Source: a virus. From it: a stretch of DNA of 56,002 nucleotides. The DNA lies in the IMG/VR virus record IMGVR_UViG_3300021197_000758, positions 1 to 56,002 of that record, one strand, 5' to 3'. Positions 1-56,002 of this stretch are shown piece after piece; the stretch's first letter is position 1, and each line of letters opens with the position of its first letter. The notes under the pieces were generated by a model. It saw only the letters and a program-made list of their open reading frames with translations. It had not been told where the DNA came from and made no database searches. Position numbers and translations under genes: made by a program.

Positions 1-8
1 AAATCACT

Positions 9-515
9 ATGGAAAAATTAAAGACAAAGGTGCTTAGGCACATAACTGTATTCGGATGTAGCGTATCAGAATTAGAAAACAAATTAAGTACAATAGACGG
101 CGATAGCATTGTAACAAATAACGGAACATACACCATTAAGGTTGGTGGTTATGCTTACGATTGGATTCTATCCAACGTAGAGTCTTACTATGATGATCAG
201 TGCTTCATTAGAAATGAGAAGCTAATCGCTAACTTATTCAATTCTGAGATGCACGACCTAAAGTCTAACAGTGGAGTTGTTGACTCAAGTCTTCTGAATT
301 TAGTTGTCAATCACGTTTACAAGGAAGGTATGATAGTACCTAATAATAGGTATCTGATAATAGCTAAGTTACTTAATAACATAGACACCATTATTGAAAA
401 TAATGACGAGTTGGTAGCTGATGCAATGGCTGATGCAATAATAAACATAGTCGCACTATCTGAGATAGAGATTCACCCTATTGAGTATGCGATAAAATCT
501 AAGTTAAAACATTAA
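9..515 (+). CDS. Hypothetical protein, first gene of the left arm
   Basis: A 168-residue protein of unknown function. It looks soluble, with no signal peptide or membrane segment. The C-terminal half is mostly helical, with runs of Asn, Ile and Asp. It is the first gene after the noncoding control region and lies 11 bases before the DnaA-like gene, so it should share the leftmost early transcript. The ATG sits 8 bases from the window edge, and the leader would continue into the sequence at 55.7-56.0 kb if the molecule is circular. Near the start it carries one of the four exact copies of an 11-base motif, GGCGATAGCAT (99-109). I recognise no family. The reading frame is well supported by position and length. 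Confidence 0.75.
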   Translation: MEKLKTKVLRHITVFGCSVSELENKLSTIDGDSIVTNNGTYTIKVGGYAYDWILSNVESYYDDQCFIRNEKLIANLFNSEMHDLKSNSGVVDSSLLNLVVNHVYKEGMIVPNNRYLIIAKLLNNIDTIIENNDELVADAMADAIINIVALSEIEIHPIEYAIKSKLKH

Positions 516-526
516 AAAATAGAGTT

Positions 527-946
527 ATGAGTAAGGAAATTATAGCATTTAACAATGCAATCGATGTGTCACCTATGTATAACCCACTTAGTAAAGGGAA
601 TTATTCCCTAGAAAAAATTCTAGAGGACGTATGTAATTATTATAATTTAAAAATAGATTTTGTTAAGAGTAATGATAGGTATCAAAACCTTGTTAATGCA
701 AGGCAAGTATACTGTTACTTGTGTAGAAACTACACCGTAGCATCACTTAGTGAGATTGGAAATCTAATTAATAGAGACCATAGTACGGTTGTTTGGTCTG
801 TCAATAAAATTAAAGACTTTATTGATGTAGACAAGTCTACTTCGAGAGACATAGAGTCTATAGTAAATTCAGACAAAGAAGTGTACCGAGAAGATGTAAG
901 AAAAGTTGTTAAGCAAATAAGAGATAGTTATGGTAAGGGATATTGA
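527..946 (+). CDS. DnaA domain IV-like replication initiator
   Basis: A 139-residue protein whose middle (about residues 55-100) matches the DNA-binding domain IV of DnaA. It has the ARQ start of the helix-turn-helix (58-60), an LCR-type basic helix (65-67) and the diagnostic RDHSTV motif (83-88) followed by KI. In DnaA this domain binds the DnaA box. The AAA+ ATPase domain of DnaA is missing: the first 55 residues are too short for it and contain no Walker motif. The protein may therefore bind the phage origin and recruit, compete with or anchor the host initiator or replisome. It lies in a tight cluster with genes 9-515 and 930-1130, and its end overlaps the next start by 17 bases. The family call is firm; the role is inferred. 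Confidence 0.85.
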   Translation: MSKEIIAFNNAIDVSPMYNPLSKGNYSLEKILEDVCNYYNLKIDFVKSNDRYQNLVNARQVYCYLCRNYTVASLSEIGNLINRDHSTVVWSVNKIKDFIDVDKSTSRDIESIVNSDKEVYREDVRKVVKQIRDSYGKGY

Positions 947-1130
947 TGAGATATATAAGGCAATAGATTTATCGGTAAGTTATAGTGACTTATCGATATG
1001 CTGCCGAATGATGGAAAGTCTTAAAGACTTTATTAATGACAAAGAGTTTATGAGTCTACTTGATGCCATAGCTAAGAGAAGAAATGTTATATCTTCTTCG
1101 ATTGAGGATGTCCAAAAAAGTGGACAATAG
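930..1130 (+). CDS. Small hypothetical protein
   Basis: A 66-residue, mainly helical protein with no recognisable domain. Its start overlaps the end of the DnaA-like gene, which suggests translational coupling. Its last codons are part of a regulatory-looking element: the DNA coding for the final VQKSGQ and stop codon contains the inverted pair TGTCCA/TGGACA (1109-1126). The C-terminus may therefore be constrained by the DNA site rather than by protein function. Function unknown. Confidence 0.65.
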   Translation: MVRDIDEIYKAIDLSVSYSDLSICCRMMESLKDFINDKEFMSLLDAIAKRRNVISSSIEDVQKSGQ

Positions 1131-1163
1131 ATTATTAACTAAAGAGTAAGTATCTAATGTCCA
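1109..1163. promoter_or_regulatory. Composite TGTCCA operator-like element, copy 1
   Basis: Three copies of a six-base box lie here: TGTCCA at 1109-1114, its reverse TGGACA at 1121-1126, and TGTCCA at 1158-1163. Boxes 2 and 3 flank a 31-base spacer. The third box overlaps the ATG (1157) of the next gene, and the first two overlap the end of the previous gene. A second copy with the same box layout lies at 55618-55671, where the 31-base spacer is in the opposite orientation (25 of 31 positions match after reverse-complementing). The overlap with a start codon suggests an operator, possibly bound by the helix-turn-helix protein encoded just downstream or by the DnaA-like protein. Neither has been shown. 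Confidence 0.6.
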
Positions 1164-1795
1164 ATTTTAAGAGAATAGACTTCCTGCATAAACATCGTAT
1201 ACTCTACAGAAGAATGCCCATCAGTGATGTGCCTACGGAGTCTTATGATTGGGGATTCTACTACGAGAATGGGACTCACGAGTGCTTTGAATTATTTAAC
1301 TCAGAGGCTAAGATAAGCACCTACAAGTCACTTAAGTGGCACTTGCTTGTAATTAGGCATCTGAATAAAGATATAAGTTTAGATTTATTTAATAGGGTTT
1401 CTAAGTTTATATCAGACAAGAGGAATGGATTCGTTACGTTCGATGTATCTGACATAGCTATGCATCATATGATTAAAGATACGCTAGAGATGGATGTAGA
1501 TAGACCCCCAAGTAATAAGCTAAGGAAGGTTATATTTAAGCCATTCTGTGGACTTAGTAGGAGCGAGAAGATGTCTATAGTTGGTAAGATTATGGGTAGG
1601 ACTACTAAGGTTACTCAAAAATCTATTTTTGCTGCGATGGATGTCATACATTGTAGAGGAGATAAGATAACGCTTGGGAGTATAGCTAAGGAGTTATCTT
1701 GCAGTACTAAGTCAATACAGCGGAACGTAAACGATGACTTTAATAGTAGGAAGAGGGAGATGAATAACGCTATAAAAAAACCAAGAAGAAAATAA
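1157..1795 (+). CDS. Helix-turn-helix DNA-binding protein
   Basis: A 212-residue basic protein. The first 150 residues match no family I know. The C-terminal third has a likely helix-turn-helix: ITLGSIAKELSCSTKSIQRN (about 171-190) is the usual pattern of a helix, a turn and a recognition helix. It ends in a basic tail rich in Lys and Arg. Its start codon lies inside the third TGTCCA box of the element at 1109-1163, so the protein or a neighbour may regulate this gene directly. It sits between the DnaA-like and sigma-factor genes. A role in replication initiation or as an early regulator is plausible, but this is inference. Confidence 0.7.
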   Translation: MSNFKRIDFLHKHRILYRRMPISDVPTESYDWGFYYENGTHECFELFNSEAKISTYKSLKWHLLVIRHLNKDISLDLFNRVSKFISDKRNGFVTFDVSDIAMHHMIKDTLEMDVDRPPSNKLRKVIFKPFCGLSRSEKMSIVGKIMGRTTKVTQKSIFAAMDVIHCRGDKITLGSIAKELSCSTKSIQRNVNDDFNSRKREMNNAIKKPRRK

Positions 1796-1803
1796 ACTAT
1801 ATT

Positions 1804-1827
1804 ATTAATAAAAAAACATTATCTTTG
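1804..1827 (+). promoter_or_regulatory. Promoter of the sigma-factor gene
   Basis: TATCTTTG at 1820-1827 matches the Bacteroidetes -7 element TAnnTTTG exactly. It is preceded by an A-tract, TTAATAAAAAAAC (1805-1817). The same A-tract occurs before a similar -7-like sequence in the control region at 55691-55703. There is no clear TTG at -33. Transcription would start near 1833, leaving a leader of about 20 bases before the ATG at 1852. Confidence 0.6.
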
Positions 1828-1851
1828 TCCTATATTTTAAAAGATGTAGGT

Positions 1852-2610
1852 ATGAAAAAGTATAATTTAAAAAACTACATTCGCTATAAAGAAGACTTAA
1901 GTAGATGTATTCCAGTAGGTAAAGACTTAAAGGATTACACTAGAGACGAATTTATAGTAGGGTTTATGCCATTGTGCGAAAACTTAGCAAGAAAATTTTC
2001 ATCAACTGAACAGTCTATAGGTGCGTTAACTGTAGAAGACTTAATTCAATTTGGGGCTGAAGGGTTAATAAAGGCAGTAGACAAACTCGACTACGATAGG
2101 GTTATGGCTTCTGAAAACATAGAGAAAACGCTTCAGTCCTTCTTTGGTAAAAGGATAAGAGGATCTATTCGCAGAAGGATAGACGAGAGCAGGTCCTCTA
2201 TGAGGATTCCAGAACATAAAAGAAACTCTATGCGTAAGGACTCTGACAATAAAAAGAATGTAGAGATATTCTTTAAGTCTATTTTCTTGAGTATAGATGA
2301 ATTCTCTACAGATGAGGATGGCGATAGCATATTCTTTGAAGTTGCTGACAATTCAGAGCCGTATAACGTAGAGATACTCAACTCTTACTTGAAAGGCGTA
2401 ATGAAGAAGTACTTAGATAGAAAGGAGTATGAGGTGCTTAGAATGTCTTACGGACTTGACTGCGTAAGTTACCCAGCTATAGAGATAGCTAACATCCTTG
2501 GATTGAATGGAGCGAGTAACTTTGTTAGAGTATCCGAAATAAAAAGGCAAGCAGTGGATAAATTAATATTAAATGTAGATTACAATCAATTAATGGATAA
2601 ATTAAATTAA
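1852..2610 (+). CDS. Phage sigma-70 family RNA polymerase sigma factor
   Basis: A 252-residue sigma factor that would redirect host RNA polymerase to phage promoters. Region 2 is visible at about residues 58-82 (LTVEDLIQFGAEGLIKAVDK), the core-binding and -10-recognition part. Region 4 occupies about 185-240, with LDRKEYEVLRMSYGLD followed by a helix-turn-helix (AIEIANILGL) and an IKRQAVDKL end like the RQIEAKALRKL of region 4.2. Region 1.1 is absent, as is common in small or alternative sigma factors. An in-frame TTG at 1825 would add nine residues, but it lies inside the promoter -7 element, so I chose the ATG at 1852. A spacer between regions 2 and 4 is Asp/Asn-rich. The gene has its own promoter and probably switches on the structural arm. 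Confidence 0.85.
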   Translation: MKKYNLKNYIRYKEDLSRCIPVGKDLKDYTRDEFIVGFMPLCENLARKFSSTEQSIGALTVEDLIQFGAEGLIKAVDKLDYDRVMASENIEKTLQSFFGKRIRGSIRRRIDESRSSMRIPEHKRNSMRKDSDNKKNVEIFFKSIFLSIDEFSTDEDGDSIFFEVADNSEPYNVEILNSYLKGVMKKYLDRKEYEVLRMSYGLDCVSYPAIEIANILGLNGASNFVRVSEIKRQAVDKLILNVDYNQLMDKLN

Positions 2611-2615
2611 ATCAA

Positions 2616-3050
2616 ATGAAGAAATACAAAGTAAAAGTTTACAAAGATAGAACCGTTTGGTGTAATTCGGAAGGTCAAATCCATAGAGAAGACGGCCCAG
2701 CTATTGAATACACAAATGGTGATAAATATTGGTATATAAATGGTGATGCTCACAGAGAAGACGGTCCAGCTATTGAACGTGAAGGTGCATGTACTAAGTG
2801 GCTTATGAATGGTCTATTTCACAGAGAAGACGGACCTGCCGTAGAGTATGGAGATGGTGAGAAACATTGGTATATAAATGGTAGGCTTCACAGAGAAGAT
2901 GGCCCAGCTAGTGAGTATGCAGAGGGTAATAAATATTGGTATATAAATGGCAAAGCGTTAACTGAATCACAATTTAATCAAAGAATAAACTCATATGAAG
3001 ATACCGTAGTAGAAATATACGGCAAAAAGTATAAACTAACTCAAGTATAA
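2616..3050 (+). CDS. HREDGPA-repeat protein (MORN-like)
   Basis: A 144-residue protein made almost entirely of about four copies of a 23-25-residue repeat with the core HREDGPAxEy, then G(D/E)kyWYiNG. This short beta-hairpin repeat resembles MORN or antitoxin-type WG repeats and occurs in phages and giant viruses, where its role is not established. A non-repeated tail follows (about 110-144). It lies 5 bases after the sigma gene and before the recombination genes, so it belongs to the same transcript. A binding or scaffolding role is plausible, but no function can be assigned. Confidence 0.75.
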   Translation: MKKYKVKVYKDRTVWCNSEGQIHREDGPAIEYTNGDKYWYINGDAHREDGPAIEREGACTKWLMNGLFHREDGPAVEYGDGEKHWYINGRLHREDGPASEYAEGNKYWYINGKALTESQFNQRINSYEDTVVEIYGKKYKLTQV

Positions 3051-3074
3051 ATATTTACAATTAAATTAAATGAA

Positions 3075-3767
3075 ATGGAAGCAATAAACAGACCTTTATC
3101 TGTCGAAGAGATAGACTTTAGGATTCAGAGTATTAACAATGGCAAGTACGCCACAATATTAGCCTACAAGGATGCGAGGGTAGATATGAATAGGTTGGAC
3201 GAAGCTTTTGGGGTATTCGGATGGAAACGAGAGCATACTAGAGACAACAAGAACTGTATAATCTCAATATGGGATGCCGAAAATAAGCATTGGGTATCTA
3301 AGGAAGACACTGGAACAGAGAGTAACACTGAGCAAGCTAAGGGATTAGCTAGTGACTCATTTAAGAGAGCAGGCTTTAACATTGGTATAGGTAGAGAGTT
3401 ATACGACTACCCAGTCATATCAATTAGATTGAATGACGATGAAGTTACTAAGGTTGGTGATAAGTACAGACAGTCGTACAATTTGAAGCTAAAGGATTGG
3501 ACTTGGGAAAGTAAGTTTGAAGATAGTAAGATTGTATTCTTAAAAGCTACTGACGACAAAGGCAAAGGTAGATACCTTTGGAGCATTGGCAATAAAGCAA
3601 AGCCAATTCAATCGAAAACAGAATCTCTGTTAGCAATGGATGCAGCTGCACTTGCAGGGGCTATTAAATTCGTAGCGGGCGGTGGAGACATTAGCAAGAT
3701 TAACACTAAATATAAAATGAGCAAAGCTCAGGAGTTACAAATAAAATCAGCAGTAAAAAATGGATAA
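3075..3767 (+). CDS. Rad52-like single-strand annealing protein
   Basis: A 230-residue protein resembling the Rad52/Rad22 family of single-strand annealing proteins. The family pattern is seen in LDEAFGVFGW (about 37-46), an aromatic/charged strand with IISIWD, then KEDTGTESNTEQAKGLASDS and FKRAGFNIGIGRELY (about 78-112), the conserved helix region of Rad52-type annealers. It would coat resected single strands and pair homologous DNA. The next gene, overlapping by 8 bases, is a RecE/Cas4-like exonuclease, and the following one is SSB-like, so the three form a typical phage recombination module. The start at 3075 is preferred to an out-of-frame ATG five bases upstream. Confidence 0.78.
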   Translation: MEAINRPLSVEEIDFRIQSINNGKYATILAYKDARVDMNRLDEAFGVFGWKREHTRDNKNCIISIWDAENKHWVSKEDTGTESNTEQAKGLASDSFKRAGFNIGIGRELYDYPVISIRLNDDEVTKVGDKYRQSYNLKLKDWTWESKFEDSKIVFLKATDDKGKGRYLWSIGNKAKPIQSKTESLLAMDAAALAGAIKFVAGGGDISKINTKYKMSKAQELQIKSAVKNG

Positions 3768-4494
3768 GAAAGAAATAATCGAAAAGCTTAGAGACGATGA
3801 TCACTACTACGGTGAGTTTGGGCAGCAATACTTGTCTAATTCTAAGATAAAAACACTACTTGAGAACCCATTAGCATTTAATGAACCTCAAGAGCCTAAC
3901 TCTAACTTTATAATCGGTTCGTACTTCCATACGTCAATATTAGAGCCTGAGAAGAAAGAAAACTTTAAAATAATAGATTCATCCACAAGGACTACAAAAA
4001 TATATAAGGAGGAGTCTGGTGGCGAAATGTGCCTACTTTTAAAGGAGAAGGAAGCTGTGGATATTATGGTTGACAAAGTAATGAACATAAAGGCTCTCAG
4101 TCGTTTAATCAAGGGTGGCGATAGCATAGAGTACGAAGTTCCAAATATTGCAGACTTGTTTGGTAACAAGTGGAAAGGTAAGGCTGACATAGTTAATCAT
4201 GATGAAAAACTTATTGTAGACTTGAAGACTACTTCAAATATTAATAACTTTGAGTGGTCTGCTAGGGATTACAACTACGATTCTCAAGCTTGGTTGTATA
4301 AGCAGATGTTTGGCTACGACATGGTCTTTATTGTGATTGACAAGAACACCTTGCAGACTGGATACTTTGAATGCTCAGAAGAATTCTTAAGTAGAGGAAT
4401 GGAGAAGGCTAAGAAAGCAAGTGGGGTTTACGACCTTTTCTTTAAGAACGAAGACTTTAATTCAGAACAATTTTTTATTAATCGTACACTATAG
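3760..4494 (+). CDS. PD-(D/E)XK exonuclease (RecE/Cas4-like)
   Basis: A 244-residue nuclease of the PD-(D/E)XK fold. The catalytic signature is GKADIV with Asp143, then IVDLKTT with Asp154 and Lys156. A later YDSQAWLYKQMFG helix carries the Gln and Tyr typical of RecE, Cas4 and AddB-type nucleases. The N-terminal part (SNSKIKTLLENP and GSYFHTSIL) resembles the start of RecE-like enzymes. It should resect double-stranded ends to make substrate for the Rad52-like partner, whose gene it overlaps. A copy of the 11-base motif GGCGATAGCAT lies at 4117-4127. Confidence 0.82.
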   Translation: MDKKEIIEKLRDDDHYYGEFGQQYLSNSKIKTLLENPLAFNEPQEPNSNFIIGSYFHTSILEPEKKENFKIIDSSTRTTKIYKEESGGEMCLLLKEKEAVDIMVDKVMNIKALSRLIKGGDSIEYEVPNIADLFGNKWKGKADIVNHDEKLIVDLKTTSNINNFEWSARDYNYDSQAWLYKQMFGYDMVFIVIDKNTLQTGYFECSEEFLSRGMEKAKKASGVYDLFFKNEDFNSEQFFINRTL

Positions 4495-4514
4495 TACACA
4501 AAAACAATTTAATT

Positions 4515-4877
4515 ATGGCAAATAAGATTACAATAACAATTAGTAAAGACAAAGAAAAAGAGATATCATTTAAGAGGTCGTACAAAAACAAAGAAGGAGT
4601 TAATGTAGAAGTGAGTGAGCTTAAGTTCGAATTAATAGAAATGAAAGAGGAGTCTAAAAAGGTTGTTTACGACTCTGAAAAATTTCAACTAATTAAAACT
4701 CACTTTGCTGTTAAGCCTCAAAGTGCTGAAGATAGAAAGAATAAAGTCGAAACGGTATATGTAGGCGAAGGTATTACTCAGGCTTGGAAAGATGATAATG
4801 GAGGTGGTAGTCAAAGTCAAAGTCCATCTCAGCAGAATAATGCTCCAGTTGCAGAAGATGATGATCTTCCATTCTAG
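4515..4877 (+). CDS. SSB-like protein with acidic C-terminal tip
   Basis: A 120-residue protein with a beta-rich, Lys/Glu-alternating first 80 residues, a Gly/Ser/Gln-rich flexible linker (about 96-110) and the acidic end EDDDLPF. That end is the hallmark of single-strand DNA-binding proteins, which use it to recruit replication partners. The body does not show the standard bacterial SSB motifs, so it may be a divergent OB-fold or a different fold with the same tail. Its position right after the annealing protein and exonuclease and before the primase-helicase fits a phage SSB. Confidence 0.7.
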   Translation: MANKITITISKDKEKEISFKRSYKNKEGVNVEVSELKFELIEMKEESKKVVYDSEKFQLIKTHFAVKPQSAEDRKNKVETVYVGEGITQAWKDDNGGGSQSQSPSQQNNAPVAEDDDLPF

Positions 4878-4893
4878 TAAGCAAAACAATAGC

Positions 4894-4919
4894 GGTGGAG
4901 AGCAATCGTGTTCTCCACC
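4894..4919 (+). terminator. Hairpin after the SSB-like gene
   Basis: GGTGGAGA (4894-4901) pairs perfectly with TCTCCACC (4912-4919) across a 10-base loop, in the gap between the SSB-like and primase-helicase genes. No T-run follows, so it is a weak intrinsic terminator at best. It could instead protect or process the upstream mRNA. Confidence 0.45.
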
Positions 4920-4948
4920 ATAATTAAAATCAAATAAAACATATACCT

Positions 4949-6667
4949 ATGAATGTAGAGACAAAAGAAATAAATGGATTCATTATAGACACCTTTAATC
5001 AGTACGAATTGGAGACTGGTAAAACTCAAGGTGTGTGTCCTCTATGCTCTGAAGACAGAAAGGAGCAGAACAGAAAAGCTAAGTGCGCTTCTTATGACTG
5101 GGATAGAGGCATTGGAACTTGTCACAATTGCAACGAAACATTTCAACTTCACACTTACAAAAGAAAAGGCAAGTCAGAGAAAGTGTACGTTAAGCCATCA
5201 AACTATGATGGGTCTAAATCTGGAACAAAAGTTGAGCAGTGGTTTAAGTCAAGAGGGATATCAAAGAAGACTATTGATGAGTTAAATGTTTCTGAAGGCG
5301 TAGAGTGGATGCCACAAACGCAAGCTGATGCCAATGTTATTAAATTCAATTACTTTATGGGTGGAGAACTTGTTAACATAAAGTACAGAGACGGAAGAAA
5401 AAATTTCAAACTATTTAAGGGAGCAGAGAAAATATTCTACAACATAGATAACATTGTAGGTCACAAGGACTGCATTATTGTAGAAGGAGAAATGGACGTA
5501 ATGTCTTTCTATGAGGCGGGTATAAAGAATGTAATATCAGTACCTAATGGGGCTACATTAAGTAGCAATAACTTAGACTATTTAGATAGCTGCATAGATT
5601 ACTTTGAAGACAAAGAAAGAATTATACTTGCAGTAGATTCAGATGATGCAGGTCAAGCTCTTCAAAGGGAGTTAATTAGAAGACTTGGTGCTGAATACTG
5701 CTACATAGTTACGTTCGAGGATTGCAAGGACGCTAATGAGTACTTAGTAAAGTACGGAATATCGAAGCTAAGAAGTAGGGTGTTAACTGCATCTCCAGTT
5801 CCACTAGAGAATGTTGTTACGTTCAGAGATATTGAGGACGATATAGTTGACTTTGTTAAGAATGGATTCAAGAAAGGGTATCAAGTAAACCTACCAAACT
5901 TTGATAGTATATTTTCTACATACACTGGTCAGTTTATAACTGTTACCGGGATACCATCATCTGGAAAGTCTGACTTTGTTGATCAAATGGTTGTTGGATA
6001 CAATGAACTTTATGGGTGGAAGACAGCATTTGCGTCTCCAGAAAACGTACCTACATACATTCACGCACACAAGCTAATGCGTAAGACATGGAAGCGAATG
6101 CCAAGTAAGCACGACATCAATACTGAGAAGTGGAACGAGGTGGCAGAACACTGCAGTCAGAATTATTTTCACATAGATATGGATAGATATACCCTTGATT
6201 CAGTACTTAATAAAGGTGCTGAGTTAGTTAAAAGAAAGGGTATAAAGTGCTTAGTTATAGACCCATTCAATAAGGTTAGAGATATTGAATTAAAGACAGA
6301 AGACGTTACCAGATACACAATGGAATATCTATCTAAGATAGAAATATTTGCAAAGAAGTACGATGTTCTTGTATTTATAGTTGCTCACCCAACTAAGATG
6401 TACAAGGACAAGGATGGAAATCTTGATGAGCCTACTATGTACAGCATTAAAGGGGGAGGAGAGTGGTATGACGCTAGTTATCACGGACTTCTAGTTCACA
6501 GAAACTACGACAACAAGACTGTTAAAGTTAAGGTATTGAAGGTTAAGTTTCAAAACTTAGGAGATAATGGGGCTGAAGCTCATTTCACTTGGGACCCAGG
6601 TCCAGGAATTTATACACCTGTAGCTGCAGATATGGCTACTAACGAAAAATATCCTTGGGAGAAATAA
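4949..6667 (+). CDS. Primase-helicase (T7 gp4-like)
   Basis: A 572-residue bifunctional replication enzyme, close to the 566 residues of T7 gp4. It has an N-terminal zinc ribbon with Cys30, Cys33, Cys58 and Cys61 for template recognition. A Toprim catalytic part follows, with the EGEMD motif at Glu179 and DSDDAG at Asp230. A RecA/DnaB-type helicase comes next, with Walker A GIPSSGKS (334-341), a Walker B-like LVIDPF near residue 435 and an IVAHPTK segment resembling the later DnaB motifs. It should unwind the fork and make primers. No DNA polymerase gene is visible in the window, so it probably works with the host polymerase. The gene stands between short spacers in the replication cluster. 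Confidence 0.93.
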   Translation: MNVETKEINGFIIDTFNQYELETGKTQGVCPLCSEDRKEQNRKAKCASYDWDRGIGTCHNCNETFQLHTYKRKGKSEKVYVKPSNYDGSKSGTKVEQWFKSRGISKKTIDELNVSEGVEWMPQTQADANVIKFNYFMGGELVNIKYRDGRKNFKLFKGAEKIFYNIDNIVGHKDCIIVEGEMDVMSFYEAGIKNVISVPNGATLSSNNLDYLDSCIDYFEDKERIILAVDSDDAGQALQRELIRRLGAEYCYIVTFEDCKDANEYLVKYGISKLRSRVLTASPVPLENVVTFRDIEDDIVDFVKNGFKKGYQVNLPNFDSIFSTYTGQFITVTGIPSSGKSDFVDQMVVGYNELYGWKTAFASPENVPTYIHAHKLMRKTWKRMPSKHDINTEKWNEVAEHCSQNYFHIDMDRYTLDSVLNKGAELVKRKGIKCLVIDPFNKVRDIELKTEDVTRYTMEYLSKIEIFAKKYDVLVFIVAHPTKMYKDKDGNLDEPTMYSIKGGGEWYDASYHGLLVHRNYDNKTVKVKVLKVKFQNLGDNGAEAHFTWDPGPGIYTPVAADMATNEKYPWEK

Positions 6668-6685
6668 ATAATTAATTAATTTCCT

Positions 6686-6694
6686 TATATTTAC
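6686..6694 (+). promoter_or_regulatory. Possible -7 promoter element
   Basis: TATATTTAC differs from the Bacteroidetes -7 consensus TAnnTTTG only at its last base. It lies in the gap between the primase-helicase and the next gene. The ATG at 6698 is so close that the transcript would be nearly leaderless. This is a weak candidate. Confidence 0.25.
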
Positions 6695-6697
6695 GAA

Positions 6698-6964
6698 ATG
6701 CCAGCACTAAAAAAGAAAGACCCAATGGGAGTTTATATGTTTACTGACGAAGAGTTTGAGGCTGCTAGGTGGTGTATTAAAAATGGAATAGTTATAAGTG
6801 TATTTCCATCATCTATGACTACTAGGTGGTACATAGATGTAGTTATAAATGGAAAGTCAAACTTAAGTCCAAAGACTTTTGGGTCGGTAGAGATATGGAT
6901 TAAACTATATGAATACTACTTATATTACTTTAATAAATACAATAAAAAAGATGAAAAGAAATAG
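6698..6964 (+). CDS. Hypothetical protein
   Basis: An 88-residue protein with no known domain. It contains a Trp/Tyr-rich core (TTRWYIDVVINGK and a YEYYLYYFNKY segment) and a Lys-rich end. The last 14 bases overlap the start of the next small gene, so the two are probably translated together. Small proteins of this kind between the helicase and nucleotide-metabolism genes are often early accessory factors. No function can be assigned. Confidence 0.6.
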   Translation: MPALKKKDPMGVYMFTDEEFEAARWCIKNGIVISVFPSSMTTRWYIDVVINGKSNLSPKTFGSVEIWIKLYEYYLYYFNKYNKKDEKK

Positions 6965-7223
6965 TTTTTTTAAGAGTAAGGGGGTTATAACTATAATAGA
7001 TTTCCCATACAATAAGGTTAAGGGGAGACTTATGGATATGATTGGAGCAAATATAAGCATTGAAGGTAAAGATTTTACTATAAGTAAAGATTTTGCAATG
7101 TGGGTTGGGGTTGCTGCTAATTATTATTCTCGATCTAGTTGCTTTGTAAATACCAATGAAGCACTAATCATTTTGAATGATATAGAACGTAAGGGTCTTG
7201 AGTTAAATGTAAAAAAAGTTTAA
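6951..7223 (+). CDS. Hypothetical protein
   Basis: A 90-residue protein starting at the ATG at 6951 (KRNSFFKSKG). A longer in-frame start at 6909 would overlap the previous gene by 56 bases and is less likely. It is basic at the start and mixed alpha/beta thereafter, and it matches no family I know. It overlaps the upstream gene by 14 bases and lies 18 bases before the DUF1599-like gene, which places it in the same transcript. Confidence 0.55.
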   Translation: MKRNSFFKSKGVITIIDFPYNKVKGRLMDMIGANISIEGKDFTISKDFAMWVGVAANYYSRSSCFVNTNEALIILNDIERKGLELNVKKV

Positions 7224-7241
7224 TCAGTAAATAATTTAATT

Positions 7242-7577
7242 ATGACAAAAGAAGATCAAGAAAAAAAGTTGGAAGAGATATTCAATACAATGAGGGGTGT
7301 CATCCTAAAAAAGGGTAACGACTACGCTAACTTAGATAGATTAAGTAACTTCAAGTTAGCAGGTTCTGTATCTGGACTTAGTGCAGAGCAGAATTGCTTG
7401 TCACTAATCGCAACAAAGGTAGCTAGACTTGGAGTTCTATTCAATTCAACAGAATCCCCAAATAATGAATCTATATTAGATTCAATTGTAGACTTAGGTA
7501 ACTATGCTGTTTTACTAAACATGATCGTTACGGAAGATAATTCAATTAATTCAAATAAAATTAGTAGTTATGAGTAA
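7242..7577 (+). CDS. MazG/DUF1599-like nucleotide-modification-associated protein
   Basis: A 111-residue helical protein. The pattern KKGNDYANLDRLSNFK (about 23-38), then LIATKVARLGVLF and SILDSIVDLGNYAVLL, resembles the DUF1599 family (nucleotide modification associated domain 1), which has a MazG-like all-alpha fold. Relatives are linked to nucleotide metabolism or base modification in phages, but the exact reaction is not established. In this phage, thymidylate synthase and ribonucleotide reductase lie in the same arm. The end overlaps the start of the metallophosphoesterase by 8 bases. Confidence 0.55.
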   Translation: MTKEDQEKKLEEIFNTMRGVILKKGNDYANLDRLSNFKLAGSVSGLSAEQNCLSLIATKVARLGVLFNSTESPNNESILDSIVDLGNYAVLLNMIVTEDNSINSNKISSYE

Positions 7578-8739
7578 GTATGATAAATACATAAGTGAAA
7601 TAAATGAAATAAGGGAAGACATGGGCTTCGGTTCAGATAGGATAGCCTTAGAGCTATCTAACAGACACCCTGAAGATAACATAAATGTTCCATCATTATC
7701 TAGGATGATACGAAAGAATGGGTGGATAACTAAGTCTATTGTTGATGAGTCTATGCACAGAAACAATTTAAACCCATCAGACAATTGGAAGCTATCGTGG
7801 ATAAAAGATTCAGTCACAGGAACTTCGACTTTAGTTGTTAATCCAGACTACAAAGATTCTGTTGCTGTTAAGTACGATAGAATCAGAGAGGACATGATTT
7901 CTGAAATGAGAGAAATGTCTCCCATAGTTAAGAAGTACGATAGGGTTGCTACACCTGACCCTCACTGTTTCGTTTTAGATATAGCCGACCTTCACGTTGG
8001 TAAGTTAGCGACGGAAGCTGGATCTAACAGCGAGTACAATGTAAAAATAGCTGTTGATAGGGCTATTGCTGGAGCTGAATCACTTATAGATAAGTCGTCT
8101 CCTTACAACATAGATATGATAGTTTTTGTGATAGGTAACGATGTGCTACACATAGACAACCCAAAGAGGCAGACTACAGCAGGAACAAGTCAAGATACAG
8201 ATGGAATGTGGTACGACAACTACGTTATTGCAAGAAAAGTTTATACTCAAATAATAAACAGACTTTCAACAATTGCTGACGTTCACGTTATTCACTGCCC
8301 ATCTAACCACGACTACATGACTGGATTTATGTTAGCAGATGCATTGAGTTGTTACTTTTACAATAATGAAAACATTACGTTTGACGTAAGTACTATTCAT
8401 AGAAAGTACTTTAAGTATGGGAACAATATGATAGCCCTAAGTCACGGAGACGGATGTAAGATTGATCAGATACCTTACTTAGCTGCAAACGAATCTCCAA
8501 AGATTTGGGCTGAGACTCAGTATAGATATGCCTACCTTCACCACATACACCACAAGGACTACTTTAAGTTTAGAGGTGGAAAGGATTTCATTGGAATGAC
8601 TGTTGAGTTTGTTAGGAGTCCAAGCTCTTCAGATAGATGGCACAATGATAATGGATACACTGGAGCTAAGGTAGCTATAGAGGCTTTTATTCATCACCCA
8701 CTGAATGGTCAAGTTAGTAGGTTAACTCATAATTTTTAA
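7570..8739 (+). CDS. Metallophosphoesterase (SbcD/calcineurin-like)
   Basis: A 389-residue protein. Residues 1-60 hold a helix-turn-helix-like segment (DRIALELSNRHP and LSRMIRKNGW), suggesting DNA targeting. The rest is a calcineurin-like phosphoesterase. Metal ligands appear in order: DLHVGK (Asp140, His142), GNDVLH near 190, SNHDY near 245, SHGDG near 295 and HHIHH near 325. The closest functional comparison is SbcD/Mre11-type nuclease subunits or phosphodiesterases. The partner SbcC is not present, so a stand-alone DNA or nucleotide phosphoesterase is more likely. It overlaps the DUF1599-like gene, and a promoter-like element follows it. Confidence 0.82.
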   Translation: MSKYDKYISEINEIREDMGFGSDRIALELSNRHPEDNINVPSLSRMIRKNGWITKSIVDESMHRNNLNPSDNWKLSWIKDSVTGTSTLVVNPDYKDSVAVKYDRIREDMISEMREMSPIVKKYDRVATPDPHCFVLDIADLHVGKLATEAGSNSEYNVKIAVDRAIAGAESLIDKSSPYNIDMIVFVIGNDVLHIDNPKRQTTAGTSQDTDGMWYDNYVIARKVYTQIINRLSTIADVHVIHCPSNHDYMTGFMLADALSCYFYNNENITFDVSTIHRKYFKYGNNMIALSHGDGCKIDQIPYLAANESPKIWAETQYRYAYLHHIHHKDYFKFRGGKDFIGMTVEFVRSPSSSDRWHNDNGYTGAKVAIEAFIHHPLNGQVSRLTHNF

Positions 8740-8740
8740 T

Positions 8741-8748
8741 TATATTTG
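8741..8748 (+). promoter_or_regulatory. Promoter -7 element before the endonuclease gene
   Basis: TATATTTG matches the Bacteroidetes -7 element TAnnTTTG exactly and lies just after the metallophosphoesterase stop. A GTTAAC at 8721-8726 is at the right distance for a degenerate -33 element. The leader to the ATG at 8799 would be about 45 bases. It probably drives the endonuclease, thymidylate synthase and RNR group. Confidence 0.55.
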
Positions 8749-8798
8749 TACATAATGGGTTTTTGATGTAATATTAATAAAACCACTTTTATTTAATT

Positions 8799-9248
8799 AT
8801 GAGAAGAAAAGTTTCAAAAAAAAGAGGTCCAGTAGTTTCTAAGAAGGTGACTTATGATGGTATTGACTTTAAGTCTGGGCTTGAAAAGTATATGTATATA
8901 GCCCTTAAGTCAGCAGGTATACACGCTGTTTATGAGGGCAAAACATTTGAGCTTGTGAGTTCATTTAAATTTTCTCCAGATAGCTACGAAAGACAAGCTA
9001 ACGGAAAAGGAGAGATGATAAATAGAGGAGGAAAGAAGCATCAAGGCATTAAGTACACTCCCGACTTTATTGGAGAGGGATTTATTATCGAATGCAAAGG
9101 GAGGGCAAATGAGTCCTTCCCAATTCGATGGAAGTTATTCAAAGACCACATGAAGCATAACAAAGACGTTACGCTGTATAAGCCTCAATCTCAAAAAGAG
9201 TGCGATGAGGTGGTTAAATTAATTTTAAAAAGTAGAGAAAATAGCTAG
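8799..9248 (+). CDS. PD-(D/E)XK endonuclease (DUF1064 / T7 endonuclease I-like)
   Basis: A 149-residue basic protein with the nuclease signature Glu29 (SGLEKYMY), Asp89 (YTPDF), then Glu98 and Lys100 in IIECKG. This order is typical of DUF1064 phage nucleases and of small resolvase-like enzymes such as T7 endonuclease I. It is likely to cut branched recombination intermediates or host DNA. The Lys/Arg-rich first 16 residues suit DNA binding. It has its own promoter candidate just upstream and is followed after 5 bases by a small unknown gene. Confidence 0.75.
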   Translation: MRRKVSKKRGPVVSKKVTYDGIDFKSGLEKYMYIALKSAGIHAVYEGKTFELVSSFKFSPDSYERQANGKGEMINRGGKKHQGIKYTPDFIGEGFIIECKGRANESFPIRWKLFKDHMKHNKDVTLYKPQSQKECDEVVKLILKSRENS

Positions 9249-9253
9249 GTATT

Positions 9254-9511
9254 ATGACATTTAGAAAACAAATACAATTGCATAGACGAGCAATGATAGA
9301 AATGTACGCTGCATCAACTCCAAGTGCAAACTATTTAGAAGTGATAGATCGAAAGGATCTTCCGGTTGACTTCTACGCAGACTACAAGATAGACAGAAGT
9401 TCCTATATCAGGATCTTGAAAAAATACTCAAGATTAATAAAGACAACTTACAAAAGAAAGCTTTTCGAAAATACTATTCACTTAGGCCATTCTCCAACCC
9501 TTAGTAAATAA
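9254..9511 (+). CDS. Small basic hypothetical protein
   Basis: An 85-residue Lys/Arg-rich protein without a recognised domain. It follows the endonuclease gene by 5 bases and precedes thymidylate synthase by 24. The charge suggests nucleic-acid contact, but nothing more can be said. Confidence 0.55.
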   Translation: MTFRKQIQLHRRAMIEMYAASTPSANYLEVIDRKDLPVDFYADYKIDRSSYIRILKKYSRLIKTTYKRKLFENTIHLGHSPTLSK

Positions 9512-9535
9512 TCAAAATTTAAAAACGAATTACGC

Positions 9536-10525
9536 ATGAATATAGAAGAACAATACCTAGACTTACTTGATGACGTTTTGTATAACGGAGTAGGCAAGAG
9601 CGATAGGACTGGTACTGGAACCATATCAGTATTTGGTAGGCAGATTAGGCACGATATGTCTTTAGGGTTTCCACTACTTACAACCAAGAAGATGCCAATA
9701 AAAACTATAGCTACCGAACTTCTTTGGTTTTTAAGAGGCGATAGTAATATCAAATACTTGATAGATAACGGATGCAATATTTGGAACGGTGATGCCCATA
9801 AGAATTACTTAAAGTATAATAATCCATGCTCGATGTCTGAGTTTATAGATAAGATAAACAATGATAGACTTTTTGAGTGCCAATGGGGCAACCTTGGTCC
9901 TATCTATGGAAGGCAGTGGAGAAATTTTTATGATGAAGGGATAGATCAGATAGCGAATTCGATAAGACTACTTAAAACAGACCCAGACTCAAGAAGAAAT
10001 AAAGTTTCTGCTTGGAGTGTAGGCGATTTAGAATTAATGGTTCTACCTCCATGCCACACAGGATTTCAACTTTGCACGAGAGAGTTGACTCAATCAGAGC
10101 GATTTAATTATTACGGAAAGCTAATAGGATCTGATATGTATCACGACCATATCGTTGAAGAGATGAACGAGAACAATGTTCCGACAAGAGCAATCTCTTT
10201 AATGTGGGAACAAAGGTCTGCTGATTTATTTTTAGGATTACCGTTTAACATAGCTTCATATGCAATGCTTTTGTGTATATTTGCTGAGGAGGCCAATATG
10301 ATTCCAGATGAATTGATTGGCAGTTTAGGAGATGTCCACTTGTACACAAACCACATAGAGCAAGCTAAATTACAGTTGTCAAGAGATCCATACGATCCAC
10401 CATTACTAAATATTAATAAAAAAGAAGGTTCAATTGTAGATAGAATAAATGAGTACGAACCAAAAGATTTTTCAGTACTTAAGTATAATTACTACAACAA
10501 CATTAAAGCACCTTTATCAAATTAG
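9536..10525 (+). CDS. thyA: Thymidylate synthase
   Basis: A 329-residue thymidylate synthase that methylates dUMP to dTMP with methylene-tetrahydrofolate. It starts with RTGTGTISVFG (the phosphate-binding Arg). The catalytic Cys173 lies in PPCHTGFQ, followed by GLPFNIASYA with Asn238. Asn at this position is the dUMP-selecting residue; dCMP hydroxymethylases carry Asp. The GDVHLYTNHIEQ end is also present. An insert of about 45 residues between the active Cys and the PFNIAS motif lengthens it compared with the 264 residues of E. coli ThyA. With RNR nearby, it supplies thymidine for AT-rich phage DNA. Conversion to hydroxymethyl-dUMP cannot be excluded from sequence alone. Confidence 0.93.
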   Translation: MNIEEQYLDLLDDVLYNGVGKSDRTGTGTISVFGRQIRHDMSLGFPLLTTKKMPIKTIATELLWFLRGDSNIKYLIDNGCNIWNGDAHKNYLKYNNPCSMSEFIDKINNDRLFECQWGNLGPIYGRQWRNFYDEGIDQIANSIRLLKTDPDSRRNKVSAWSVGDLELMVLPPCHTGFQLCTRELTQSERFNYYGKLIGSDMYHDHIVEEMNENNVPTRAISLMWEQRSADLFLGLPFNIASYAMLLCIFAEEANMIPDELIGSLGDVHLYTNHIEQAKLQLSRDPYDPPLLNINKKEGSIVDRINEYEPKDFSVLKYNYYNNIKAPLSN

Positions 10526-10527
10526 AT

Positions 10528-10695
10528 ATGGACAGCAAGAGAGAATTTTACATAGATAGAAAGGAGTTAGCTAGAAAGAAGTACTCCGAGAGACAGTTTG
10601 CTAAGTGGGTGAACTGGAGCATAAAGAATAGAGGCAAGGTCCTATTCAAGGAAATTATCGAAAAACAAATAGAATATAAAATAGTAAAACAATGA
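10528..10695 (+). CDS. Small basic hypothetical protein
   Basis: A 55-codon reading frame starting with ATG two bases after the thyA stop. The product is strongly basic and helical (KREFYID, KELARKKYSERQFAKW). Its stop codon overlaps the next start in an ATGA arrangement. The tight packing supports it as a real gene. Function unknown. Confidence 0.6.
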   Translation: MDSKREFYIDRKELARKKYSERQFAKWVNWSIKNRGKVLFKEIIEKQIEYKIVKQ

Positions 10696-10844
10696 AAGAA
10701 GACGAAGAAAAAGCAGCGTACATTTTATCGGTTGGATTGTATCCAGGAATACTAATAGGGTTCAGAAGTTACCAACAATCGGATGGATCCATTCATGTAT
10801 TGTACCTACCATTTATAGACATATCATTAACAATTATTAATTAA
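10692..10844 (+). CDS. Small hypothetical protein
   Basis: A 50-residue frame whose ATG overlaps the previous stop (ATGA). It begins acidic (KEDEEK) and then has a short hydrophobic stretch (YILSVGLYPGILIGF) and a beta-like end. It may be a small membrane-associated protein. It is supported by coupling and by filling the gap between neighbours; no function is recognised. Confidence 0.5.
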   Translation: MKEDEEKAAYILSVGLYPGILIGFRSYQQSDGSIHVLYLPFIDISLTIIN

Positions 10845-10849
10845 ACATT

Positions 10850-11083
10850 ATGAGTAAGCAGAAACAAAGTAGAGTAGATCTACTAGAGAAGAAGGTAAAA
10901 GCAATAACATGGGTATTGCAGGATATAAAACAAGAAATGAATAACATTAGAGATCTTTCTATCGGAACGACGGAGACGCTTAGGCTAATGGATGGGTACG
11001 ATAAAGCGATGGAGTCGCTTAAGGATATACTTACGGAAGATATTGACAATGAGTCTTTAAAATTTAAAGTAGATAATAAATAA
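10850..11083 (+). CDS. Small coiled-coil protein
   Basis: A 77-residue protein with a heptad-like helix in its first half (RVDLLEKKVKAITWVLQDI) and an acidic second half. It sits 4 bases before the ribonucleotide reductase gene. Such short coiled coils can act as adaptors, but no partner is evident. Confidence 0.55.
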   Translation: MSKQKQSRVDLLEKKVKAITWVLQDIKQEMNNIRDLSIGTTETLRLMDGYDKAMESLKDILTEDIDNESLKFKVDNK

Positions 11084-11087
11084 ACAT

Positions 11088-12950
11088 ATGGAAACGTCTA
11101 ATAAAATATTGAGTGATATTACCGTGTACATGAAGTACGCTAAGTACCTACCAGAGGTAAATAGAAGAGAGACTTGGGAAGACCTTGTCACTAGAAATAA
11201 GTTAATGCACATAAAGAAATACCCACAACTTAAGGATGAAATTAACGAGGTTTATAAATTTGTTTACGACAAAAAGGTTTTACCGTCAATGCGGTCTTTA
11301 CAATTTGGTGGAAAGCCTATTGATATCTCACCGAATCGTGTTTATAACTGTGCTTACCTTCCTATTGATCACATTGATTCTTTTCACGAGACAATGTTCT
11401 TATTGCTAGGTGGAACAGGTGTAGGATACTCAGTTCAGAAGCATCACGTCGACAAACTTCCTCCGATAAACCACCCATACAGCAGAAGAACTAAGAGATA
11501 CCTTATTGGCGATAGCATCGAGGGATGGGCTGATGCAATAAAGGTTCTTGTTAAGTCTTACCTTGGGGATAAGAAAAGCTCTAAGGTTGAGTTCGATTAC
11601 TCTGACATTAGACCTAAAGGTGCGCAGCTTGTTACGTCTGGAGGTAAAGCCCCAGGACCTCAGCCACTAAAAGAATGTATGCTGAAGATTAAGGGATTAC
11701 TTGAGGCTAAAAAAGATGGAGACAAACTGTCTAGTCTTGAAGTTCACGACATTGTGTGTTACATTGCTGACGCTGTGCTTGCTGGAGGTATTAGAAGAGC
11801 TGCTCTAATTAGTTTGTTTTCTGCTGATGATGACGACATGATATCTTGTAAGTCAGGATCTTGGTGGGAAAGTAATCCTCAGAGAGGTAGAGCCAACAAT
11901 TCTGCAGTGCTTATGAGACACAAGATTAGTAAGGAGTTTTTTATGGGTCTTTGGAAGAGAGTTGAGCTTTCTGGAGCAGGTGAGCCTGGAATATACTTTA
12001 ACAACGATAAAGACTGGGGTACAAATCCTTGCTGCGAGATAGCTTTGAGACCTTTTCAGTTCTGCAACCTTTGCGAAGTAAACGCTAGTGACATATCGTC
12101 TCAAGAAGACTACAACGAAAGAGTTAAAGCAGCAGCTTTTATTGGAACGCTTCAAGCTGGCTACACAAACTTTCACTACCTTAGAGATGTGTGGAGAGAA
12201 ACTACCGAGAAGGATGCTCTTATTGGCGTATCTATGACTGGTATAGCTTCTAATGCTGTTCTTAGTTTAGATATGTCGGAGGCTGCTAACGTGGTTAAGG
12301 AGGAGAACGAAAGGATTGCATCTATAATTGGCATTAACACCGCTGCTAGATGCACCACCGTAAAGCCTGCTGGGACGACTTCTCTTACACTTGGAACGTC
12401 TTCTGGTATTCATGCATGGCATAACGACTACTACATCCGTAGAGTGCGTGTAGGTAAGTCTGAGTCTATGTACAAGTATTTATCGGAGAACCATCCTGAA
12501 TTGATCGAAGATGAGTACTTCAGACCTCACGACACTGCAGTTATTTCTATACCTCAAAAAGCACCTGATGGAGCTATACTTAGAACTGAGTCTCCATTCG
12601 ATTTACTTGAAAGAATTAAAGATGTAGCTACTAAGTGGGTTGCTCCTGGACACAGAAGGGGGTCTAATACACATAATGTATCGGCTACGGTTTCTTTAAA
12701 AGAAAACGAGTGGGATTCTGCAGGAGAGTGGATGTGGGATAATAGAGAGTTTTACAATGGACTATCTGTGCTTCCTTACAATGGAGGAACTTACACTCAG
12801 GCTCCGTTCGAAGATATAGACGAAGCTAAGTACAATGAAATGATGAAGACGCTTAAGGATGTAAATCTTTCTAACATCTTAGAGTCTGACGATAATACTG
12901 ATTTAACTGGTGAGCTTGCCTGTGCTGGTGGAGCTTGCGAAATAATTTAA
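11088..12950 (+). CDS. Class II (B12-dependent) ribonucleotide reductase
   Basis: A 620-residue adenosylcobalamin-dependent ribonucleoside-triphosphate reductase, which makes deoxynucleotides without oxygen or a second subunit. NRVYNCAYLP carries the first redox Cys (Cys88), and GGTGVGYSVQ is a signature of this family. The active-site loop NPCCEI has Asn313, Cys315 and Glu317. KPAGTTSLTLG binds substrate phosphate, and the C-terminal pair Cys612/Cys617 (CAGGAC) is the thiol relay. It is shorter than the 739 residues of the Lactobacillus enzyme and starts directly at the catalytic core, so the N-terminal allosteric part is reduced. The cofactor must come from the host. A copy of the 11-base motif GGCGATAGCAT lies at 11508-11518. 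Confidence 0.9.
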   Translation: METSNKILSDITVYMKYAKYLPEVNRRETWEDLVTRNKLMHIKKYPQLKDEINEVYKFVYDKKVLPSMRSLQFGGKPIDISPNRVYNCAYLPIDHIDSFHETMFLLLGGTGVGYSVQKHHVDKLPPINHPYSRRTKRYLIGDSIEGWADAIKVLVKSYLGDKKSSKVEFDYSDIRPKGAQLVTSGGKAPGPQPLKECMLKIKGLLEAKKDGDKLSSLEVHDIVCYIADAVLAGGIRRAALISLFSADDDDMISCKSGSWWESNPQRGRANNSAVLMRHKISKEFFMGLWKRVELSGAGEPGIYFNNDKDWGTNPCCEIALRPFQFCNLCEVNASDISSQEDYNERVKAAAFIGTLQAGYTNFHYLRDVWRETTEKDALIGVSMTGIASNAVLSLDMSEAANVVKEENERIASIIGINTAARCTTVKPAGTTSLTLGTSSGIHAWHNDYYIRRVRVGKSESMYKYLSENHPELIEDEYFRPHDTAVISIPQKAPDGAILRTESPFDLLERIKDVATKWVAPGHRRGSNTHNVSATVSLKENEWDSAGEWMWDNREFYNGLSVLPYNGGTYTQAPFEDIDEAKYNEMMKTLKDVNLSNILESDDNTDLTGELACAGGACEII

Positions 12951-12952
12951 TT

Positions 12953-13210
12953 ATGGATATTAGAGAATATATTGAAGAGTACGCTAGCGATCAAGATGTT
13001 TGGTTTGCAGATGGATTTGATGAGGCAATTTTAGGGATTGACCCATTGTCTGGCAAGGTTGTTTACTCAAGGCGTAAGTGCATAGAAGCTCTTATTGAAG
13101 AAGGTATGGACTTCGAAGATGCGATAGATTTCTTGGAGTTTAATACATTCAATGCATACATTGGAGAAAATACTCCAATATTTATTGACGATCTTTGTTT
13201 AGGATTATAG
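12953..13210 (+). CDS. Acidic hypothetical protein, last gene of the left arm
   Basis: An 85-residue acidic protein starting at the ATG 3 bases after the RNR stop. An upstream in-frame start at 12935 would run into RNR and is less likely. The pattern IREYIEEYASDQDVWFADGFDEAILGID is typical of small phage proteins that follow reductase genes. It might act with RNR, but that is only context. The gene ends 12 bases before the bidirectional terminator. Confidence 0.65.
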   Translation: MDIREYIEEYASDQDVWFADGFDEAILGIDPLSGKVVYSRRKCIEALIEEGMDFEDAIDFLEFNTFNAYIGENTPIFIDDLCLGL

Positions 13211-13222
13211 GTCAAAAAAAAT

Positions 13223-13255
13223 AAAAGGGGAAGTCTTAATGACCTCCCCTTTTTT
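13223..13255. terminator. Bidirectional terminator between the two arms
   Basis: AAAAGGGGAAGTC (13223-13235) pairs with GACCTCCCCTTTT (13241-13253) with one mismatch and a 5-base loop. A T-run follows on the + strand and an A-run precedes, which is a T-run on the - strand. It ends both the left-arm transcript and the right-arm transcript, whose last gene stops at 13312. The gap 13256-13311 holds nothing else I can identify. Confidence 0.85.
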
Positions 13256-13311
13256 AATAAAGAAACTTTAGGTATGGTACGCCTATTGTGTTTGTTTCTT
13301 ATATTTAATTC

Positions 13312-16300
13312 CTACTTTCTAGCTTTTAAAGTTTTTAACCTAGCGTCCCTATCTCTGGAGCTTCTTGAAGATGACTTTGATTTCTCAACCCCTTGGAACA
13401 AATACTTTAGGTATATCTTTCTGATATCTTTATAAGCAGGTACTGCACCTAAGTTTCCAGCGATCTCAAAAGGTATTCTAGTTAATAACTCATTTTGATT
13501 CTTATCTATAGTTTCCTGAGTCTTAGCTGAAGACGCTCTAGATTGCAAGGTAACTCCCCTCTTTATTGTCTTAGCCATTGGAGTAAACGAACCTAGCGAA
13601 GATACTACCATATTGGTAAATACGTCATCTCTAGGTGATGGATCTAATGGTATCTTAGAAAACGCTAAGTTATTCTTATAAGCGTCGTACTCTCCAGTTC
13701 TTGTTATACCTTCTCCATACTCCTTATTTAACCATTCCGTACCGTAGTTTATTGGTATCTGAGATAAGTTACCGATATTTCTACCTAGCGCAAGAGTGGC
13801 AACTCCTGCTAATACATTTCTAGTTAAGTCAGTTCCTAATTCGAATTCGTCTTCGTCATCATCTATACCAAGTGCCATAAATATTAAGGCAAAGGTCATA
13901 TCCATAGCCATCTTGTACATAGACATACGAAATACCGTACCAGCTAAAAGCATAGCTCCCTTAGTTCTAGACATATCACCCTTTCCAACAAGAGACTGAA
14001 TCGCCTTTAATGCTGAGTAGTATTCAAAAACTCTAAACCTACTCATATACCTATCCATTATTATTGCAGCACTCTTTATTGCACTTGCGTCTTTTGGATT
14101 TATATTCTTAGGTATTCCATCAAATGGATTGTTAGACGCAGCGTTATCTATTACAGCTGAGTCAGCATCAAATGTAGCCTTTTCAATTGCGGATGCGTAC
14201 TTCTCTCTGTATTCTGTATCTGTAGCTACCTTATTCCAATCTACATCAACTCCAGTTTCTTTCTTAAACGAAGTATTAAATGCACCGACAAATAAAGGTC
14301 TAGCAACTAACGTATCTGGTTTTGTTATCAAGTTTTCATTGAACTTTATAAACCAATCTAACGGCTTCTTAGCTACATTTCTAACAATCTCGGCATCTTC
14401 GGCAATGTCTGAAGTCATATCTTCAGGCTCAAATAACTTAGATTTGGAAAACAATCTATCTTCTATATCCTTACTTGATAAGTCTTGTTGGTTCGTCAAT
14501 CTAGCTGTCTGAGTTGATCCAAGAACTTTTAATGCGGCATCTATTACTGCATTATTAGAACCAGACGCTGACAATGTTTTTATACCACTTATGAATTCTA
14601 TAGGATTTACGATCATTGCGTGTCCTGCATTCGTGGTAAGCTCTACTGCTGCTTTAACTGGTCCAGCAAGTTGAGCAAGGTATCCTGCTCTACCTAAAAA
14701 GCTTATAGCCTTCTCTGAAAACGCTCTATCTTTTGTTACGTTTTTAAATTCATAGCTAATTATTCCATCATAAACATCTTCTAATGCTTTAGCTAACTCC
14801 TTATCGTTCTTAGTTGTAGCCTCGCTTCTTAAGTTTGACAGCGCTATCTTAGCTCTCTTCACAATTGGATACATATAGTAACTAGTCTCTGTCTTTCTAG
14901 AAGCAGTGTAAGCGTTATGCACAGGATCTAGAGATATAGAGTGTACGTTTCCAGTCCTCTGTATTGCTGCTTTACTTTTTAGAGATGGATTAGTAAATGA
15001 ATTATGGAGATCGTCAAACTCTTTAGTCATTTGGGTCTCCTGATTAGTAACCTTAGGAAGGTGAACGTAATTCTCTCTAGGTATAAATGTCATACCTCTG
15101 TTGGCTGCATCTGCTGCAGCTTTTTCCTGTATTGATGCATATGTCTCGTCTACAATTGCCAAAAATCGCTTCTCTTTACTAGTCATTCCTTCTAGTATTT
15201 TAGAAGTGCTAACCTTCCCATCAACAGTAAACTCATTCATTAGATCCCTAATAGCAGCTTTCTCTCTTTCGTCATAAACACTATTTTCATCATCTAATGT
15301 AGCCTCTATCCACTTCTTAGCTGTATTGACCTCTTTATTTTTAGGATTACTTTCGTACTCCCTCTGTATCTGATACATCATCACCTTTACTTTCTGCAAG
15401 AATCTAGTATTCTTCCTAATAGATAGTAACGCTTCAGCCTTTTCTAGGTTAGTCTTAATGTCCTTTAAAGAAGCCTCTAGTCTTGAAAAAGCTTGAGATG
15501 ATGGATAGAGTATTGACTTGTATATATTTGTAGTCTTAAGCTTATCTGATGCTGACTTTATAACTTGGTCGATGTTTCTAAGTGGGGTAGACCTAATTCT
15601 ATTCGATATAGATGTCTCCTTTTTATTTTTACTTAAGAATAAGTTTTTTGTAAAAATCTTAGACTTTGATATCAACTTGTCTATTGCGCCACGTTCCTTT
15701 ATCTCTTTAGAAACAGATTGTGAGTCTCTATTTCCTTCGACTCTTATCTTACTCTGAAGTAGTTTTGTTGAAACAAATCCATCCTTTAACATCTCTAGAC
15801 CTCTAACAAGATCTCTAGCTTGTTGAGGAGTTAGCGAATCAAAATCTTTTTCAGTTAATGAGTTTGCGAATTTTACTGCACTCCTTTCGTCGCCAGTGAT
15901 ATTAAGTATACTTGGAGTCGGCTCATTCATAGCGTCAAGAAACTCCTCCTTTATTTCAGCTAAAACTTCTTCTTTTGACTTTCCGCCAGCATTAGACATC
16001 TCTTCGTCAGCATTTGTCTCATTAAATATATCTAAAAATCTCAACGCTAACTCATGATCATCCTTGCTTATAATCCCATCTTTAAGCATCTTGTCCAGAT
16101 TCTTTCTTATGGTTAAGTTCGGATCCATAGAATTAGAAATTCTATCTTTCAATTCATTGGCTCTTTGATTATCTGAAGAGTAGTCGGAAAGTATTGAGTC
16201 TATCATATCAGATAACTCTTCTCTAGACATCCTACTGTCGTACTTTTTATCTACATTAACTAGGTCTGATATAACTTTATCGTACTTAACTAAAGATCGC

Positions 16301-19300
16301 TTAGATAGGTATGCTGGGTCCACAGAGAATATAGACAATAGCTTAGGTTGAAGCTCTTTCAATACCCCAAGGTTCTTTATTCTTTTTATTGCTATGCCTC
16401 TATCTTTGTACCTCTGTCTCCTTAGGATTCTATCGATCTCCATATTCAAAGCATCGGCTACTTGGTCAACCATCTTTTGTATGTTGTTGGCGTTTGTTAG
16501 CTTTACTCTGGTGATTATCTTACCTATAGTACTCTTGGATAGCTTACTAAGCTTAGAGTCTTTTATCATAGACTTTATTTCCTTAACGATTGCAGCCCTA
16601 GCCTTGTCGTTATCTTTCATTTTGTCTATTCTAGCCTTAAATGAAGCTCTAAGTTTTTCGATTCTCTCCTTTGTCTTAGCAGCAGCTTTCTCTCTAGCCT
16701 CCTTCTTATCTCTCTTTACTGAGTCAAAAAACTCTGCAAACCCCTGCTCAAACATTTGCTTTTCTGTCAACCCTTTGGTTTCAGATGCTATCGTTACTGG
16801 CTTTTCTTTTTTGAAGAACTGCTTTATTCCGTTTCTTATCTCGTCTTTAGTAAACCCAACTTCCTGCAATACTTCTATAGTCTCCTTTCTTGTAAGGCCT
16901 TCTTTTTTAGATTCCTCTATTACATCTTGTATTGTGAAATCTTCTTGCGATTGCTGCTGACGAGTTTGTGGTTTTATGTCATAAACTACAGTTCCATAAG
17001 TAGAGTTGTCCAATTCGGTTCCTGTAGCATTAACACCTTCGAAGCCTAATGCTTTCATTATTAGCGTGGATGGTGTGTCGGTGTTACCACTTGATTTTAA
17101 TTTTTCGTTAATTTCATTAGCAACTATATCTCTTTTTTCGTCCTGACTTTGTTCAAAACTTATATAGTTACTAGAACCTTTATCAATTTCCTCTTCAGTA
17201 TATTTTTTTAATAATAATACATATTGATCATAGTTTCTATGAAAGAATTCTTTATAAGGGTTTTCTGTACTAATTTGATTAGGTGAATTAACCCCTAATA
17301 TTTTTGATACTGTCGATATGTCATAAGTTGTTATACTAGTTGGTTTATTTGACATAGCACTATCATTTATACTTTTTAGTGCATTATGTAACCTTAAACT
17401 GGCTGGTGCTAAATTATAATCATCTAAATCAACTACAGAAACAATTCGTGATGCCGTATCTGTGCCTGTTCTTTTAGCGTACTCTTGAGCATCTTCTTTT
17501 TTACCGAAAAAATAAAACCCTGTACCAAAATGACCTGTACTTCTTTGCGTAAACTCAAACTTATATATTGGTTCGGCTTTATTGACCAAATCTCCAGCTC
17601 TAAAAACTTTCTGCTGACGGGTCTGTGGAAAATCATCACCTATCTTTTCAATTATTACACCTCTTTGACCAAAAGTGTTATTTGGATATACATTTACTTT
17701 GTCTCCAAGTAAGTCTTGCACATACTCTACAAACTCATTGCCATCAAACCCTTTTTGATATACGTCAATTGTTTCTCCGCCCTTTTTCCTTTTAATAATA
17801 TAGCTCTTATCCTCAGCTCCTTTTTCAAAGTTTTTAGCGTTTGCTATGTCATTTTTAAAAGCTCTTGAACTAATTGCTGCAACACCACCTATCTTTAACT
17901 TATCATATATGTCTTCTAAAATAAAATCTCGAATATTTTTTGGTACAACATTAACTACGTTTAGTGATACGATAGCATCGTATTTTTTATTAATATCGCC
18001 AGATTTAGTGTAAGTTACAGGACTTTTACCCTTCCATCTTTCAGGATTTAATTCATAAGAATCAACCTTACTCCCTAATACCTCTGACATTGCATCAGTG
18101 CCAAGTCCAAGACCAGCCCCATAATCTAATACTTCGCCCTCTTTCTCTAAGCTATTCAGTATTTTAGCGGCTTTTACATAGCTACCTGTAGTGGTGGCTA
18201 CCTGTGTAGTGCCTGAAGCTTTAGATAATGCATTGTCTATTTTCTGCTGACGAATTTGTGGTATTTTTACTTCGGCCACCTTAACAATAGCTCCAGCGGC
18301 AGATGATACATTAACTGATTTAAAATCTATATCAGGATCTGTCTTTCTAGATACTACGGTTTCTTCAGAGTTATATTTAGTATACGACTCTGTTATATCA
18401 TATGACTTATAAAACTTTGTAGGTTGCATTATCCTTTCAATCTTAGCTTTAACAGTCCATCCAAACGAAGGATGGTGATCTACGTCACCAGGATTTGTTT
18501 TTACAATTTCAAACGTAGTAGGATCAAACTGAACAAACGTCATAATCTCTCCTCCTACTATGCCTTTATTGAGAGGATCCATTATCTTCTGGTGAAACTC
18601 CTGTAAGCTTTTAACTCCTATTGCTTTTTGAAATTTTTTATTGGCAGCTATCTTTTGGTTTAGGTTTTTTCTTAAATCAGGCGAAAAATTATTCTCAATA
18701 TTTAAAAGACGTACTAATTCTTTTGGGTTAGACTCAAAGGAATCTAGGTTCTTTATATCTAAACCAGAAGCTTTTATAAACTTTCTAAAAGCACTTAAAA
18801 GCTCAGATGGTTTAGCTGGTTTCTTTGTGACTTTAACTTCTTTGCCATCTACTTTTTTTATATAATATCCTTTTTCTTCTATACTTTTAATTCTTTTCGC
18901 ATAAGTTTTTTTAGCAGATTCATTCCTGAGATTAACATTAAACAATTTTATAATATCTTTATTACTTAATATATTATTATCAAGAACCAAGTCCACTAAC
19001 TGTTCAAATATGTGTTGTTGAAACTGCCAAGAACCATTTAAAGTTCCTGAATGGGGGGCAAATAAATTAGCTTTACCTTTCGTTGCGTTTCTTATAAATC
19101 CTTCAGCCTGAGACTTTGTGTTAAAAGCAGCAAGATTAGAAATATCTCCCAAAACCTTGCCCATTTTATGCATAATTAAAGGAACGTAGTTACGTCCGCC
19201 AAGTAGCTCTATGCTGTACCCATTACCTAAATCAGTTTTACCTGCATTAGTATAGTCATACATATTAGTTACAAACTTCTTAAGGTCAAATTCATTTATA

Positions 19301-22300
19301 TCTACATATTCTACAAATTTTCTTATCCAACTTCGTGGATCGTCTTTAACACTTGGCGAGTCAATTACTTTAATTTGCCGTCTAGGTATCTTTATTGTTC
19401 CAACTTCGCCTTCAGAGCCTTGTTCTTGATTCTGTAGTACGTCTATGTCAGCTTGATTAACAACTTCTCCCTTTGCAACTTTTGCAGACACAACATCTAA
19501 GAAATCTAACACTTTCTTGTCACTACTTAGAATCCCATCTTTGTCGCTGTCAAGTAAAGCTTCTACTGGCACATTAAGAACCTTAGCAAGCTTTCTCAAC
19601 CAATCGTTTATTAAGTCTTTCACAGACTGCGGAGACGACTCGTAGTTTTCTGCTAGTATGCCAAAAAGTTGAGCCATACTCTCCTCAGATTGAAGCTCAT
19701 TTTCATAATTACTAGCAAAGTCATCAAGCTCTTTAAGTAGCTTAGGAGACGCAACCTTACGAACAGAATCTATCATATTTGATGTAATCTGTTGTGCTTT
19801 AGCGTTTGTTATGCCATCCTTGAGTAATAGCGCATGAAAAACTTCGTGCGCAACTGTTGTCATGTTAGCCTTTTCAAGATTTATTCTAATTGTCTTTGTT
19901 CGTAATGCATACTCCCCTCTTGAAATAGGGTTCCCTCCAGCGGCTTCAAAATCTTCTTGAGTTTCGTATACCTCTATAGTAACACCAGGAGCAACTTTCG
20001 ATAAAGCCTTTTTAGCATTTTCAACTTGCTTTTTGACTCTACTCTGCATTCGAGACTTTCCAAATTTACTAGCAACCTTTTCTATTACAGTAGGCTTTCT
20101 TTCAGTTTTTGGAGCCGCATTTGTTGTTTCTGTTGGAGAGACCTTAGTCTTCGGTGTAGCCTTTGTGGTTTCTTTTGGTTTAGAATCACTCAATATATCA
20201 AGCACTAACTCCTTGAAGTAGAAATCGTTTGGGTAAAATCCTTGATCTTCTATAAATGATAACGCATCGTCTACAGCTTGAAGTATATTCCTTCCTGCCG
20301 CATATGAGTTTCTAATAACCTGCAGTGCTGCAACAACAACTGATTCAGGAGCATCTATTCTTTCATTGAATGCAGGTTTAGATCCTTCTGATTTTTGCTG
20401 TCTTGCAGAAAGCTTTTCATCAATAGCGTCGTCTATTTTTTGTAGTTCTTCTTTTTTAAATTCATCTATAAGTTTTTCTGCTTTAGCTAAAGCCCTTCTT
20501 TCTTGGTTTGACTTTTTAGACTTAAATACCCCTATGGCTTTACTTCTCTTCGCTTCCTCTCTAGTTCCAATTAGCTTACCGCTTTCGTTCATCTGAGATA
20601 CAGAAAAAGACCCATCAGCATTCTTTGTTACTTGGAATACGTTTTCTCCAACCTGGACTAAGTCCTTGTCTTTAGACTCATTAGCAGCTTCTTCAAGAGC
20701 AATTTCTTCAAACTCTTGAACGGCTCTCTGATGCTCTTCTTCAAGCTTAGAAAGATCCTCCAAAGCCTTGCTGTCGTACTCTTCTCTAGCCTTTATTTTT
20801 TCTGCAACCTTTTTGGCTCTCAATTCTTTTTTTGTTGGAGCAGCAGGAGTTTCCACTTCCTTTCCTTCAACTGTTAGAGGTAGCTTTTCGTCTACCTTCT
20901 TATCTCTTAAGGATACGTCTTTTAATATTCTTTCTGCTTTAGCTCCCTTAAATGCTCGAATAAGGCCTGTTGCCTTCTCTTTTACCTTTACTACAGCTTT
21001 GCCTTTCTTGTTTCTTCTTCTACCTATTACCTTGTACTCTTTGCCATCTATAGAAACAGCGTCTGAGTCCATGCCTTCAGTTTGTACGTCTACTCCTTCT
21101 GGAGGCATTTTAGTTAACCCGAATCCTGATATAGGCTCCGAACCTACTTCATCTTTGTTTCCAAGTTCAATTATCTCCTCCCCAGACTCAAATACAATAG
21201 TATTTTCGTTTTCTGGATCAATTTTTATGTTACCCTCTTTTCCGTCTAGATATACTTTTTCTTGCTTGTTCGCATTATCTAAAAGATTACCTTCTCTTTT
21301 CTTTGTCTCTACCTCTTTTTTTAGATCCTCCAGATATTCTTGAGGCATTGCTTCCTCTGCAGGAGCAGTCTCTACAGTCTCTTGCTCTTCTTGGGTTGGT
21401 GGGACACCAGTCTCCTTTTCTGTCTCTGTCGATGGCTTTTTATCTTTAGGGTTACTAATTTCCTCAAGTCTAGATTGAACTTCTTTAAGTCTTTCTGACT
21501 CGGTCTTAGTTAACGATGCATTGTCAACATCCTTTATCTTATCTTTTAACCTCTTCTCTTCTATTAATAGCTTTACAGCCTCTGGCTTATTCTCGTCAGT
21601 AAGCCTATCTATCTTATTAGCCGTATTTACAGCACCCTGAGTCTCTCTAAAGTTTGTTTTGATAGCTTCGGCTCGCTCTTCATCCATTCGTCCATTAGCG
21701 ACCTCTATTTCGACTTGCTCGTCAACTATATTAGAGGTATTTTTTTTGGCAGCCAAGTCCATAGTCGTCTTGTCTATATCCGTGTCTGGATTGAATACGG
21801 AAGAAACACTTTCGTACCCTCCAGCTTTAGCTTCATTTGTCGCTTTTACTCGTCCACTTACTACATTTATATTTTTTAACGTAGTTGGTAAAACTGTTAA
21901 TGGCGCAGTTCCTAAGCCAGCAAATCCCTCAAATCCTATCTCTTTAATGTCCATTTCTTGATCAGCAGCTAGTCTACCAGCTACCTCTCCAGCCATACCA
22001 CCCGCAACTTCAACGGCACCACCGGCTGCAGGAGCAGCTATTTTTCGTGCAGCCCTTTTACCAATAGTCTTTCCTCCTTTAACTATTCCAGCTCCGACTT
22101 TTGTGGCTTTACCGGCTAGTCCTCCAGTAAGTCCTTCTATAGCACCAATAGCAACACCTCTACCAATAGCTTTTGATCGTATATCCTTAAGCTGTTCTGG
22201 ATCGTTAAGTATTGCTCTAACTTTTTCAGGAGTAGCCTCTCCATCTATCTTTTCTTGTAGTAATTCAGATAAAGTAAGGCTCGCTTCCATGGCTGCCGCT

Positions 22301-23175
22301 CCAGCTCCTATGCCTCCAGATAAAGCACCTCCAGCAGCTCCCGCTGCTGATGTTATTGGAGCAAAAACACCTCCAGCTAATCCTAATGCAGCTCCAGTTC
22401 CAGCACCAGCACCAGCTCCTGCGACTGCTGCTCCTAGAACTTCTCCAGAAGCTAACGATCCAATTTGAGTGGCCATTGAACTTACAAATAGACTAGTTAA
22501 GACCGTAGGACTTTCTAGCGTACCCATCAAGAATCCAAAAGCACCTCCTCCATTTTCATCAAAAGCCTTATTGAAGTCCTTCATCTCATCAGACTCAACA
22601 GACTTCTTAGCTATCTTGTCGTTTACACGAATCCATTCGCTAATCTCTTTATCTGAAGCATCTGAACCAGACTTTAGTATGTCCATAGAAGGATCTACTG
22701 CTTCGGCCTGAAGAAATCCCTGAACTCCAGCTCTATATATGTCACCAAAGAAGTCGGTTATTGAGTTTTTGCCAAGCGTTCTCTCAAGAAGTGTGTCTTC
22801 CTCTTGTGATGCCAAAAAACCATTCTCCGATACAGAATCCGTACCTGTTGCTTGTTCGTCCATCGCTGTCTGAGTCGCAACATCTTCGACAGCTACTCCC
22901 TTTCCCAACCCTTCTTTCTTTATAAGCACTCCGTCAGCAACTAACTTGTCAAATTGGTCTGGGTACCCCTCCCTAAGTAGGGACTCGCTATAAAGCTCCC
23001 CATCGTACTCATACATAGACTCTTCTTGATTTACTACAGGCTCTTCTTCTTTTTTCTTCAGAACTCCGTCCGCAACTAGTCTATCAAAATCTTCTGGATA
23101 TCCTTCTCTAAGTAAAGATTCGCTATAGTATTGTCCATCGTACTCATACATATCATTTAATTGCTCTTTGCTCAT
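13312..23175 (-). CDS. Giant multidomain (polyvalent) ejection protein
   Basis: A 3287-residue protein, the last gene of the structural arm and probably injected with the DNA. In order: two copies of a 35-residue repeat (10-44 and 55-89; YEYDGxxYSESLLREGYP); a Gly/Ala-rich membrane-type region (about 225-425); charged coiled coils to about 1000; a zinc-peptidase site HEVFH (His1110, Glu1111, His1114); an unknown block (about 1262-1638); a SAM methyltransferase (about 1646-1849; VLDYGAGLGLGTDA, then YDAIVSLN and LKIGGVAA); an ADP-ribosyltransferase-like block (about 1850-2068; FRAGD, GHFGTGFYFF); long helices; and hydrophobic segments near 2825 and 3080-3140. The PQ[TI]RQQ motif marks the block borders at 1639, 1850 and 2069. 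This layout fits phage polyvalent proteins carried in the virion. Virion location is inferred from position. Confidence 0.8.
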   Translation of the reverse strand: MSKEQLNDMYEYDGQYYSESLLREGYPEDFDRLVADGVLKKKEEEPVVNQEESMYEYDGELYSESLLREGYPDQFDKLVADGVLIKKEGLGKGVAVEDVATQTAMDEQATGTDSVSENGFLASQEEDTLLERTLGKNSITDFFGDIYRAGVQGFLQAEAVDPSMDILKSGSDASDKEISEWIRVNDKIAKKSVESDEMKDFNKAFDENGGGAFGFLMGTLESPTVLTSLFVSSMATQIGSLASGEVLGAAVAGAGAGAGTGAALGLAGGVFAPITSAAGAAGGALSGGIGAGAAAMEASLTLSELLQEKIDGEATPEKVRAILNDPEQLKDIRSKAIGRGVAIGAIEGLTGGLAGKATKVGAGIVKGGKTIGKRAARKIAAPAAGGAVEVAGGMAGEVAGRLAADQEMDIKEIGFEGFAGLGTAPLTVLPTTLKNINVVSGRVKATNEAKAGGYESVSSVFNPDTDIDKTTMDLAAKKNTSNIVDEQVEIEVANGRMDEERAEAIKTNFRETQGAVNTANKIDRLTDENKPEAVKLLIEEKRLKDKIKDVDNASLTKTESERLKEVQSRLEEISNPKDKKPSTETEKETGVPPTQEEQETVETAPAEEAMPQEYLEDLKKEVETKKREGNLLDNANKQEKVYLDGKEGNIKIDPENENTIVFESGEEIIELGNKDEVGSEPISGFGLTKMPPEGVDVQTEGMDSDAVSIDGKEYKVIGRRRNKKGKAVVKVKEKATGLIRAFKGAKAERILKDVSLRDKKVDEKLPLTVEGKEVETPAAPTKKELRAKKVAEKIKAREEYDSKALEDLSKLEEEHQRAVQEFEEIALEEAANESKDKDLVQVGENVFQVTKNADGSFSVSQMNESGKLIGTREEAKRSKAIGVFKSKKSNQERRALAKAEKLIDEFKKEELQKIDDAIDEKLSARQQKSEGSKPAFNERIDAPESVVVAALQVIRNSYAAGRNILQAVDDALSFIEDQGFYPNDFYFKELVLDILSDSKPKETTKATPKTKVSPTETTNAAPKTERKPTVIEKVASKFGKSRMQSRVKKQVENAKKALSKVAPGVTIEVYETQEDFEAAGGNPISRGEYALRTKTIRINLEKANMTTVAHEVFHALLLKDGITNAKAQQITSNMIDSVRKVASPKLLKELDDFASNYENELQSEESMAQLFGILAENYESSPQSVKDLINDWLRKLAKVLNVPVEALLDSDKDGILSSDKKVLDFLDVVSAKVAKGEVVNQADIDVLQNQEQGSEGEVGTIKIPRRQIKVIDSPSVKDDPRSWIRKFVEYVDINEFDLKKFVTNMYDYTNAGKTDLGNGYSIELLGGRNYVPLIMHKMGKVLGDISNLAAFNTKSQAEGFIRNATKGKANLFAPHSGTLNGSWQFQQHIFEQLVDLVLDNNILSNKDIIKLFNVNLRNESAKKTYAKRIKSIEEKGYYIKKVDGKEVKVTKKPAKPSELLSAFRKFIKASGLDIKNLDSFESNPKELVRLLNIENNFSPDLRKNLNQKIAANKKFQKAIGVKSLQEFHQKIMDPLNKGIVGGEIMTFVQFDPTTFEIVKTNPGDVDHHPSFGWTVKAKIERIMQPTKFYKSYDITESYTKYNSEETVVSRKTDPDIDFKSVNVSSAAGAIVKVAEVKIPQIRQQKIDNALSKASGTTQVATTTGSYVKAAKILNSLEKEGEVLDYGAGLGLGTDAMSEVLGSKVDSYELNPERWKGKSPVTYTKSGDINKKYDAIVSLNVVNVVPKNIRDFILEDIYDKLKIGGVAAISSRAFKNDIANAKNFEKGAEDKSYIIKRKKGGETIDVYQKGFDGNEFVEYVQDLLGDKVNVYPNNTFGQRGVIIEKIGDDFPQTRQQKVFRAGDLVNKAEPIYKFEFTQRSTGHFGTGFYFFGKKEDAQEYAKRTGTDTASRIVSVVDLDDYNLAPASLRLHNALKSINDSAMSNKPTSITTYDISTVSKILGVNSPNQISTENPYKEFFHRNYDQYVLLLKKYTEEEIDKGSSNYISFEQSQDEKRDIVANEINEKLKSSGNTDTPSTLIMKALGFEGVNATGTELDNSTYGTVVYDIKPQTRQQQSQEDFTIQDVIEESKKEGLTRKETIEVLQEVGFTKDEIRNGIKQFFKKEKPVTIASETKGLTEKQMFEQGFAEFFDSVKRDKKEAREKAAAKTKERIEKLRASFKARIDKMKDNDKARAAIVKEIKSMIKDSKLSKLSKSTIGKIITRVKLTNANNIQKMVDQVADALNMEIDRILRRQRYKDRGIAIKRIKNLGVLKELQPKLLSIFSVDPAYLSKRSLVKYDKVISDLVNVDKKYDSRMSREELSDMIDSILSDYSSDNQRANELKDRISNSMDPNLTIRKNLDKMLKDGIISKDDHELALRFLDIFNETNADEEMSNAGGKSKEEVLAEIKEEFLDAMNEPTPSILNITGDERSAVKFANSLTEKDFDSLTPQQARDLVRGLEMLKDGFVSTKLLQSKIRVEGNRDSQSVSKEIKERGAIDKLISKSKIFTKNLFLSKNKKETSISNRIRSTPLRNIDQVIKSASDKLKTTNIYKSILYPSSQAFSRLEASLKDIKTNLEKAEALLSIRKNTRFLQKVKVMMYQIQREYESNPKNKEVNTAKKWIEATLDDENSVYDEREKAAIRDLMNEFTVDGKVSTSKILEGMTSKEKRFLAIVDETYASIQEKAAADAANRGMTFIPRENYVHLPKVTNQETQMTKEFDDLHNSFTNPSLKSKAAIQRTGNVHSISLDPVHNAYTASRKTETSYYMYPIVKRAKIALSNLRSEATTKNDKELAKALEDVYDGIISYEFKNVTKDRAFSEKAISFLGRAGYLAQLAGPVKAAVELTTNAGHAMIVNPIEFISGIKTLSASGSNNAVIDAALKVLGSTQTARLTNQQDLSSKDIEDRLFSKSKLFEPEDMTSDIAEDAEIVRNVAKKPLDWFIKFNENLITKPDTLVARPLFVGAFNTSFKKETGVDVDWNKVATDTEYREKYASAIEKATFDADSAVIDNAASNNPFDGIPKNINPKDASAIKSAAIIMDRYMSRFRVFEYYSALKAIQSLVGKGDMSRTKGAMLLAGTVFRMSMYKMAMDMTFALIFMALGIDDDEDEFELGTDLTRNVLAGVATLALGRNIGNLSQIPINYGTEWLNKEYGEGITRTGEYDAYKNNLAFSKIPLDPSPRDDVFTNMVVSSLGSFTPMAKTIKRGVTLQSRASSAKTQETIDKNQNELLTRIPFEIAGNLGAVPAYKDIRKIYLKYLFQGVEKSKSSSRSSRDRDARLKTLKARK
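16954..18261 (-). repeat. Three dispersed 18-base repeats at domain borders
   Basis: Near-identical 18-mers lie at 16954-16971, 17611-17628 and 18244-18261 (CTGCTGACGnnTnTGTGG on the + strand). Each encodes PQ[TI]RQQ at a boundary between domains of the giant protein. A weaker fourth version (KIPRRQIK) is encoded near 19369-19394. They split the region into cassettes of about 200-380 residues. Confidence 0.8.
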
Positions 23176-23208
23176 GCTTATTCTTTTGTTGTAATAAGTT
23201 GTTTTTAT

Positions 23209-25821
23209 TTATTTCTTTCTTTCAGATCTAAGTATAGCCTTTGACTCCTCTACAGAGTGATTAGCTTTATTTCCTCCGCTATACTTGTAGTAGCTTTCCC
23301 CTGCTTTCAGATTGTTTCCTTTACCGTCCTTCATGTCGTAAGGTACTGGGAATGAAGCAAACTCTTTAGCTAACTCCAATAAGGCTTCGTCTTCGCTCAC
23401 GCTTCCACCATCGATATAATCGCCTAATTTGCCACGCTTATTTTTGATAATCCACATTCCTATATTATCTTGAGTTTGTTTATCAAATATAGCATCCTCA
23501 TTAAGACCTAAACCTTTAACTGCTTGCTTCATAGTGTCTGGTATAACTTGATATTGACCAACAGCAAATAGCCTATCTTTGTTTTTCGGATCATTAATTG
23601 ATTGATATTTCATTATCTCTCCAATTGTCATTTCAGATAATTGCTTTCCGCCTCGCACAGTTTCACTTGTTGATCCAACTATACTTGAACCAGAAGTTCC
23701 TCTATTGCTAGAGTTTAACCCACCTTCTCCTGAGGAGATATATTTAAGTAATCCTTCTGCTTTTTCAGATGTTTTAGGGTTAACTTCCTTTATGACTGGA
23801 GTAGAATTAGCTTCCTTTATAACAGGCATCTTTTGATTAACATTAGGCTTCTCTTGTTCTGGAGCCACTACTTCCTCTTCTTTATATTTAGAGCTAGTGG
23901 TTACGGCATCGCTGATAGCTTTTTTATACTCGCTCTTCCAGTCTGCTTCCTCTAGGTCTATTTCAACAACCTTTCCATCATCTCTAGTTATTGCTATAAC
24001 ATCAGACCCTGGACTTGATTCATCTATAAATATTCCTAGTTCGGATAGTGTTGAGAAGTAGTTATCATTAAGCTTACTCATAAATGACTCTTCCGATATA
24101 TTATTATCAAACGTCAATACTGGAGAAATTAAATCAGAGACAATCTTAGGAGTAGGCTTCTTATCAGAAGCTCCTGCAACTAATCTTTCTATACCAAACT
24201 CGCTATACAATTGCTGTAAGGCAAGTTCTGGGTCAGAGATATCTATTTCATCTTTAATTGACACTTTTTCTCCTTTATTATTTGTCTTATAAACAGTTAG
24301 CAAGTTAGGCTTTTCTATGTCTTCTATCTCTACAGTCAACCCTTTATATCCACTAAGTTCATCAAAGTTCATAGCTGCGTAATCTTTATTCTCAAGCAAC
24401 TGTAAGTTAGACATAAGAGCATTAGCTATTAAGTTAGCTCCCTCACTGTTTTTTGTATTAGAATTTGTTTCAATGTACTTTCTAGTAGTTCCATCAACCT
24501 CTTGAGGAGGATTTAACGCTCCAACGTGCTTCATAGATGCTTTTAGTGCAAGCCCTTGTATTTGATCGTACTGATCCTTCGTATATCCATACGTTTTTTC
24601 GGTATTCTCATTGAAGTCTCTTTCCATAATCCCAGAGTCTCCAAGAATCACCTCTTTTCCCTCTACCACATTTCCATTAGCATCCACGGCAGGTACTCCG
24701 TTTTCCATTTTTATTGGTTTGTAGAAGTATTCGACATCCCCATTCTCTAGTTTCCTACTTTCTGCGTAAGACTGAACGAAGTTATTAACCTCTGGACCTT
24801 TAAGGTTCATTATCCCATCAACAAATGCAGATGAGCTTGGCGATACAATTGAAGCTATTTTTGCATAGTCATTTTGAACAACTTGAGCGTAGTAACTCTT
24901 TTCTTGCCCACCAACAATTTCGCTTTTAACTATAGTTTTATTCGGAGTCTTAAAGTCTGCTGTAATGTTACCTGTGCTTTTATCTATAAGTCCAGTCTTA
25001 ATAAAGTCGTCTTTTATCCCAACATCCCCTTCTTTTCCAGATCCAATTATGTCTGGGTTTATAGCAAACGCTCCATAATTATATGGACTTGCTCCAGGCT
25101 TAGTTGTAGAGTTATATATCTCTTGAGCTGATATAGTATACTTGTTACCAGCTTCTAAGTATTTTTTATCTCCTGTCTTTTCGTATAAATCTTTATTGGC
25201 CTTTAATATGGCATCTCCTTCAACAACAACTAAGTTTTGGAATCCACCAGCATCTCCAGAATAAATAGTCTCGTATCTTATTGTGCCAGAAGAGTTGTTC
25301 CCACTCTTCGTAATATCGTTAGCTATTAACCATCTAGGGTCAGTATCATACGCACTAATTTGCCCAGGTTTAGATCCTATTCCTCTCTGAACTAGTGTGT
25401 TATTAAATGTTTCTGAAACAGCAGTTATTGCCGCTACTTGCTGTTGCGCTCCTGCAGCCACATATGTTTTGTATTGAGATACGAATCTTTGATCTTCTTC
25501 GTATCCATCATACTCCTCTGTAGCTTGAGAGAGTCTTAGGTTTCTTTGCTTGAATTCTGAAGCCGCTACCTTTTGTCCACTTAAAAATGAATTAACGTCT
25601 ACTTTATTTTCTATAGCGACCTTAGCTAATCCTAATTCAAGCTGAGACTGATAGTTATCGATCTCTCTAGTTATTTTAAAGTTAGCATCTCTTTTAGCTT
25701 TAGCTTGCTGAACTGTGCTAGTAACAGTTTGAGCTATGTCGCTACCTATTTTTTTAACACTTTCAATGTAAGCTTCTCCAAGTCTGTTATCTATGACTAA
25801 CCTTGGTTTTGTATAACTCAT
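23209..25821 (-). CDS. Internal virion protein with C-terminal lysozyme-like domain
   Basis: An 870-residue protein. The N-terminus (MSYTKPRLVIDNRLGEAYIE) is shared with the smaller protein at 44341-44877. A long helical and beta body follows. The last 180 residues form a lysozyme/transglycosylase-like domain, with ISSGEGG and the likely catalytic Glu699, then SSNRGT, MTIGEIMKYQ, FAVGQYQVIPDTMK and a C-terminal helix. It should open the peptidoglycan during DNA entry, like T7 gp16. It lies between a small internal protein and the giant protein, with 33 bases to the latter, as in podovirus ejection-protein clusters. The enzyme subclass is not certain. Confidence 0.78.
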   Translation of the reverse strand: MSYTKPRLVIDNRLGEAYIESVKKIGSDIAQTVTSTVQQAKAKRDANFKITREIDNYQSQLELGLAKVAIENKVDVNSFLSGQKVAASEFKQRNLRLSQATEEYDGYEEDQRFVSQYKTYVAAGAQQQVAAITAVSETFNNTLVQRGIGSKPGQISAYDTDPRWLIANDITKSGNNSSGTIRYETIYSGDAGGFQNLVVVEGDAILKANKDLYEKTGDKKYLEAGNKYTISAQEIYNSTTKPGASPYNYGAFAINPDIIGSGKEGDVGIKDDFIKTGLIDKSTGNITADFKTPNKTIVKSEIVGGQEKSYYAQVVQNDYAKIASIVSPSSSAFVDGIMNLKGPEVNNFVQSYAESRKLENGDVEYFYKPIKMENGVPAVDANGNVVEGKEVILGDSGIMERDFNENTEKTYGYTKDQYDQIQGLALKASMKHVGALNPPQEVDGTTRKYIETNSNTKNSEGANLIANALMSNLQLLENKDYAAMNFDELSGYKGLTVEIEDIEKPNLLTVYKTNNKGEKVSIKDEIDISDPELALQQLYSEFGIERLVAGASDKKPTPKIVSDLISPVLTFDNNISEESFMSKLNDNYFSTLSELGIFIDESSPGSDVIAITRDDGKVVEIDLEEADWKSEYKKAISDAVTTSSKYKEEEVVAPEQEKPNVNQKMPVIKEANSTPVIKEVNPKTSEKAEGLLKYISSGEGGLNSSNRGTSGSSIVGSTSETVRGGKQLSEMTIGEIMKYQSINDPKNKDRLFAVGQYQVIPDTMKQAVKGLGLNEDAIFDKQTQDNIGMWIIKNKRGKLGDYIDGGSVSEDEALLELAKEFASFPVPYDMKDGKGNNLKAGESYYKYSGGNKANHSVEESKAILRSERKK

Positions 25822-25842
25822 ATTTATATTATTTCATTACTA

Positions 25843-26493
25843 TTATTTACCACCAAAAGAGCTAATTCCATAAGCTGCTGAGCCAAGCATATCTCCAACT
25901 AGATTTAGTCTAGACTGATTAGCTAGGATCTTATTAGTTTGAGAAGCTCTAGCTTGAGCTGTTGCATTGTCTGCAAGGGCTGCCTGTCTATCTAATTTAT
26001 CCATCTCTCTTTGCTCCTTAACATTAAATACTCTAGTATTTTCAGCTAGAACTTGTTGCTGCAAGTATGCCTCTCCTTGAGCAGCTAACTTTTGGTTAGA
26101 TGCTTCCTGAGACTCTATGCTTGCGGCTACGCTCTGCTTACTCTGAAGTGCAGCCTGAGCTAATGCAGTAGCGCCTCCAGCAGCTCCACCAGTAGCTCTT
26201 ATTGTATCTAGCGTGTTAGCTAGAGCTATATCCGACTGCTCTATTTGCATTTCCGCAGCAGCAGTAGCTACACCTAAGTTATTGAATGGGTTACTCAACC
26301 CAGAACTGAAGTTAGTAACATCCTGCCTATTGTTTTCTAATTTCTCAAGCTTATCCATTTGCTTCTTAGCATTGAATTGATCTTCTGAGTTTTGTTTTCT
26401 TAATGCACCGAAAGTATCACTAGCTCCTTTCATTTTTGATGCTATTCCGCCTAAGCTTAGAGCTGTAGCTGCTATCGCTATTCCTAATCCCAT
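25843..26493 (-). CDS. Internal virion protein (T7 gp14-like position)
   Basis: A 216-residue Ala/Gln/Asn-rich helical protein. The first 20 residues (GIAIAATALSLGGIA) are hydrophobic and could insert into the outer membrane. The rest is coiled coil with repeated Gln and Ala. Size, composition and position before the lysozyme-bearing protein match small internal ejection proteins such as T7 gp14. Sequence identity to those is not visible, so the role is inferred from context. Confidence 0.65.
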   Translation of the reverse strand: MGLGIAIAATALSLGGIASKMKGASDTFGALRKQNSEDQFNAKKQMDKLEKLENNRQDVTNFSSGLSNPFNNLGVATAAAEMQIEQSDIALANTLDTIRATGGAAGGATALAQAALQSKQSVAASIESQEASNQKLAAQGEAYLQQQVLAENTRVFNVKEQREMDKLDRQAALADNATAQARASQTNKILANQSRLNLVGDMLGSAAYGISSFGGK

Positions 26494-26505
26494 ATTATTT
26501 ATTTT

Positions 26506-28212
26506 TTATGATTTTACAAAATTTGAAGACACTGCAAATAAGTTTTTGCTACCTCCTAAATCTGTAGAACTATCTGTGCTAACTTTAACTGTAGCGAAGT
26601 ACCCCTTTATTCCACTCATACTAGATCCTTGAAGAACCTGTCCAGGCATAATCTGAGTATTAGGTCCAGATGAAAGGACTCCTTTATTAACCAAGTTAGC
26701 ATAGTACTTATTGTCCTTTCTATTGAATCCTGCTCTGTAATTTATTCCACCTTCTGTATAAGCTCCAGACTCGTAGCTATATATAAACGAAGAGTCATCC
26801 TTATAGTTGTTGTTTCCAGATGTAGATGTATCATAACCAGTAGGGTCTGACAAGAAGAAATCTACTTGCCATCCATTACTACCTTCGTAGTTCACTGTAT
26901 TGAAATTCTTGGGTATCGATACTGATGGATTAAATACTAATTCAACCGATGTTGGATAGTATGCTCCATAGAAGTTACCTCTATTATTAATTACAGATTG
27001 ATCGTAATGTTTCCATAATGAACCGCCTTTCACTGTGTAGTAGGTATTATTCAATGTTCCACCAAACATAGGGTCGTAATCCCAAAAGCTAGTCCAACCT
27101 CTTGCATTTTCTGAGAACGATATTGTACTATATGTCTCTTCTTCAGACATATTTATTGAAAGCACATACTGATCATAGTAGTTATCATAGGATCCAACTA
27201 TTTTGTCTTTCACTGGCTTATAGAATGTTACTGAGGAATAATTAACATAGCTAGTTATTTCTCCACTAAATGTTACTGGAACGGTTCCATCAACCTCCGA
27301 GATTGCGCCTATTCCTATAACGTATAAACCACTGGGGCTTATTTGCCCACCAATAACTCTCATTCCGTACTCTAAATCTTCTGCTTTATTAGATGATGAT
27401 GGGTAGAATGGTATAGTAGTTGCAGGTAGAGAAGGTTGAATTTCCCCTTCTGGGGGTAGTTTAAGTATTATCTGTTTCGATCCGCTTTGTTCAGAAACTT
27501 TTGACAATTCATCCCTGAAGTAGTCTCTCATTCCGTAAGAGCTAATCTCAGTTAAGCCATCAGAAGACAGCCTCATTATTGAGCCTCTATTCTTATCTGA
27601 GAAATATATTCTATTTCCCTTAAATGCAAATGATTCTGGATTATCGCTTATCCCATACTCTCCTGCGTATTGGTTTATTTGACCTAGAACTAATCTAGAT
27701 GCTGTTAGTGCAGGGTTTCCGTCTGCAGTGTAAATGGCGTCCTTATCTATTAATGCCATACTAACCTTATCTTCTTGAAAAACAACTAAGTTAGTATCAG
27801 AAGTATACAGCTTTTGTATTGCTCCGTATCTTGGATCAAGCTCCTTTGTTATGTTTTGACCTGTTGAAAAAACATTTGTTTCGTTAACCCCTGTTCTTGA
27901 ATTATACAATCCAGAGTATATCAATCCATTCTCAAGCCTAAGTGAAGTGTCCTCGGTCTCCGTTATATATGCCTTAACTCCAAAGTCAACTTGAGTATTA
28001 TTATACCCTCCTCTTATTCTCGACTCTTCAATATACCAGCCGAATAGCGCATGGTTCTCATTAGTTGATGCCTCTAAAGGGAATCTAGGATATCCATAAG
28101 GCTGCCATGGCAATCCAGGCCAAGTTGCTTTCCCTGGATTTCCTTCAGAATCTTCTACAGCCTTCTTAACTAAAAATGAATTAAAGTAAGATATTTCTTT
28201 TATAATGCTCAT
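26506..28212 (-). CDS. Tail (stabilisation/muzzle-like) protein
   Basis: A 568-residue beta-rich protein with many Gly, Tyr, Asn and Ser residues and WPGLPWQPYGYP near the start. Segments such as FKGNRIYFSDKNRGSIMRLS look like beta-propeller blades. It follows a larger protein of the same style (28260-31961) and precedes the internal virion protein. In Bacteroidetes podoviruses this position is held by tail-tube or stabilisation proteins that close the tail channel. No membrane segment is present. The exact role is not certain. Confidence 0.65.
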   Translation of the reverse strand: MSIIKEISYFNSFLVKKAVEDSEGNPGKATWPGLPWQPYGYPRFPLEASTNENHALFGWYIEESRIRGGYNNTQVDFGVKAYITETEDTSLRLENGLIYSGLYNSRTGVNETNVFSTGQNITKELDPRYGAIQKLYTSDTNLVVFQEDKVSMALIDKDAIYTADGNPALTASRLVLGQINQYAGEYGISDNPESFAFKGNRIYFSDKNRGSIMRLSSDGLTEISSYGMRDYFRDELSKVSEQSGSKQIILKLPPEGEIQPSLPATTIPFYPSSSNKAEDLEYGMRVIGGQISPSGLYVIGIGAISEVDGTVPVTFSGEITSYVNYSSVTFYKPVKDKIVGSYDNYYDQYVLSINMSEEETYSTISFSENARGWTSFWDYDPMFGGTLNNTYYTVKGGSLWKHYDQSVINNRGNFYGAYYPTSVELVFNPSVSIPKNFNTVNYEGSNGWQVDFFLSDPTGYDTSTSGNNNYKDDSSFIYSYESGAYTEGGINYRAGFNRKDNKYYANLVNKGVLSSGPNTQIMPGQVLQGSSMSGIKGYFATVKVSTDSSTDLGGSKNLFAVSSNFVKS

Positions 28213-28259
28213 TTATTTTAACATTGTTTTATTAATGAAAATTATTTTTTTTTAATTCT

Positions 28260-31200
28260 CTACCTAAATTTAGGAAGCATTGCGTCAAAGCAAAATAAAA
28301 ACTCGCTATAGAAATTATCGGCCTCATCTTGCGTTTTTATATTTAGAGATCCAACTCCTAAGCTTGCATCTGCTACATACATATAAACATAGAATGTTGT
28401 TGGTTCGTAAAATACTATATCAAAACTTCCTGCTTCTTGCTTGTTGTACTCTAATCTATACTTATCTCCGCTAGAATTCTTTACAATCCTAATTTTATCT
28501 TTCTTCCAATCCCAGCTTGGAGTACTTAGATCCATTAAGTAACCTCCAAATCTATAGTCGTAATACATAACGCTAGATAAAGATACGTCTAATCCTTCGT
28601 AGACATCTCTTCCGCCTCCATTTTTAAATTCAAACTCTTGAATCAATGCCCATTCTGTAGTATTAGAAAAGTCCATATCTACATCTACAGGGCTTGGATC
28701 TATAGTAACTCCATCAAATTCGTTCCACATAATAGCCTTACTGGTTGGAACAACTTGTATAAGATCGCGTGGATTAGTTATTGGATAGGGGGTAATTTTA
28801 TAACTATATGGGTATTTAACTATTTCATTACTAGCACCAGTATCTTCGAAAGGCGCATCGTTTGACAGTACGCTCAAAGAGCCAGATACCGTAATGTAGT
28901 TTTCGTACAAAACGCCAGATTGATTATTCGTGAATTGAATGGTTATTGTATATCTATCCTTGTTTACACTTTGATTATTAAACATAAAATATGAACCAGG
29001 GGTAGTTTTCAATCTAAACCTATTGCTTGGTTGTTGTTCCACCTCAAATAGGTTCAATTCAGTTATGTCTTGGTTAAAACCATTGAATACTCTAGTTATT
29101 GTTGCAGAAACATTTGTTCCATATAAATTAGTTAAAGACTCTCCTTGAACATTTAAGATGTCAAAATCCTCTGGACTTACAAAGGATCCAGGAGCATATC
29201 TTTCGTAAAGAGTAAAAGTCCAATTATTTATAGAAAAAGGAATTAATCCAGATTGACTTGTATCTACCTCTAAATTTAAATCTGATATAAGTCCAGAAGT
29301 TGTGGTTTCATAGAATATATCTAGGTTAGACTTAAATGGTTCAGATTCGTACACGTTAAGCCTTACGTCCTCATGAGTAACTTTTGAACCATCAACTAAA
29401 GTATCTCCTCCAATTGCGCCAATTTCTTTTTGAGTAGATATTTTACCAATATATGGATTAGAGCCAATATTTGGCTCTTCAGAACCAACAGTAAGTTTTG
29501 CAGCCTTTGGTATACTAAAAAATGGAGATATATCATACTCGTCTCCGTCTATCTTAGTGTTTAGTCCAATATCATCTCTAGTGCCTATAAGGACGACTTT
29601 ATCTGGTATAGTGCTGGGTACATATTGTTTATTAGTAGACTCTGTGCTACTAAATTCATTATTCCAAACCCTTCCAAACACATTGACAGAACTAGAGAAC
29701 TGAATTTGTTGAGGACCTACTTCTTTTAAGTCTCTAGGAACTTTATTTATATTATCGGAAAATAAGGTTATGAATGCAGTGTCTTTCGATGTAACATACT
29801 GAGGCGTAGGAGGTGTTGGATTGTCATATTGAGGATAGTTGTTTAAAATTGTTGGTAAGAATATATTATAATAGTCCTGCTCTTTTTGCTGAACAACTAC
29901 TTTATATGTGTACCAACCATTTGGGTTCGTTTCGCTATATAGTCCTGCGTATCCAGGAGTAGTTATTTGATCTGGTATTCCAGATTCAAAAACAATCTTA
30001 AGAGAATCTCCTCTATACACATCTTCGCTAGTTAAAAATGAGCTAACTAAAGAGTTGTATGGATTATAAACAGTTGAATTGTTTGATGTTATAACATCCG
30101 ACTGTCTGCCAAATTTATCTACCAATACGATTCCAACTCTGTACGACCTATTTTGTTTCAACGTGTGGTTTGGGTATTCCAGCTCACTAACAGAGTTTAA
30201 TTGACCAAGCTTTGACTTTTCGCTAACTGTAGCTATGTAACCAAGATCTGTTGGTCTAGTAGTTCTAACTAAGTAGTTTCCATACATAACTCTATTTCCT
30301 GCAACTTCTTGAGCCTTAGCTCTTATTGGCACTTTATCTGAAGCTCTACTTGTTTCGTCTTGAGGAAGAACCTTTATCGGAGATTGGGAGTTGTATGTGT
30401 ACGCATACTTTTTATCACCATTAGATAAAATAGAGTTTTTCGTTATTGTGTCAATAACCTTTATTGACGTCTCGTCAGACTCTTTGTATAAGATTTCAAT
30501 AGCCTCAACCTTTAACTCATTTGGTAAGTCGCTAACTGAAGACACGCCTTCTGGCATATCTATCATTAACTGAACTGAGTTTATTTTATTTTCAAAGAAA
30601 CTTATTATAGTACTCTTTATTGCCTTGTTCTCATCAGACTCAGTTGTTTCGTCATTTACATTTGTTGGTAAAGAACCTCCATCTAAGAAGTATCCATCTT
30701 GCTTTGGTACAAAAGCTATTTGAGAGAACGGAGCTATTAATGAATACTCTCCATCATCGTACTTAAACCTGTAGCTAAATCTTACAAACTTGTCAGATAA
30801 GTATTCCGAGTCTCCTTCGAATAGAGCATCGTAATTTGGGTTAGCCCCTATAGTTACTATGTCTGTTGCACTCAATGGGGTTGTGGATGTGTGATTTACT
30901 GTTGTACCAGAGGTACTAGTTACAAGTATATTATCACTAACATCTATTAACTCAACAGTGCCTAGTGCGTTTGTTGCTGTTATTAGTGCGCCTGTCCAAT
31001 TATCATTAACAGGTTCGCTTGCTGTAAACGATGTGACTGTTGTAGATCCAGATACTGTTACTACTTGACTCTTAGGTAAATTTTTAGAAGCAACATCCTT
31101 CATTGTTGAGTTCTTGGCTAAATTCTCATCTCTAACCAATACAATTAAGTCTCCGACCTGTCCGCTAATTCCACTTATAGTGATAAGGTCCCCAGCATTG

Positions 31201-31961
31201 TAATTACTTCCAGCCTCATAAACTTCTACTTGAGCCACCTTACCTTCTACGCAAGAAACTGTAAAAGTTGAATCAATACCTCCAGATGGAGAAACGCTAG
31301 TAGCTGGAACCCCTACATATACACCATTATCAACTGAGTCAACATTAGTAGATATTCTCATACTACTATTTACAAGAAGCGATCCGTCTTCTTTGTTTTT
31401 AACTAAAGACGGTGGCTGCCAAGGATAGTACTTAGCTACAGATATATGCTCCTCTCTAGTGTAGTAGCCTAAGTTGTTTATTGCTGTACTTACGTTTATT
31501 TTTCTAGGTTGATTTCTATCATCAGTAAAGAATAATAAATTCTCAAGCAGGTTGATGCCAAGTACTCTATGAGTCTTAGAAAAATTCAAAAAGCTACCGC
31601 TAACTAACGTATATACTTGATTTGAAGATTCGTCATACATACATATGTAGTGGTGAGACTGTGCAGACGCAAAGTTATCAAGCTCGCTTGGAGAGGAGTC
31701 GTTCCAGTCAGTAATAAAAGCAAATAACCTATTTGCTGTTGTGTCTACATAAAGACCTATTATTTCAAGATTAACTCCTTCTAAGTTAAAGTTGGTTAGG
31801 AATCGATTGCCTTCCACGTTTTCAATCAATCCAGATTCTCCACCATCTGAATTTATAACAGAAGCATTTCTAGCATCTATGTAGTCGTTATTAGATATAA
31901 GTCTTGGAGAAAGATCTTTATTCATCTTAGCCCCTGTAAAATTATTTTTAACCTCTGGCAT
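28260..31961 (-). CDS. Large tail (stabilisation/muzzle-like) protein
   Basis: A 1233-residue protein. The start, with FTGAKMNKDLSPRLISNNDY followed by IDARN and an ENVEGN turn, is typical of tail stabilisation proteins in Bacteroidetes podoviruses. Beta-propeller-like strands follow (ANRLFAFIT, NLLFFTDDRNQPRKIN). Near residues 215-270 there is an inserted beta domain (VAQVEVYEAGSNYNAGDLITI). A similar insert occurs in the ring protein at 32916-33977. The C-terminal 500 residues are also beta-rich. It is probably the main component at the distal tail and is expected to be a trimer or hexamer. The family call rests on the N-terminal pattern and gene order. Confidence 0.72.
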   Translation of the reverse strand: MPEVKNNFTGAKMNKDLSPRLISNNDYIDARNASVINSDGGESGLIENVEGNRFLTNFNLEGVNLEIIGLYVDTTANRLFAFITDWNDSSPSELDNFASAQSHHYICMYDESSNQVYTLVSGSFLNFSKTHRVLGINLLENLLFFTDDRNQPRKINVSTAINNLGYYTREEHISVAKYYPWQPPSLVKNKEDGSLLVNSSMRISTNVDSVDNGVYVGVPATSVSPSGGIDSTFTVSCVEGKVAQVEVYEAGSNYNAGDLITISGISGQVGDLIVLVRDENLAKNSTMKDVASKNLPKSQVVTVSGSTTVTSFTASEPVNDNWTGALITATNALGTVELIDVSDNILVTSTSGTTVNHTSTTPLSATDIVTIGANPNYDALFEGDSEYLSDKFVRFSYRFKYDDGEYSLIAPFSQIAFVPKQDGYFLDGGSLPTNVNDETTESDENKAIKSTIISFFENKINSVQLMIDMPEGVSSVSDLPNELKVEAIEILYKESDETSIKVIDTITKNSILSNGDKKYAYTYNSQSPIKVLPQDETSRASDKVPIRAKAQEVAGNRVMYGNYLVRTTRPTDLGYIATVSEKSKLGQLNSVSELEYPNHTLKQNRSYRVGIVLVDKFGRQSDVITSNNSTVYNPYNSLVSSFLTSEDVYRGDSLKIVFESGIPDQITTPGYAGLYSETNPNGWYTYKVVVQQKEQDYYNIFLPTILNNYPQYDNPTPPTPQYVTSKDTAFITLFSDNINKVPRDLKEVGPQQIQFSSSVNVFGRVWNNEFSSTESTNKQYVPSTIPDKVVLIGTRDDIGLNTKIDGDEYDISPFFSIPKAAKLTVGSEEPNIGSNPYIGKISTQKEIGAIGGDTLVDGSKVTHEDVRLNVYESEPFKSNLDIFYETTTSGLISDLNLEVDTSQSGLIPFSINNWTFTLYERYAPGSFVSPEDFDILNVQGESLTNLYGTNVSATITRVFNGFNQDITELNLFEVEQQPSNRFRLKTTPGSYFMFNNQSVNKDRYTITIQFTNNQSGVLYENYITVSGSLSVLSNDAPFEDTGASNEIVKYPYSYKITPYPITNPRDLIQVVPTSKAIMWNEFDGVTIDPSPVDVDMDFSNTTEWALIQEFEFKNGGGRDVYEGLDVSLSSVMYYDYRFGGYLMDLSTPSWDWKKDKIRIVKNSSGDKYRLEYNKQEAGSFDIVFYEPTTFYVYMYVADASLGVGSLNIKTQDEADNFYSEFLFCFDAMLPKFR

Positions 31962-31964
31962 ATT

Positions 31965-32909
31965 TTATCGTTTTATCCATTTAGACTTACCTCTCATTAC
32001 TTGAGTTAACTCTTCAATTTTAATGTTAGATAGCCTTATTTTTGCGTTTCTAATCTTAGAGCTTCTCTCTCTTCTTAATCTGTTTACGACATACTCTGGC
32101 TGATTTATTCTACTAGCTATTATAGCGTGGCTTATGTGTGCGTACATCGCCTCTTCTATCATCTTTGGTACTCTTGTATCCAAATCATACGCTAAACCGT
32201 CTGAGATGTACTCTATGACGATTAGACGGTCTTTTAGATTACTTGAGAATGTGAACACCCCTCTAGCTTGATCTATACCGAACCAACCATTATTCTGAGT
32301 CAAGGCTGGATCTTCTCCATATCTCTGTCCATAAGCCCCTCCCCAGTATAAGTTATCTATGTAAGTGTCATCTATATCATATCCAGAATTTAAGTCATCT
32401 GAGTCGTATAGTCCTGTTATTTTTTTAGTGTCGCTTTTCCTCCACTTTAACACTGTCTCTGAAGGGAAACTCTCTATGTTTTCTCCAGAACCATCTTGAA
32501 TCGGCTCTCCAGTAGAATCCTGCTGAAGTGCTTGCGATGGGTTTATCGTCAAGTTGTTGCTTGGGTATATAATCCTCTTAACTCCTTGACTATCAGTAAA
32601 GGAAATCTTTATGTAGTTAACGTAGTCTTGTGGTATTATGGCTGTTAAGCTAGGAGATATAGTTAACTCCTGCGACTTTATACTCTTTAGTGTGTCGTAG
32701 CTAAACTCTTGCATACCACGCTTGGCATGGAATATAACATCAGTTCGCTTTACGCTAGGTATTAGTTTGCCTGCTCCAACGTATGCTACGATAAAGTTGT
32801 TAATTATGTCGTTAAGGCTAGTATACTGATAGCTACCAGTTGGTCCGTTTACCTCTCCGTAGTAGTCTGCATTAGTTTCGGTTATTAAACCTCCGTTTGG
32901 ATTTGGCAT
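31965..32909 (-). CDS. Head-tail ring/adaptor protein
   Basis: A 314-residue protein with the pattern LNDIINNFIVAYVGAGKLIP, then VKRTDVIFHAKRGMQEFSYD (about 60-80), which I recognise from connector or ring proteins of Bacteroidetes podoviruses. The C-terminal third is helical and basic (INQPEYVVNRLRRERSSKIR), as in adaptors that dock on the portal. It lies 3 bases upstream of the large tail protein and directly after another ring protein, in the standard portal-capsid-ring-tail order. Confidence 0.72.
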   Translation of the reverse strand: MPNPNGGLITETNADYYGEVNGPTGSYQYTSLNDIINNFIVAYVGAGKLIPSVKRTDVIFHAKRGMQEFSYDTLKSIKSQELTISPSLTAIIPQDYVNYIKISFTDSQGVKRIIYPSNNLTINPSQALQQDSTGEPIQDGSGENIESFPSETVLKWRKSDTKKITGLYDSDDLNSGYDIDDTYIDNLYWGGAYGQRYGEDPALTQNNGWFGIDQARGVFTFSSNLKDRLIVIEYISDGLAYDLDTRVPKMIEEAMYAHISHAIIASRINQPEYVVNRLRRERSSKIRNAKIRLSNIKIEELTQVMRGKSKWIKR

Positions 32910-32915
32910 ATTATG

Positions 32916-33977
32916 TTATATTTTTGAGTTATTTTCTTCTTGAGCTATTTTACTTGACGCAACCTGGATTACTTGTGGGTCCTTTATTACTACTCCAAAG
33001 TAGTACAACGTATTTATTATAAAGTTAGTTTGCTCTGATTCGTGCAGCTCTATTTGCGTTGATCCGTAAGTGCTGTTACCCATAAAGTCTGTAGACTGAA
33101 GGGTTATTTGAAGAGAGCCAGATCCACCAAGAATACTGGTGTCAACTGTTAATACATCTCCAGGAGAGTACGTTCCACTTGTGGTGACTCCAGGATTTAT
33201 TACAGATACAATTGTAGCTACACCTCCCTGAACAGTAACTTGAAGCTCTAATCCAGCAACAGAGACTCCTCCATCGCTCCAGCCAGGATCTCCTATAGTC
33301 CCAGTGTACACTCCATCGTTAAAGTCACTTTGATTTATTGTTATGCTAGACGTAAGTGTTCCTGTTCCTGTATTTAATTGATTAGCGTTATATGGAGTAG
33401 GGTCGTATACGAACTGACCAAACTGACCAATAGAGTATCCCCACCTAACATTTAGTGGCTTTCTTAGGTAGTCTATAGTTATGCCGCTTGTTATTGAGTC
33501 TGGCTTAATAAATAGTTTATTATTCTCAAGCAAATACGTTGGAAATGATAGTGTTGATTTTGTTAGTGGAGACTTTTGTATGTTATAAAAGTCCATTCTT
33601 TGAAGCCTTTGCAGCTCCACTTCGCTGTTGTATACTACTGCTCCTATGCGATAAACGTCAGAAGCGTTTCCATATATATCCGAGAATGGAAAAACGAAGT
33701 ATGGATTTGTGGGAACCGTAGAGTTGTCGTACTCTGCACTTCCTGTAGTTTTAAATATGGCAAGCTTTTCGTCGATGTTAGATATTCTATCAGCATAGTC
33801 AGTGTCAGTTTGCATGACTCTTAACTGTTGATTCAAGTCTTCGCTATACTTTTCAAATATTTCTAACTGAACTTGAGTTCCGATTTTGTTAAACTCATCT
33901 GGAGTTACATATCCTCTCTCTTCTTTGTTTAATATCAATAACGATGTCTTATATGCGCTATCTATGTTTATTGCCAT
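32916..33977 (-). CDS. Head-tail ring/adaptor protein with inserted beta domain
   Basis: A 353-residue protein. The first 200 residues are a helical/beta adaptor (GYVTPDEFNKIGTQVQLEIF, then FPTYLLENNKLFIKPDSIT) of the kind that forms rings below the portal. An inserted Ig-like or beta domain follows (about 210-300; GVATIVSVINPGVTTSG, SPGDVLTV), rich in Gly and Thr. The C-terminus returns to adaptor sequence. The insert resembles one in the 1233-residue tail protein. Position between the 256-residue virion protein and the second ring protein supports the call. Confidence 0.68.
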   Translation of the reverse strand: MAINIDSAYKTSLLILNKEERGYVTPDEFNKIGTQVQLEIFEKYSEDLNQQLRVMQTDTDYADRISNIDEKLAIFKTTGSAEYDNSTVPTNPYFVFPFSDIYGNASDVYRIGAVVYNSEVELQRLQRMDFYNIQKSPLTKSTLSFPTYLLENNKLFIKPDSITSGITIDYLRKPLNVRWGYSIGQFGQFVYDPTPYNANQLNTGTGTLTSSITINQSDFNDGVYTGTIGDPGWSDGGVSVAGLELQVTVQGGVATIVSVINPGVTTSGTYSPGDVLTVDTSILGGSGSLQITLQSTDFMGNSTYGSTQIELHESEQTNFIINTLYYFGVVIKDPQVIQVASSKIAQEENNSKI

Positions 33978-34049
33978 ATTAATATTTTTTGTATTTAAAA
34001 AGATAGACTAACAATTAAGTTAGCCTATCCCTATAAATATATTTACACA

Positions 34050-34820
34050 TTAAGAGAATTTTTTCTCTATACTTTTGTATACCTGCATACCTTCATCAGT
34101 CTTAAACCAACTTGCTAGTGCAGAGTATGGATGTTCATCAAATGGCACAGTCATTAATTTTTTACCATTAGCAGCCCAAGAGAATGTCTTTTGATCGCTA
34201 GATAGTTTAATAATGTTCGCTTCTGCCGCCTTTATACCAAAACTTCTAAGTGATACATTTTCATCCTGAGCTAAGTTTATAAATAGAGCTGGATTATTTT
34301 TAGCTAATAACATTAAGTCTCTCTTTAACTCTTTACTTGTCATTTTCGAAACAGCACTACCAACCTCAGTTCTAAGTATTGCCTCTGCGTGATCCAAGTC
34401 TAATGATTTTGCTAAGTTTAATGCATCAATCTCAAGCTCAATATTTTCTAATTCATCAACTGCTTCAGCTACATCATCCTGCTCTAGATACTTAAATCCT
34501 CTATGTGGGTGATATAGCGATAATAATTTTTGTAAGTTTTGTTTTTCTTTTGGAACCATTAACACCCCATTCATGAAAACTACATGAGCCAAAGTAGCAG
34601 GTCCTTTCTGCTCGTCTACAAATGGTGACTTTTGGTTTGTAGCATACCTCAACTCTCTTTCGTACCCAAGCTTTTCATCGAAGTGCATCAGTGGGTGTCT
34701 ACTAGTGTGTTTTACCGCTAAGGTATATGTTAGTGGGGATAGATTATGGTTTAAGTAATACATTCTATCTTTAATTTCCCAAGTTTCTTTTGCTTTCGCT
34801 GTTGTTGATTTTGTTGTCAT
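34050..34820 (-). CDS. Virion-associated hypothetical protein
   Basis: A 256-residue protein starting at the ATG at 34820 (TTKSTTAKAKETWEIKDRMY). A longer frame to 34895 would run through the terminator hairpin after the capsid gene and is rejected. The N-terminal half (LSPLTYTLAVKHTSRHPLMH) and the helical, acidic second half match no family I can name. It lies between the major capsid protein and the ring proteins, where head-completion or decoration proteins are common. It follows its own A/T-rich leader after the hairpin. Confidence 0.6.
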   Translation of the reverse strand: MTTKSTTAKAKETWEIKDRMYYLNHNLSPLTYTLAVKHTSRHPLMHFDEKLGYERELRYATNQKSPFVDEQKGPATLAHVVFMNGVLMVPKEKQNLQKLLSLYHPHRGFKYLEQDDVAEAVDELENIELEIDALNLAKSLDLDHAEAILRTEVGSAVSKMTSKELKRDLMLLAKNNPALFINLAQDENVSLRSFGIKAAEANIIKLSSDQKTFSWAANGKKLMTVPFDEHPYSALASWFKTDEGMQVYKSIEKKFS

Positions 34821-34841
34821 AATAATATAATAAGATTTAAT

Positions 34842-34883
34842 AAAAAAAATAAATAGAGCCTGGAGTCGCAATATGCGACCCCA
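34842..34883 (-). terminator. Terminator after the major capsid gene
   Basis: On the - strand, TGGGGTCGCA (34883-34874) and TGCGACTCCA (34870-34861) form a 10-base stem with a 3-base loop and one G-U pair. A U-rich run follows (34853-34840). It lies 22 bases after the capsid stop codon and may reduce expression of the genes downstream, leaving the capsid protein in excess. Confidence 0.75.
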
Positions 34884-34904
34884 AGCAATATTCAATGGTT
34901 AATA

Positions 34905-36380
34905 CTATGCAGCTTTTGTAAATAATACAAAGTTGTTAGCTGCTTGAGTTACTAAACATCTTTCTGACAAGAAGTTAACCTTCATTGTGTCAAGATCAGT
35001 AGTGTAAGCTCCACCTACAGAACCAGTAATCCAAGACTTCATTCTTCGGTCATCAGCTTCAGAAGCTCTGTATCGAACGTGTAAGAATGGACGTCTGATG
35101 TTAGTACCTAACATTTGATCGTAAACAGTACTTGTTCCAGCAGGAACTAATACTCCCTCCACGTTGTTAATTAAGCCACGAGTAGAAGCATCGTTTAAGT
35201 ATTTCCAGTCAGTCTTGTAGAAGTCGTAAGATCCTCTTCTGAATCCAGAGAAACCTAAGTTTAACGCCATCTCAGAAGAATTTTCAAATACTCCATAAGA
35301 AGTACCACCCTCTCCATAAGAGTTTTGAGCAGCTAACATATCATCAAAATCCAAAGCCAATGCTCTGTCTAAGAATAACATATTCTCCTCAATAGCTCCC
35401 TGCTTGTCAAGGTTTTGAAGAATAAAGTCAAAGTCTTGTAAAGCAGTTCTTGCAACTGCTCCAGAACCATCTCCGTTTGCGTAGTTCTCATAAACATTAC
35501 CTCTTGCTGTAATAGCAGCGAAAAGACCTTCAGTACCAGCAGTAGTTTGATTTAATTCAATCTGAACTTTAGATGCAGCGTCAGCTAACTCTCCTTCAAC
35601 TACAGACATCTCTAAGTAATCTTGGAAACGTAGTCTAGTTTCTCCTTCAGACTTTAAGTACCATAAGTATCCAGAAGTACCATCTTCAGCAGCAACTTCA
35701 ACCCATCCAATTTGAGATGCGTCAGAACCACTGATTTCATAGTTATCCTTGATAATAATTGGCTTGTTACTGTACTGAGTGAAAGATGCTTCTAAAGATC
35801 CTTCCATTCCAAAGTCTGCTTTCTTGAACTCAGATCCATAAACAAATAAGTTTATAGTATCGTTCGTAACAAATCCTGCTGTCGCTAAAGTAGCTGCACC
35901 GTAAGGTAATGCTGTAAATTGGTTTGCAGTAACACCTGTTCCTACAGCCGAAACGTAAGCTTTAACTGTAACTCCAGCACCAGTACCAGTAACTCCTTGA
36001 ATTACAACTGTATTACCTTTTCTTATTGCCATATTGTGCGCAGTACCTAGTACAATTGTACCTGCAGCAGCATCAGTAACTGTAACCGCTAAAGTACTAG
36101 CTCCAGTTGCGTACCCAATATGTAATCTATTTTGCTCCGACCATACAACTTGATCAGAAGTCATTGGCATTTCAGCACCTACCATTCTTAAGAATCCTGA
36201 TAGAGTTCTGTTTCCGTAACGCTCTACCTCAGCTTCGTAAAGCTCTGGTAAGTATTGTTGAGCAAAGTTTCCACCAGTCTCACTAGTGAAGTCTAGGTAG
36301 TTTTCATTACCTGTTGTTTTAGTTGGCATTGGTCGTAAGCTAAATACGCCTGCGCTGTCATTAATTGCAAATGTTCCCAT
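34905..36380 (-). CDS. Major capsid protein
   Basis: A 491-residue HK97-fold-type capsid protein. It begins with a short flexible arm and FAQQYLPELYEAEVERYGNR. An inserted beta domain follows (about 95-190; VTVTDAAAGTIVLGTAHNMA). The C-terminal part contains RRPFLHVRYRASEADDRRMK and a TGSVGG segment, which I recognise from capsid proteins of Bacteroidetes podoviruses including crAss-like relatives. It is preceded by a scaffold gene and portal and followed by a strong terminator, as expected for the most abundant virion protein. No cleaved prodomain is obvious. Phage chaperonins encoded elsewhere may help it fold. Confidence 0.85.
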   Translation of the reverse strand: MGTFAINDSAGVFSLRPMPTKTTGNENYLDFTSETGGNFAQQYLPELYEAEVERYGNRTLSGFLRMVGAEMPMTSDQVVWSEQNRLHIGYATGASTLAVTVTDAAAGTIVLGTAHNMAIRKGNTVVIQGVTGTGAGVTVKAYVSAVGTGVTANQFTALPYGAATLATAGFVTNDTINLFVYGSEFKKADFGMEGSLEASFTQYSNKPIIIKDNYEISGSDASQIGWVEVAAEDGTSGYLWYLKSEGETRLRFQDYLEMSVVEGELADAASKVQIELNQTTAGTEGLFAAITARGNVYENYANGDGSGAVARTALQDFDFILQNLDKQGAIEENMLFLDRALALDFDDMLAAQNSYGEGGTSYGVFENSSEMALNLGFSGFRRGSYDFYKTDWKYLNDASTRGLINNVEGVLVPAGTSTVYDQMLGTNIRRPFLHVRYRASEADDRRMKSWITGSVGGAYTTDLDTMKVNFLSERCLVTQAANNFVLFTKAA

Positions 36381-36394
36381 TTTGTTTTAATTTT

Positions 36395-37576
36395 TTAAAA
36401 TTTACTTTTTATTTTTAGTTTCGAAGAATCAACTCCACTTATAGCCTTAACCTTCAATCCATTAATAAAAACACTGTCGCCTGCAGTTTTTCTAGGTTCG
36501 TTTGATAGGTTCTTAGAACCACCAATAACCTCCTTAACTGCGTCAGCTTTACCTTGTTCGTAGAAATGAGTTGCAATCTTGTCTATGTTTGAAGCTGCGT
36601 ACATTGCTTTATGATACCCCTTGTGGTCTACTACCTCTCCGCTTTCTCCCAGAAACTTTCCGATGACGTTCGATAGTTCAGACTGTTTTTCGGCAACACT
36701 AGTTGGATTGTTTATGCCATACCTAAATTTCTTTTCACCAATATTGAAATCAAAACCTTTGAAATCGTTAGTGAAAACTTCGGTTGTGGCTTTTTTAAAC
36801 CTTTCGTGCTTTTGCTTCATTAAGCTCTGCTCTTCATTATATCGATTGAAGAAGTCCATTGCTTTCTTCTGCTCTTGAGTTACGCCTGGTCTCAACTTGA
36901 TCTCATCGTAGTACTTACTCTTTAAGCTTTCTAAAAAGTCTTTAGCTTCTTTAACCTCTTCTTTAAACGCAAGCTTTTTCTTGCGTATGTCTCTTTCGTC
37001 GTCAAGGTCTTCATCATATGAAAAACTATCCTCCAAAAGGAAATCTATTTCTTCCTCATCTAAGTGAGGTTTGCTCTTCTTGTAGTACTCTTTAAGAAGT
37101 ACATTATTATCAACATTACTGTAGTCTGCATTAAGCCTAACGTAGTCTTCTACCGTTCCACCAGTTTCTTCCATAAAAGATACTAGCTTCTCAACATTCT
37201 CTGGTAGGGGTTTTCCTGTTGCGTTAGACTCACTAACAGCTTTAATCATTTCACTTTCAGCAGTATTGGCACTAACTTGCTCCTCTTCAGTTATTTCTTG
37301 AATAACAACTGGCTCTTCATCTTGAATGGAGCCTTGTTTTGGTGATACTTCTGTATCCACTTTTTGTACAGGTTCGGCTTGTTTATCTGCAACCACTGTT
37401 GCTGCTTCTTGCTCTTTATTGGCATCTTCCTGAATTAAGTTAACTTTAGTAACATCCTGCTCGACATCCTTCTTTGAAAAGTCTACCTTAACAGGCTCTG
37501 TACTTTTATTTAAGTTCTTCATTTTAGGCTTGCTTTTTACTTTAAAGCTACCCTCTTGCTTTACTTCTTTCTCCAT
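36395..37576 (-). CDS. Capsid scaffolding protein (probable)
   Basis: A 393-residue highly charged, helical protein between portal and capsid genes, the classic scaffold position. The first 110 residues are low-complexity Lys/Glu/Val/Gln and likely disordered. The middle (SKPHLDEEEIDFLLEDSFSYD, about 160-180) and the following Lys/Glu helix are typical of scaffold proteins. The C-terminus is basic, as needed to bind the capsid protein. No enzyme motif is present, so it does not look like a protease-scaffold fusion. Confidence 0.75.
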   Translation of the reverse strand: MEKEVKQEGSFKVKSKPKMKNLNKSTEPVKVDFSKKDVEQDVTKVNLIQEDANKEQEAATVVADKQAEPVQKVDTEVSPKQGSIQDEEPVVIQEITEEEQVSANTAESEMIKAVSESNATGKPLPENVEKLVSFMEETGGTVEDYVRLNADYSNVDNNVLLKEYYKKSKPHLDEEEIDFLLEDSFSYDEDLDDERDIRKKKLAFKEEVKEAKDFLESLKSKYYDEIKLRPGVTQEQKKAMDFFNRYNEEQSLMKQKHERFKKATTEVFTNDFKGFDFNIGEKKFRYGINNPTSVAEKQSELSNVIGKFLGESGEVVDHKGYHKAMYAASNIDKIATHFYEQGKADAVKEVIGGSKNLSNEPRKTAGDSVFINGLKVKAISGVDSSKLKIKSKF

Positions 37577-37603
37577 AATATAATATAATATAAATTTAAA
37601 AAA

Positions 37604-40009
37604 TTACTTAGGACCAAATTGGTCTAAGCTAAATCCACCAAGTACGTCATTCCCTGACGACTCAAAATTCTTTGGCAATAAGTTATTCTTTCTTTGATCA
37701 ATAAGCTCAGACTGTTGCGTTCCCTGCATCTTAAGTCTCTTATCTTTTCTATCCTCAACAGATTGCTCCTTGCCTGCTTCAGCACTAGCTCTTATTTGAG
37801 CCAACTGCATATTGAAGTTAAACTCCTCAGCCATAAGCTCTCTCTTTATTTGAGCCTCAGTTCTAAGTCTTTCTATCTCAAACTTAGACTTAGCCTGCTC
37901 TATACTTATCTTTTCAGCCGTAAGTGCTTGCTGCTTTTGAACATCTGTCATAGCTGTCTGCTCTGCTAACTGAGCGTTTGCCTGAGCTTGCGCTTGTATG
38001 TTTTGTTGTTGAGCTTGTTGTGCTGCAGCTACTTTTTTCTTTCTCCTATCCTTTAGCATCTCATTTGCCAACTGTAGGTTCTTAACTCTCCTTATGTCTA
38101 TAACATCTTCTAGGTCTATGCCTCCAGATTGAAGAGCTATTTGTATGTTTTGCTCTAGTTGAGCTTTCTCCTCGTCGTCTGGCTCCAATTCTAAGAATAT
38201 ACCAAAGTCGTGAAGATTTAAGTTAGATATCTCGTGTAGGGTAGCTGTATTAAACTTAGATATACTATTTACTAATGCGTTCTCTGTTAATGGAAACTCC
38301 AAAGAGTCAGCAACTCTCCTAGAGATGTTTTCGCACGCTCTAAGCGTCAAGTAGCAGCTTGCCTGAAGTATGTGCCTAGTTGCAACATTAGATTGATTAG
38401 CTGCCATCTTTTGAAGCCCTACTAGCGCATCTTTTGATGGTGCAGATCCGTCTCTAGCTTCATTCAATCCTGTTACGTCTCTAATCATTTGCAGGTAGTA
38501 CTGGTAAATACTAACCAAAGAGCTTATCTTGCCACCTCCATTTGATGAGTTTAACTCTTGAATTGGAATCTTACCTCTATTTAATTCCCCATCTTGAGTT
38601 AATGATCTACCAAGGACACTACCAGTTTGGAAGTACATATTTAATGCCTCTGCAGGATTGTAAGTAGTTCCATTTCCTAAGTCTACCTCAGCCAACCCAT
38701 CAACATCTAAGAATACTCCATCTGGAACCATTCTGGCAATAACTTGCTGAATTTTTATGTGAGTCAACTGAATCATATCAGCAAACCCAGTTATTCTACT
38801 AACTACAGAGTCTATCTTTCCGTTATACATCCTTGGCGCACATATAACGTAGTTCATCTCAACCTTAGATGTATCTCCATAGGGTCTAGTCATATTCTCA
38901 CTAAGTTCCCACTGTAGCATTATATTGCTTCCTAGTATCTTAGCCCCAGAATACAGAACCTCAATACTTCTTGATACCTTCTTGAATGTATCGCTCTCAG
39001 GTGGATTAAAATTGTCGTCTTTTTGTATGACCTTCTCTAATCCATTAGGACCTTGCTTTATTTTAAAAACCTGATTATTATAAGTCTTGTACTCAAAGTA
39101 AAGGACTTGAACTGTATTTTCATCATAACCTCTCCACCCAGAAATGTATTCCTTATTTCCAGGCATACTTTCTATCCTCTTAAGGTCTTCTTGGCTTATG
39201 TTTGGGAACTGCTTCTTAAGCTCTGGTATAGATACCGACTTAACTTCTCCAACATAATATATATCTTCAAAGTTCGGATCTTCACTGTAAGAGTAAACCA
39301 TGTTCGCTGGGTCGCAGTAATCAGCCTTAACTCCATTCGATTTATTCCAAGTTGTTTTAACTGCACCTATTCCAAGAACTGTTAAGTCGTAGTTAAACCT
39401 TTTTCTTACCTCATCAAACTTGTTCTTATCTAAAACGTAGTTTATAACTTCTTCTTCAGCTATTTCTACAGACTGCTTGTAGTCAAGTTGCATATGAAGA
39501 GACAGTTCCTCTTTTGTTTCTGGTAAAGACGCTGGATCGCTAGTGCTAAAACCATTAACTCCAAGATTTTCTTGAAGCATCATCATCTCTTCCTTAGCTG
39601 CCATATCTTCCATTATAGAAGTGGCGTACTTAGTTCTCTTTTGTATTGATTCTGGATCTTGAGCATAAGCACTTATCTCGTACTTCTTTTCAGTTATTCC
39701 ATTAGCAACAATATCCACGAACTTTGATATCACAGGCACTGGTTTCCAATCTAAGTTCAAGTAAGATAAGTCTCCATTTATAGCCAACTCGTCCTTGTAC
39801 TTCTGAACAGGCTGCTCACCTCTAGCGTAAAGTCTAAGAGTATGAAACCTGTTATAGTTTGTAGAGAATCTACTTCCAGTACCTCCCTGATTAAACCACT
39901 CAGATTCAATAGCTCTACCTACCTGCGAACCATACTCAGGAGTATTCTTCTCTATGTCACTAACTACTTGGCTAGGAAATGCACTATTTGGGTTTGCGCC
40001 TACATTCAT
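37604..40009 (-). CDS. Portal protein
   Basis: An 801-residue portal that forms the DNA channel at one capsid vertex. It follows the terminase gene with an ATGA overlap. The N-terminal half contains FHTLRLYARGEQPVQKYKD and PVPVISKFVDIVANGI, patterns I know from podovirus portals of Bacteroidetes. A central helical part follows, and the last 150 residues are a Gln/Ala-rich coiled coil (AAQQAQQQNIQAQAQANAQL), probably the barrel or crown helix. It is larger than the 725-residue P22 portal. Confidence 0.82.
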   Translation of the reverse strand: MNVGANPNSAFPSQVVSDIEKNTPEYGSQVGRAIESEWFNQGGTGSRFSTNYNRFHTLRLYARGEQPVQKYKDELAINGDLSYLNLDWKPVPVISKFVDIVANGITEKKYEISAYAQDPESIQKRTKYATSIMEDMAAKEEMMMLQENLGVNGFSTSDPASLPETKEELSLHMQLDYKQSVEIAEEEVINYVLDKNKFDEVRKRFNYDLTVLGIGAVKTTWNKSNGVKADYCDPANMVYSYSEDPNFEDIYYVGEVKSVSIPELKKQFPNISQEDLKRIESMPGNKEYISGWRGYDENTVQVLYFEYKTYNNQVFKIKQGPNGLEKVIQKDDNFNPPESDTFKKVSRSIEVLYSGAKILGSNIMLQWELSENMTRPYGDTSKVEMNYVICAPRMYNGKIDSVVSRITGFADMIQLTHIKIQQVIARMVPDGVFLDVDGLAEVDLGNGTTYNPAEALNMYFQTGSVLGRSLTQDGELNRGKIPIQELNSSNGGGKISSLVSIYQYYLQMIRDVTGLNEARDGSAPSKDALVGLQKMAANQSNVATRHILQASCYLTLRACENISRRVADSLEFPLTENALVNSISKFNTATLHEISNLNLHDFGIFLELEPDDEEKAQLEQNIQIALQSGGIDLEDVIDIRRVKNLQLANEMLKDRRKKKVAAAQQAQQQNIQAQAQANAQLAEQTAMTDVQKQQALTAEKISIEQAKSKFEIERLRTEAQIKRELMAEEFNFNMQLAQIRASAEAGKEQSVEDRKDKRLKMQGTQQSELIDQRKNNLLPKNFESSGNDVLGGFSLDQFGPK

Positions 40010-42222
40010 TTATTTATTATTTTTGAAAATTGTCCAGAGTTATCGTATCTCTTTAACCCTAGATTTATGTTTTTTACCGTAACTCTATTGATAGGTGCGT
40101 ATCTATTCTTATTGCAAGCCATTATGGCTAAACCAGAACTTATCGATGCATCGTGAGCTGTTCTATTATTTATGTTAAATCTAGCCCAATCCTCTAAAGT
40201 TCTTTGAAAATAAATATCTCCCATTTCATCATCTCCAAGAACACCAACCAATTCTTCAATATACGTTTCAATTGCGGATGCGTGAGCCTGCTTAATGTCC
40301 TCACTACTGTTTGGTATCCCACCAATTTCTCTCTCAGTAACAGATAGCTTAGTGTAAGCCTTGTCTGGTCTATTCATTGAGAACCCTCTATATCCTCTAT
40401 TTTTTAGATGGTATAGAAGTCTTGGCTTGTTATTCTCTGCTAGTATTGGCATTCCGTAAAACACTAAAGACATTAGAACGTCTTCAAAAAATATTTCTGC
40501 AGTCTGCGGCCTAGCTATGTACTCTAAAAAAAATCTATTTGATGGAGCATCTTCCATACTGAACTTAGTTAATCCGTGAAGAGACCCCTTAGATCCCTTG
40601 TTGTCAACAGTTCCAGATATGTCATATGGGTCACACCCAAAAGCTCCAAGATGTTCATTTCCAGGATACTTTACTCCATTTTTGATTACAACTCTATTTT
40701 GTAGACTTACTGGAGGTATCCAGGATAGGTGAAATCTTCCAGCTCTATCTGGTGAAAAGACAACCTTAGTGTCTTGTATTCCATTCTCCCAATGAAAGTT
40801 CCCAATTGTAACTAATGAACTTGCTTTCATCCCCTCGTTGTGATCTATCTGTTGATATATCTTTGTCAAGTTAAATAGAGATTGCTTTGCTTCATCTCTA
40901 AATGCGTGCTGCTCAGTTCTAGGGAACTGTCTATAAAATTCATTAAGACCGTCTTGATCACTCTTTAATCCATCTACCTCATTATTCCAATACTGTATTA
41001 CACCTTGCTCAATATTGTATCCATGCGTGTCTTTAAGTGGCTTTTCTGGTGTATCGAAGACAGGTATTCCATAAGAATCAATGTATCCTTCGTAGTTCCA
41101 CTCCATAGGTATAAACAAAGAGTATAATCCAGAAGCAGTTTGTCCATTACTGTTTCTATTTGTGACATCTGATGCATAATATAATTTCTTAAAATTATCT
41201 CCTCCTTTATCAAGTGCATTACTTGTTGAACCCATCATGCACTTACCTATAATCTTACTACCAAGCCTTAAGCAGGTCCTAGTAACTCTCCAGTTATTTA
41301 ATATATTATTAGGTCTCTCCCACTTTCCAGACTCGTCATGAACTAGTAGCTTTAATTTTTCTCCATCATAGGAGTTGTCACCTGTATTTTTCCAGTCAAT
41401 TGTAGTATCAAGCCCTTCGAGATCCTCTTCTCTTTCATTAGAGTTAAGCTTCCTTCTTGTAAGTTTTGAAGCTGGCACTCTATACGCAAGTTCCGTTTTT
41501 GGTCTGTCCATACCATCTTGGATCGGCTTGAAGAAAAATGGATAGTTAACTGAGATTGGGACAATCTTGTCGGTAAACATTTTTTTCGCATCAGGTCCTG
41601 ATTTTGATAAAACCCCAAACCTTGAGTCTGCTGACATTGTTGCAAGATTAGCTGTCTCTCCTGACGCCATGAACGAAAATCCACTCCGTCTGTTTTTAAG
41701 GTAGCACATTCCAAAACATCTAACGTCAGCTTTGCAGGCTTCCCAGAATATATAGAAGAGTCTGTTTGACTCTCTAAAGTCTGCATACCCAACATCAATC
41801 TTTGACCATTGCAGATACATATAGTGAGAGCCAGTAATATAAGTAGGCTGACCCTTATTAACAAACCAAAATCCGTGTTCTCTTTTTTCAAATTCTTTTT
41901 CAATGTAATCGTACCACTTTTCTTGAAAATCTTCGGGGTATTCCCTCCAGTCAAATATAGTTTTAATCCTATCTAATTCCTTTGGAATATCGCCCCTACT
42001 CCACCTATTATCCTTAAATTTATGAACGCTAAATTCTGCAGGAAGAGCTATCTTTAAGTTTTGTATTTCGTAAACATCGCCTATGGTTCCGTTCTTACTA
42101 ATAATAACCATGTCGTGGTCCTTGTCGTAGCCGTACTTCCACTTCTTTAAACGATTGTTCTTTTTTATTGTAGATGGCTTTACATAACCATCTAATATTT
42201 TATATAGAGTTTGCTCGTACAT
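40006..42222 (-). CDS. terL: Terminase large subunit
   Basis: A 738-residue packaging motor. The ATPase part has a degenerate P-loop, RRSGFS (178-183), and Walker B LLVHDESGKW with Asp296 and Glu297. The nuclease part starts with FGCDPYDISG, giving the first metal-binding Asp. I place the start at 42222, where ATG follows the upstream stop (TAGTATG). An in-frame ATG at 42300 would overlap the small-terminase candidate by 77 bases. The P-loop lacks the usual GK[ST], which is also seen in other large terminases. It lies directly before the portal gene. Confidence 0.85.
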   Translation of the reverse strand: MYEQTLYKILDGYVKPSTIKKNNRLKKWKYGYDKDHDMVIISKNGTIGDVYEIQNLKIALPAEFSVHKFKDNRWSRGDIPKELDRIKTIFDWREYPEDFQEKWYDYIEKEFEKREHGFWFVNKGQPTYITGSHYMYLQWSKIDVGYADFRESNRLFYIFWEACKADVRCFGMCYLKNRRSGFSFMASGETANLATMSADSRFGVLSKSGPDAKKMFTDKIVPISVNYPFFFKPIQDGMDRPKTELAYRVPASKLTRRKLNSNEREEDLEGLDTTIDWKNTGDNSYDGEKLKLLVHDESGKWERPNNILNNWRVTRTCLRLGSKIIGKCMMGSTSNALDKGGDNFKKLYYASDVTNRNSNGQTASGLYSLFIPMEWNYEGYIDSYGIPVFDTPEKPLKDTHGYNIEQGVIQYWNNEVDGLKSDQDGLNEFYRQFPRTEQHAFRDEAKQSLFNLTKIYQQIDHNEGMKASSLVTIGNFHWENGIQDTKVVFSPDRAGRFHLSWIPPVSLQNRVVIKNGVKYPGNEHLGAFGCDPYDISGTVDNKGSKGSLHGLTKFSMEDAPSNRFFLEYIARPQTAEIFFEDVLMSLVFYGMPILAENNKPRLLYHLKNRGYRGFSMNRPDKAYTKLSVTEREIGGIPNSSEDIKQAHASAIETYIEELVGVLGDDEMGDIYFQRTLEDWARFNINNRTAHDASISSGLAIMACNKNRYAPINRVTVKNINLGLKRYDNSGQFSKIINK

Positions 42223-42223
42223 A

Positions 42224-42508
42224 CTATGGAGTTTTTGCTCTACCTTCAGCGAATCCTTTGAAATTGTTCTTTGCTTTAGGCTCCTCTTTTGGTCTGTCAT
42301 TAAGCATATCGTCTTCGTCTTGTATCCTCTTTAGTATCTCAAAAGCATCAAATATTGCTAACTTCTTTGTAGCAGCAGCATTCTTAAGCTTGTCTGCCGT
42401 TAAATCGTCATCCTCATCTATAATTGGCTCTTGAGCTACTTTTATCAATTCTTCAACTGCTCTTTGCCCAGCTAGGATTATACTCTTTTTCGTCTCCTTT
42501 ACGTCCAT
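42224..42508 (-). CDS. Small terminase subunit candidate
   Basis: A 94-residue acidic, helical protein (DDDLTADKLKNAAATKKLAI and AFEILKRIQDEDDMLN) placed immediately upstream of terL. Its size and position are those of a small terminase, but no helix-turn-helix is clear. It overlaps the end of the Cpn10-like gene by 56 bases in another frame, and no alternative start would avoid this. A regulator of packaging is possible; the call is mainly contextual. Confidence 0.55.
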   Translation of the reverse strand: MDVKETKKSIILAGQRAVEELIKVAQEPIIDEDDDLTADKLKNAAATKKLAIFDAFEILKRIQDEDDMLNDRPKEEPKAKNNFKGFAEGRAKTP

Positions 42509-43049
42509 GTTTCGCTACGATATTATTAAATTTCATTCCATATAGTAGTTCGCCATCTATTACGAAGACAAACTCTGATGTTGGTCTAAAAGAGACTAAG
42601 TCTCCCTCCTTAACGCTAATTTCACTAAGCTTCTTGTTTCCATGCTTAAGTATGCCCATTAGCGGCTTTTCTGTAGTCAAAGAGAATACGTCATCAGTTA
42701 CTATCGGTTTAACGAAGCAGTAATCTAAATGAGTGTTATTCTTCCCATACATATATATCTGCTCAGGAGAACATATATACATATCTTCATTTATAAAGCT
42801 TCGACTATTTTTCTCTAAACCTCTAATGTCATAGAACCTTCTAAATACATTGTGGTGAACTATAACCCTGTCGCCAACCTTTATGTCGGTATCCATTGAT
42901 AATGGAAGACCTACTACTTCAGCTACTTTACTTACGCTTTTAAACTCTTCTATTCTTGTGTTTATCACAAGGTCTACATCTCCAACCTTTACCGTGTTAT
43001 TGTATCTGCCATCAACAGGCTTTACAATAAAGTCATATATGCTTCTCAT
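42453..43049 (-). CDS. Tandem Cpn10/GroES-like protein
   Basis: A 198-residue protein that seems to contain two Cpn10-type units. The C-terminal unit has VKEGDLVSF, a strand pair, IDGELLYGMKFNNIVAKHG. This corresponds to the VKVGDKVLF ... IDGEEYLVMREDDILAIV end of GroES. The N-terminal unit has IKVGDRVIVHHNVFRRF and ICSPEQIYMYGKN in the same order. No classical mobile loop is clear. It is separate from the canonical GroES at 48177-48437 and lies next to the terminase genes, so it may act as a capsid-specific lid or have another role. The similarity is visible but distant. Confidence 0.5.
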   Translation of the reverse strand: MRSIYDFIVKPVDGRYNNTVKVGDVDLVINTRIEEFKSVSKVAEVVGLPLSMDTDIKVGDRVIVHHNVFRRFYDIRGLEKNSRSFINEDMYICSPEQIYMYGKNNTHLDYCFVKPIVTDDVFSLTTEKPLMGILKHGNKKLSEISVKEGDLVSFRPTSEFVFVIDGELLYGMKFNNIVAKHGRKGDEKEYNPSWAKSS

Positions 43050-43276
43050 TAGTAATGCAAATCATATTCAACAGATATTGCCATATTGGAATTAAATTTC
43101 TTCCAAGGCAAAGTTTCCCCATCCTTTTCGATGTAGATGTTATAAGAATTATCCTTCTCGTCAAAAAGAATATTGGATATTTCATGACCACCGTACACGC
43201 TCTGACCAACAGAGTAGTGCATCGCATCATTTTTATAATCAGAACCAATGCTGATTTTTCTTACAACACTACTCAT
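43049..43276 (-). CDS. Hypothetical protein
   Basis: A 75-residue beta-rich protein (DAMHYSVGQSVYGGHEISNI, then IYIEKDGETLPWKKF). It is common in this position in Bacteroidetes phages as far as I recall, without known function. Its start overlaps the stop of the coiled-coil gene upstream, and its stop overlaps the next start (TAATG), so these genes are translationally coupled. An overlapping frame at 43033-43248 was rejected. Confidence 0.65.
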   Translation of the reverse strand: MSSVVRKISIGSDYKNDAMHYSVGQSVYGGHEISNILFDEKDNSYNIYIEKDGETLPWKKFNSNMAISVEYDLHY

Positions 43277-43512
43277 TATTTCGTAGGTTCTTCTTCTATT
43301 TTAGAATATGACCCATCACTTAGATCAATATTAACTAATCCGTACTTCTCTTCAAGTTCAGCTTTCGTTTCCTCAACATCCTTATTAACACCAATAAAAA
43401 CTTGCATAAGTTCGTGCTTTCTAAGTTCTAGTGTTCCTAAGTCTTGCTTTATTTTAGCTATAGTTGACTGCTGCTCTCTTATTTTTTCTAATTCTTCGTC
43501 TGTTATTCTCAT
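43276..43512 (-). CDS. Small coiled-coil protein
   Basis: A 78-residue protein forming one long heptad-repeat helix (TDEELEKIREQQSTIAKIKQ) and a short acidic tail. It resembles small coiled-coil proteins found near lysis genes in Bacteroidetes phages. It lies between the 3TM-type holin candidate and the 75-residue gene. Role unknown. Confidence 0.65.
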   Translation of the reverse strand: MRITDEELEKIREQQSTIAKIKQDLGTLELRKHELMQVFIGVNKDVEETKAELEEKYGLVNIDLSDGSYSKIEEEPTK

Positions 43513-43533
43513 TTGATTAAATTTAATTAAATT

Positions 43534-43998
43534 CTACTTATTACTATTATTACTTATGTTTTTCCATTTTTCTGCTCCTCTAGAACCAAAGTATGCAACA
43601 TATACAGTTGTTAACAACATTTGCAATAAATCAATCCAAGCATCTTTTACATTGAATGAAGACATTGCGTAGCTATCTATTAACACAAAGATAGTCATTG
43701 ATAAAGTTAAAAATATCAATGATATTGGTCTAGTGTTTTTAGATAACCAAGAGTCTGAACCCATATCGGCTTTCCATCTTTCACTAACTTCACTCATTTC
43801 GGCCATGTCCATTTCAATCATCTTCATAGCCATCTCCTTATCTTCTTTAGACATAGAGTGATCTTTAGAAATTAAGTTCTTTATTACACCTAATCCACCA
43901 GAGCTAGGCAACACGTCACCTATTGTATCTAGTATCTGTGGAGCTTTTTCTTTTAAGAAAATTCCAACTTTAGTTTCTGATAATTTTTTCTTAGACAT
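43534..43998 (-). CDS. Holin-like membrane protein (GTA-type 3TM holin family)
   Basis: A 154-residue protein with an N-terminal helical, Met/Lys/Glu-rich domain and two clear membrane segments (about 91-110 and 119-137). RWKADMGSDSWLSKNTRPIS and the end FGSRGAEKW match the pattern of the holin family first described in gene-transfer agents (3TM holin). It would form membrane lesions that release the endolysin encoded at 45522-45980. Another candidate holin is the 55-residue protein at 45967-46134. Its start overlaps the next gene upstream by 8 bases. Confidence 0.72.
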   Translation of the reverse strand: MSKKKLSETKVGIFLKEKAPQILDTIGDVLPSSGGLGVIKNLISKDHSMSKEDKEMAMKMIEMDMAEMSEVSERWKADMGSDSWLSKNTRPISLIFLTLSMTIFVLIDSYAMSSFNVKDAWIDLLQMLLTTVYVAYFGSRGAEKWKNISNNSNK

Positions 43999-44341
43999 TA
44001 TACTTACTATTTTTGTATTTAGTACCTGACTTTTTATATGCCTCAGCCTCCCATGGAGAATTAGATGGACTAGCCATAGCTATTTTTTTTGATGACTTTG
44101 AGTAAGTCTTACCTTTCCAGTAAATGTTTCTGTCATCGTAGTCAAGATCACCTCTAGATATTTGATTGATGTGAACCATTTCGTGACCTATAACCTCGTT
44201 ATGGAATTTAGGATCAAGCTTCTCGTTAATCAATATCGTTCCATTCCTATTACTCTGACCAAGGACTCCAGGTCCCAAGTCAGCTTCGTAAACTTGGGCC
44301 GACTCACTCATGTATGGTGGGTTAGATAACTTAAATCCCAT
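43991..44341 (-). CDS. HExxH zinc metallopeptidase-like protein
   Basis: A 116-residue protein with NEVIGHEMVHINQI, giving His53, Glu54 and His57 of a zinc-peptidase site, and a downstream SPWEAEAY that supplies a Glu as a possible third ligand. The surrounding GDLDYDDRNIYWKGKTY is typical of DUF4157-like proteins in phages. It lies between the holin-like and the 178-residue virion-like genes, so a role in lysis, virion maturation or entry is possible. Catalysis is plausible but unproven. Confidence 0.68.
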   Translation of the reverse strand: MGFKLSNPPYMSESAQVYEADLGPGVLGQSNRNGTILINEKLDPKFHNEVIGHEMVHINQISRGDLDYDDRNIYWKGKTYSKSSKKIAMASPSNSPWEAEAYKKSGTKYKNSKYNV

Positions 44342-44877
44342 TATTTATTTTTTAACTCTTCTCTTCTTAACCCTTCGTTATTATAAGAATTAAATCTTTC
44401 CATAGTAGACTTAGTTTTAGAAGAACCAGGTATGTTGCTGTAAGAGCTTGATCTTGCGTCAAACTCTTCAAACTTTTTAAATAACTCTTTGTCACTTAAA
44501 GTTTTTGCTACATCTTCAGCAGTTTGTGTGTTATACATCTTTCCTTCGTACTCAAACTCTTTCTTACCAGCTTTTCTATTTTCTGCAAACGACTCTCTAA
44601 ACCCTTTCTTTTCATCACCACCCATCATTTTTGGGCCGCCCATATGTTTTTTTATTTGACATCCGCCCTTCATCATTGGCCCACCTTTCATCATAGGCTT
44701 GTCGTAAGATCCCATTGATGTTCCTGACATATTAATGTCTGAAATTGCGATTGCATTAAGCCCTTCAGCCTTCTCTTTTGCTTTTGAAGACACTTCTTTA
44801 CCTATTTTTTCAGAATTTTTAATGTAACCTTCTGCAAGTCTATTATCTACAAATAGTTTTGGTTTTGAATAACTCAT
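44341..44877 (-). CDS. Small virion-associated protein candidate
   Basis: A 178-residue protein. It starts with MSYSKPKLFVDNRLAEGYIK, almost the same as the first 20 residues of the lysozyme-bearing protein at 23209-25821. It then has a Met/Gly/Lys segment (about 55-85; MMKGGPMMKGG) that is probably flexible, and a motif FRESFAENRKAGKKEFEYEG that is common in small Bacteroidetes phage proteins. Its stop overlaps the next start. The shared N-terminus suggests packaging or targeting to the same part of the virion. Function unknown. Confidence 0.65.
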   Translation of the reverse strand: MSYSKPKLFVDNRLAEGYIKNSEKIGKEVSSKAKEKAEGLNAIAISDINMSGTSMGSYDKPMMKGGPMMKGGCQIKKHMGGPKMMGGDEKKGFRESFAENRKAGKKEFEYEGKMYNTQTAEDVAKTLSDKELFKKFEEFDARSSSYSNIPGSSKTKSTMERFNSYNNEGLRREELKNK

Positions 44878-44902
44878 ATTTATATATATTTATTGTTTGT
44901 TT

Positions 44903-45169
44903 TTACCACTTAACTTTGTCCGCCCAGTAAGCAGCAGACATCTTACCTTTAGCTATATTCTTTCCGTGTCTAGCCTTAAAACTCTTTCGCTTTGCTTTCA
45001 TTTTATCAGACTCTCCTGCTTTTGGTTTACCAGCCGTACTGGCTCCCTGCTCTCCAAATCTAATTATCTTTTCCTTTCCATTTGAGCAAGCTTTTACAAT
45101 GTGAGACTTCTTCGGATGACCAGTTGTTCTCTTTGGCTTATTGCAAGCCATTTTAGATTTATCTACCAT
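44903..45169 (-). CDS. Small basic conserved phage protein
   Basis: An 88-residue Lys/Arg-rich protein with KEKIIRFGEQGAS, then KRKSFKARHGKNIAKGKMSA and AAYWADKVKW. I know this pattern from small proteins of marine phages; its role is unknown. It may bind DNA or be packed in the virion. Two Cys (near residues 9 and 28) are spaced too far apart for a clear zinc knuckle. Start and stop overlap or abut neighbours in the operon. Confidence 0.7.
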   Translation of the reverse strand: MVDKSKMACNKPKRTTGHPKKSHIVKACSNGKEKIIRFGEQGASTAGKPKAGESDKMKAKRKSFKARHGKNIAKGKMSAAYWADKVKW

Positions 45170-45522
45170 TACTTTTTATTTTTCTTAACACTAGAAACTC
45201 TGCTACCCATGCCAACCTTAGACTTCTCTCTCTTCTTTTTTGCAAGTTCAGACTTACTCATCTCTGACTTAGTTACAGGAGTTTTTGACGACACTCTCTT
45301 TGAAGGTCTGCAGTACTCGTTCTTTCCTCCAGCTCCGCAAGCTTTACCAGTTCTGGTATCAACCCACTTCTCTTTCTCCCACCTTTTCAAACTTGTTCCA
45401 CTGCTAGATTTCTTTACTGAACCACTAGCCTTTCTACACTTAGCTATAGCCTGAGAAGCTCTCGCTGATGGAAACACATCGTATGAAGCCTTTACTTTTT
45501 TATAACAAGCATCTTTAGGCAT
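45169..45522 (-). CDS. DUF5872-like basic protein
   Basis: A 117-residue Lys/Ser-rich protein. KDACYKKVKASYDVFPSARA and AIAKCRK at the start, then KRWEKEKWVDTRTGKACG and EYCRPSKRVSSKTP, match the DUF5872 pattern seen in phages and giant viruses. Several Cys suggest metal binding or disulfides. It is flanked by the M15 endolysin and another basic protein with TAATG-type overlaps. Function unknown. Confidence 0.65.
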   Translation of the reverse strand: MPKDACYKKVKASYDVFPSARASQAIAKCRKASGSVKKSSSGTSLKRWEKEKWVDTRTGKACGAGGKNEYCRPSKRVSSKTPVTKSEMSKSELAKKKREKSKVGMGSRVSSVKKNKK

Positions 45523-45980
45523 CAGTATATCTCGTATTTAGTTACACCATTATCTCTATACGCTCTTAAGCAAATATTTCTATTCTTTTCTTCAGATACA
45601 TACGACACATGAACCCAATCAGGATTAGTGCTTGATCCAAATTCCCATATAAGCTGATCGAAACTTAATTCGTTTTTTATGTAGTTAAACATATCCGCAT
45701 TAGACATATGGCCATGTGTGTCATCTAAGTCCATAGCCCTGCCCTCCATGTGTTGAGATTTTTTACTTCCTCCCAGCTTTTTGTTAAGAGCCTTTGACCT
45801 GAAGAAGCTATTTATCCGTATTGGACCACCCACAGCTCTTCTAAGAGGCTCAAATACTTTTTTGGCAATAATCTTCATCCTTTCTAATTCAGTCTGTCCT
45901 GGATCGTTATTTATGCCATATCTCGAAGCTGTATTACTTCTAGTGGCTTCCTTATATGATATGTGGTCACTTATCTTCAT
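45522..45980 (-). CDS. Endolysin, M15 D-Ala-D-Ala carboxypeptidase-like
   Basis: A 152-residue peptidase of the M15 family, which cleaves peptidoglycan cross-links. The zinc site is visible: SQHMEGRAMDLD gives His77 and Asp84 (SxHxxGxAxD), and DWVHVSY gives His124. INSFFRSKALNKKLGG upstream is the usual substrate-side strand. The length is normal for phage M15 endolysins. There is no signal peptide, so it needs a holin. A small membrane protein gene overlaps its start by 14 bases, and a second holin candidate lies 1.5 kb further on. It should act at the end of infection. Confidence 0.88.
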   Translation of the reverse strand: MKISDHISYKEATRSNTASRYGINNDPGQTELERMKIIAKKVFEPLRRAVGGPIRINSFFRSKALNKKLGGSKKSQHMEGRAMDLDDTHGHMSNADMFNYIKNELSFDQLIWEFGSSTNPDWVHVSYVSEEKNRNICLRAYRDNGVTKYEIY

Positions 45981-46134
45981 TCTTAGTATTTTTAGCTGCA
46001 GAGTACCACTTGAAAGCAGTATACCCTATAGTTGTCAATAATAGAACTATTTTCAAAACTACCTCTATGCTAGATAACGACAATGCCATTACCGCAGAAT
46101 TTATAATGTATAATTTCAAATCAGCGTAGTTCAT
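45967..46134 (-). CDS. Small membrane protein, holin candidate
   Basis: A 55-residue frame starting with ATG at 46134. A hydrophobic helix (VVLKIVLLLTTIGYTAFKWY, about 25-44) is preceded by a weaker one (YIINSAVMALSLSS) and followed by a Lys/Asn tail. Its 3' end overlaps the start of the M15 endolysin gene, a classic holin-endolysin arrangement. It is packed 7 bases after the upstream gene. I recall similar 50-60-residue proteins in Bacteroidetes phages. The topology suggests one or two membrane passes. Confidence 0.68.
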   Translation of the reverse strand: MNYADLKLYIINSAVMALSLSSIEVVLKIVLLLTTIGYTAFKWYSAAKNTKNEDK

Positions 46135-46141
46135 ATCACTC

Positions 46142-46345
46142 TTAGTAATTAAAGCCCTTAGCTCTTTCCGTTACTGGTCCTCTAGCACAAGCAGGTTGAT
46201 TTTTAGCTAAAAGTTTAATTCCGTTAGATCCATTACTAGACCCCTTTCCTTTTGGCATCATAGACACATCTAAAGGTCCATTCCATATTGCATCATATCC
46301 TTGCTCGTTAGCATATTGTCTTGGCTTCATTTCTTTACCTTTCAT
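46142..46345 (-). CDS. Hypothetical protein
   Basis: A 67-residue basic, low-complexity protein (RQYANEQGYDAIWNGPLDVS, then Gly/Ser/Asn-rich). No known family. It belongs to the string of small genes between GroES and the endolysin and probably encodes a virion or lysis accessory. Confidence 0.55.
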   Translation of the reverse strand: MKGKEMKPRQYANEQGYDAIWNGPLDVSMMPKGKGSSNGSNGIKLLAKNQPACARGPVTERAKGFNY

Positions 46346-46356
46346 GTTTTTTATTT

Positions 46357-46599
46357 TTAGTATCCTCTAGCAATATCGCTACCATAAACATAATCCGCAG
46401 CACCTCTAACTGATGGAGAAAAGTTTGGGGCAGTTGCGTTAACCATTGGGTCAATTTGAACTTGTTGTTGTTGGGTTGTTGATGGGTTTGGAACCATAGC
46501 TGGCTGACTAGGTCTCATACCTAAAGATGATAACTCTTGGTCTGTAACACCTAATGTATTCGCAGGCGTTGCTCCTAATTGATTTAGTACATTCTTCAT
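46357..46599 (-). CDS. Hypothetical protein, Gln/Pro-rich
   Basis: An 80-residue protein with a Pro/Gln-rich centre (PSTTQQQQVQIDP) and a Tyr-rich end. Likely flexible. It lies 5 bases after the 374-residue gene. No function can be assigned. Confidence 0.55.
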   Translation of the reverse strand: MKNVLNQLGATPANTLGVTDQELSSLGMRPSQPAMVPNPSTTQQQQVQIDPMVNATAPNFSPSVRGAADYVYGSDIARGY

Positions 46600-46604
46600 G
46601 TTTA

Positions 46605-47729
46605 CTACTTTTTATATTTACTTTTTCTTAACATTGCTTTACTGAATCCGTCACCAACCATATTTATGCCAAGCCTTTTTTTAGACGCCTCAATTGATTC
46701 ATTCCTTTTTTCCTGCATAGATTTTGCTTTCTCTTCTTTGTTCTTAGCTAAATCTGTTTCTCTTTCAATTCTTTGAGAAGCTCTTTGGTCGTATCTATTT
46801 TTTTCAGCATCAGATCTGTAACTGTCAAAGTCAGAGCCTGCTTTATTGATTATGTCTCTCTGATCAGAAGAAATTCTCTTCGTTCCACCTTCCGTAAATA
46901 CATTTCTCATGTCTCGCTGCATTCCCTCCATTGCCTTGCTTGCTGCTCTAGATTCTGGAGCATACTTTTTCCACGGAGCGTCTGGATACATATTCTGCTT
47001 AAAATTTTTAGGACCAATTTGACTTCCAATTGGTTTAATTCCAGTTTCCATTTCAAGGTCAGTTGGAGGTTTAGGCATCTTTGAAGTATTCAACCCTAAC
47101 TGTTCTCCGATAGACTTGATTTTTATTTTAGACTCTGACTCATTAGATTCCTTTCTAGCTAAAGGTAGAAACGCAGGTTTAGTTTTAGGAGGAGTTGATG
47201 GAACAGAAGGAGAAGTGATAGACCTTTCTTCTGTAGGCGACGCAAAGCTTTTAGGTGCTTCTTTAGGTGTCATTGGCTCAACTAGAGACGGCTTTTCTTC
47301 CATTAGAGACTTCTTGGCTGCCTTTCTAGCTGAAATAGCCGACCCAAGATGTTTTGCAATATTTTGAGCAGTAGCCGCCATCATAGATGAAAAACTTGAA
47401 TCTACAGGAACTGCAGCGGTAAATGGTTCAATATTCTCTTTGTAAGCACTTTTATATGCTTGTCTATCTTCCTTACTTTCTGCTCTCTTTTCCTTTCTAT
47501 TGGCCCTCTTTAATGAATTATCAGTAACCTCTGGCAACTCTATTGATGAAGTAAATGAGTTGTTAGGTTTTTGCTTTTTAATTTGACTAGCTAAAGATGT
47601 AGACGCATTTATGTATCCACCACCACTAGAGAAGTCTGATTCTATATTTTTACGCTCTTGTTTATAACTAGCAACAGACCCTATTCCTGATGTTTGCTTA
47701 AGTGGTGATCGTTTTTGATTGTATGCCAT
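46605..47729 (-). CDS. Low-complexity virion-like protein
   Basis: A 374-residue Lys/Ser/Ala/Pro-rich protein with a short start motif KRSPLKQTSG that is common in small Bacteroidetes phage proteins. The middle is Pro/Thr/Ser-rich and probably disordered. The last 100 residues form a charged helix (RYDQRASQRIERETDLAKNK). No enzyme motif is present. It could be a packaged or scaffold-like protein, but this is only composition-based. Confidence 0.6.
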   Translation of the reverse strand: MAYNQKRSPLKQTSGIGSVASYKQERKNIESDFSSGGGYINASTSLASQIKKQKPNNSFTSSIELPEVTDNSLKRANRKEKRAESKEDRQAYKSAYKENIEPFTAAVPVDSSFSSMMAATAQNIAKHLGSAISARKAAKKSLMEEKPSLVEPMTPKEAPKSFASPTEERSITSPSVPSTPPKTKPAFLPLARKESNESESKIKIKSIGEQLGLNTSKMPKPPTDLEMETGIKPIGSQIGPKNFKQNMYPDAPWKKYAPESRAASKAMEGMQRDMRNVFTEGGTKRISSDQRDIINKAGSDFDSYRSDAEKNRYDQRASQRIERETDLAKNKEEKAKSMQEKRNESIEASKKRLGINMVGDGFSKAMLRKSKYKK

Positions 47730-47730
47730 A

Positions 47731-48177
47731 CTATATTGATTTGTCGTTGTTTGTGTTATTTATTGATTTTATGAGTACCTTGTCGGTGTAAGTATTACCC
47801 TTCATAATGCTGTTTCTTTTCTTACTTGTTGGAATATCTTCCTCTCCAAGCATTATCTTGTAGATCCTGTTAATAAGCTGCTTTCCTTTAAAGGAGACCT
47901 TATACACATTGCTCTTTGTCGAAACTCTATTCCTTTTTGCAAATAAGGTTATCCATCCATTGTCCTTTAGCTTAGACCACCTCTTAGCATCCCAACTGTA
48001 AGCGTATGTTCCGTTAACAAAGTCAAGCCTATTAAAAAAACCTAAGCAGTCTAAGTAAATTATTAGCTCAAGTTCAGCACTTGTTATGTCATTGTTCCTT
48101 GCCGCCCACTGTCTTATTGTTCTGTAGTGTTTAAGGAGCTGCATTTCACGAAGGTCAGAGTACTCAATCCTTTTCAT
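47731..48177 (-). CDS. Winged-helix-like DNA-binding protein
   Basis: A 148-residue basic protein. LLKHYRTIRQWAARNNDITS and AELELIIYLDCLGFFNRLDF, then WDAKRWSKLKDNGWITLFAK followed by KVSFKGKQLINRIYK, follow the helix-turn-helix plus wing pattern of MarR-like regulators. It overlaps the GroES stop with TAATG. It might regulate late genes or be part of the packaging machinery. Close matches cannot be checked here. Confidence 0.6.
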   Translation of the reverse strand: MKRIEYSDLREMQLLKHYRTIRQWAARNNDITSAELELIIYLDCLGFFNRLDFVNGTYAYSWDAKRWSKLKDNGWITLFAKRNRVSTKSNVYKVSFKGKQLINRIYKIMLGEEDIPTSKKRNSIMKGNTYTDKVLIKSINNTNNDKSI

Positions 48178-48437
48178 TACAACACAACTACTACGTCAAA
48201 CTCTTTTATGACTTTGTATACAACCTTATCAATTTCCATATCAAACCCAGCGTGCCTGTCGTAGTATATAGTATCTCCATCCTTTACACCCTCTACGAGC
48301 GTCCCTATGGTCTTAACTACAGCTCTCCTATATCTTATGTCCTCTCTTTGCTTTTCGCCCAAGAGAAGACCTCCTTTAGTGGAGGTTGAGTTCTCTTTGA
48401 TAGGCTCTATTAACATATACTTTCCTACTGCTTTCAT
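48177..48437 (-). CDS. groES: GroES co-chaperonin
   Basis: An 86-residue Cpn10 that caps the GroEL ring. It contains GKYMLIEPIKENSTSTKGGLLL, with the mobile-loop segment STSTKGGLLL that contacts GroEL. VKDGDTIYYDRHAG, then YKVIKEFDVVVVL, gives the closing strands. The length is close to the 97 residues of E. coli GroES. It overlaps the GroEL gene by 4 bases, downstream of it, which is the reverse of the usual bacterial groES-groEL order. A second Cpn10-like protein is encoded at 42453-43049. Confidence 0.88.
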   Translation of the reverse strand: MKAVGKYMLIEPIKENSTSTKGGLLLGEKQREDIRYRRAVVKTIGTLVEGVKDGDTIYYDRHAGFDMEIDKVVYKVIKEFDVVVVL

Positions 48438-49972
48438 GCTCTTAAGTTATTAATTACACAATCAGTTGATAGTATTGTATTTGCAACAGATGCAGCATTC
48501 TTTAGTGCGCTCTTGGTAACAAGAAGTGGGTCAACTATTCCAGACTTAACCATGTCAACGACCTCACCTGTAATTACATTGTAACCATAACCTACTTTAA
48601 CAACGTGTTCTGGATCTATTATTCCAGCATTATTCATTATTGTGTTAAATGGAGACTGAATTGCCTTAAGAAGAATCTCCTCTCCCTTAGACTCTGGCTT
48701 TATGTGATAGCTAGCATTTAATAGTGCGATACCTCCTCCAGGAACAACACCTTCTTTTATTGCTGCCTTTGTTGCACATATCGCATCCTCTACTCTGTCT
48801 GCCTTCTCTCTTAACTCAACTTCAGAGTTTGCGCCAACATTTACAACTCCAACCTTTCCAGCAAGTCTAGATAGTCTCCTTTCTAGTTGATGTTTTTTAG
48901 CGTTGTTTGTTTCTGACTCAATTTCTTTTTTAATTAACTCTATAGCTTCCTTAACTTCACTGCTCATCGTTTCAACCTGAATGATTGTTTCGTGACCTGT
49001 CGTCTCGGATCTCTTGCAGGTTCCTAGGTGATGTATATCAATTAGGTCCATGTCATCTCCTAAGTCTTCGTTAATAACAGTTGCTCCAGTTAGCATAGCT
49101 AAGTCCTGAATTGTCTGCTTTCTATTTATACCGAAGTCTGGAGAGTCTATTATGTTTGCCTTAATGTTCTTATTCCTTACGTTCATTGCGAGTGCTGCAG
49201 TAACTTGCTCGTCTGCGTCTCCAATGATTAATAGCTCTTTTTTGCTCTTTATAACATACTCCAGTACTGACTGGATTTTTCTTATGTTAGGTATTCCACT
49301 TTCAACTATAAGTACTAGTGGGTTATTTAGTTCGCAAGACCCCTTTCCTTCGTTGTTAACAAAGTGAAGGTTCTTTAAACCCTTGTCAATTGAGGTCCCA
49401 CTTACGACCTTAGCGTATGTAGACTCTTCGTTTGATATCTCCATACTTACAACACCGTTCTCCCCAACGTCTTCAAACGCCTTAGATATTATTCCTCCAA
49501 GCCCTGTGTCGTTGTTTGCTGATATCGATGCAATGTTATGTAACATATCTCCACTAACATCTATAGATATATTCTCAAGATACTCAACAACTTTATCTAC
49601 AGCGGAGTCTATTCCATCTCTAATTTCTCTAGATCCGTAGTTATCACTATCGAATGCATTGCTAAGTATTGAGTGCGCTAGAACTGTAGCCGTTGTTGTT
49701 CCATCTCCAGCTTCCTTAACAGTTTGCCTAGCCGCTTCCTTTAGTAGCGTAGCACCCATATTTTCAATAGGATCTAACAGCGTAACTGAGTTAGCAACTG
49801 TTACTCCATCCTTTGTTATCACAGGCTTACCTGAGCCGTCTTCAAGTATTACACACTTACCACTAGCTCCGAGTGTTGAGCTAACGGCTTTTGTTAGTTT
49901 TGTTACTCCTTCGAATATCTTAGACTGTCCGACAGCACCAAAACTTAAATTCTTAACTATTTCGTTAGACAT
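48434..49972 (-). CDS. groEL: GroEL chaperonin
   Basis: A 512-residue chaperonin, against 548 in E. coli. Key features are present: ITKDGVTVA (Asp55), the ATP site GDGTTTATVLA with the catalytic Asp90, RVEDAICATKAA with Asp396, and VVPGGGIALL. Two differences stand out. The nucleotide loop, usually GPKG, is GASG (35-38). The Gly-Met-rich C-terminal tail is missing, and the protein ends at CVINNLRA. It should fold phage virion proteins together with the GroES encoded next. Chaperonins are rare in phages; its sequence is far from bacterial ones, so recent host capture is unlikely. Confidence 0.93.
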   Translation of the reverse strand: MSNEIVKNLSFGAVGQSKIFEGVTKLTKAVSSTLGASGKCVILEDGSGKPVITKDGVTVANSVTLLDPIENMGATLLKEAARQTVKEAGDGTTTATVLAHSILSNAFDSDNYGSREIRDGIDSAVDKVVEYLENISIDVSGDMLHNIASISANNDTGLGGIISKAFEDVGENGVVSMEISNEESTYAKVVSGTSIDKGLKNLHFVNNEGKGSCELNNPLVLIVESGIPNIRKIQSVLEYVIKSKKELLIIGDADEQVTAALAMNVRNKNIKANIIDSPDFGINRKQTIQDLAMLTGATVINEDLGDDMDLIDIHHLGTCKRSETTGHETIIQVETMSSEVKEAIELIKKEIESETNNAKKHQLERRLSRLAGKVGVVNVGANSEVELREKADRVEDAICATKAAIKEGVVPGGGIALLNASYHIKPESKGEEILLKAIQSPFNTIMNNAGIIDPEHVVKVGYGYNVITGEVVDMVKSGIVDPLLVTKSALKNAASVANTILSTDCVINNLRA

Positions 49973-50014
49973 TATTGATTAAATTAAATTAAATTGTTTA
50001 TACTACTACTATTA

Positions 50015-50287
50015 TTACTTATCTTCTGACTTTTTTACTCTACTCTTCGCAACGTGCAGCATTCTTTCTTCTAGTTTAGATACCCTTATTGTTAACTCAA
50101 GTATAGTTTGATTAGCTTCTTTTAGCTCATCCTCTAGTTCTTCTATTCTTTTTTGCTTGTAGCTGCTATAACTTGAGGAAACAGAGTGATTGATGTCCAT
50201 CTTCTTTTTTATGATGCTCCAAATCTCTTTCACTCCGAAGGCCCCTGCTAGTCCAGAAACTAATAAGACTAAACTATCATTATCCAT
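50015..50287 (-). CDS. Membrane-anchored coiled-coil protein
   Basis: A 90-residue protein with one N-terminal hydrophobic segment (SLVLLVSGLAGAFGVKEIW, about 5-23), a Ser/Tyr-rich hinge and a coiled coil (RIEELEDELKEANQTILELT, about 47-66). This is the topology of inner-membrane spanins or of small lysis accessories, but the identity is unproven. It stands alone between GroEL and the adhesin genes. The flanking gap 50288-50389 holds no recognisable gene. Confidence 0.6.
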   Translation of the reverse strand: MDNDSLVLLVSGLAGAFGVKEIWSIIKKKMDINHSVSSSYSSYKQKRIEELEDELKEANQTILELTIRVSKLEERMLHVAKSRVKKSEDK

Positions 50288-50389
50288 CTGTCTATTTTTG
50301 AGTATTAGTTTTTCTATTTCATAACACTAGATTAAATTGATTAATAGTAATTTGTTTAAATTATACTACTGATTCGTCGTATACAATCA

Positions 50390-51274
50390 TTAATATATGT
50401 TGTAATGTGAATTAATGTTAGATTCTATCTGTGTTCTATTAGTAGATTGGTCGGACTTATAATTAACAATCTCACTTATATTAGCAATCACTCTATTTCC
50501 GCCTAAACCGTTTGAACCAATATACATTGGCCCTACACTCGTGTCTATTACACCATTAGCACCTAATACCCTAACTATTGCATTTCCATCCAAATACATA
50601 TTATTACCAGCAAATAAGTTAGCAGATGAAGCATATATATTTGTTAACAATGATTGGTTATTCTGAGGAAGCGGAGTAGAAGTAATCCAAGTGTAAGTAT
50701 TAGCCCTTACTGCGATTTCAGGTGTTAATATCCATAATTTCCCTGCCCCAGTACTTAAATTACTTAAACTAATTATCCCTTTAGTAGATACACCTTCAAG
50801 TAGGTTTATCGTTATGAATATAGACCTGCTACTTGTTCCATAATTCGTATTGTTTGCAGATATAAGTTCAGAATTACTATTAAAATAAAGTGTTGGCTTG
50901 CCATTATCGGTAACTAAGTTACCACTTATAACAATATATGGCTGCTTCCAAGCTGTTGACTGATTAGCGTGATTGTTATTTCCACTTTGGTCGTACCAAG
51001 ATACGACTTGCCCATCTCCTGCACCGCAAAATGCTTCCAATGTTCCATCTATTATCTCAGTTTCAGTAAAACTTTGTTCAGCATTATCAGAATTTCTTCT
51101 TATCAAAACTAAAGGATAAGAAACTCCTCCATTACTTTGTAATTGCCTTAATGAATAAGCCTCTTGTGAGTTTGGATACAGATCTAGTAGCCCGTCTGAA
51201 GGCACAACTGCACCGCCACTTCCTCCCCTAATATTATTATAGGGGGATATTACTGATGCTGATATAAACGGCAT
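50390..51274 (-). CDS. Tail fibre/adhesin domain protein (split form)
   Basis: A 294-residue protein with a lectin- or arabinofuranosidase-B-like pattern: AYSLRQL, PLVLIRRNSDN, FCGAGDGQVVSWYDQSGNNN, then beta strands and the end NSHYNIY. It is paralogous to the C-terminal part of the 371-residue protein at 51794-52909. Its start overlaps the stop of the 101-residue gene upstream, whose product matches the N-terminal part of that same larger protein. The pair therefore looks like a split version of one fibre. Probably a receptor-binding domain. Confidence 0.72.
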   Translation of the reverse strand: MPFISASVISPYNNIRGGSGGAVVPSDGLLDLYPNSQEAYSLRQLQSNGGVSYPLVLIRRNSDNAEQSFTETEIIDGTLEAFCGAGDGQVVSWYDQSGNNNHANQSTAWKQPYIVISGNLVTDNGKPTLYFNSNSELISANNTNYGTSSRSIFITINLLEGVSTKGIISLSNLSTGAGKLWILTPEIAVRANTYTWITSTPLPQNNQSLLTNIYASSANLFAGNNMYLDGNAIVRVLGANGVIDTSVGPMYIGSNGLGGNRVIANISEIVNYKSDQSTNRTQIESNINSHYNIY

Positions 51275-51579
51275 TACTTATAAACTATTATTGCCCCATC
51301 TGTGGCTATTGTAATACTTTGGAATAGTTCCCCTGCTGGAGCTTGTATTAATGCCCCTTGCTTTAACGCTACTCCAGTTAAATTCATTGCTGTTAAATAG
51401 TCATCTGTCGTTACCCCTGTACTTGCGTCCCCACCTGACAATGTTGATATTGTAGTGTCGTCAGCCTGCACAATAAACGCATACGCTTTTTTTAATGTAT
51501 GTGTACCTGCTGCTAAATACTCAGAGCCGAATGTTCCTATTAATCTACTTGGGTTTACACCCTTACTTTTACTTGCCAT
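51274..51579 (-). CDS. Tail fibre base domain (split form)
   Basis: A 101-residue beta-rich protein (GTFGSEYLAAGTHTLKKAYA, then STLSGGDASTG and VALKQGALIQAP). The same order of motifs forms the first 105 residues of the protein at 51794-52909. It probably anchors or trimerises the receptor-binding partner encoded immediately downstream, with which it overlaps by one base (TAATG). No membrane segment. Confidence 0.7.
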   Translation of the reverse strand: MASKSKGVNPSRLIGTFGSEYLAAGTHTLKKAYAFIVQADDTTISTLSGGDASTGVTTDDYLTAMNLTGVALKQGALIQAPAGELFQSITIATDGAIIVYK

Positions 51580-51590
51580 TTTTCTTATTT

Positions 51591-51794
51591 TTAAATAATT
51601 TCTTCGTCTACTGTAGGTAGTACTGTAACAGTTGTTAGTGTTGTTGGGTATCTATCGTGAACTGCCATATAATGGTATCCATCAATTTCCGTCGGCTCTG
51701 CCCATCTAACTGTTCCACCTGTGTAGTTTTCACCTGCTGTTACTTCAGCGTCATACGCAAGGCATTCAGCCTCTGTTCCTTTTATGTATTCCAT
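51591..51794 (-). CDS. Small tail-region protein
   Basis: A 67-residue acidic protein (GTEAECLAYDAEVTAGENYT, then GYHYMAVHDRYPTT). I recall such small proteins next to tail fibre genes in Bacteroidetes phages, possibly as chaperones or tip components. It abuts the 371-residue fibre gene with an overlap of one base. Function unknown. Confidence 0.6.
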   Translation of the reverse strand: MEYIKGTEAECLAYDAEVTAGENYTGGTVRWAEPTEIDGYHYMAVHDRYPTTLTTVTVLPTVDEEII

Positions 51795-52909
51795 TAGTAT
51801 ATGTTATAGTGTGAGTTAAGAAATGCCTGTATATCTGTCACGTTTGTTGATTGGTCAGTCGTATAGTAGGCTTCGAATTGTATATTACCATTTAATGAAA
51901 ATCTTGCGTCAGAAGAGGCAACTCTATTTCCAACATTTTTAGCATATATGTCATCCATAGTTACAAAAGAGCTTAATGGGTCGCCATTAATTCCTAATCT
52001 AAGATCACTTGAAGTGACAGTTACTATATTTAAAGTTTGACTTGAATTTTCTAAATTGCCAAGTGTTCTTATTTCTGTTCCATCAAATGAAGACAATCCA
52101 TCTATCCCTGTGTTGCTGCCTTGCGCAATCAACCCAGAGCTAAATACACCTTCATCACCGAAGATGTAATTCACTATAGTCTTTGTAAATACATTATTAA
52201 CAATGAATGCCGATTTAACTAAAATTGAATTATTTAAATTCATTACGTGTGCAGGTTCATAAAGCTTAGATTCCTTTCCATTAAGCGTCATCATTCCTGT
52301 AGAGCCATCATATATCTTTGGCTGCTTGCTGCCTTGAGCTTGGGTTTTATTGTTTTCATTATAAGACTGGTCGTAATCAGTCACCAAAAACCCATTATTA
52401 CTTCCGCAAAATGTAGCTATTGCAGCTACATCAAGGTAATTATCTACGAAGCCAATATCTAAATCAGCAGAAGGTACACTATCTCTTCTAATTTTAATAC
52501 AATTCCCTTCATAATCACTTCTTAATTTAAAATAAGAAAACGCAGCGGCTGCATCAGGGTATAAGTCTAAAAATCCAACAAAAGAACCAGGCTTTTCGCC
52601 ATTAATAACACAGTTGTAAGCCATTATAGCCCCACTGTCAATAGTAATACTCTTAAACGCCTCACGAACAGGTGCAACTATCAATGCCCCTTTCTTCAAT
52701 GTAACACCACTAAGACTCATTGACGCTTTGTAGTCTATGTTGTTTTCAGCTATAGAAGCATCCCCTCCTGTAAGTACAGATATAACAGCATCCTCTTGAA
52801 CAACAAACTGGTTAGAGTTTACGTCTGTGTATGTACCTGAAGGTAAGTACTTGGACCCAAATGGGTTTAGTAGTAACTCCTCGTCTTGTTGAAATATTGG
52901 GTTTACCAT
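51794..52909 (-). CDS. Tail fibre/adhesin protein (fused form)
   Basis: A 371-residue protein. Residues 1-105 resemble the 101-residue protein at 51274-51579 (NPFGSKYLPSGTYT, SVLTGGDAS, VTLKKGALIVAP). The rest resembles the 294-residue protein at 50390-51274 (IRRDSVPSADLDIGFVDN, FCGSNNGFLVTDYDQS, and the end LNSHYNIY). It is therefore the fused counterpart of those two genes. Probably a fibre with anchor and receptor-binding head. It follows a small gene at 52916-53173. Confidence 0.75.
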   Translation of the reverse strand: MVNPIFQQDEELLLNPFGSKYLPSGTYTDVNSNQFVVQEDAVISVLTGGDASIAENNIDYKASMSLSGVTLKKGALIVAPVREAFKSITIDSGAIMAYNCVINGEKPGSFVGFLDLYPDAAAAFSYFKLRSDYEGNCIKIRRDSVPSADLDIGFVDNYLDVAAIATFCGSNNGFLVTDYDQSYNENNKTQAQGSKQPKIYDGSTGMMTLNGKESKLYEPAHVMNLNNSILVKSAFIVNNVFTKTIVNYIFGDEGVFSSGLIAQGSNTGIDGLSSFDGTEIRTLGNLENSSQTLNIVTVTSSDLRLGINGDPLSSFVTMDDIYAKNVGNRVASSDARFSLNGNIQFEAYYTTDQSTNVTDIQAFLNSHYNIY

Positions 52910-52915
52910 ACTATA

Positions 52916-53173
52916 CTAGTTTATTATTCTTGGTTTTGTCCACTCTTCTTTGTTCATTTCAGTAGCCATCTCTGCATATGTAAATATGGAGTAAGGTCCC
53001 TGAAGTAGGCTAATAAATGCTGGGGTTTCTTTTGTATTCCAGCTTACTACCACCTTAGTTGTATTGAAGTTAAGCCTTGAAGACTTCTTCGATGTGTTTA
53101 GTACCTGACTGTAGTCTATTAGATCTACGTCTGAGTAGCTTATTGTTGCGTATTTATTGTTGCTATAAACCAT
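52916..53173 (-). CDS. Small tail-region hypothetical protein
   Basis: An 85-residue beta-rich protein (KYATISYSDVDLIDYSQVLN, then KVVVSWNTKETPAF). It lies between two adhesin genes and overlaps the upstream one by 11 bases. Possibly a structural spacer or assembly factor of the fibre. No family is recognised. Confidence 0.6.
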   Translation of the reverse strand: MVYSNNKYATISYSDVDLIDYSQVLNTSKKSSRLNFNTTKVVVSWNTKETPAFISLLQGPYSIFTYAEMATEMNKEEWTKPRIIN

Positions 53174-53975
53174 AGTTAGCTTTTGTTGCGTTAAATATCG
53201 ATAGGATCTCTGGCTGAGTAAGCACTTTACTGTACTCTATAACCTGAGATATCTTACCCTCAAAGTATGCGTCACCAGAACCAAAGTAACTTGCAGCACC
53301 AACCTTGTAGTAGTTTGAGAGGTTCGTTACGTTAGATGCACTGTAAGAAGATATATCTCCAGAAGTTGCAAGATTCTGCTCGACTCCGTTTACATATAGC
53401 TTAATGCTTCCAGCTCTGTCGAACACAGCAGTAGCTAGTAGCCACTGGCCAGAATCTAGTGATGAAGATGCGTACGTCTGTATGTAAGACTCTCCATTAG
53501 CTTTAAAGAAACCTTGAATAGCTCCAGTATCAGATACCATTAATCCGTACGAACCATCTGTGCTACCTGAAAACCCAGGCTCCATTCTTCCTGCTACTGT
53601 TGCCCCGCCAAATCCTCCGCCAAATCCTCTGTTTATCCAGGCGTTTATAGTTACACTATCCGTACCCATTTCAGGACCTGGACCGTATGCCTCCATGTAG
53701 TTAGTAAAGCCATCAAATTCCCAGGTTTTATATGGACCTGCAGTAAAGATCGTTCCATTAAGTAACTCAAAGTCGTACCCATTTGGAGACAGGTCAGTAA
53801 CATTTGTACCAGATCCAGGGTATGAGGAAGAGTTTGTTGCGTCTATGTAAAACTGAAGCCTGTCAGTTGGAACTCCACCGCCCCCACCAAACACCTCGTC
53901 AATACCTAAGTAAGCCTTAGCCACTTCGGTGCTTCCTAAATATATTTTTGATATGTCTAAGTTTCCTAGCTTCAT
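53163..53975 (-). CDS. LamG/concanavalin-like adhesin
   Basis: A 270-residue protein. The N-terminal strand repeats (LGNLDISKIYLGSTEVAKAY) and a Gly5 hinge (about 31-35) are typical of a fibre attachment segment. The rest is a laminin-G/concanavalin-like domain (LQFYIDATNSSSYPGSGTNV, WEFDGFTNYMEA, VTINAWINRG, IKLYVNGV), which binds sugars in many phage fibres. It lies between the long fibre protein and the other adhesins and likely decides host range. Confidence 0.78.
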   Translation of the reverse strand: MKLGNLDISKIYLGSTEVAKAYLGIDEVFGGGGGVPTDRLQFYIDATNSSSYPGSGTNVTDLSPNGYDFELLNGTIFTAGPYKTWEFDGFTNYMEAYGPGPEMGTDSVTINAWINRGFGGGFGGATVAGRMEPGFSGSTDGSYGLMVSDTGAIQGFFKANGESYIQTYASSSLDSGQWLLATAVFDRAGSIKLYVNGVEQNLATSGDISSYSASNVTNLSNYYKVGAASYFGSGDAYFEGKISQVIEYSKVLTQPEILSIFNATKANYGL

Positions 53976-53977
53976 AT

Positions 53978-55186
53978 TTATACAATAAAGTAAATAGTAT
54001 CTGGGTCTGGGCCTGGGGCTGGAAGAAGATCGTAATCATTCTGAGTCAGAACTTCAAACTGAAGTAGGCTGTACCCATACGAGTTGTTAGAAATCTTCTG
54101 TAAAGAAGTAGATCCTAAAGCTGCCCCACTAGCTACGTTTGCAGCTGTAGACCCACCAACAGATGTAACTGTCAATGCCCCTGTATTAGATAGAGTAGCA
54201 TCGCCACTAATAGCTCTAGGCTGCGACTGGTTGGTTGAATTCCCAACGAATACTTTGCCTGAGTTTAGGTTTGGTGTGGCGTTTGTTCTTCCTGCACCAC
54301 CAACCTTAATTATACCGTTGGTACCTTGTCTCCTAACCACCTTGCCTATGTTTTGTATAAACACATTCTCCCCTTGTGGAGTGTTCTTAACAAATCCACC
54401 AGGAGTTGTGGCGCTAACGTATAACGTGTCCCCAAACGTAAGTGAGACTCCGTCTGAGTCTATAGTAGTGTCTAGCGGACTTGGGCCGCTTCCGTGTATG
54501 TTACCTGCTGTAATTATTTGCACTTCGTTCCCAGAAGTGGCACTTGAAAGAACAAAACCAAATGCAGGCATCGTTAAATCGCTACTTGCGTCTGCCTTTG
54601 CTACTCTAACAGTATCACCAGAGTTGCCTGACAAGTAAACTACGTCTCCCTTTGATAGGGTTTCATCAGCTACTGCTGTAAATCTCATTGCTCCATCGAG
54701 GTCTCCCCTAAACTCGTAAGGAGACTCCTGCCACCCAGCTAGTGTTACGTTACCAGATATGGTTACGTTACCAGATATGGTTCCACCTGTAGAGCTAAAC
54801 TTGTTGTTAAACGTCGCCCAGTCATCCTTAGATAGGTATCCATCAGTAGAAACTGAAGACTGAGCTATCCCAACAACACCACTCGTGGTTATTACACCAC
54901 CTGTAAGTGGAGCAGTAGCTGTTATTGCAGAACCACCACCACCACCTGTGGCAGATATCTCAATGTTGTTACCTACAGTAGTTAGTGTGACATTGTCACC
55001 AGCAGTGATCGTAACATCACCAGTTAGTGTATTGAATGATGCTACTCCTGATCCAACGGATGCCAACTCAAGTACACTAGATATTGTAACCTGTTTTGTC
55101 GCGTTAGAATCCTCGCTGTCGATGATTAGGAATTCATCGTTTATAGATGGACTACCCTTTACTGGGTATGTGTAGTTTATAGCCAT
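53978..55186 (-). CDS. Tail fibre protein
   Basis: A 402-residue fibre. The start (NYTYPVKGSPSINDEFLIID) and the end (YDLLPAPGPDPDTIYFIV) are typical of Bacteroidetes phage fibres. The first 130 residues contain Gly/Thr-rich beta strands of a shaft (ITAGDNVTLTTVGNNIEISA, then Gly-rich). There is a short duplicated unit ISGNVT encoded by an 18-base tandem repeat (54744-54779). A central compact beta domain (LSKGDVVYLSGNSGDTVRVA) resembles the 'FVLSS' domain of other fibres. It is the first fibre gene after the leading basic protein. Confidence 0.75.
   Translation of the reverse strand: MAINYTYPVKGSPSINDEFLIIDSEDSNATKQVTISSVLELASVGSGVASFNTLTGDVTITAGDNVTLTTVGNNIEISATGGGGGSAITATAPLTGGVITTSGVVGIAQSSVSTDGYLSKDDWATFNNKFSSTGGTISGNVTISGNVTLAGWQESPYEFRGDLDGAMRFTAVADETLSKGDVVYLSGNSGDTVRVAKADASSDLTMPAFGFVLSSATSGNEVQIITAGNIHGSGPSPLDTTIDSDGVSLTFGDTLYVSATTPGGFVKNTPQGENVFIQNIGKVVRRQGTNGIIKVGGAGRTNATPNLNSGKVFVGNSTNQSQPRAISGDATLSNTGALTVTSVGGSTAANVASGAALGSTSLQKISNNSYGYSLLQFEVLTQNDYDLLPAPGPDPDTIYFIV
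54744..54779 (-). repeat. 18-base tandem repeat in the fibre gene
   Basis: Two exact head-to-tail copies of GTTACGTTACCAGATATG (54744-54761, 54762-54779) encode repeated ISGNVT. They fit slippage-based length change of a fibre shaft, in frame with the gene. Confidence 0.9.
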
Positions 55187-55193
55187 TTTTTAG

Positions 55194-55454
55194 TTATTTT
55201 TTAGTTGTTTTCTTGCCCTCTTTCTTAGTTCCCTGACCATCGTTACCACGGTTAGCCTTAACCGACTTGAATTTACTGTCTTTGTGGTCGTAGTCCTTAC
55301 CTAGTAGGTAAAGTTTACCGTTCTTCTTCTCAGCCTCCCTGCGCTTTCTCTTGCTCTCTGCGTTCTTTGCTCTACGCTCAGGTGTACTGGAGATTTTAAC
55401 GTCTCGCTTGGCCTTTGCTTTAGCTCCCTCCTTGCTTAGTTTCTGTTTTCTCAC
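55194..55454 (-). CDS. Small basic protein, first gene of the right arm
   Basis: An 86-residue very basic protein (KLSKEGAKAKAKRDVKISST, then PERRAKNAESKRKRREAEKK) with a Lys/Gly/Asn-rich tail. Such proteins are found at this place in Bacteroidetes phages; I infer nucleic-acid or virion-DNA binding. The start codon is GTG (55454-55452). A hairpin (TGGGG/CCCCA, 55479-55491) lies about 25 bases upstream in the leader. No conserved -7 element is visible on this strand, so its promoter may belong to the phage sigma factor. Confidence 0.65.
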   Translation of the reverse strand: MRKQKLSKEGAKAKAKRDVKISSTPERRAKNAESKRKRREAEKKNGKLYLLGKDYDHKDSKFKSVKANRGNDGQGTKKEGKKTTKK

Positions 55455-55617
55455 TTCGTGTCGATGTTTTATTATTGGTGGGGGTTCCCCATACTGTATA
55501 TATTTACACGAAAGTCCTAATTTTTACATTGTCCTATGTAGTACATCGACTACTTATATTGTGGTAGATCTATGACGATGCTCACTATTATGTCAGAACG
55601 ATCACTTACCTAGTTTA

Positions 55618-55671
55618 TGTCCAAAAAGTGGACAATAGATACTTACTCTTATATTAATAAGCTAATGTCCA
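55618..55671. promoter_or_regulatory. Composite TGTCCA operator-like element, copy 2
   Basis: Boxes TGTCCA (55618-55623), TGGACA (55629-55634) and TGTCCA (55666-55671), with a 31-base spacer between boxes 2 and 3. The layout is that of 1109-1163, but the spacer is reverse-complemented relative to that copy. A likely + strand promoter follows within 20 bases, so the element could control the transcript that leads into gene 1. Confidence 0.6.
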
Positions 55672-55690
55672 TATTTTGTGCAATAGTTTT

Positions 55691-55715
55691 TTAATAAAAA
55701 AACCTTGTACTTTCA
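55691..55715 (+). promoter_or_regulatory. Probable early promoter for the left arm
   Basis: The A-tract TTAATAAAAAAAC (55691-55703) is identical to the one before the sigma gene. It is followed by TACTTTCA (55708-55715), close to the TAnnTTTG -7 element. It points towards gene 1 across the end of the window. The leader would be about 290 bases if the molecule is circular. Confidence 0.45.
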
Positions 55716-55851
55716 GCGTGTTGTGAGCTATAGAGAGTATTTGGGTAATACAACAAATTTTAGAGCGCCACCCCTAAAGGAAAACGCATTTCATTCGACC
55801 CAGCCCCACCCCAATTTCAGCATTCAGAATTAAAGTTTCAGCTAATGCATA

Positions 55852-55896
55852 AGATTCTTAGGCATCTTTCAACTATTACCTAGGAGTCTTAGGTAT
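55852..55896. repeat. Short direct repeats in the control region
   Basis: GATTCTTAGGCAT (55853-55865) and GAGTCTTAGGTAT (55884-55896) match at 11 of 13 positions and are spaced 31 bases apart, about three helical turns. The second copy sits inside an imperfect palindrome (ACCTA ... TAGGT, 55878-55894). Possible iterons for an initiator. Confidence 0.45.
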
Positions 55897-56002
55897 TTAT
55901 CTCAGTCTTTCGGTTATAAGGAGTGAACGTATTACCTTATCCCATATCTTAAAGCATCAATAACCATCTAAACAAAAACTATCTTTTTACTTACTCATCT
56001 AC

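What the first reader, a model, noticed from the sequence alone, without database searches (positions are those of the whole stretch)
1109..1163. A three-box TGTCCA element present twice, with its 31-bp core inverted
At 1109-1163 and 55618-55671 the boxes are laid out identically (TGTCCA, TGGACA, TGTCCA; box 2 to box 3 always 37 bases). The 31-base spacer between boxes 2 and 3 matches only after reverse-complementing (25 of 31). Boxes 2 and 3 are inverted repeats, extended as TGGACA[A/T]TAG and CTAATGTCCA, so the core could have been flipped between them like an invertible switch. Alternatively one site was copied in reverse next to a fixed outer box. One copy covers the start codon of a helix-turn-helix gene; the other lies in the control region before a promoter. 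It may be a regulator or initiator site, or a recombination site.
Basis: partly seen in the sequence, partly recalled or inferred. Interest (0 to 1): 0.8.

Follow-up and report, generated by a model that had tools for sequence, protein, structure and literature searches.

The report
Conserved phage operator pair, not switch
The two look-alike sites are copies of a roughly 47-base DNA landing site that a large group of (mostly marine) phages keeps at two or three fixed places in its control regions, probably for the phage's own helix-turn-helix regulator to time early and late genes; it is not a flipping DNA switch.

Summary
In detail: boxes, spacing and the 25/31 match of the reversed core are real and far beyond chance. 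The "flipped core" is explained by relatives. A 46-49 bp inverted-repeat element (half-site TGTGACAWTAGCC..YTAYTA, GAC-to-GTC 39-43 bp) overlaps or closely precedes the start of the helix-turn-helix (HTH) gene at 114 unique loci (site A). Ten whole relative genomes carry 2-3 copies each and none elsewhere; null 0. The second copy (site B) lies in the divergent control region, 37-143 bp upstream of the first late gene (164 bp in the window). One half-site is extended. The extension is on the HTH side in 109/114 A sites and on the late-gene side in 47/57 upstream sites, so orientation is fixed by place and nothing is flipping. The phage contig has no detectable tyrosine or serine recombinase. 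The arms do not covary, so this is DNA rather than an RNA hairpin. Most likely it is an operator family for the adjacent HTH protein, giving autoregulation plus control of the early/late divergent region, by analogy with phi29 p4. Binding is inferred. The window differs by TGGACA boxes and an extra outer box. Interest is moderate: a clade-wide, apparently undescribed regulator and operator pair.

The parts
1120..1164 (+). Site A: inverted-repeat operator-like element; left half-site 1120-1140, right (extended, AGTAA) half-site 1144-1164; GAC 1123-1125 to GTC 1159-1161 = 39 bp
   Evidence: Homologous element at the HTH start at 114 unique loci of relatives; no arm covariation
55628..55672 (-). 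Site B: second copy; extended half-site (TACTTACTC side) faces the late operon; GAC 55631-55633 to GTC 55667-55669 = 39 bp
   Evidence: Ten whole relative genomes have a copy at the same place, 37-143 bp from the first late ORF
1109..1114 (+). Outer (third) box TGTCCA of site A; window-specific, not seen in relatives
   Evidence: absent from the aligned relatives and from L283/L284
55618..55623 (+). Outer box TGTCCA of site B; window-specific
1157..1795 (+). HTH gene (212 aa), start codon inside site A; proposed binding protein; C-terminal HTH with recognition region CSTKSIQRN
   Evidence: 65 homologous loci, HTH_11 in 48/53 family members, AF2 mean pLDDT 88.8
1825..2610 (+). Sigma-factor-like gene directly downstream of the HTH gene, conserved in the same order
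   Evidence: phrog_351, 8.6e-20; 68 relatives
527..946 (+). DnaA domain-IV-only protein (Bac_DnaA_C); not an obligate partner of the sites
   Evidence: Pfam 3.4e-22; few relatives have it
55194..55454 (-). First ORF of the leftward late operon (GTG start), 164 bp from site B
   Evidence: same arrangement in ten relatives

Best explanation
Both sites are members of one family of oriented 46-49 bp DNA operators. Each is two inverted half-sites, TGTGACAWTAGCC plus YTA, with one half extended by a further CTA/TTA. The most likely protein is the phage's conserved HTH protein, whose gene starts inside or right after site A. Bound at A it would limit read-through from the early genes into its own HTH-sigma-recombination-primase operon (negative autoregulation). 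Bound at B, in the intergenic region between the leftward late operon and the rightward early operon, it would set the early/late balance. Shown: the element, its conservation, copy number, positions, locus-fixed orientation and lack of RNA covariation. Inferred: that the HTH protein binds it, and the sign of regulation (repression at A; repression of early and/or control of late transcription at B). In this picture the 'inverted core' exists because A serves the rightward operon and B the leftward one.
For: Element overlaps or immediately precedes the HTH start at 114 unique loci with GAC..GTC 39-42; one further locus, L176/L094, has a degenerate right arm. Ten whole genomes have exactly 2-3 sites (25 in all), null 0.0 at score >=16, always at A, at B 37-143 bp before the first late ORF, and sometimes one more in the early region. 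GAC and the AG at positions 9-10 are near-invariant in both arms at A and at the other sites. Extension on the HTH side in 109/114 A sites; on the late-gene side in 47/57 upstream sites, with one opposite case that is a displaced site A. Arms pair no better than shuffled at any column. Site A survives when the HTH start is moved away: L106 and L181, where a ~1.1 kb HNH-bearing insert separates them. HTH domain confirmed family-wide.
Against: No binding data. A specificity-covariation test failed: L283 has TGGACA boxes at site B like the window, but its HTH has the canonical helix CSTRTIQRN and its site A has the usual boxes, so the window's CSTK helix cannot be tied to its TGGACA boxes. Half-sites about 35 bp apart with spacing varying by up to 4 bp are unusual for one rigid dimer. 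A few relatives have further copies in the structural operon, which a simple early/late switch does not predict. No promoter was mapped.
Confidence: 0.6

Rival explanations
1. The sites are the replication origin: binding sites of a phage initiator (the HTH protein or another), with A inside the initiator gene and B in the control region.
For: Inverted half-sites next to AT-rich cores; the gene sits at the head of a replication/recombination operon; a conserved C-rich block lies beside B in some relatives.
Against: Two to three sites several kb apart with fixed, opposite orientation fit operators better than an iteron cluster; no initiator similarity in Pfam or PDB. DnaA-like protein is present in too few relatives to be the partner.
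Confidence: 0.15
2. The sites are promoters for the phage-encoded sigma factor.
For: The sigma gene is always just downstream; A faces the HTH-sigma operon and B faces the late operon.
Against: Both arms are conserved as an inverted repeat, which a promoter does not need; extra early-region copies face no gene on their strand and copies near capsid genes have the other polarity; only 2-3 per genome.
Confidence: 0.1
3. A site-specific recombination or invertible element: the core flips between the boxes.
Against: Orientation is fixed by locus across the family; no tyrosine integrase or serine resolvase domain in the contig, while the controls ring. A 31-bp invertible core would be unusually short (own knowledge).
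Confidence: 0.04
4. An mRNA hairpin that hides the HTH start codon (riboregulator).
For: In the transcript the arms could pair over the AUG.
Against: No covariation between arms in 92 unique sequences, with many C.A and A.A mismatches kept; site B is non-coding in the window and site A persists when the start codon moves; no Rfam match.
Confidence: 0.04

Closest known systems
Bacillus phage phi29 protein p4 sites at promoters A2c/A2b/A3
   Same: A phage regulator with inverted-repeat sites in the region between early genes and oppositely transcribed late genes; several sites, pseudo-symmetric with unequal halves (PMC3100819).
   Different: phi29 consensus CTTTTT-15 bp-AAAATG is shorter and A-tract based; p4 is an unrelated fold and no p4 chain appeared in the PDB searches; phi29 sites are clustered, here they are 5.7-7.4 kb apart with one at the regulator's own start codon.
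Autoregulated phage operators (cI/Cro type; own knowledge)
   Same: Few copies per genome, one at the regulator's own gene, one or more at an opposing transcription unit.
   Different: Much longer site (about 47 bp, half-sites ~35 bp apart), a single asymmetric extension, no sign of lysogeny genes in the contig.
Elemovirus (Flavobacterium phage elemoA) regulator region
   Same: Nearest named cultured relatives by terminase (45%); two divergent gene blocks.
   Different: Only a weak HTH-family relative (elemoA ORF, E=7e-5); the element was not sought exhaustively there.

Membership tests
Phage operator of an adjacent DNA-binding regulator | Inverted-repeat half-sites with constrained spacing, conserved in relatives | tested here: met
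   114 A sites, spacing 39-42; 61 other sites, 40-43
Phage operator of an adjacent DNA-binding regulator | Few copies, at transcription control points including the regulator's own gene | tested here: met
   2-3 per genome in 10 genomes, null 0
Phage operator of an adjacent DNA-binding regulator | Regulator has a DNA-binding domain | tested here: met
   HTH_11 in 48/53 members, best 9.3e-7
Phage operator of an adjacent DNA-binding regulator | The regulator binds the site and alters transcription | not testable with these tools
   A sequence proxy (box versus recognition-helix covariation) failed
phi29 p4-type early/late switch | Regulator homologous to p4 | tested here: not met
   No p4 chain in sequence or fold search of the PDB
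phi29 p4-type early/late switch | Inverted-repeat sites between divergent early and late units | tested here: met
   Site B in 10/10 genomes
Invertible DNA switch | Recombinase encoded | tested here: not met
   PF00589 and PF00239 absent from the contig; host enzymes not excluded
Invertible DNA switch | Both orientations found at one locus | tested here: not met
   Site A: 109 right-extended, 0 left-extended; upstream sites 47 left, 1 right, the latter a displaced A; no reads available
RNA hairpin / riboregulator | Compensatory changes between arms | tested here: not met
DnaA-box origin served by the phage DnaA-like protein | DnaA-like protein present wherever the sites are | tested here: not met
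   7 of 80 primase loci at E<=1e-3; divergent copies could be missed
Sigma-factor promoter | Transcript starts at the element | not testable with these tools
   No expression data

The most novel reading that the evidence does not exclude
A previously undescribed family of phage master regulators (HTH protein without a PDB fold match) acts through paired 47-bp operators several kb apart, with locus-fixed opposite orientation, perhaps bridging A and B in a DNA loop to couple middle-operon shut-off to the early-to-late switch across a very large group of phages.
Probability: 0.3. Interest if true: 0.6.

Novelty: new member of a known kind. Interest (0 to 1): 0.42.

Why it matters
The element gives a concrete candidate operator and regulator, a half-site consensus for annotating early/middle/late boundaries from sequence alone, and a simple binding test. 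It also removes a false invertible-switch claim.

Tried and rejected
Exact-pattern scan for the full three-box layout in viral contigs: 0 hits, because relatives use TGTGACA and lack the outer box. DnaA-box reading of TTGTCCACT: canonical DnaA boxes are not enriched in the window (15 found, 15.4 expected), and the DnaA-like gene is rare in relatives. RNA hairpin: rejected. Box/recognition-helix covariation: looked promising from the window alone (CSTK vs CSTR, TGGACA vs TGTGACA) but failed on L283 and L104. Fold search: no significant PDB match; best E 0.54, and a Bacillus phage protein (2ao9) at 0.6 is too weak to use. Literature searches for this phage group's transcription gave nothing direct. 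14 of 50 loci with >=7.9 kb upstream showed no second site; 12 of these never reach a leftward ORF of 100 aa or more, L240 and L245 remain open.

Full report
WHAT IS THERE. The 31-base spacers match 25/31 in inverted and 19/31 in direct register, and 0 of 2,000,000 random window 31-mer pairs reached 25. The window is a whole virus record of 56,002 bases classed linear. It encodes, rightward, a DnaA domain-IV protein, the HTH protein, a sigma-like factor, Erf-like and exonuclease proteins, a primase-helicase, thymidylate synthase and ribonucleotide reductase. Leftward it encodes a structural block with terminase, GroEL and GroES-like proteins.

RELATIVES. The HTH gene has homologues in 65 of the loci first held and the sigma gene in 68; the DnaA-like gene was found in 7 of the 80 primase loci. 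Nearest named cultured relatives by terminase are Flavobacterium elemo phages (45%) and Cellulophaga phages.

SITE A. Reading upstream of the HTH start in every relative showed a conserved element, for example TGTGACAACAGCCCCTAATATTAAATAGTAATAGGCTAATGTCACA, with the ATG inside the right arm. In 114 unique loci the distance from GAC to GTC is 39-42 bp (41 in 55, 40 in 47), GAC is fixed by the search, and A and G at the following AG are in 112-114 of 114 in both arms. The window's TGGACAATAG/CTAATGTCCA is this element with altered outer bases.

OTHER SITES. A half-site weight matrix applied as an inverted pair found 2-3 sites in each of ten whole relative genomes (25 in all) against 0.0 per genome in Markov-shuffled sequence at the same score. 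One is always site A. One is always site B, between the leftward late operon and the rightward early genes, with 37-143 bp to the first late ORF (164 in the window). Three of the ten (G016, G033, G045) and also G035 have one more in the early region. The window itself does not reach the matrix threshold because its boxes are TGGACA, but GAC-N-AG pairs of that spacing occur at A, at B and at one evidently unrelated place (40469, which lacks the arms). Among 50 loci with at least 7.9 kb upstream, 36 show a non-A site; 12 of the other 14 never reach a leftward ORF of 100 aa or more.

ORIENTATION. One half-site is longer by TTACTA (AGTAA in the other sense). It lies on the HTH side in 109 of 114 A sites and never on the other side. 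It lies on the late side only in 47 of 57 upstream sites; the single opposite case, L181 6854, is a site A cut off from its gene by an insert. I have no explanation for that asymmetry beyond the start codon at A.

DNA NOT RNA. If the arms paired in RNA, changes should be matched. In 92 unique arm pairs the number of matched positions equals the shuffled expectation in every informative column. No Rfam family matches. The shuffles ignore relatedness, which would if anything create false covariation, so the negative result is conservative.

THE PROTEIN. Family alignment A1 (53 sequences) shows a C-terminal HTH (HTH_11 in 48 of 53). The AF2 model is confident (mean pLDDT 88.8) but has no significant PDB match by sequence or fold. 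I expected the window's unusual helix (CSTKSIQRN, family CSTRTIxRN) to explain its unusual boxes. A scan for TGGACA-type sites found two other phages. One, L283/G065, has TGGACA boxes at B but ordinary boxes at A and an ordinary helix. The same protein therefore presumably tolerates both forms, and that argument for HTH binding is lost. The remaining argument is linkage: the gene and site A are adjacent nearly everywhere.

MECHANISM. Most likely the HTH protein binds A to restrain its own operon and binds B to shift transcription between early and late units. Steps shown: element, places, copy number, orientation, DNA-level conservation. Steps inferred: the binder, the sign, any looping. The closest working analogy is phi29 p4, which binds inverted repeats between early and late promoters, represses the early and activates the late (PMC3100819); it is not a homologue.

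LIMITS. The sequences are mostly metagenomic contigs of uncertain completeness, with no reads, no expression data and no binding data. In the window, A and B are 1.5 kb apart only if the record is circular; relatives have 5.7-7.4 kb, so the window may lack part of the early region.

Noticed in passing
L014 13464-13509, L015 10682-10727, L045 9133-9178, L080 3002-3050: Further copies of the element inside the structural operon of some relatives, three of them right after a putative major capsid gene.
   Followed up: partly
L181 6901-7988: A ~1.1 kb insert with an HNH-type ORF (7486-8010) and another ORF (7052-7483) sits between site A and the HTH gene, leaving site A intact.
   Followed up: partly
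window 55790-55815 and early side of site B in relatives: A conserved C-rich block (ACCCAGCCCCCC-like) and a GGATAATATAAAT promoter-like motif on the early side of site B.
   Followed up: partly
L098 / G024 (IMGVR_UViG_3300047157_000162): A 129,537-base viral contig holds two HTH genes (20049 and 82390), apparently two related phage genomes on one contig.
   Followed up: no
window 527-946: A phage protein consisting of little more than DnaA domain IV (DNA-binding part only), present in a minority of relatives; possible decoy or regulator of host replication.
   Followed up: no
window 48434-49972 and 42453-43049: The phage encodes its own GroEL and a GroES-like co-chaperonin.
   Followed up: no
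window 1 and 56002: The record probably lacks several kb of early genes between site B and site A compared with relatives.
   Followed up: partly
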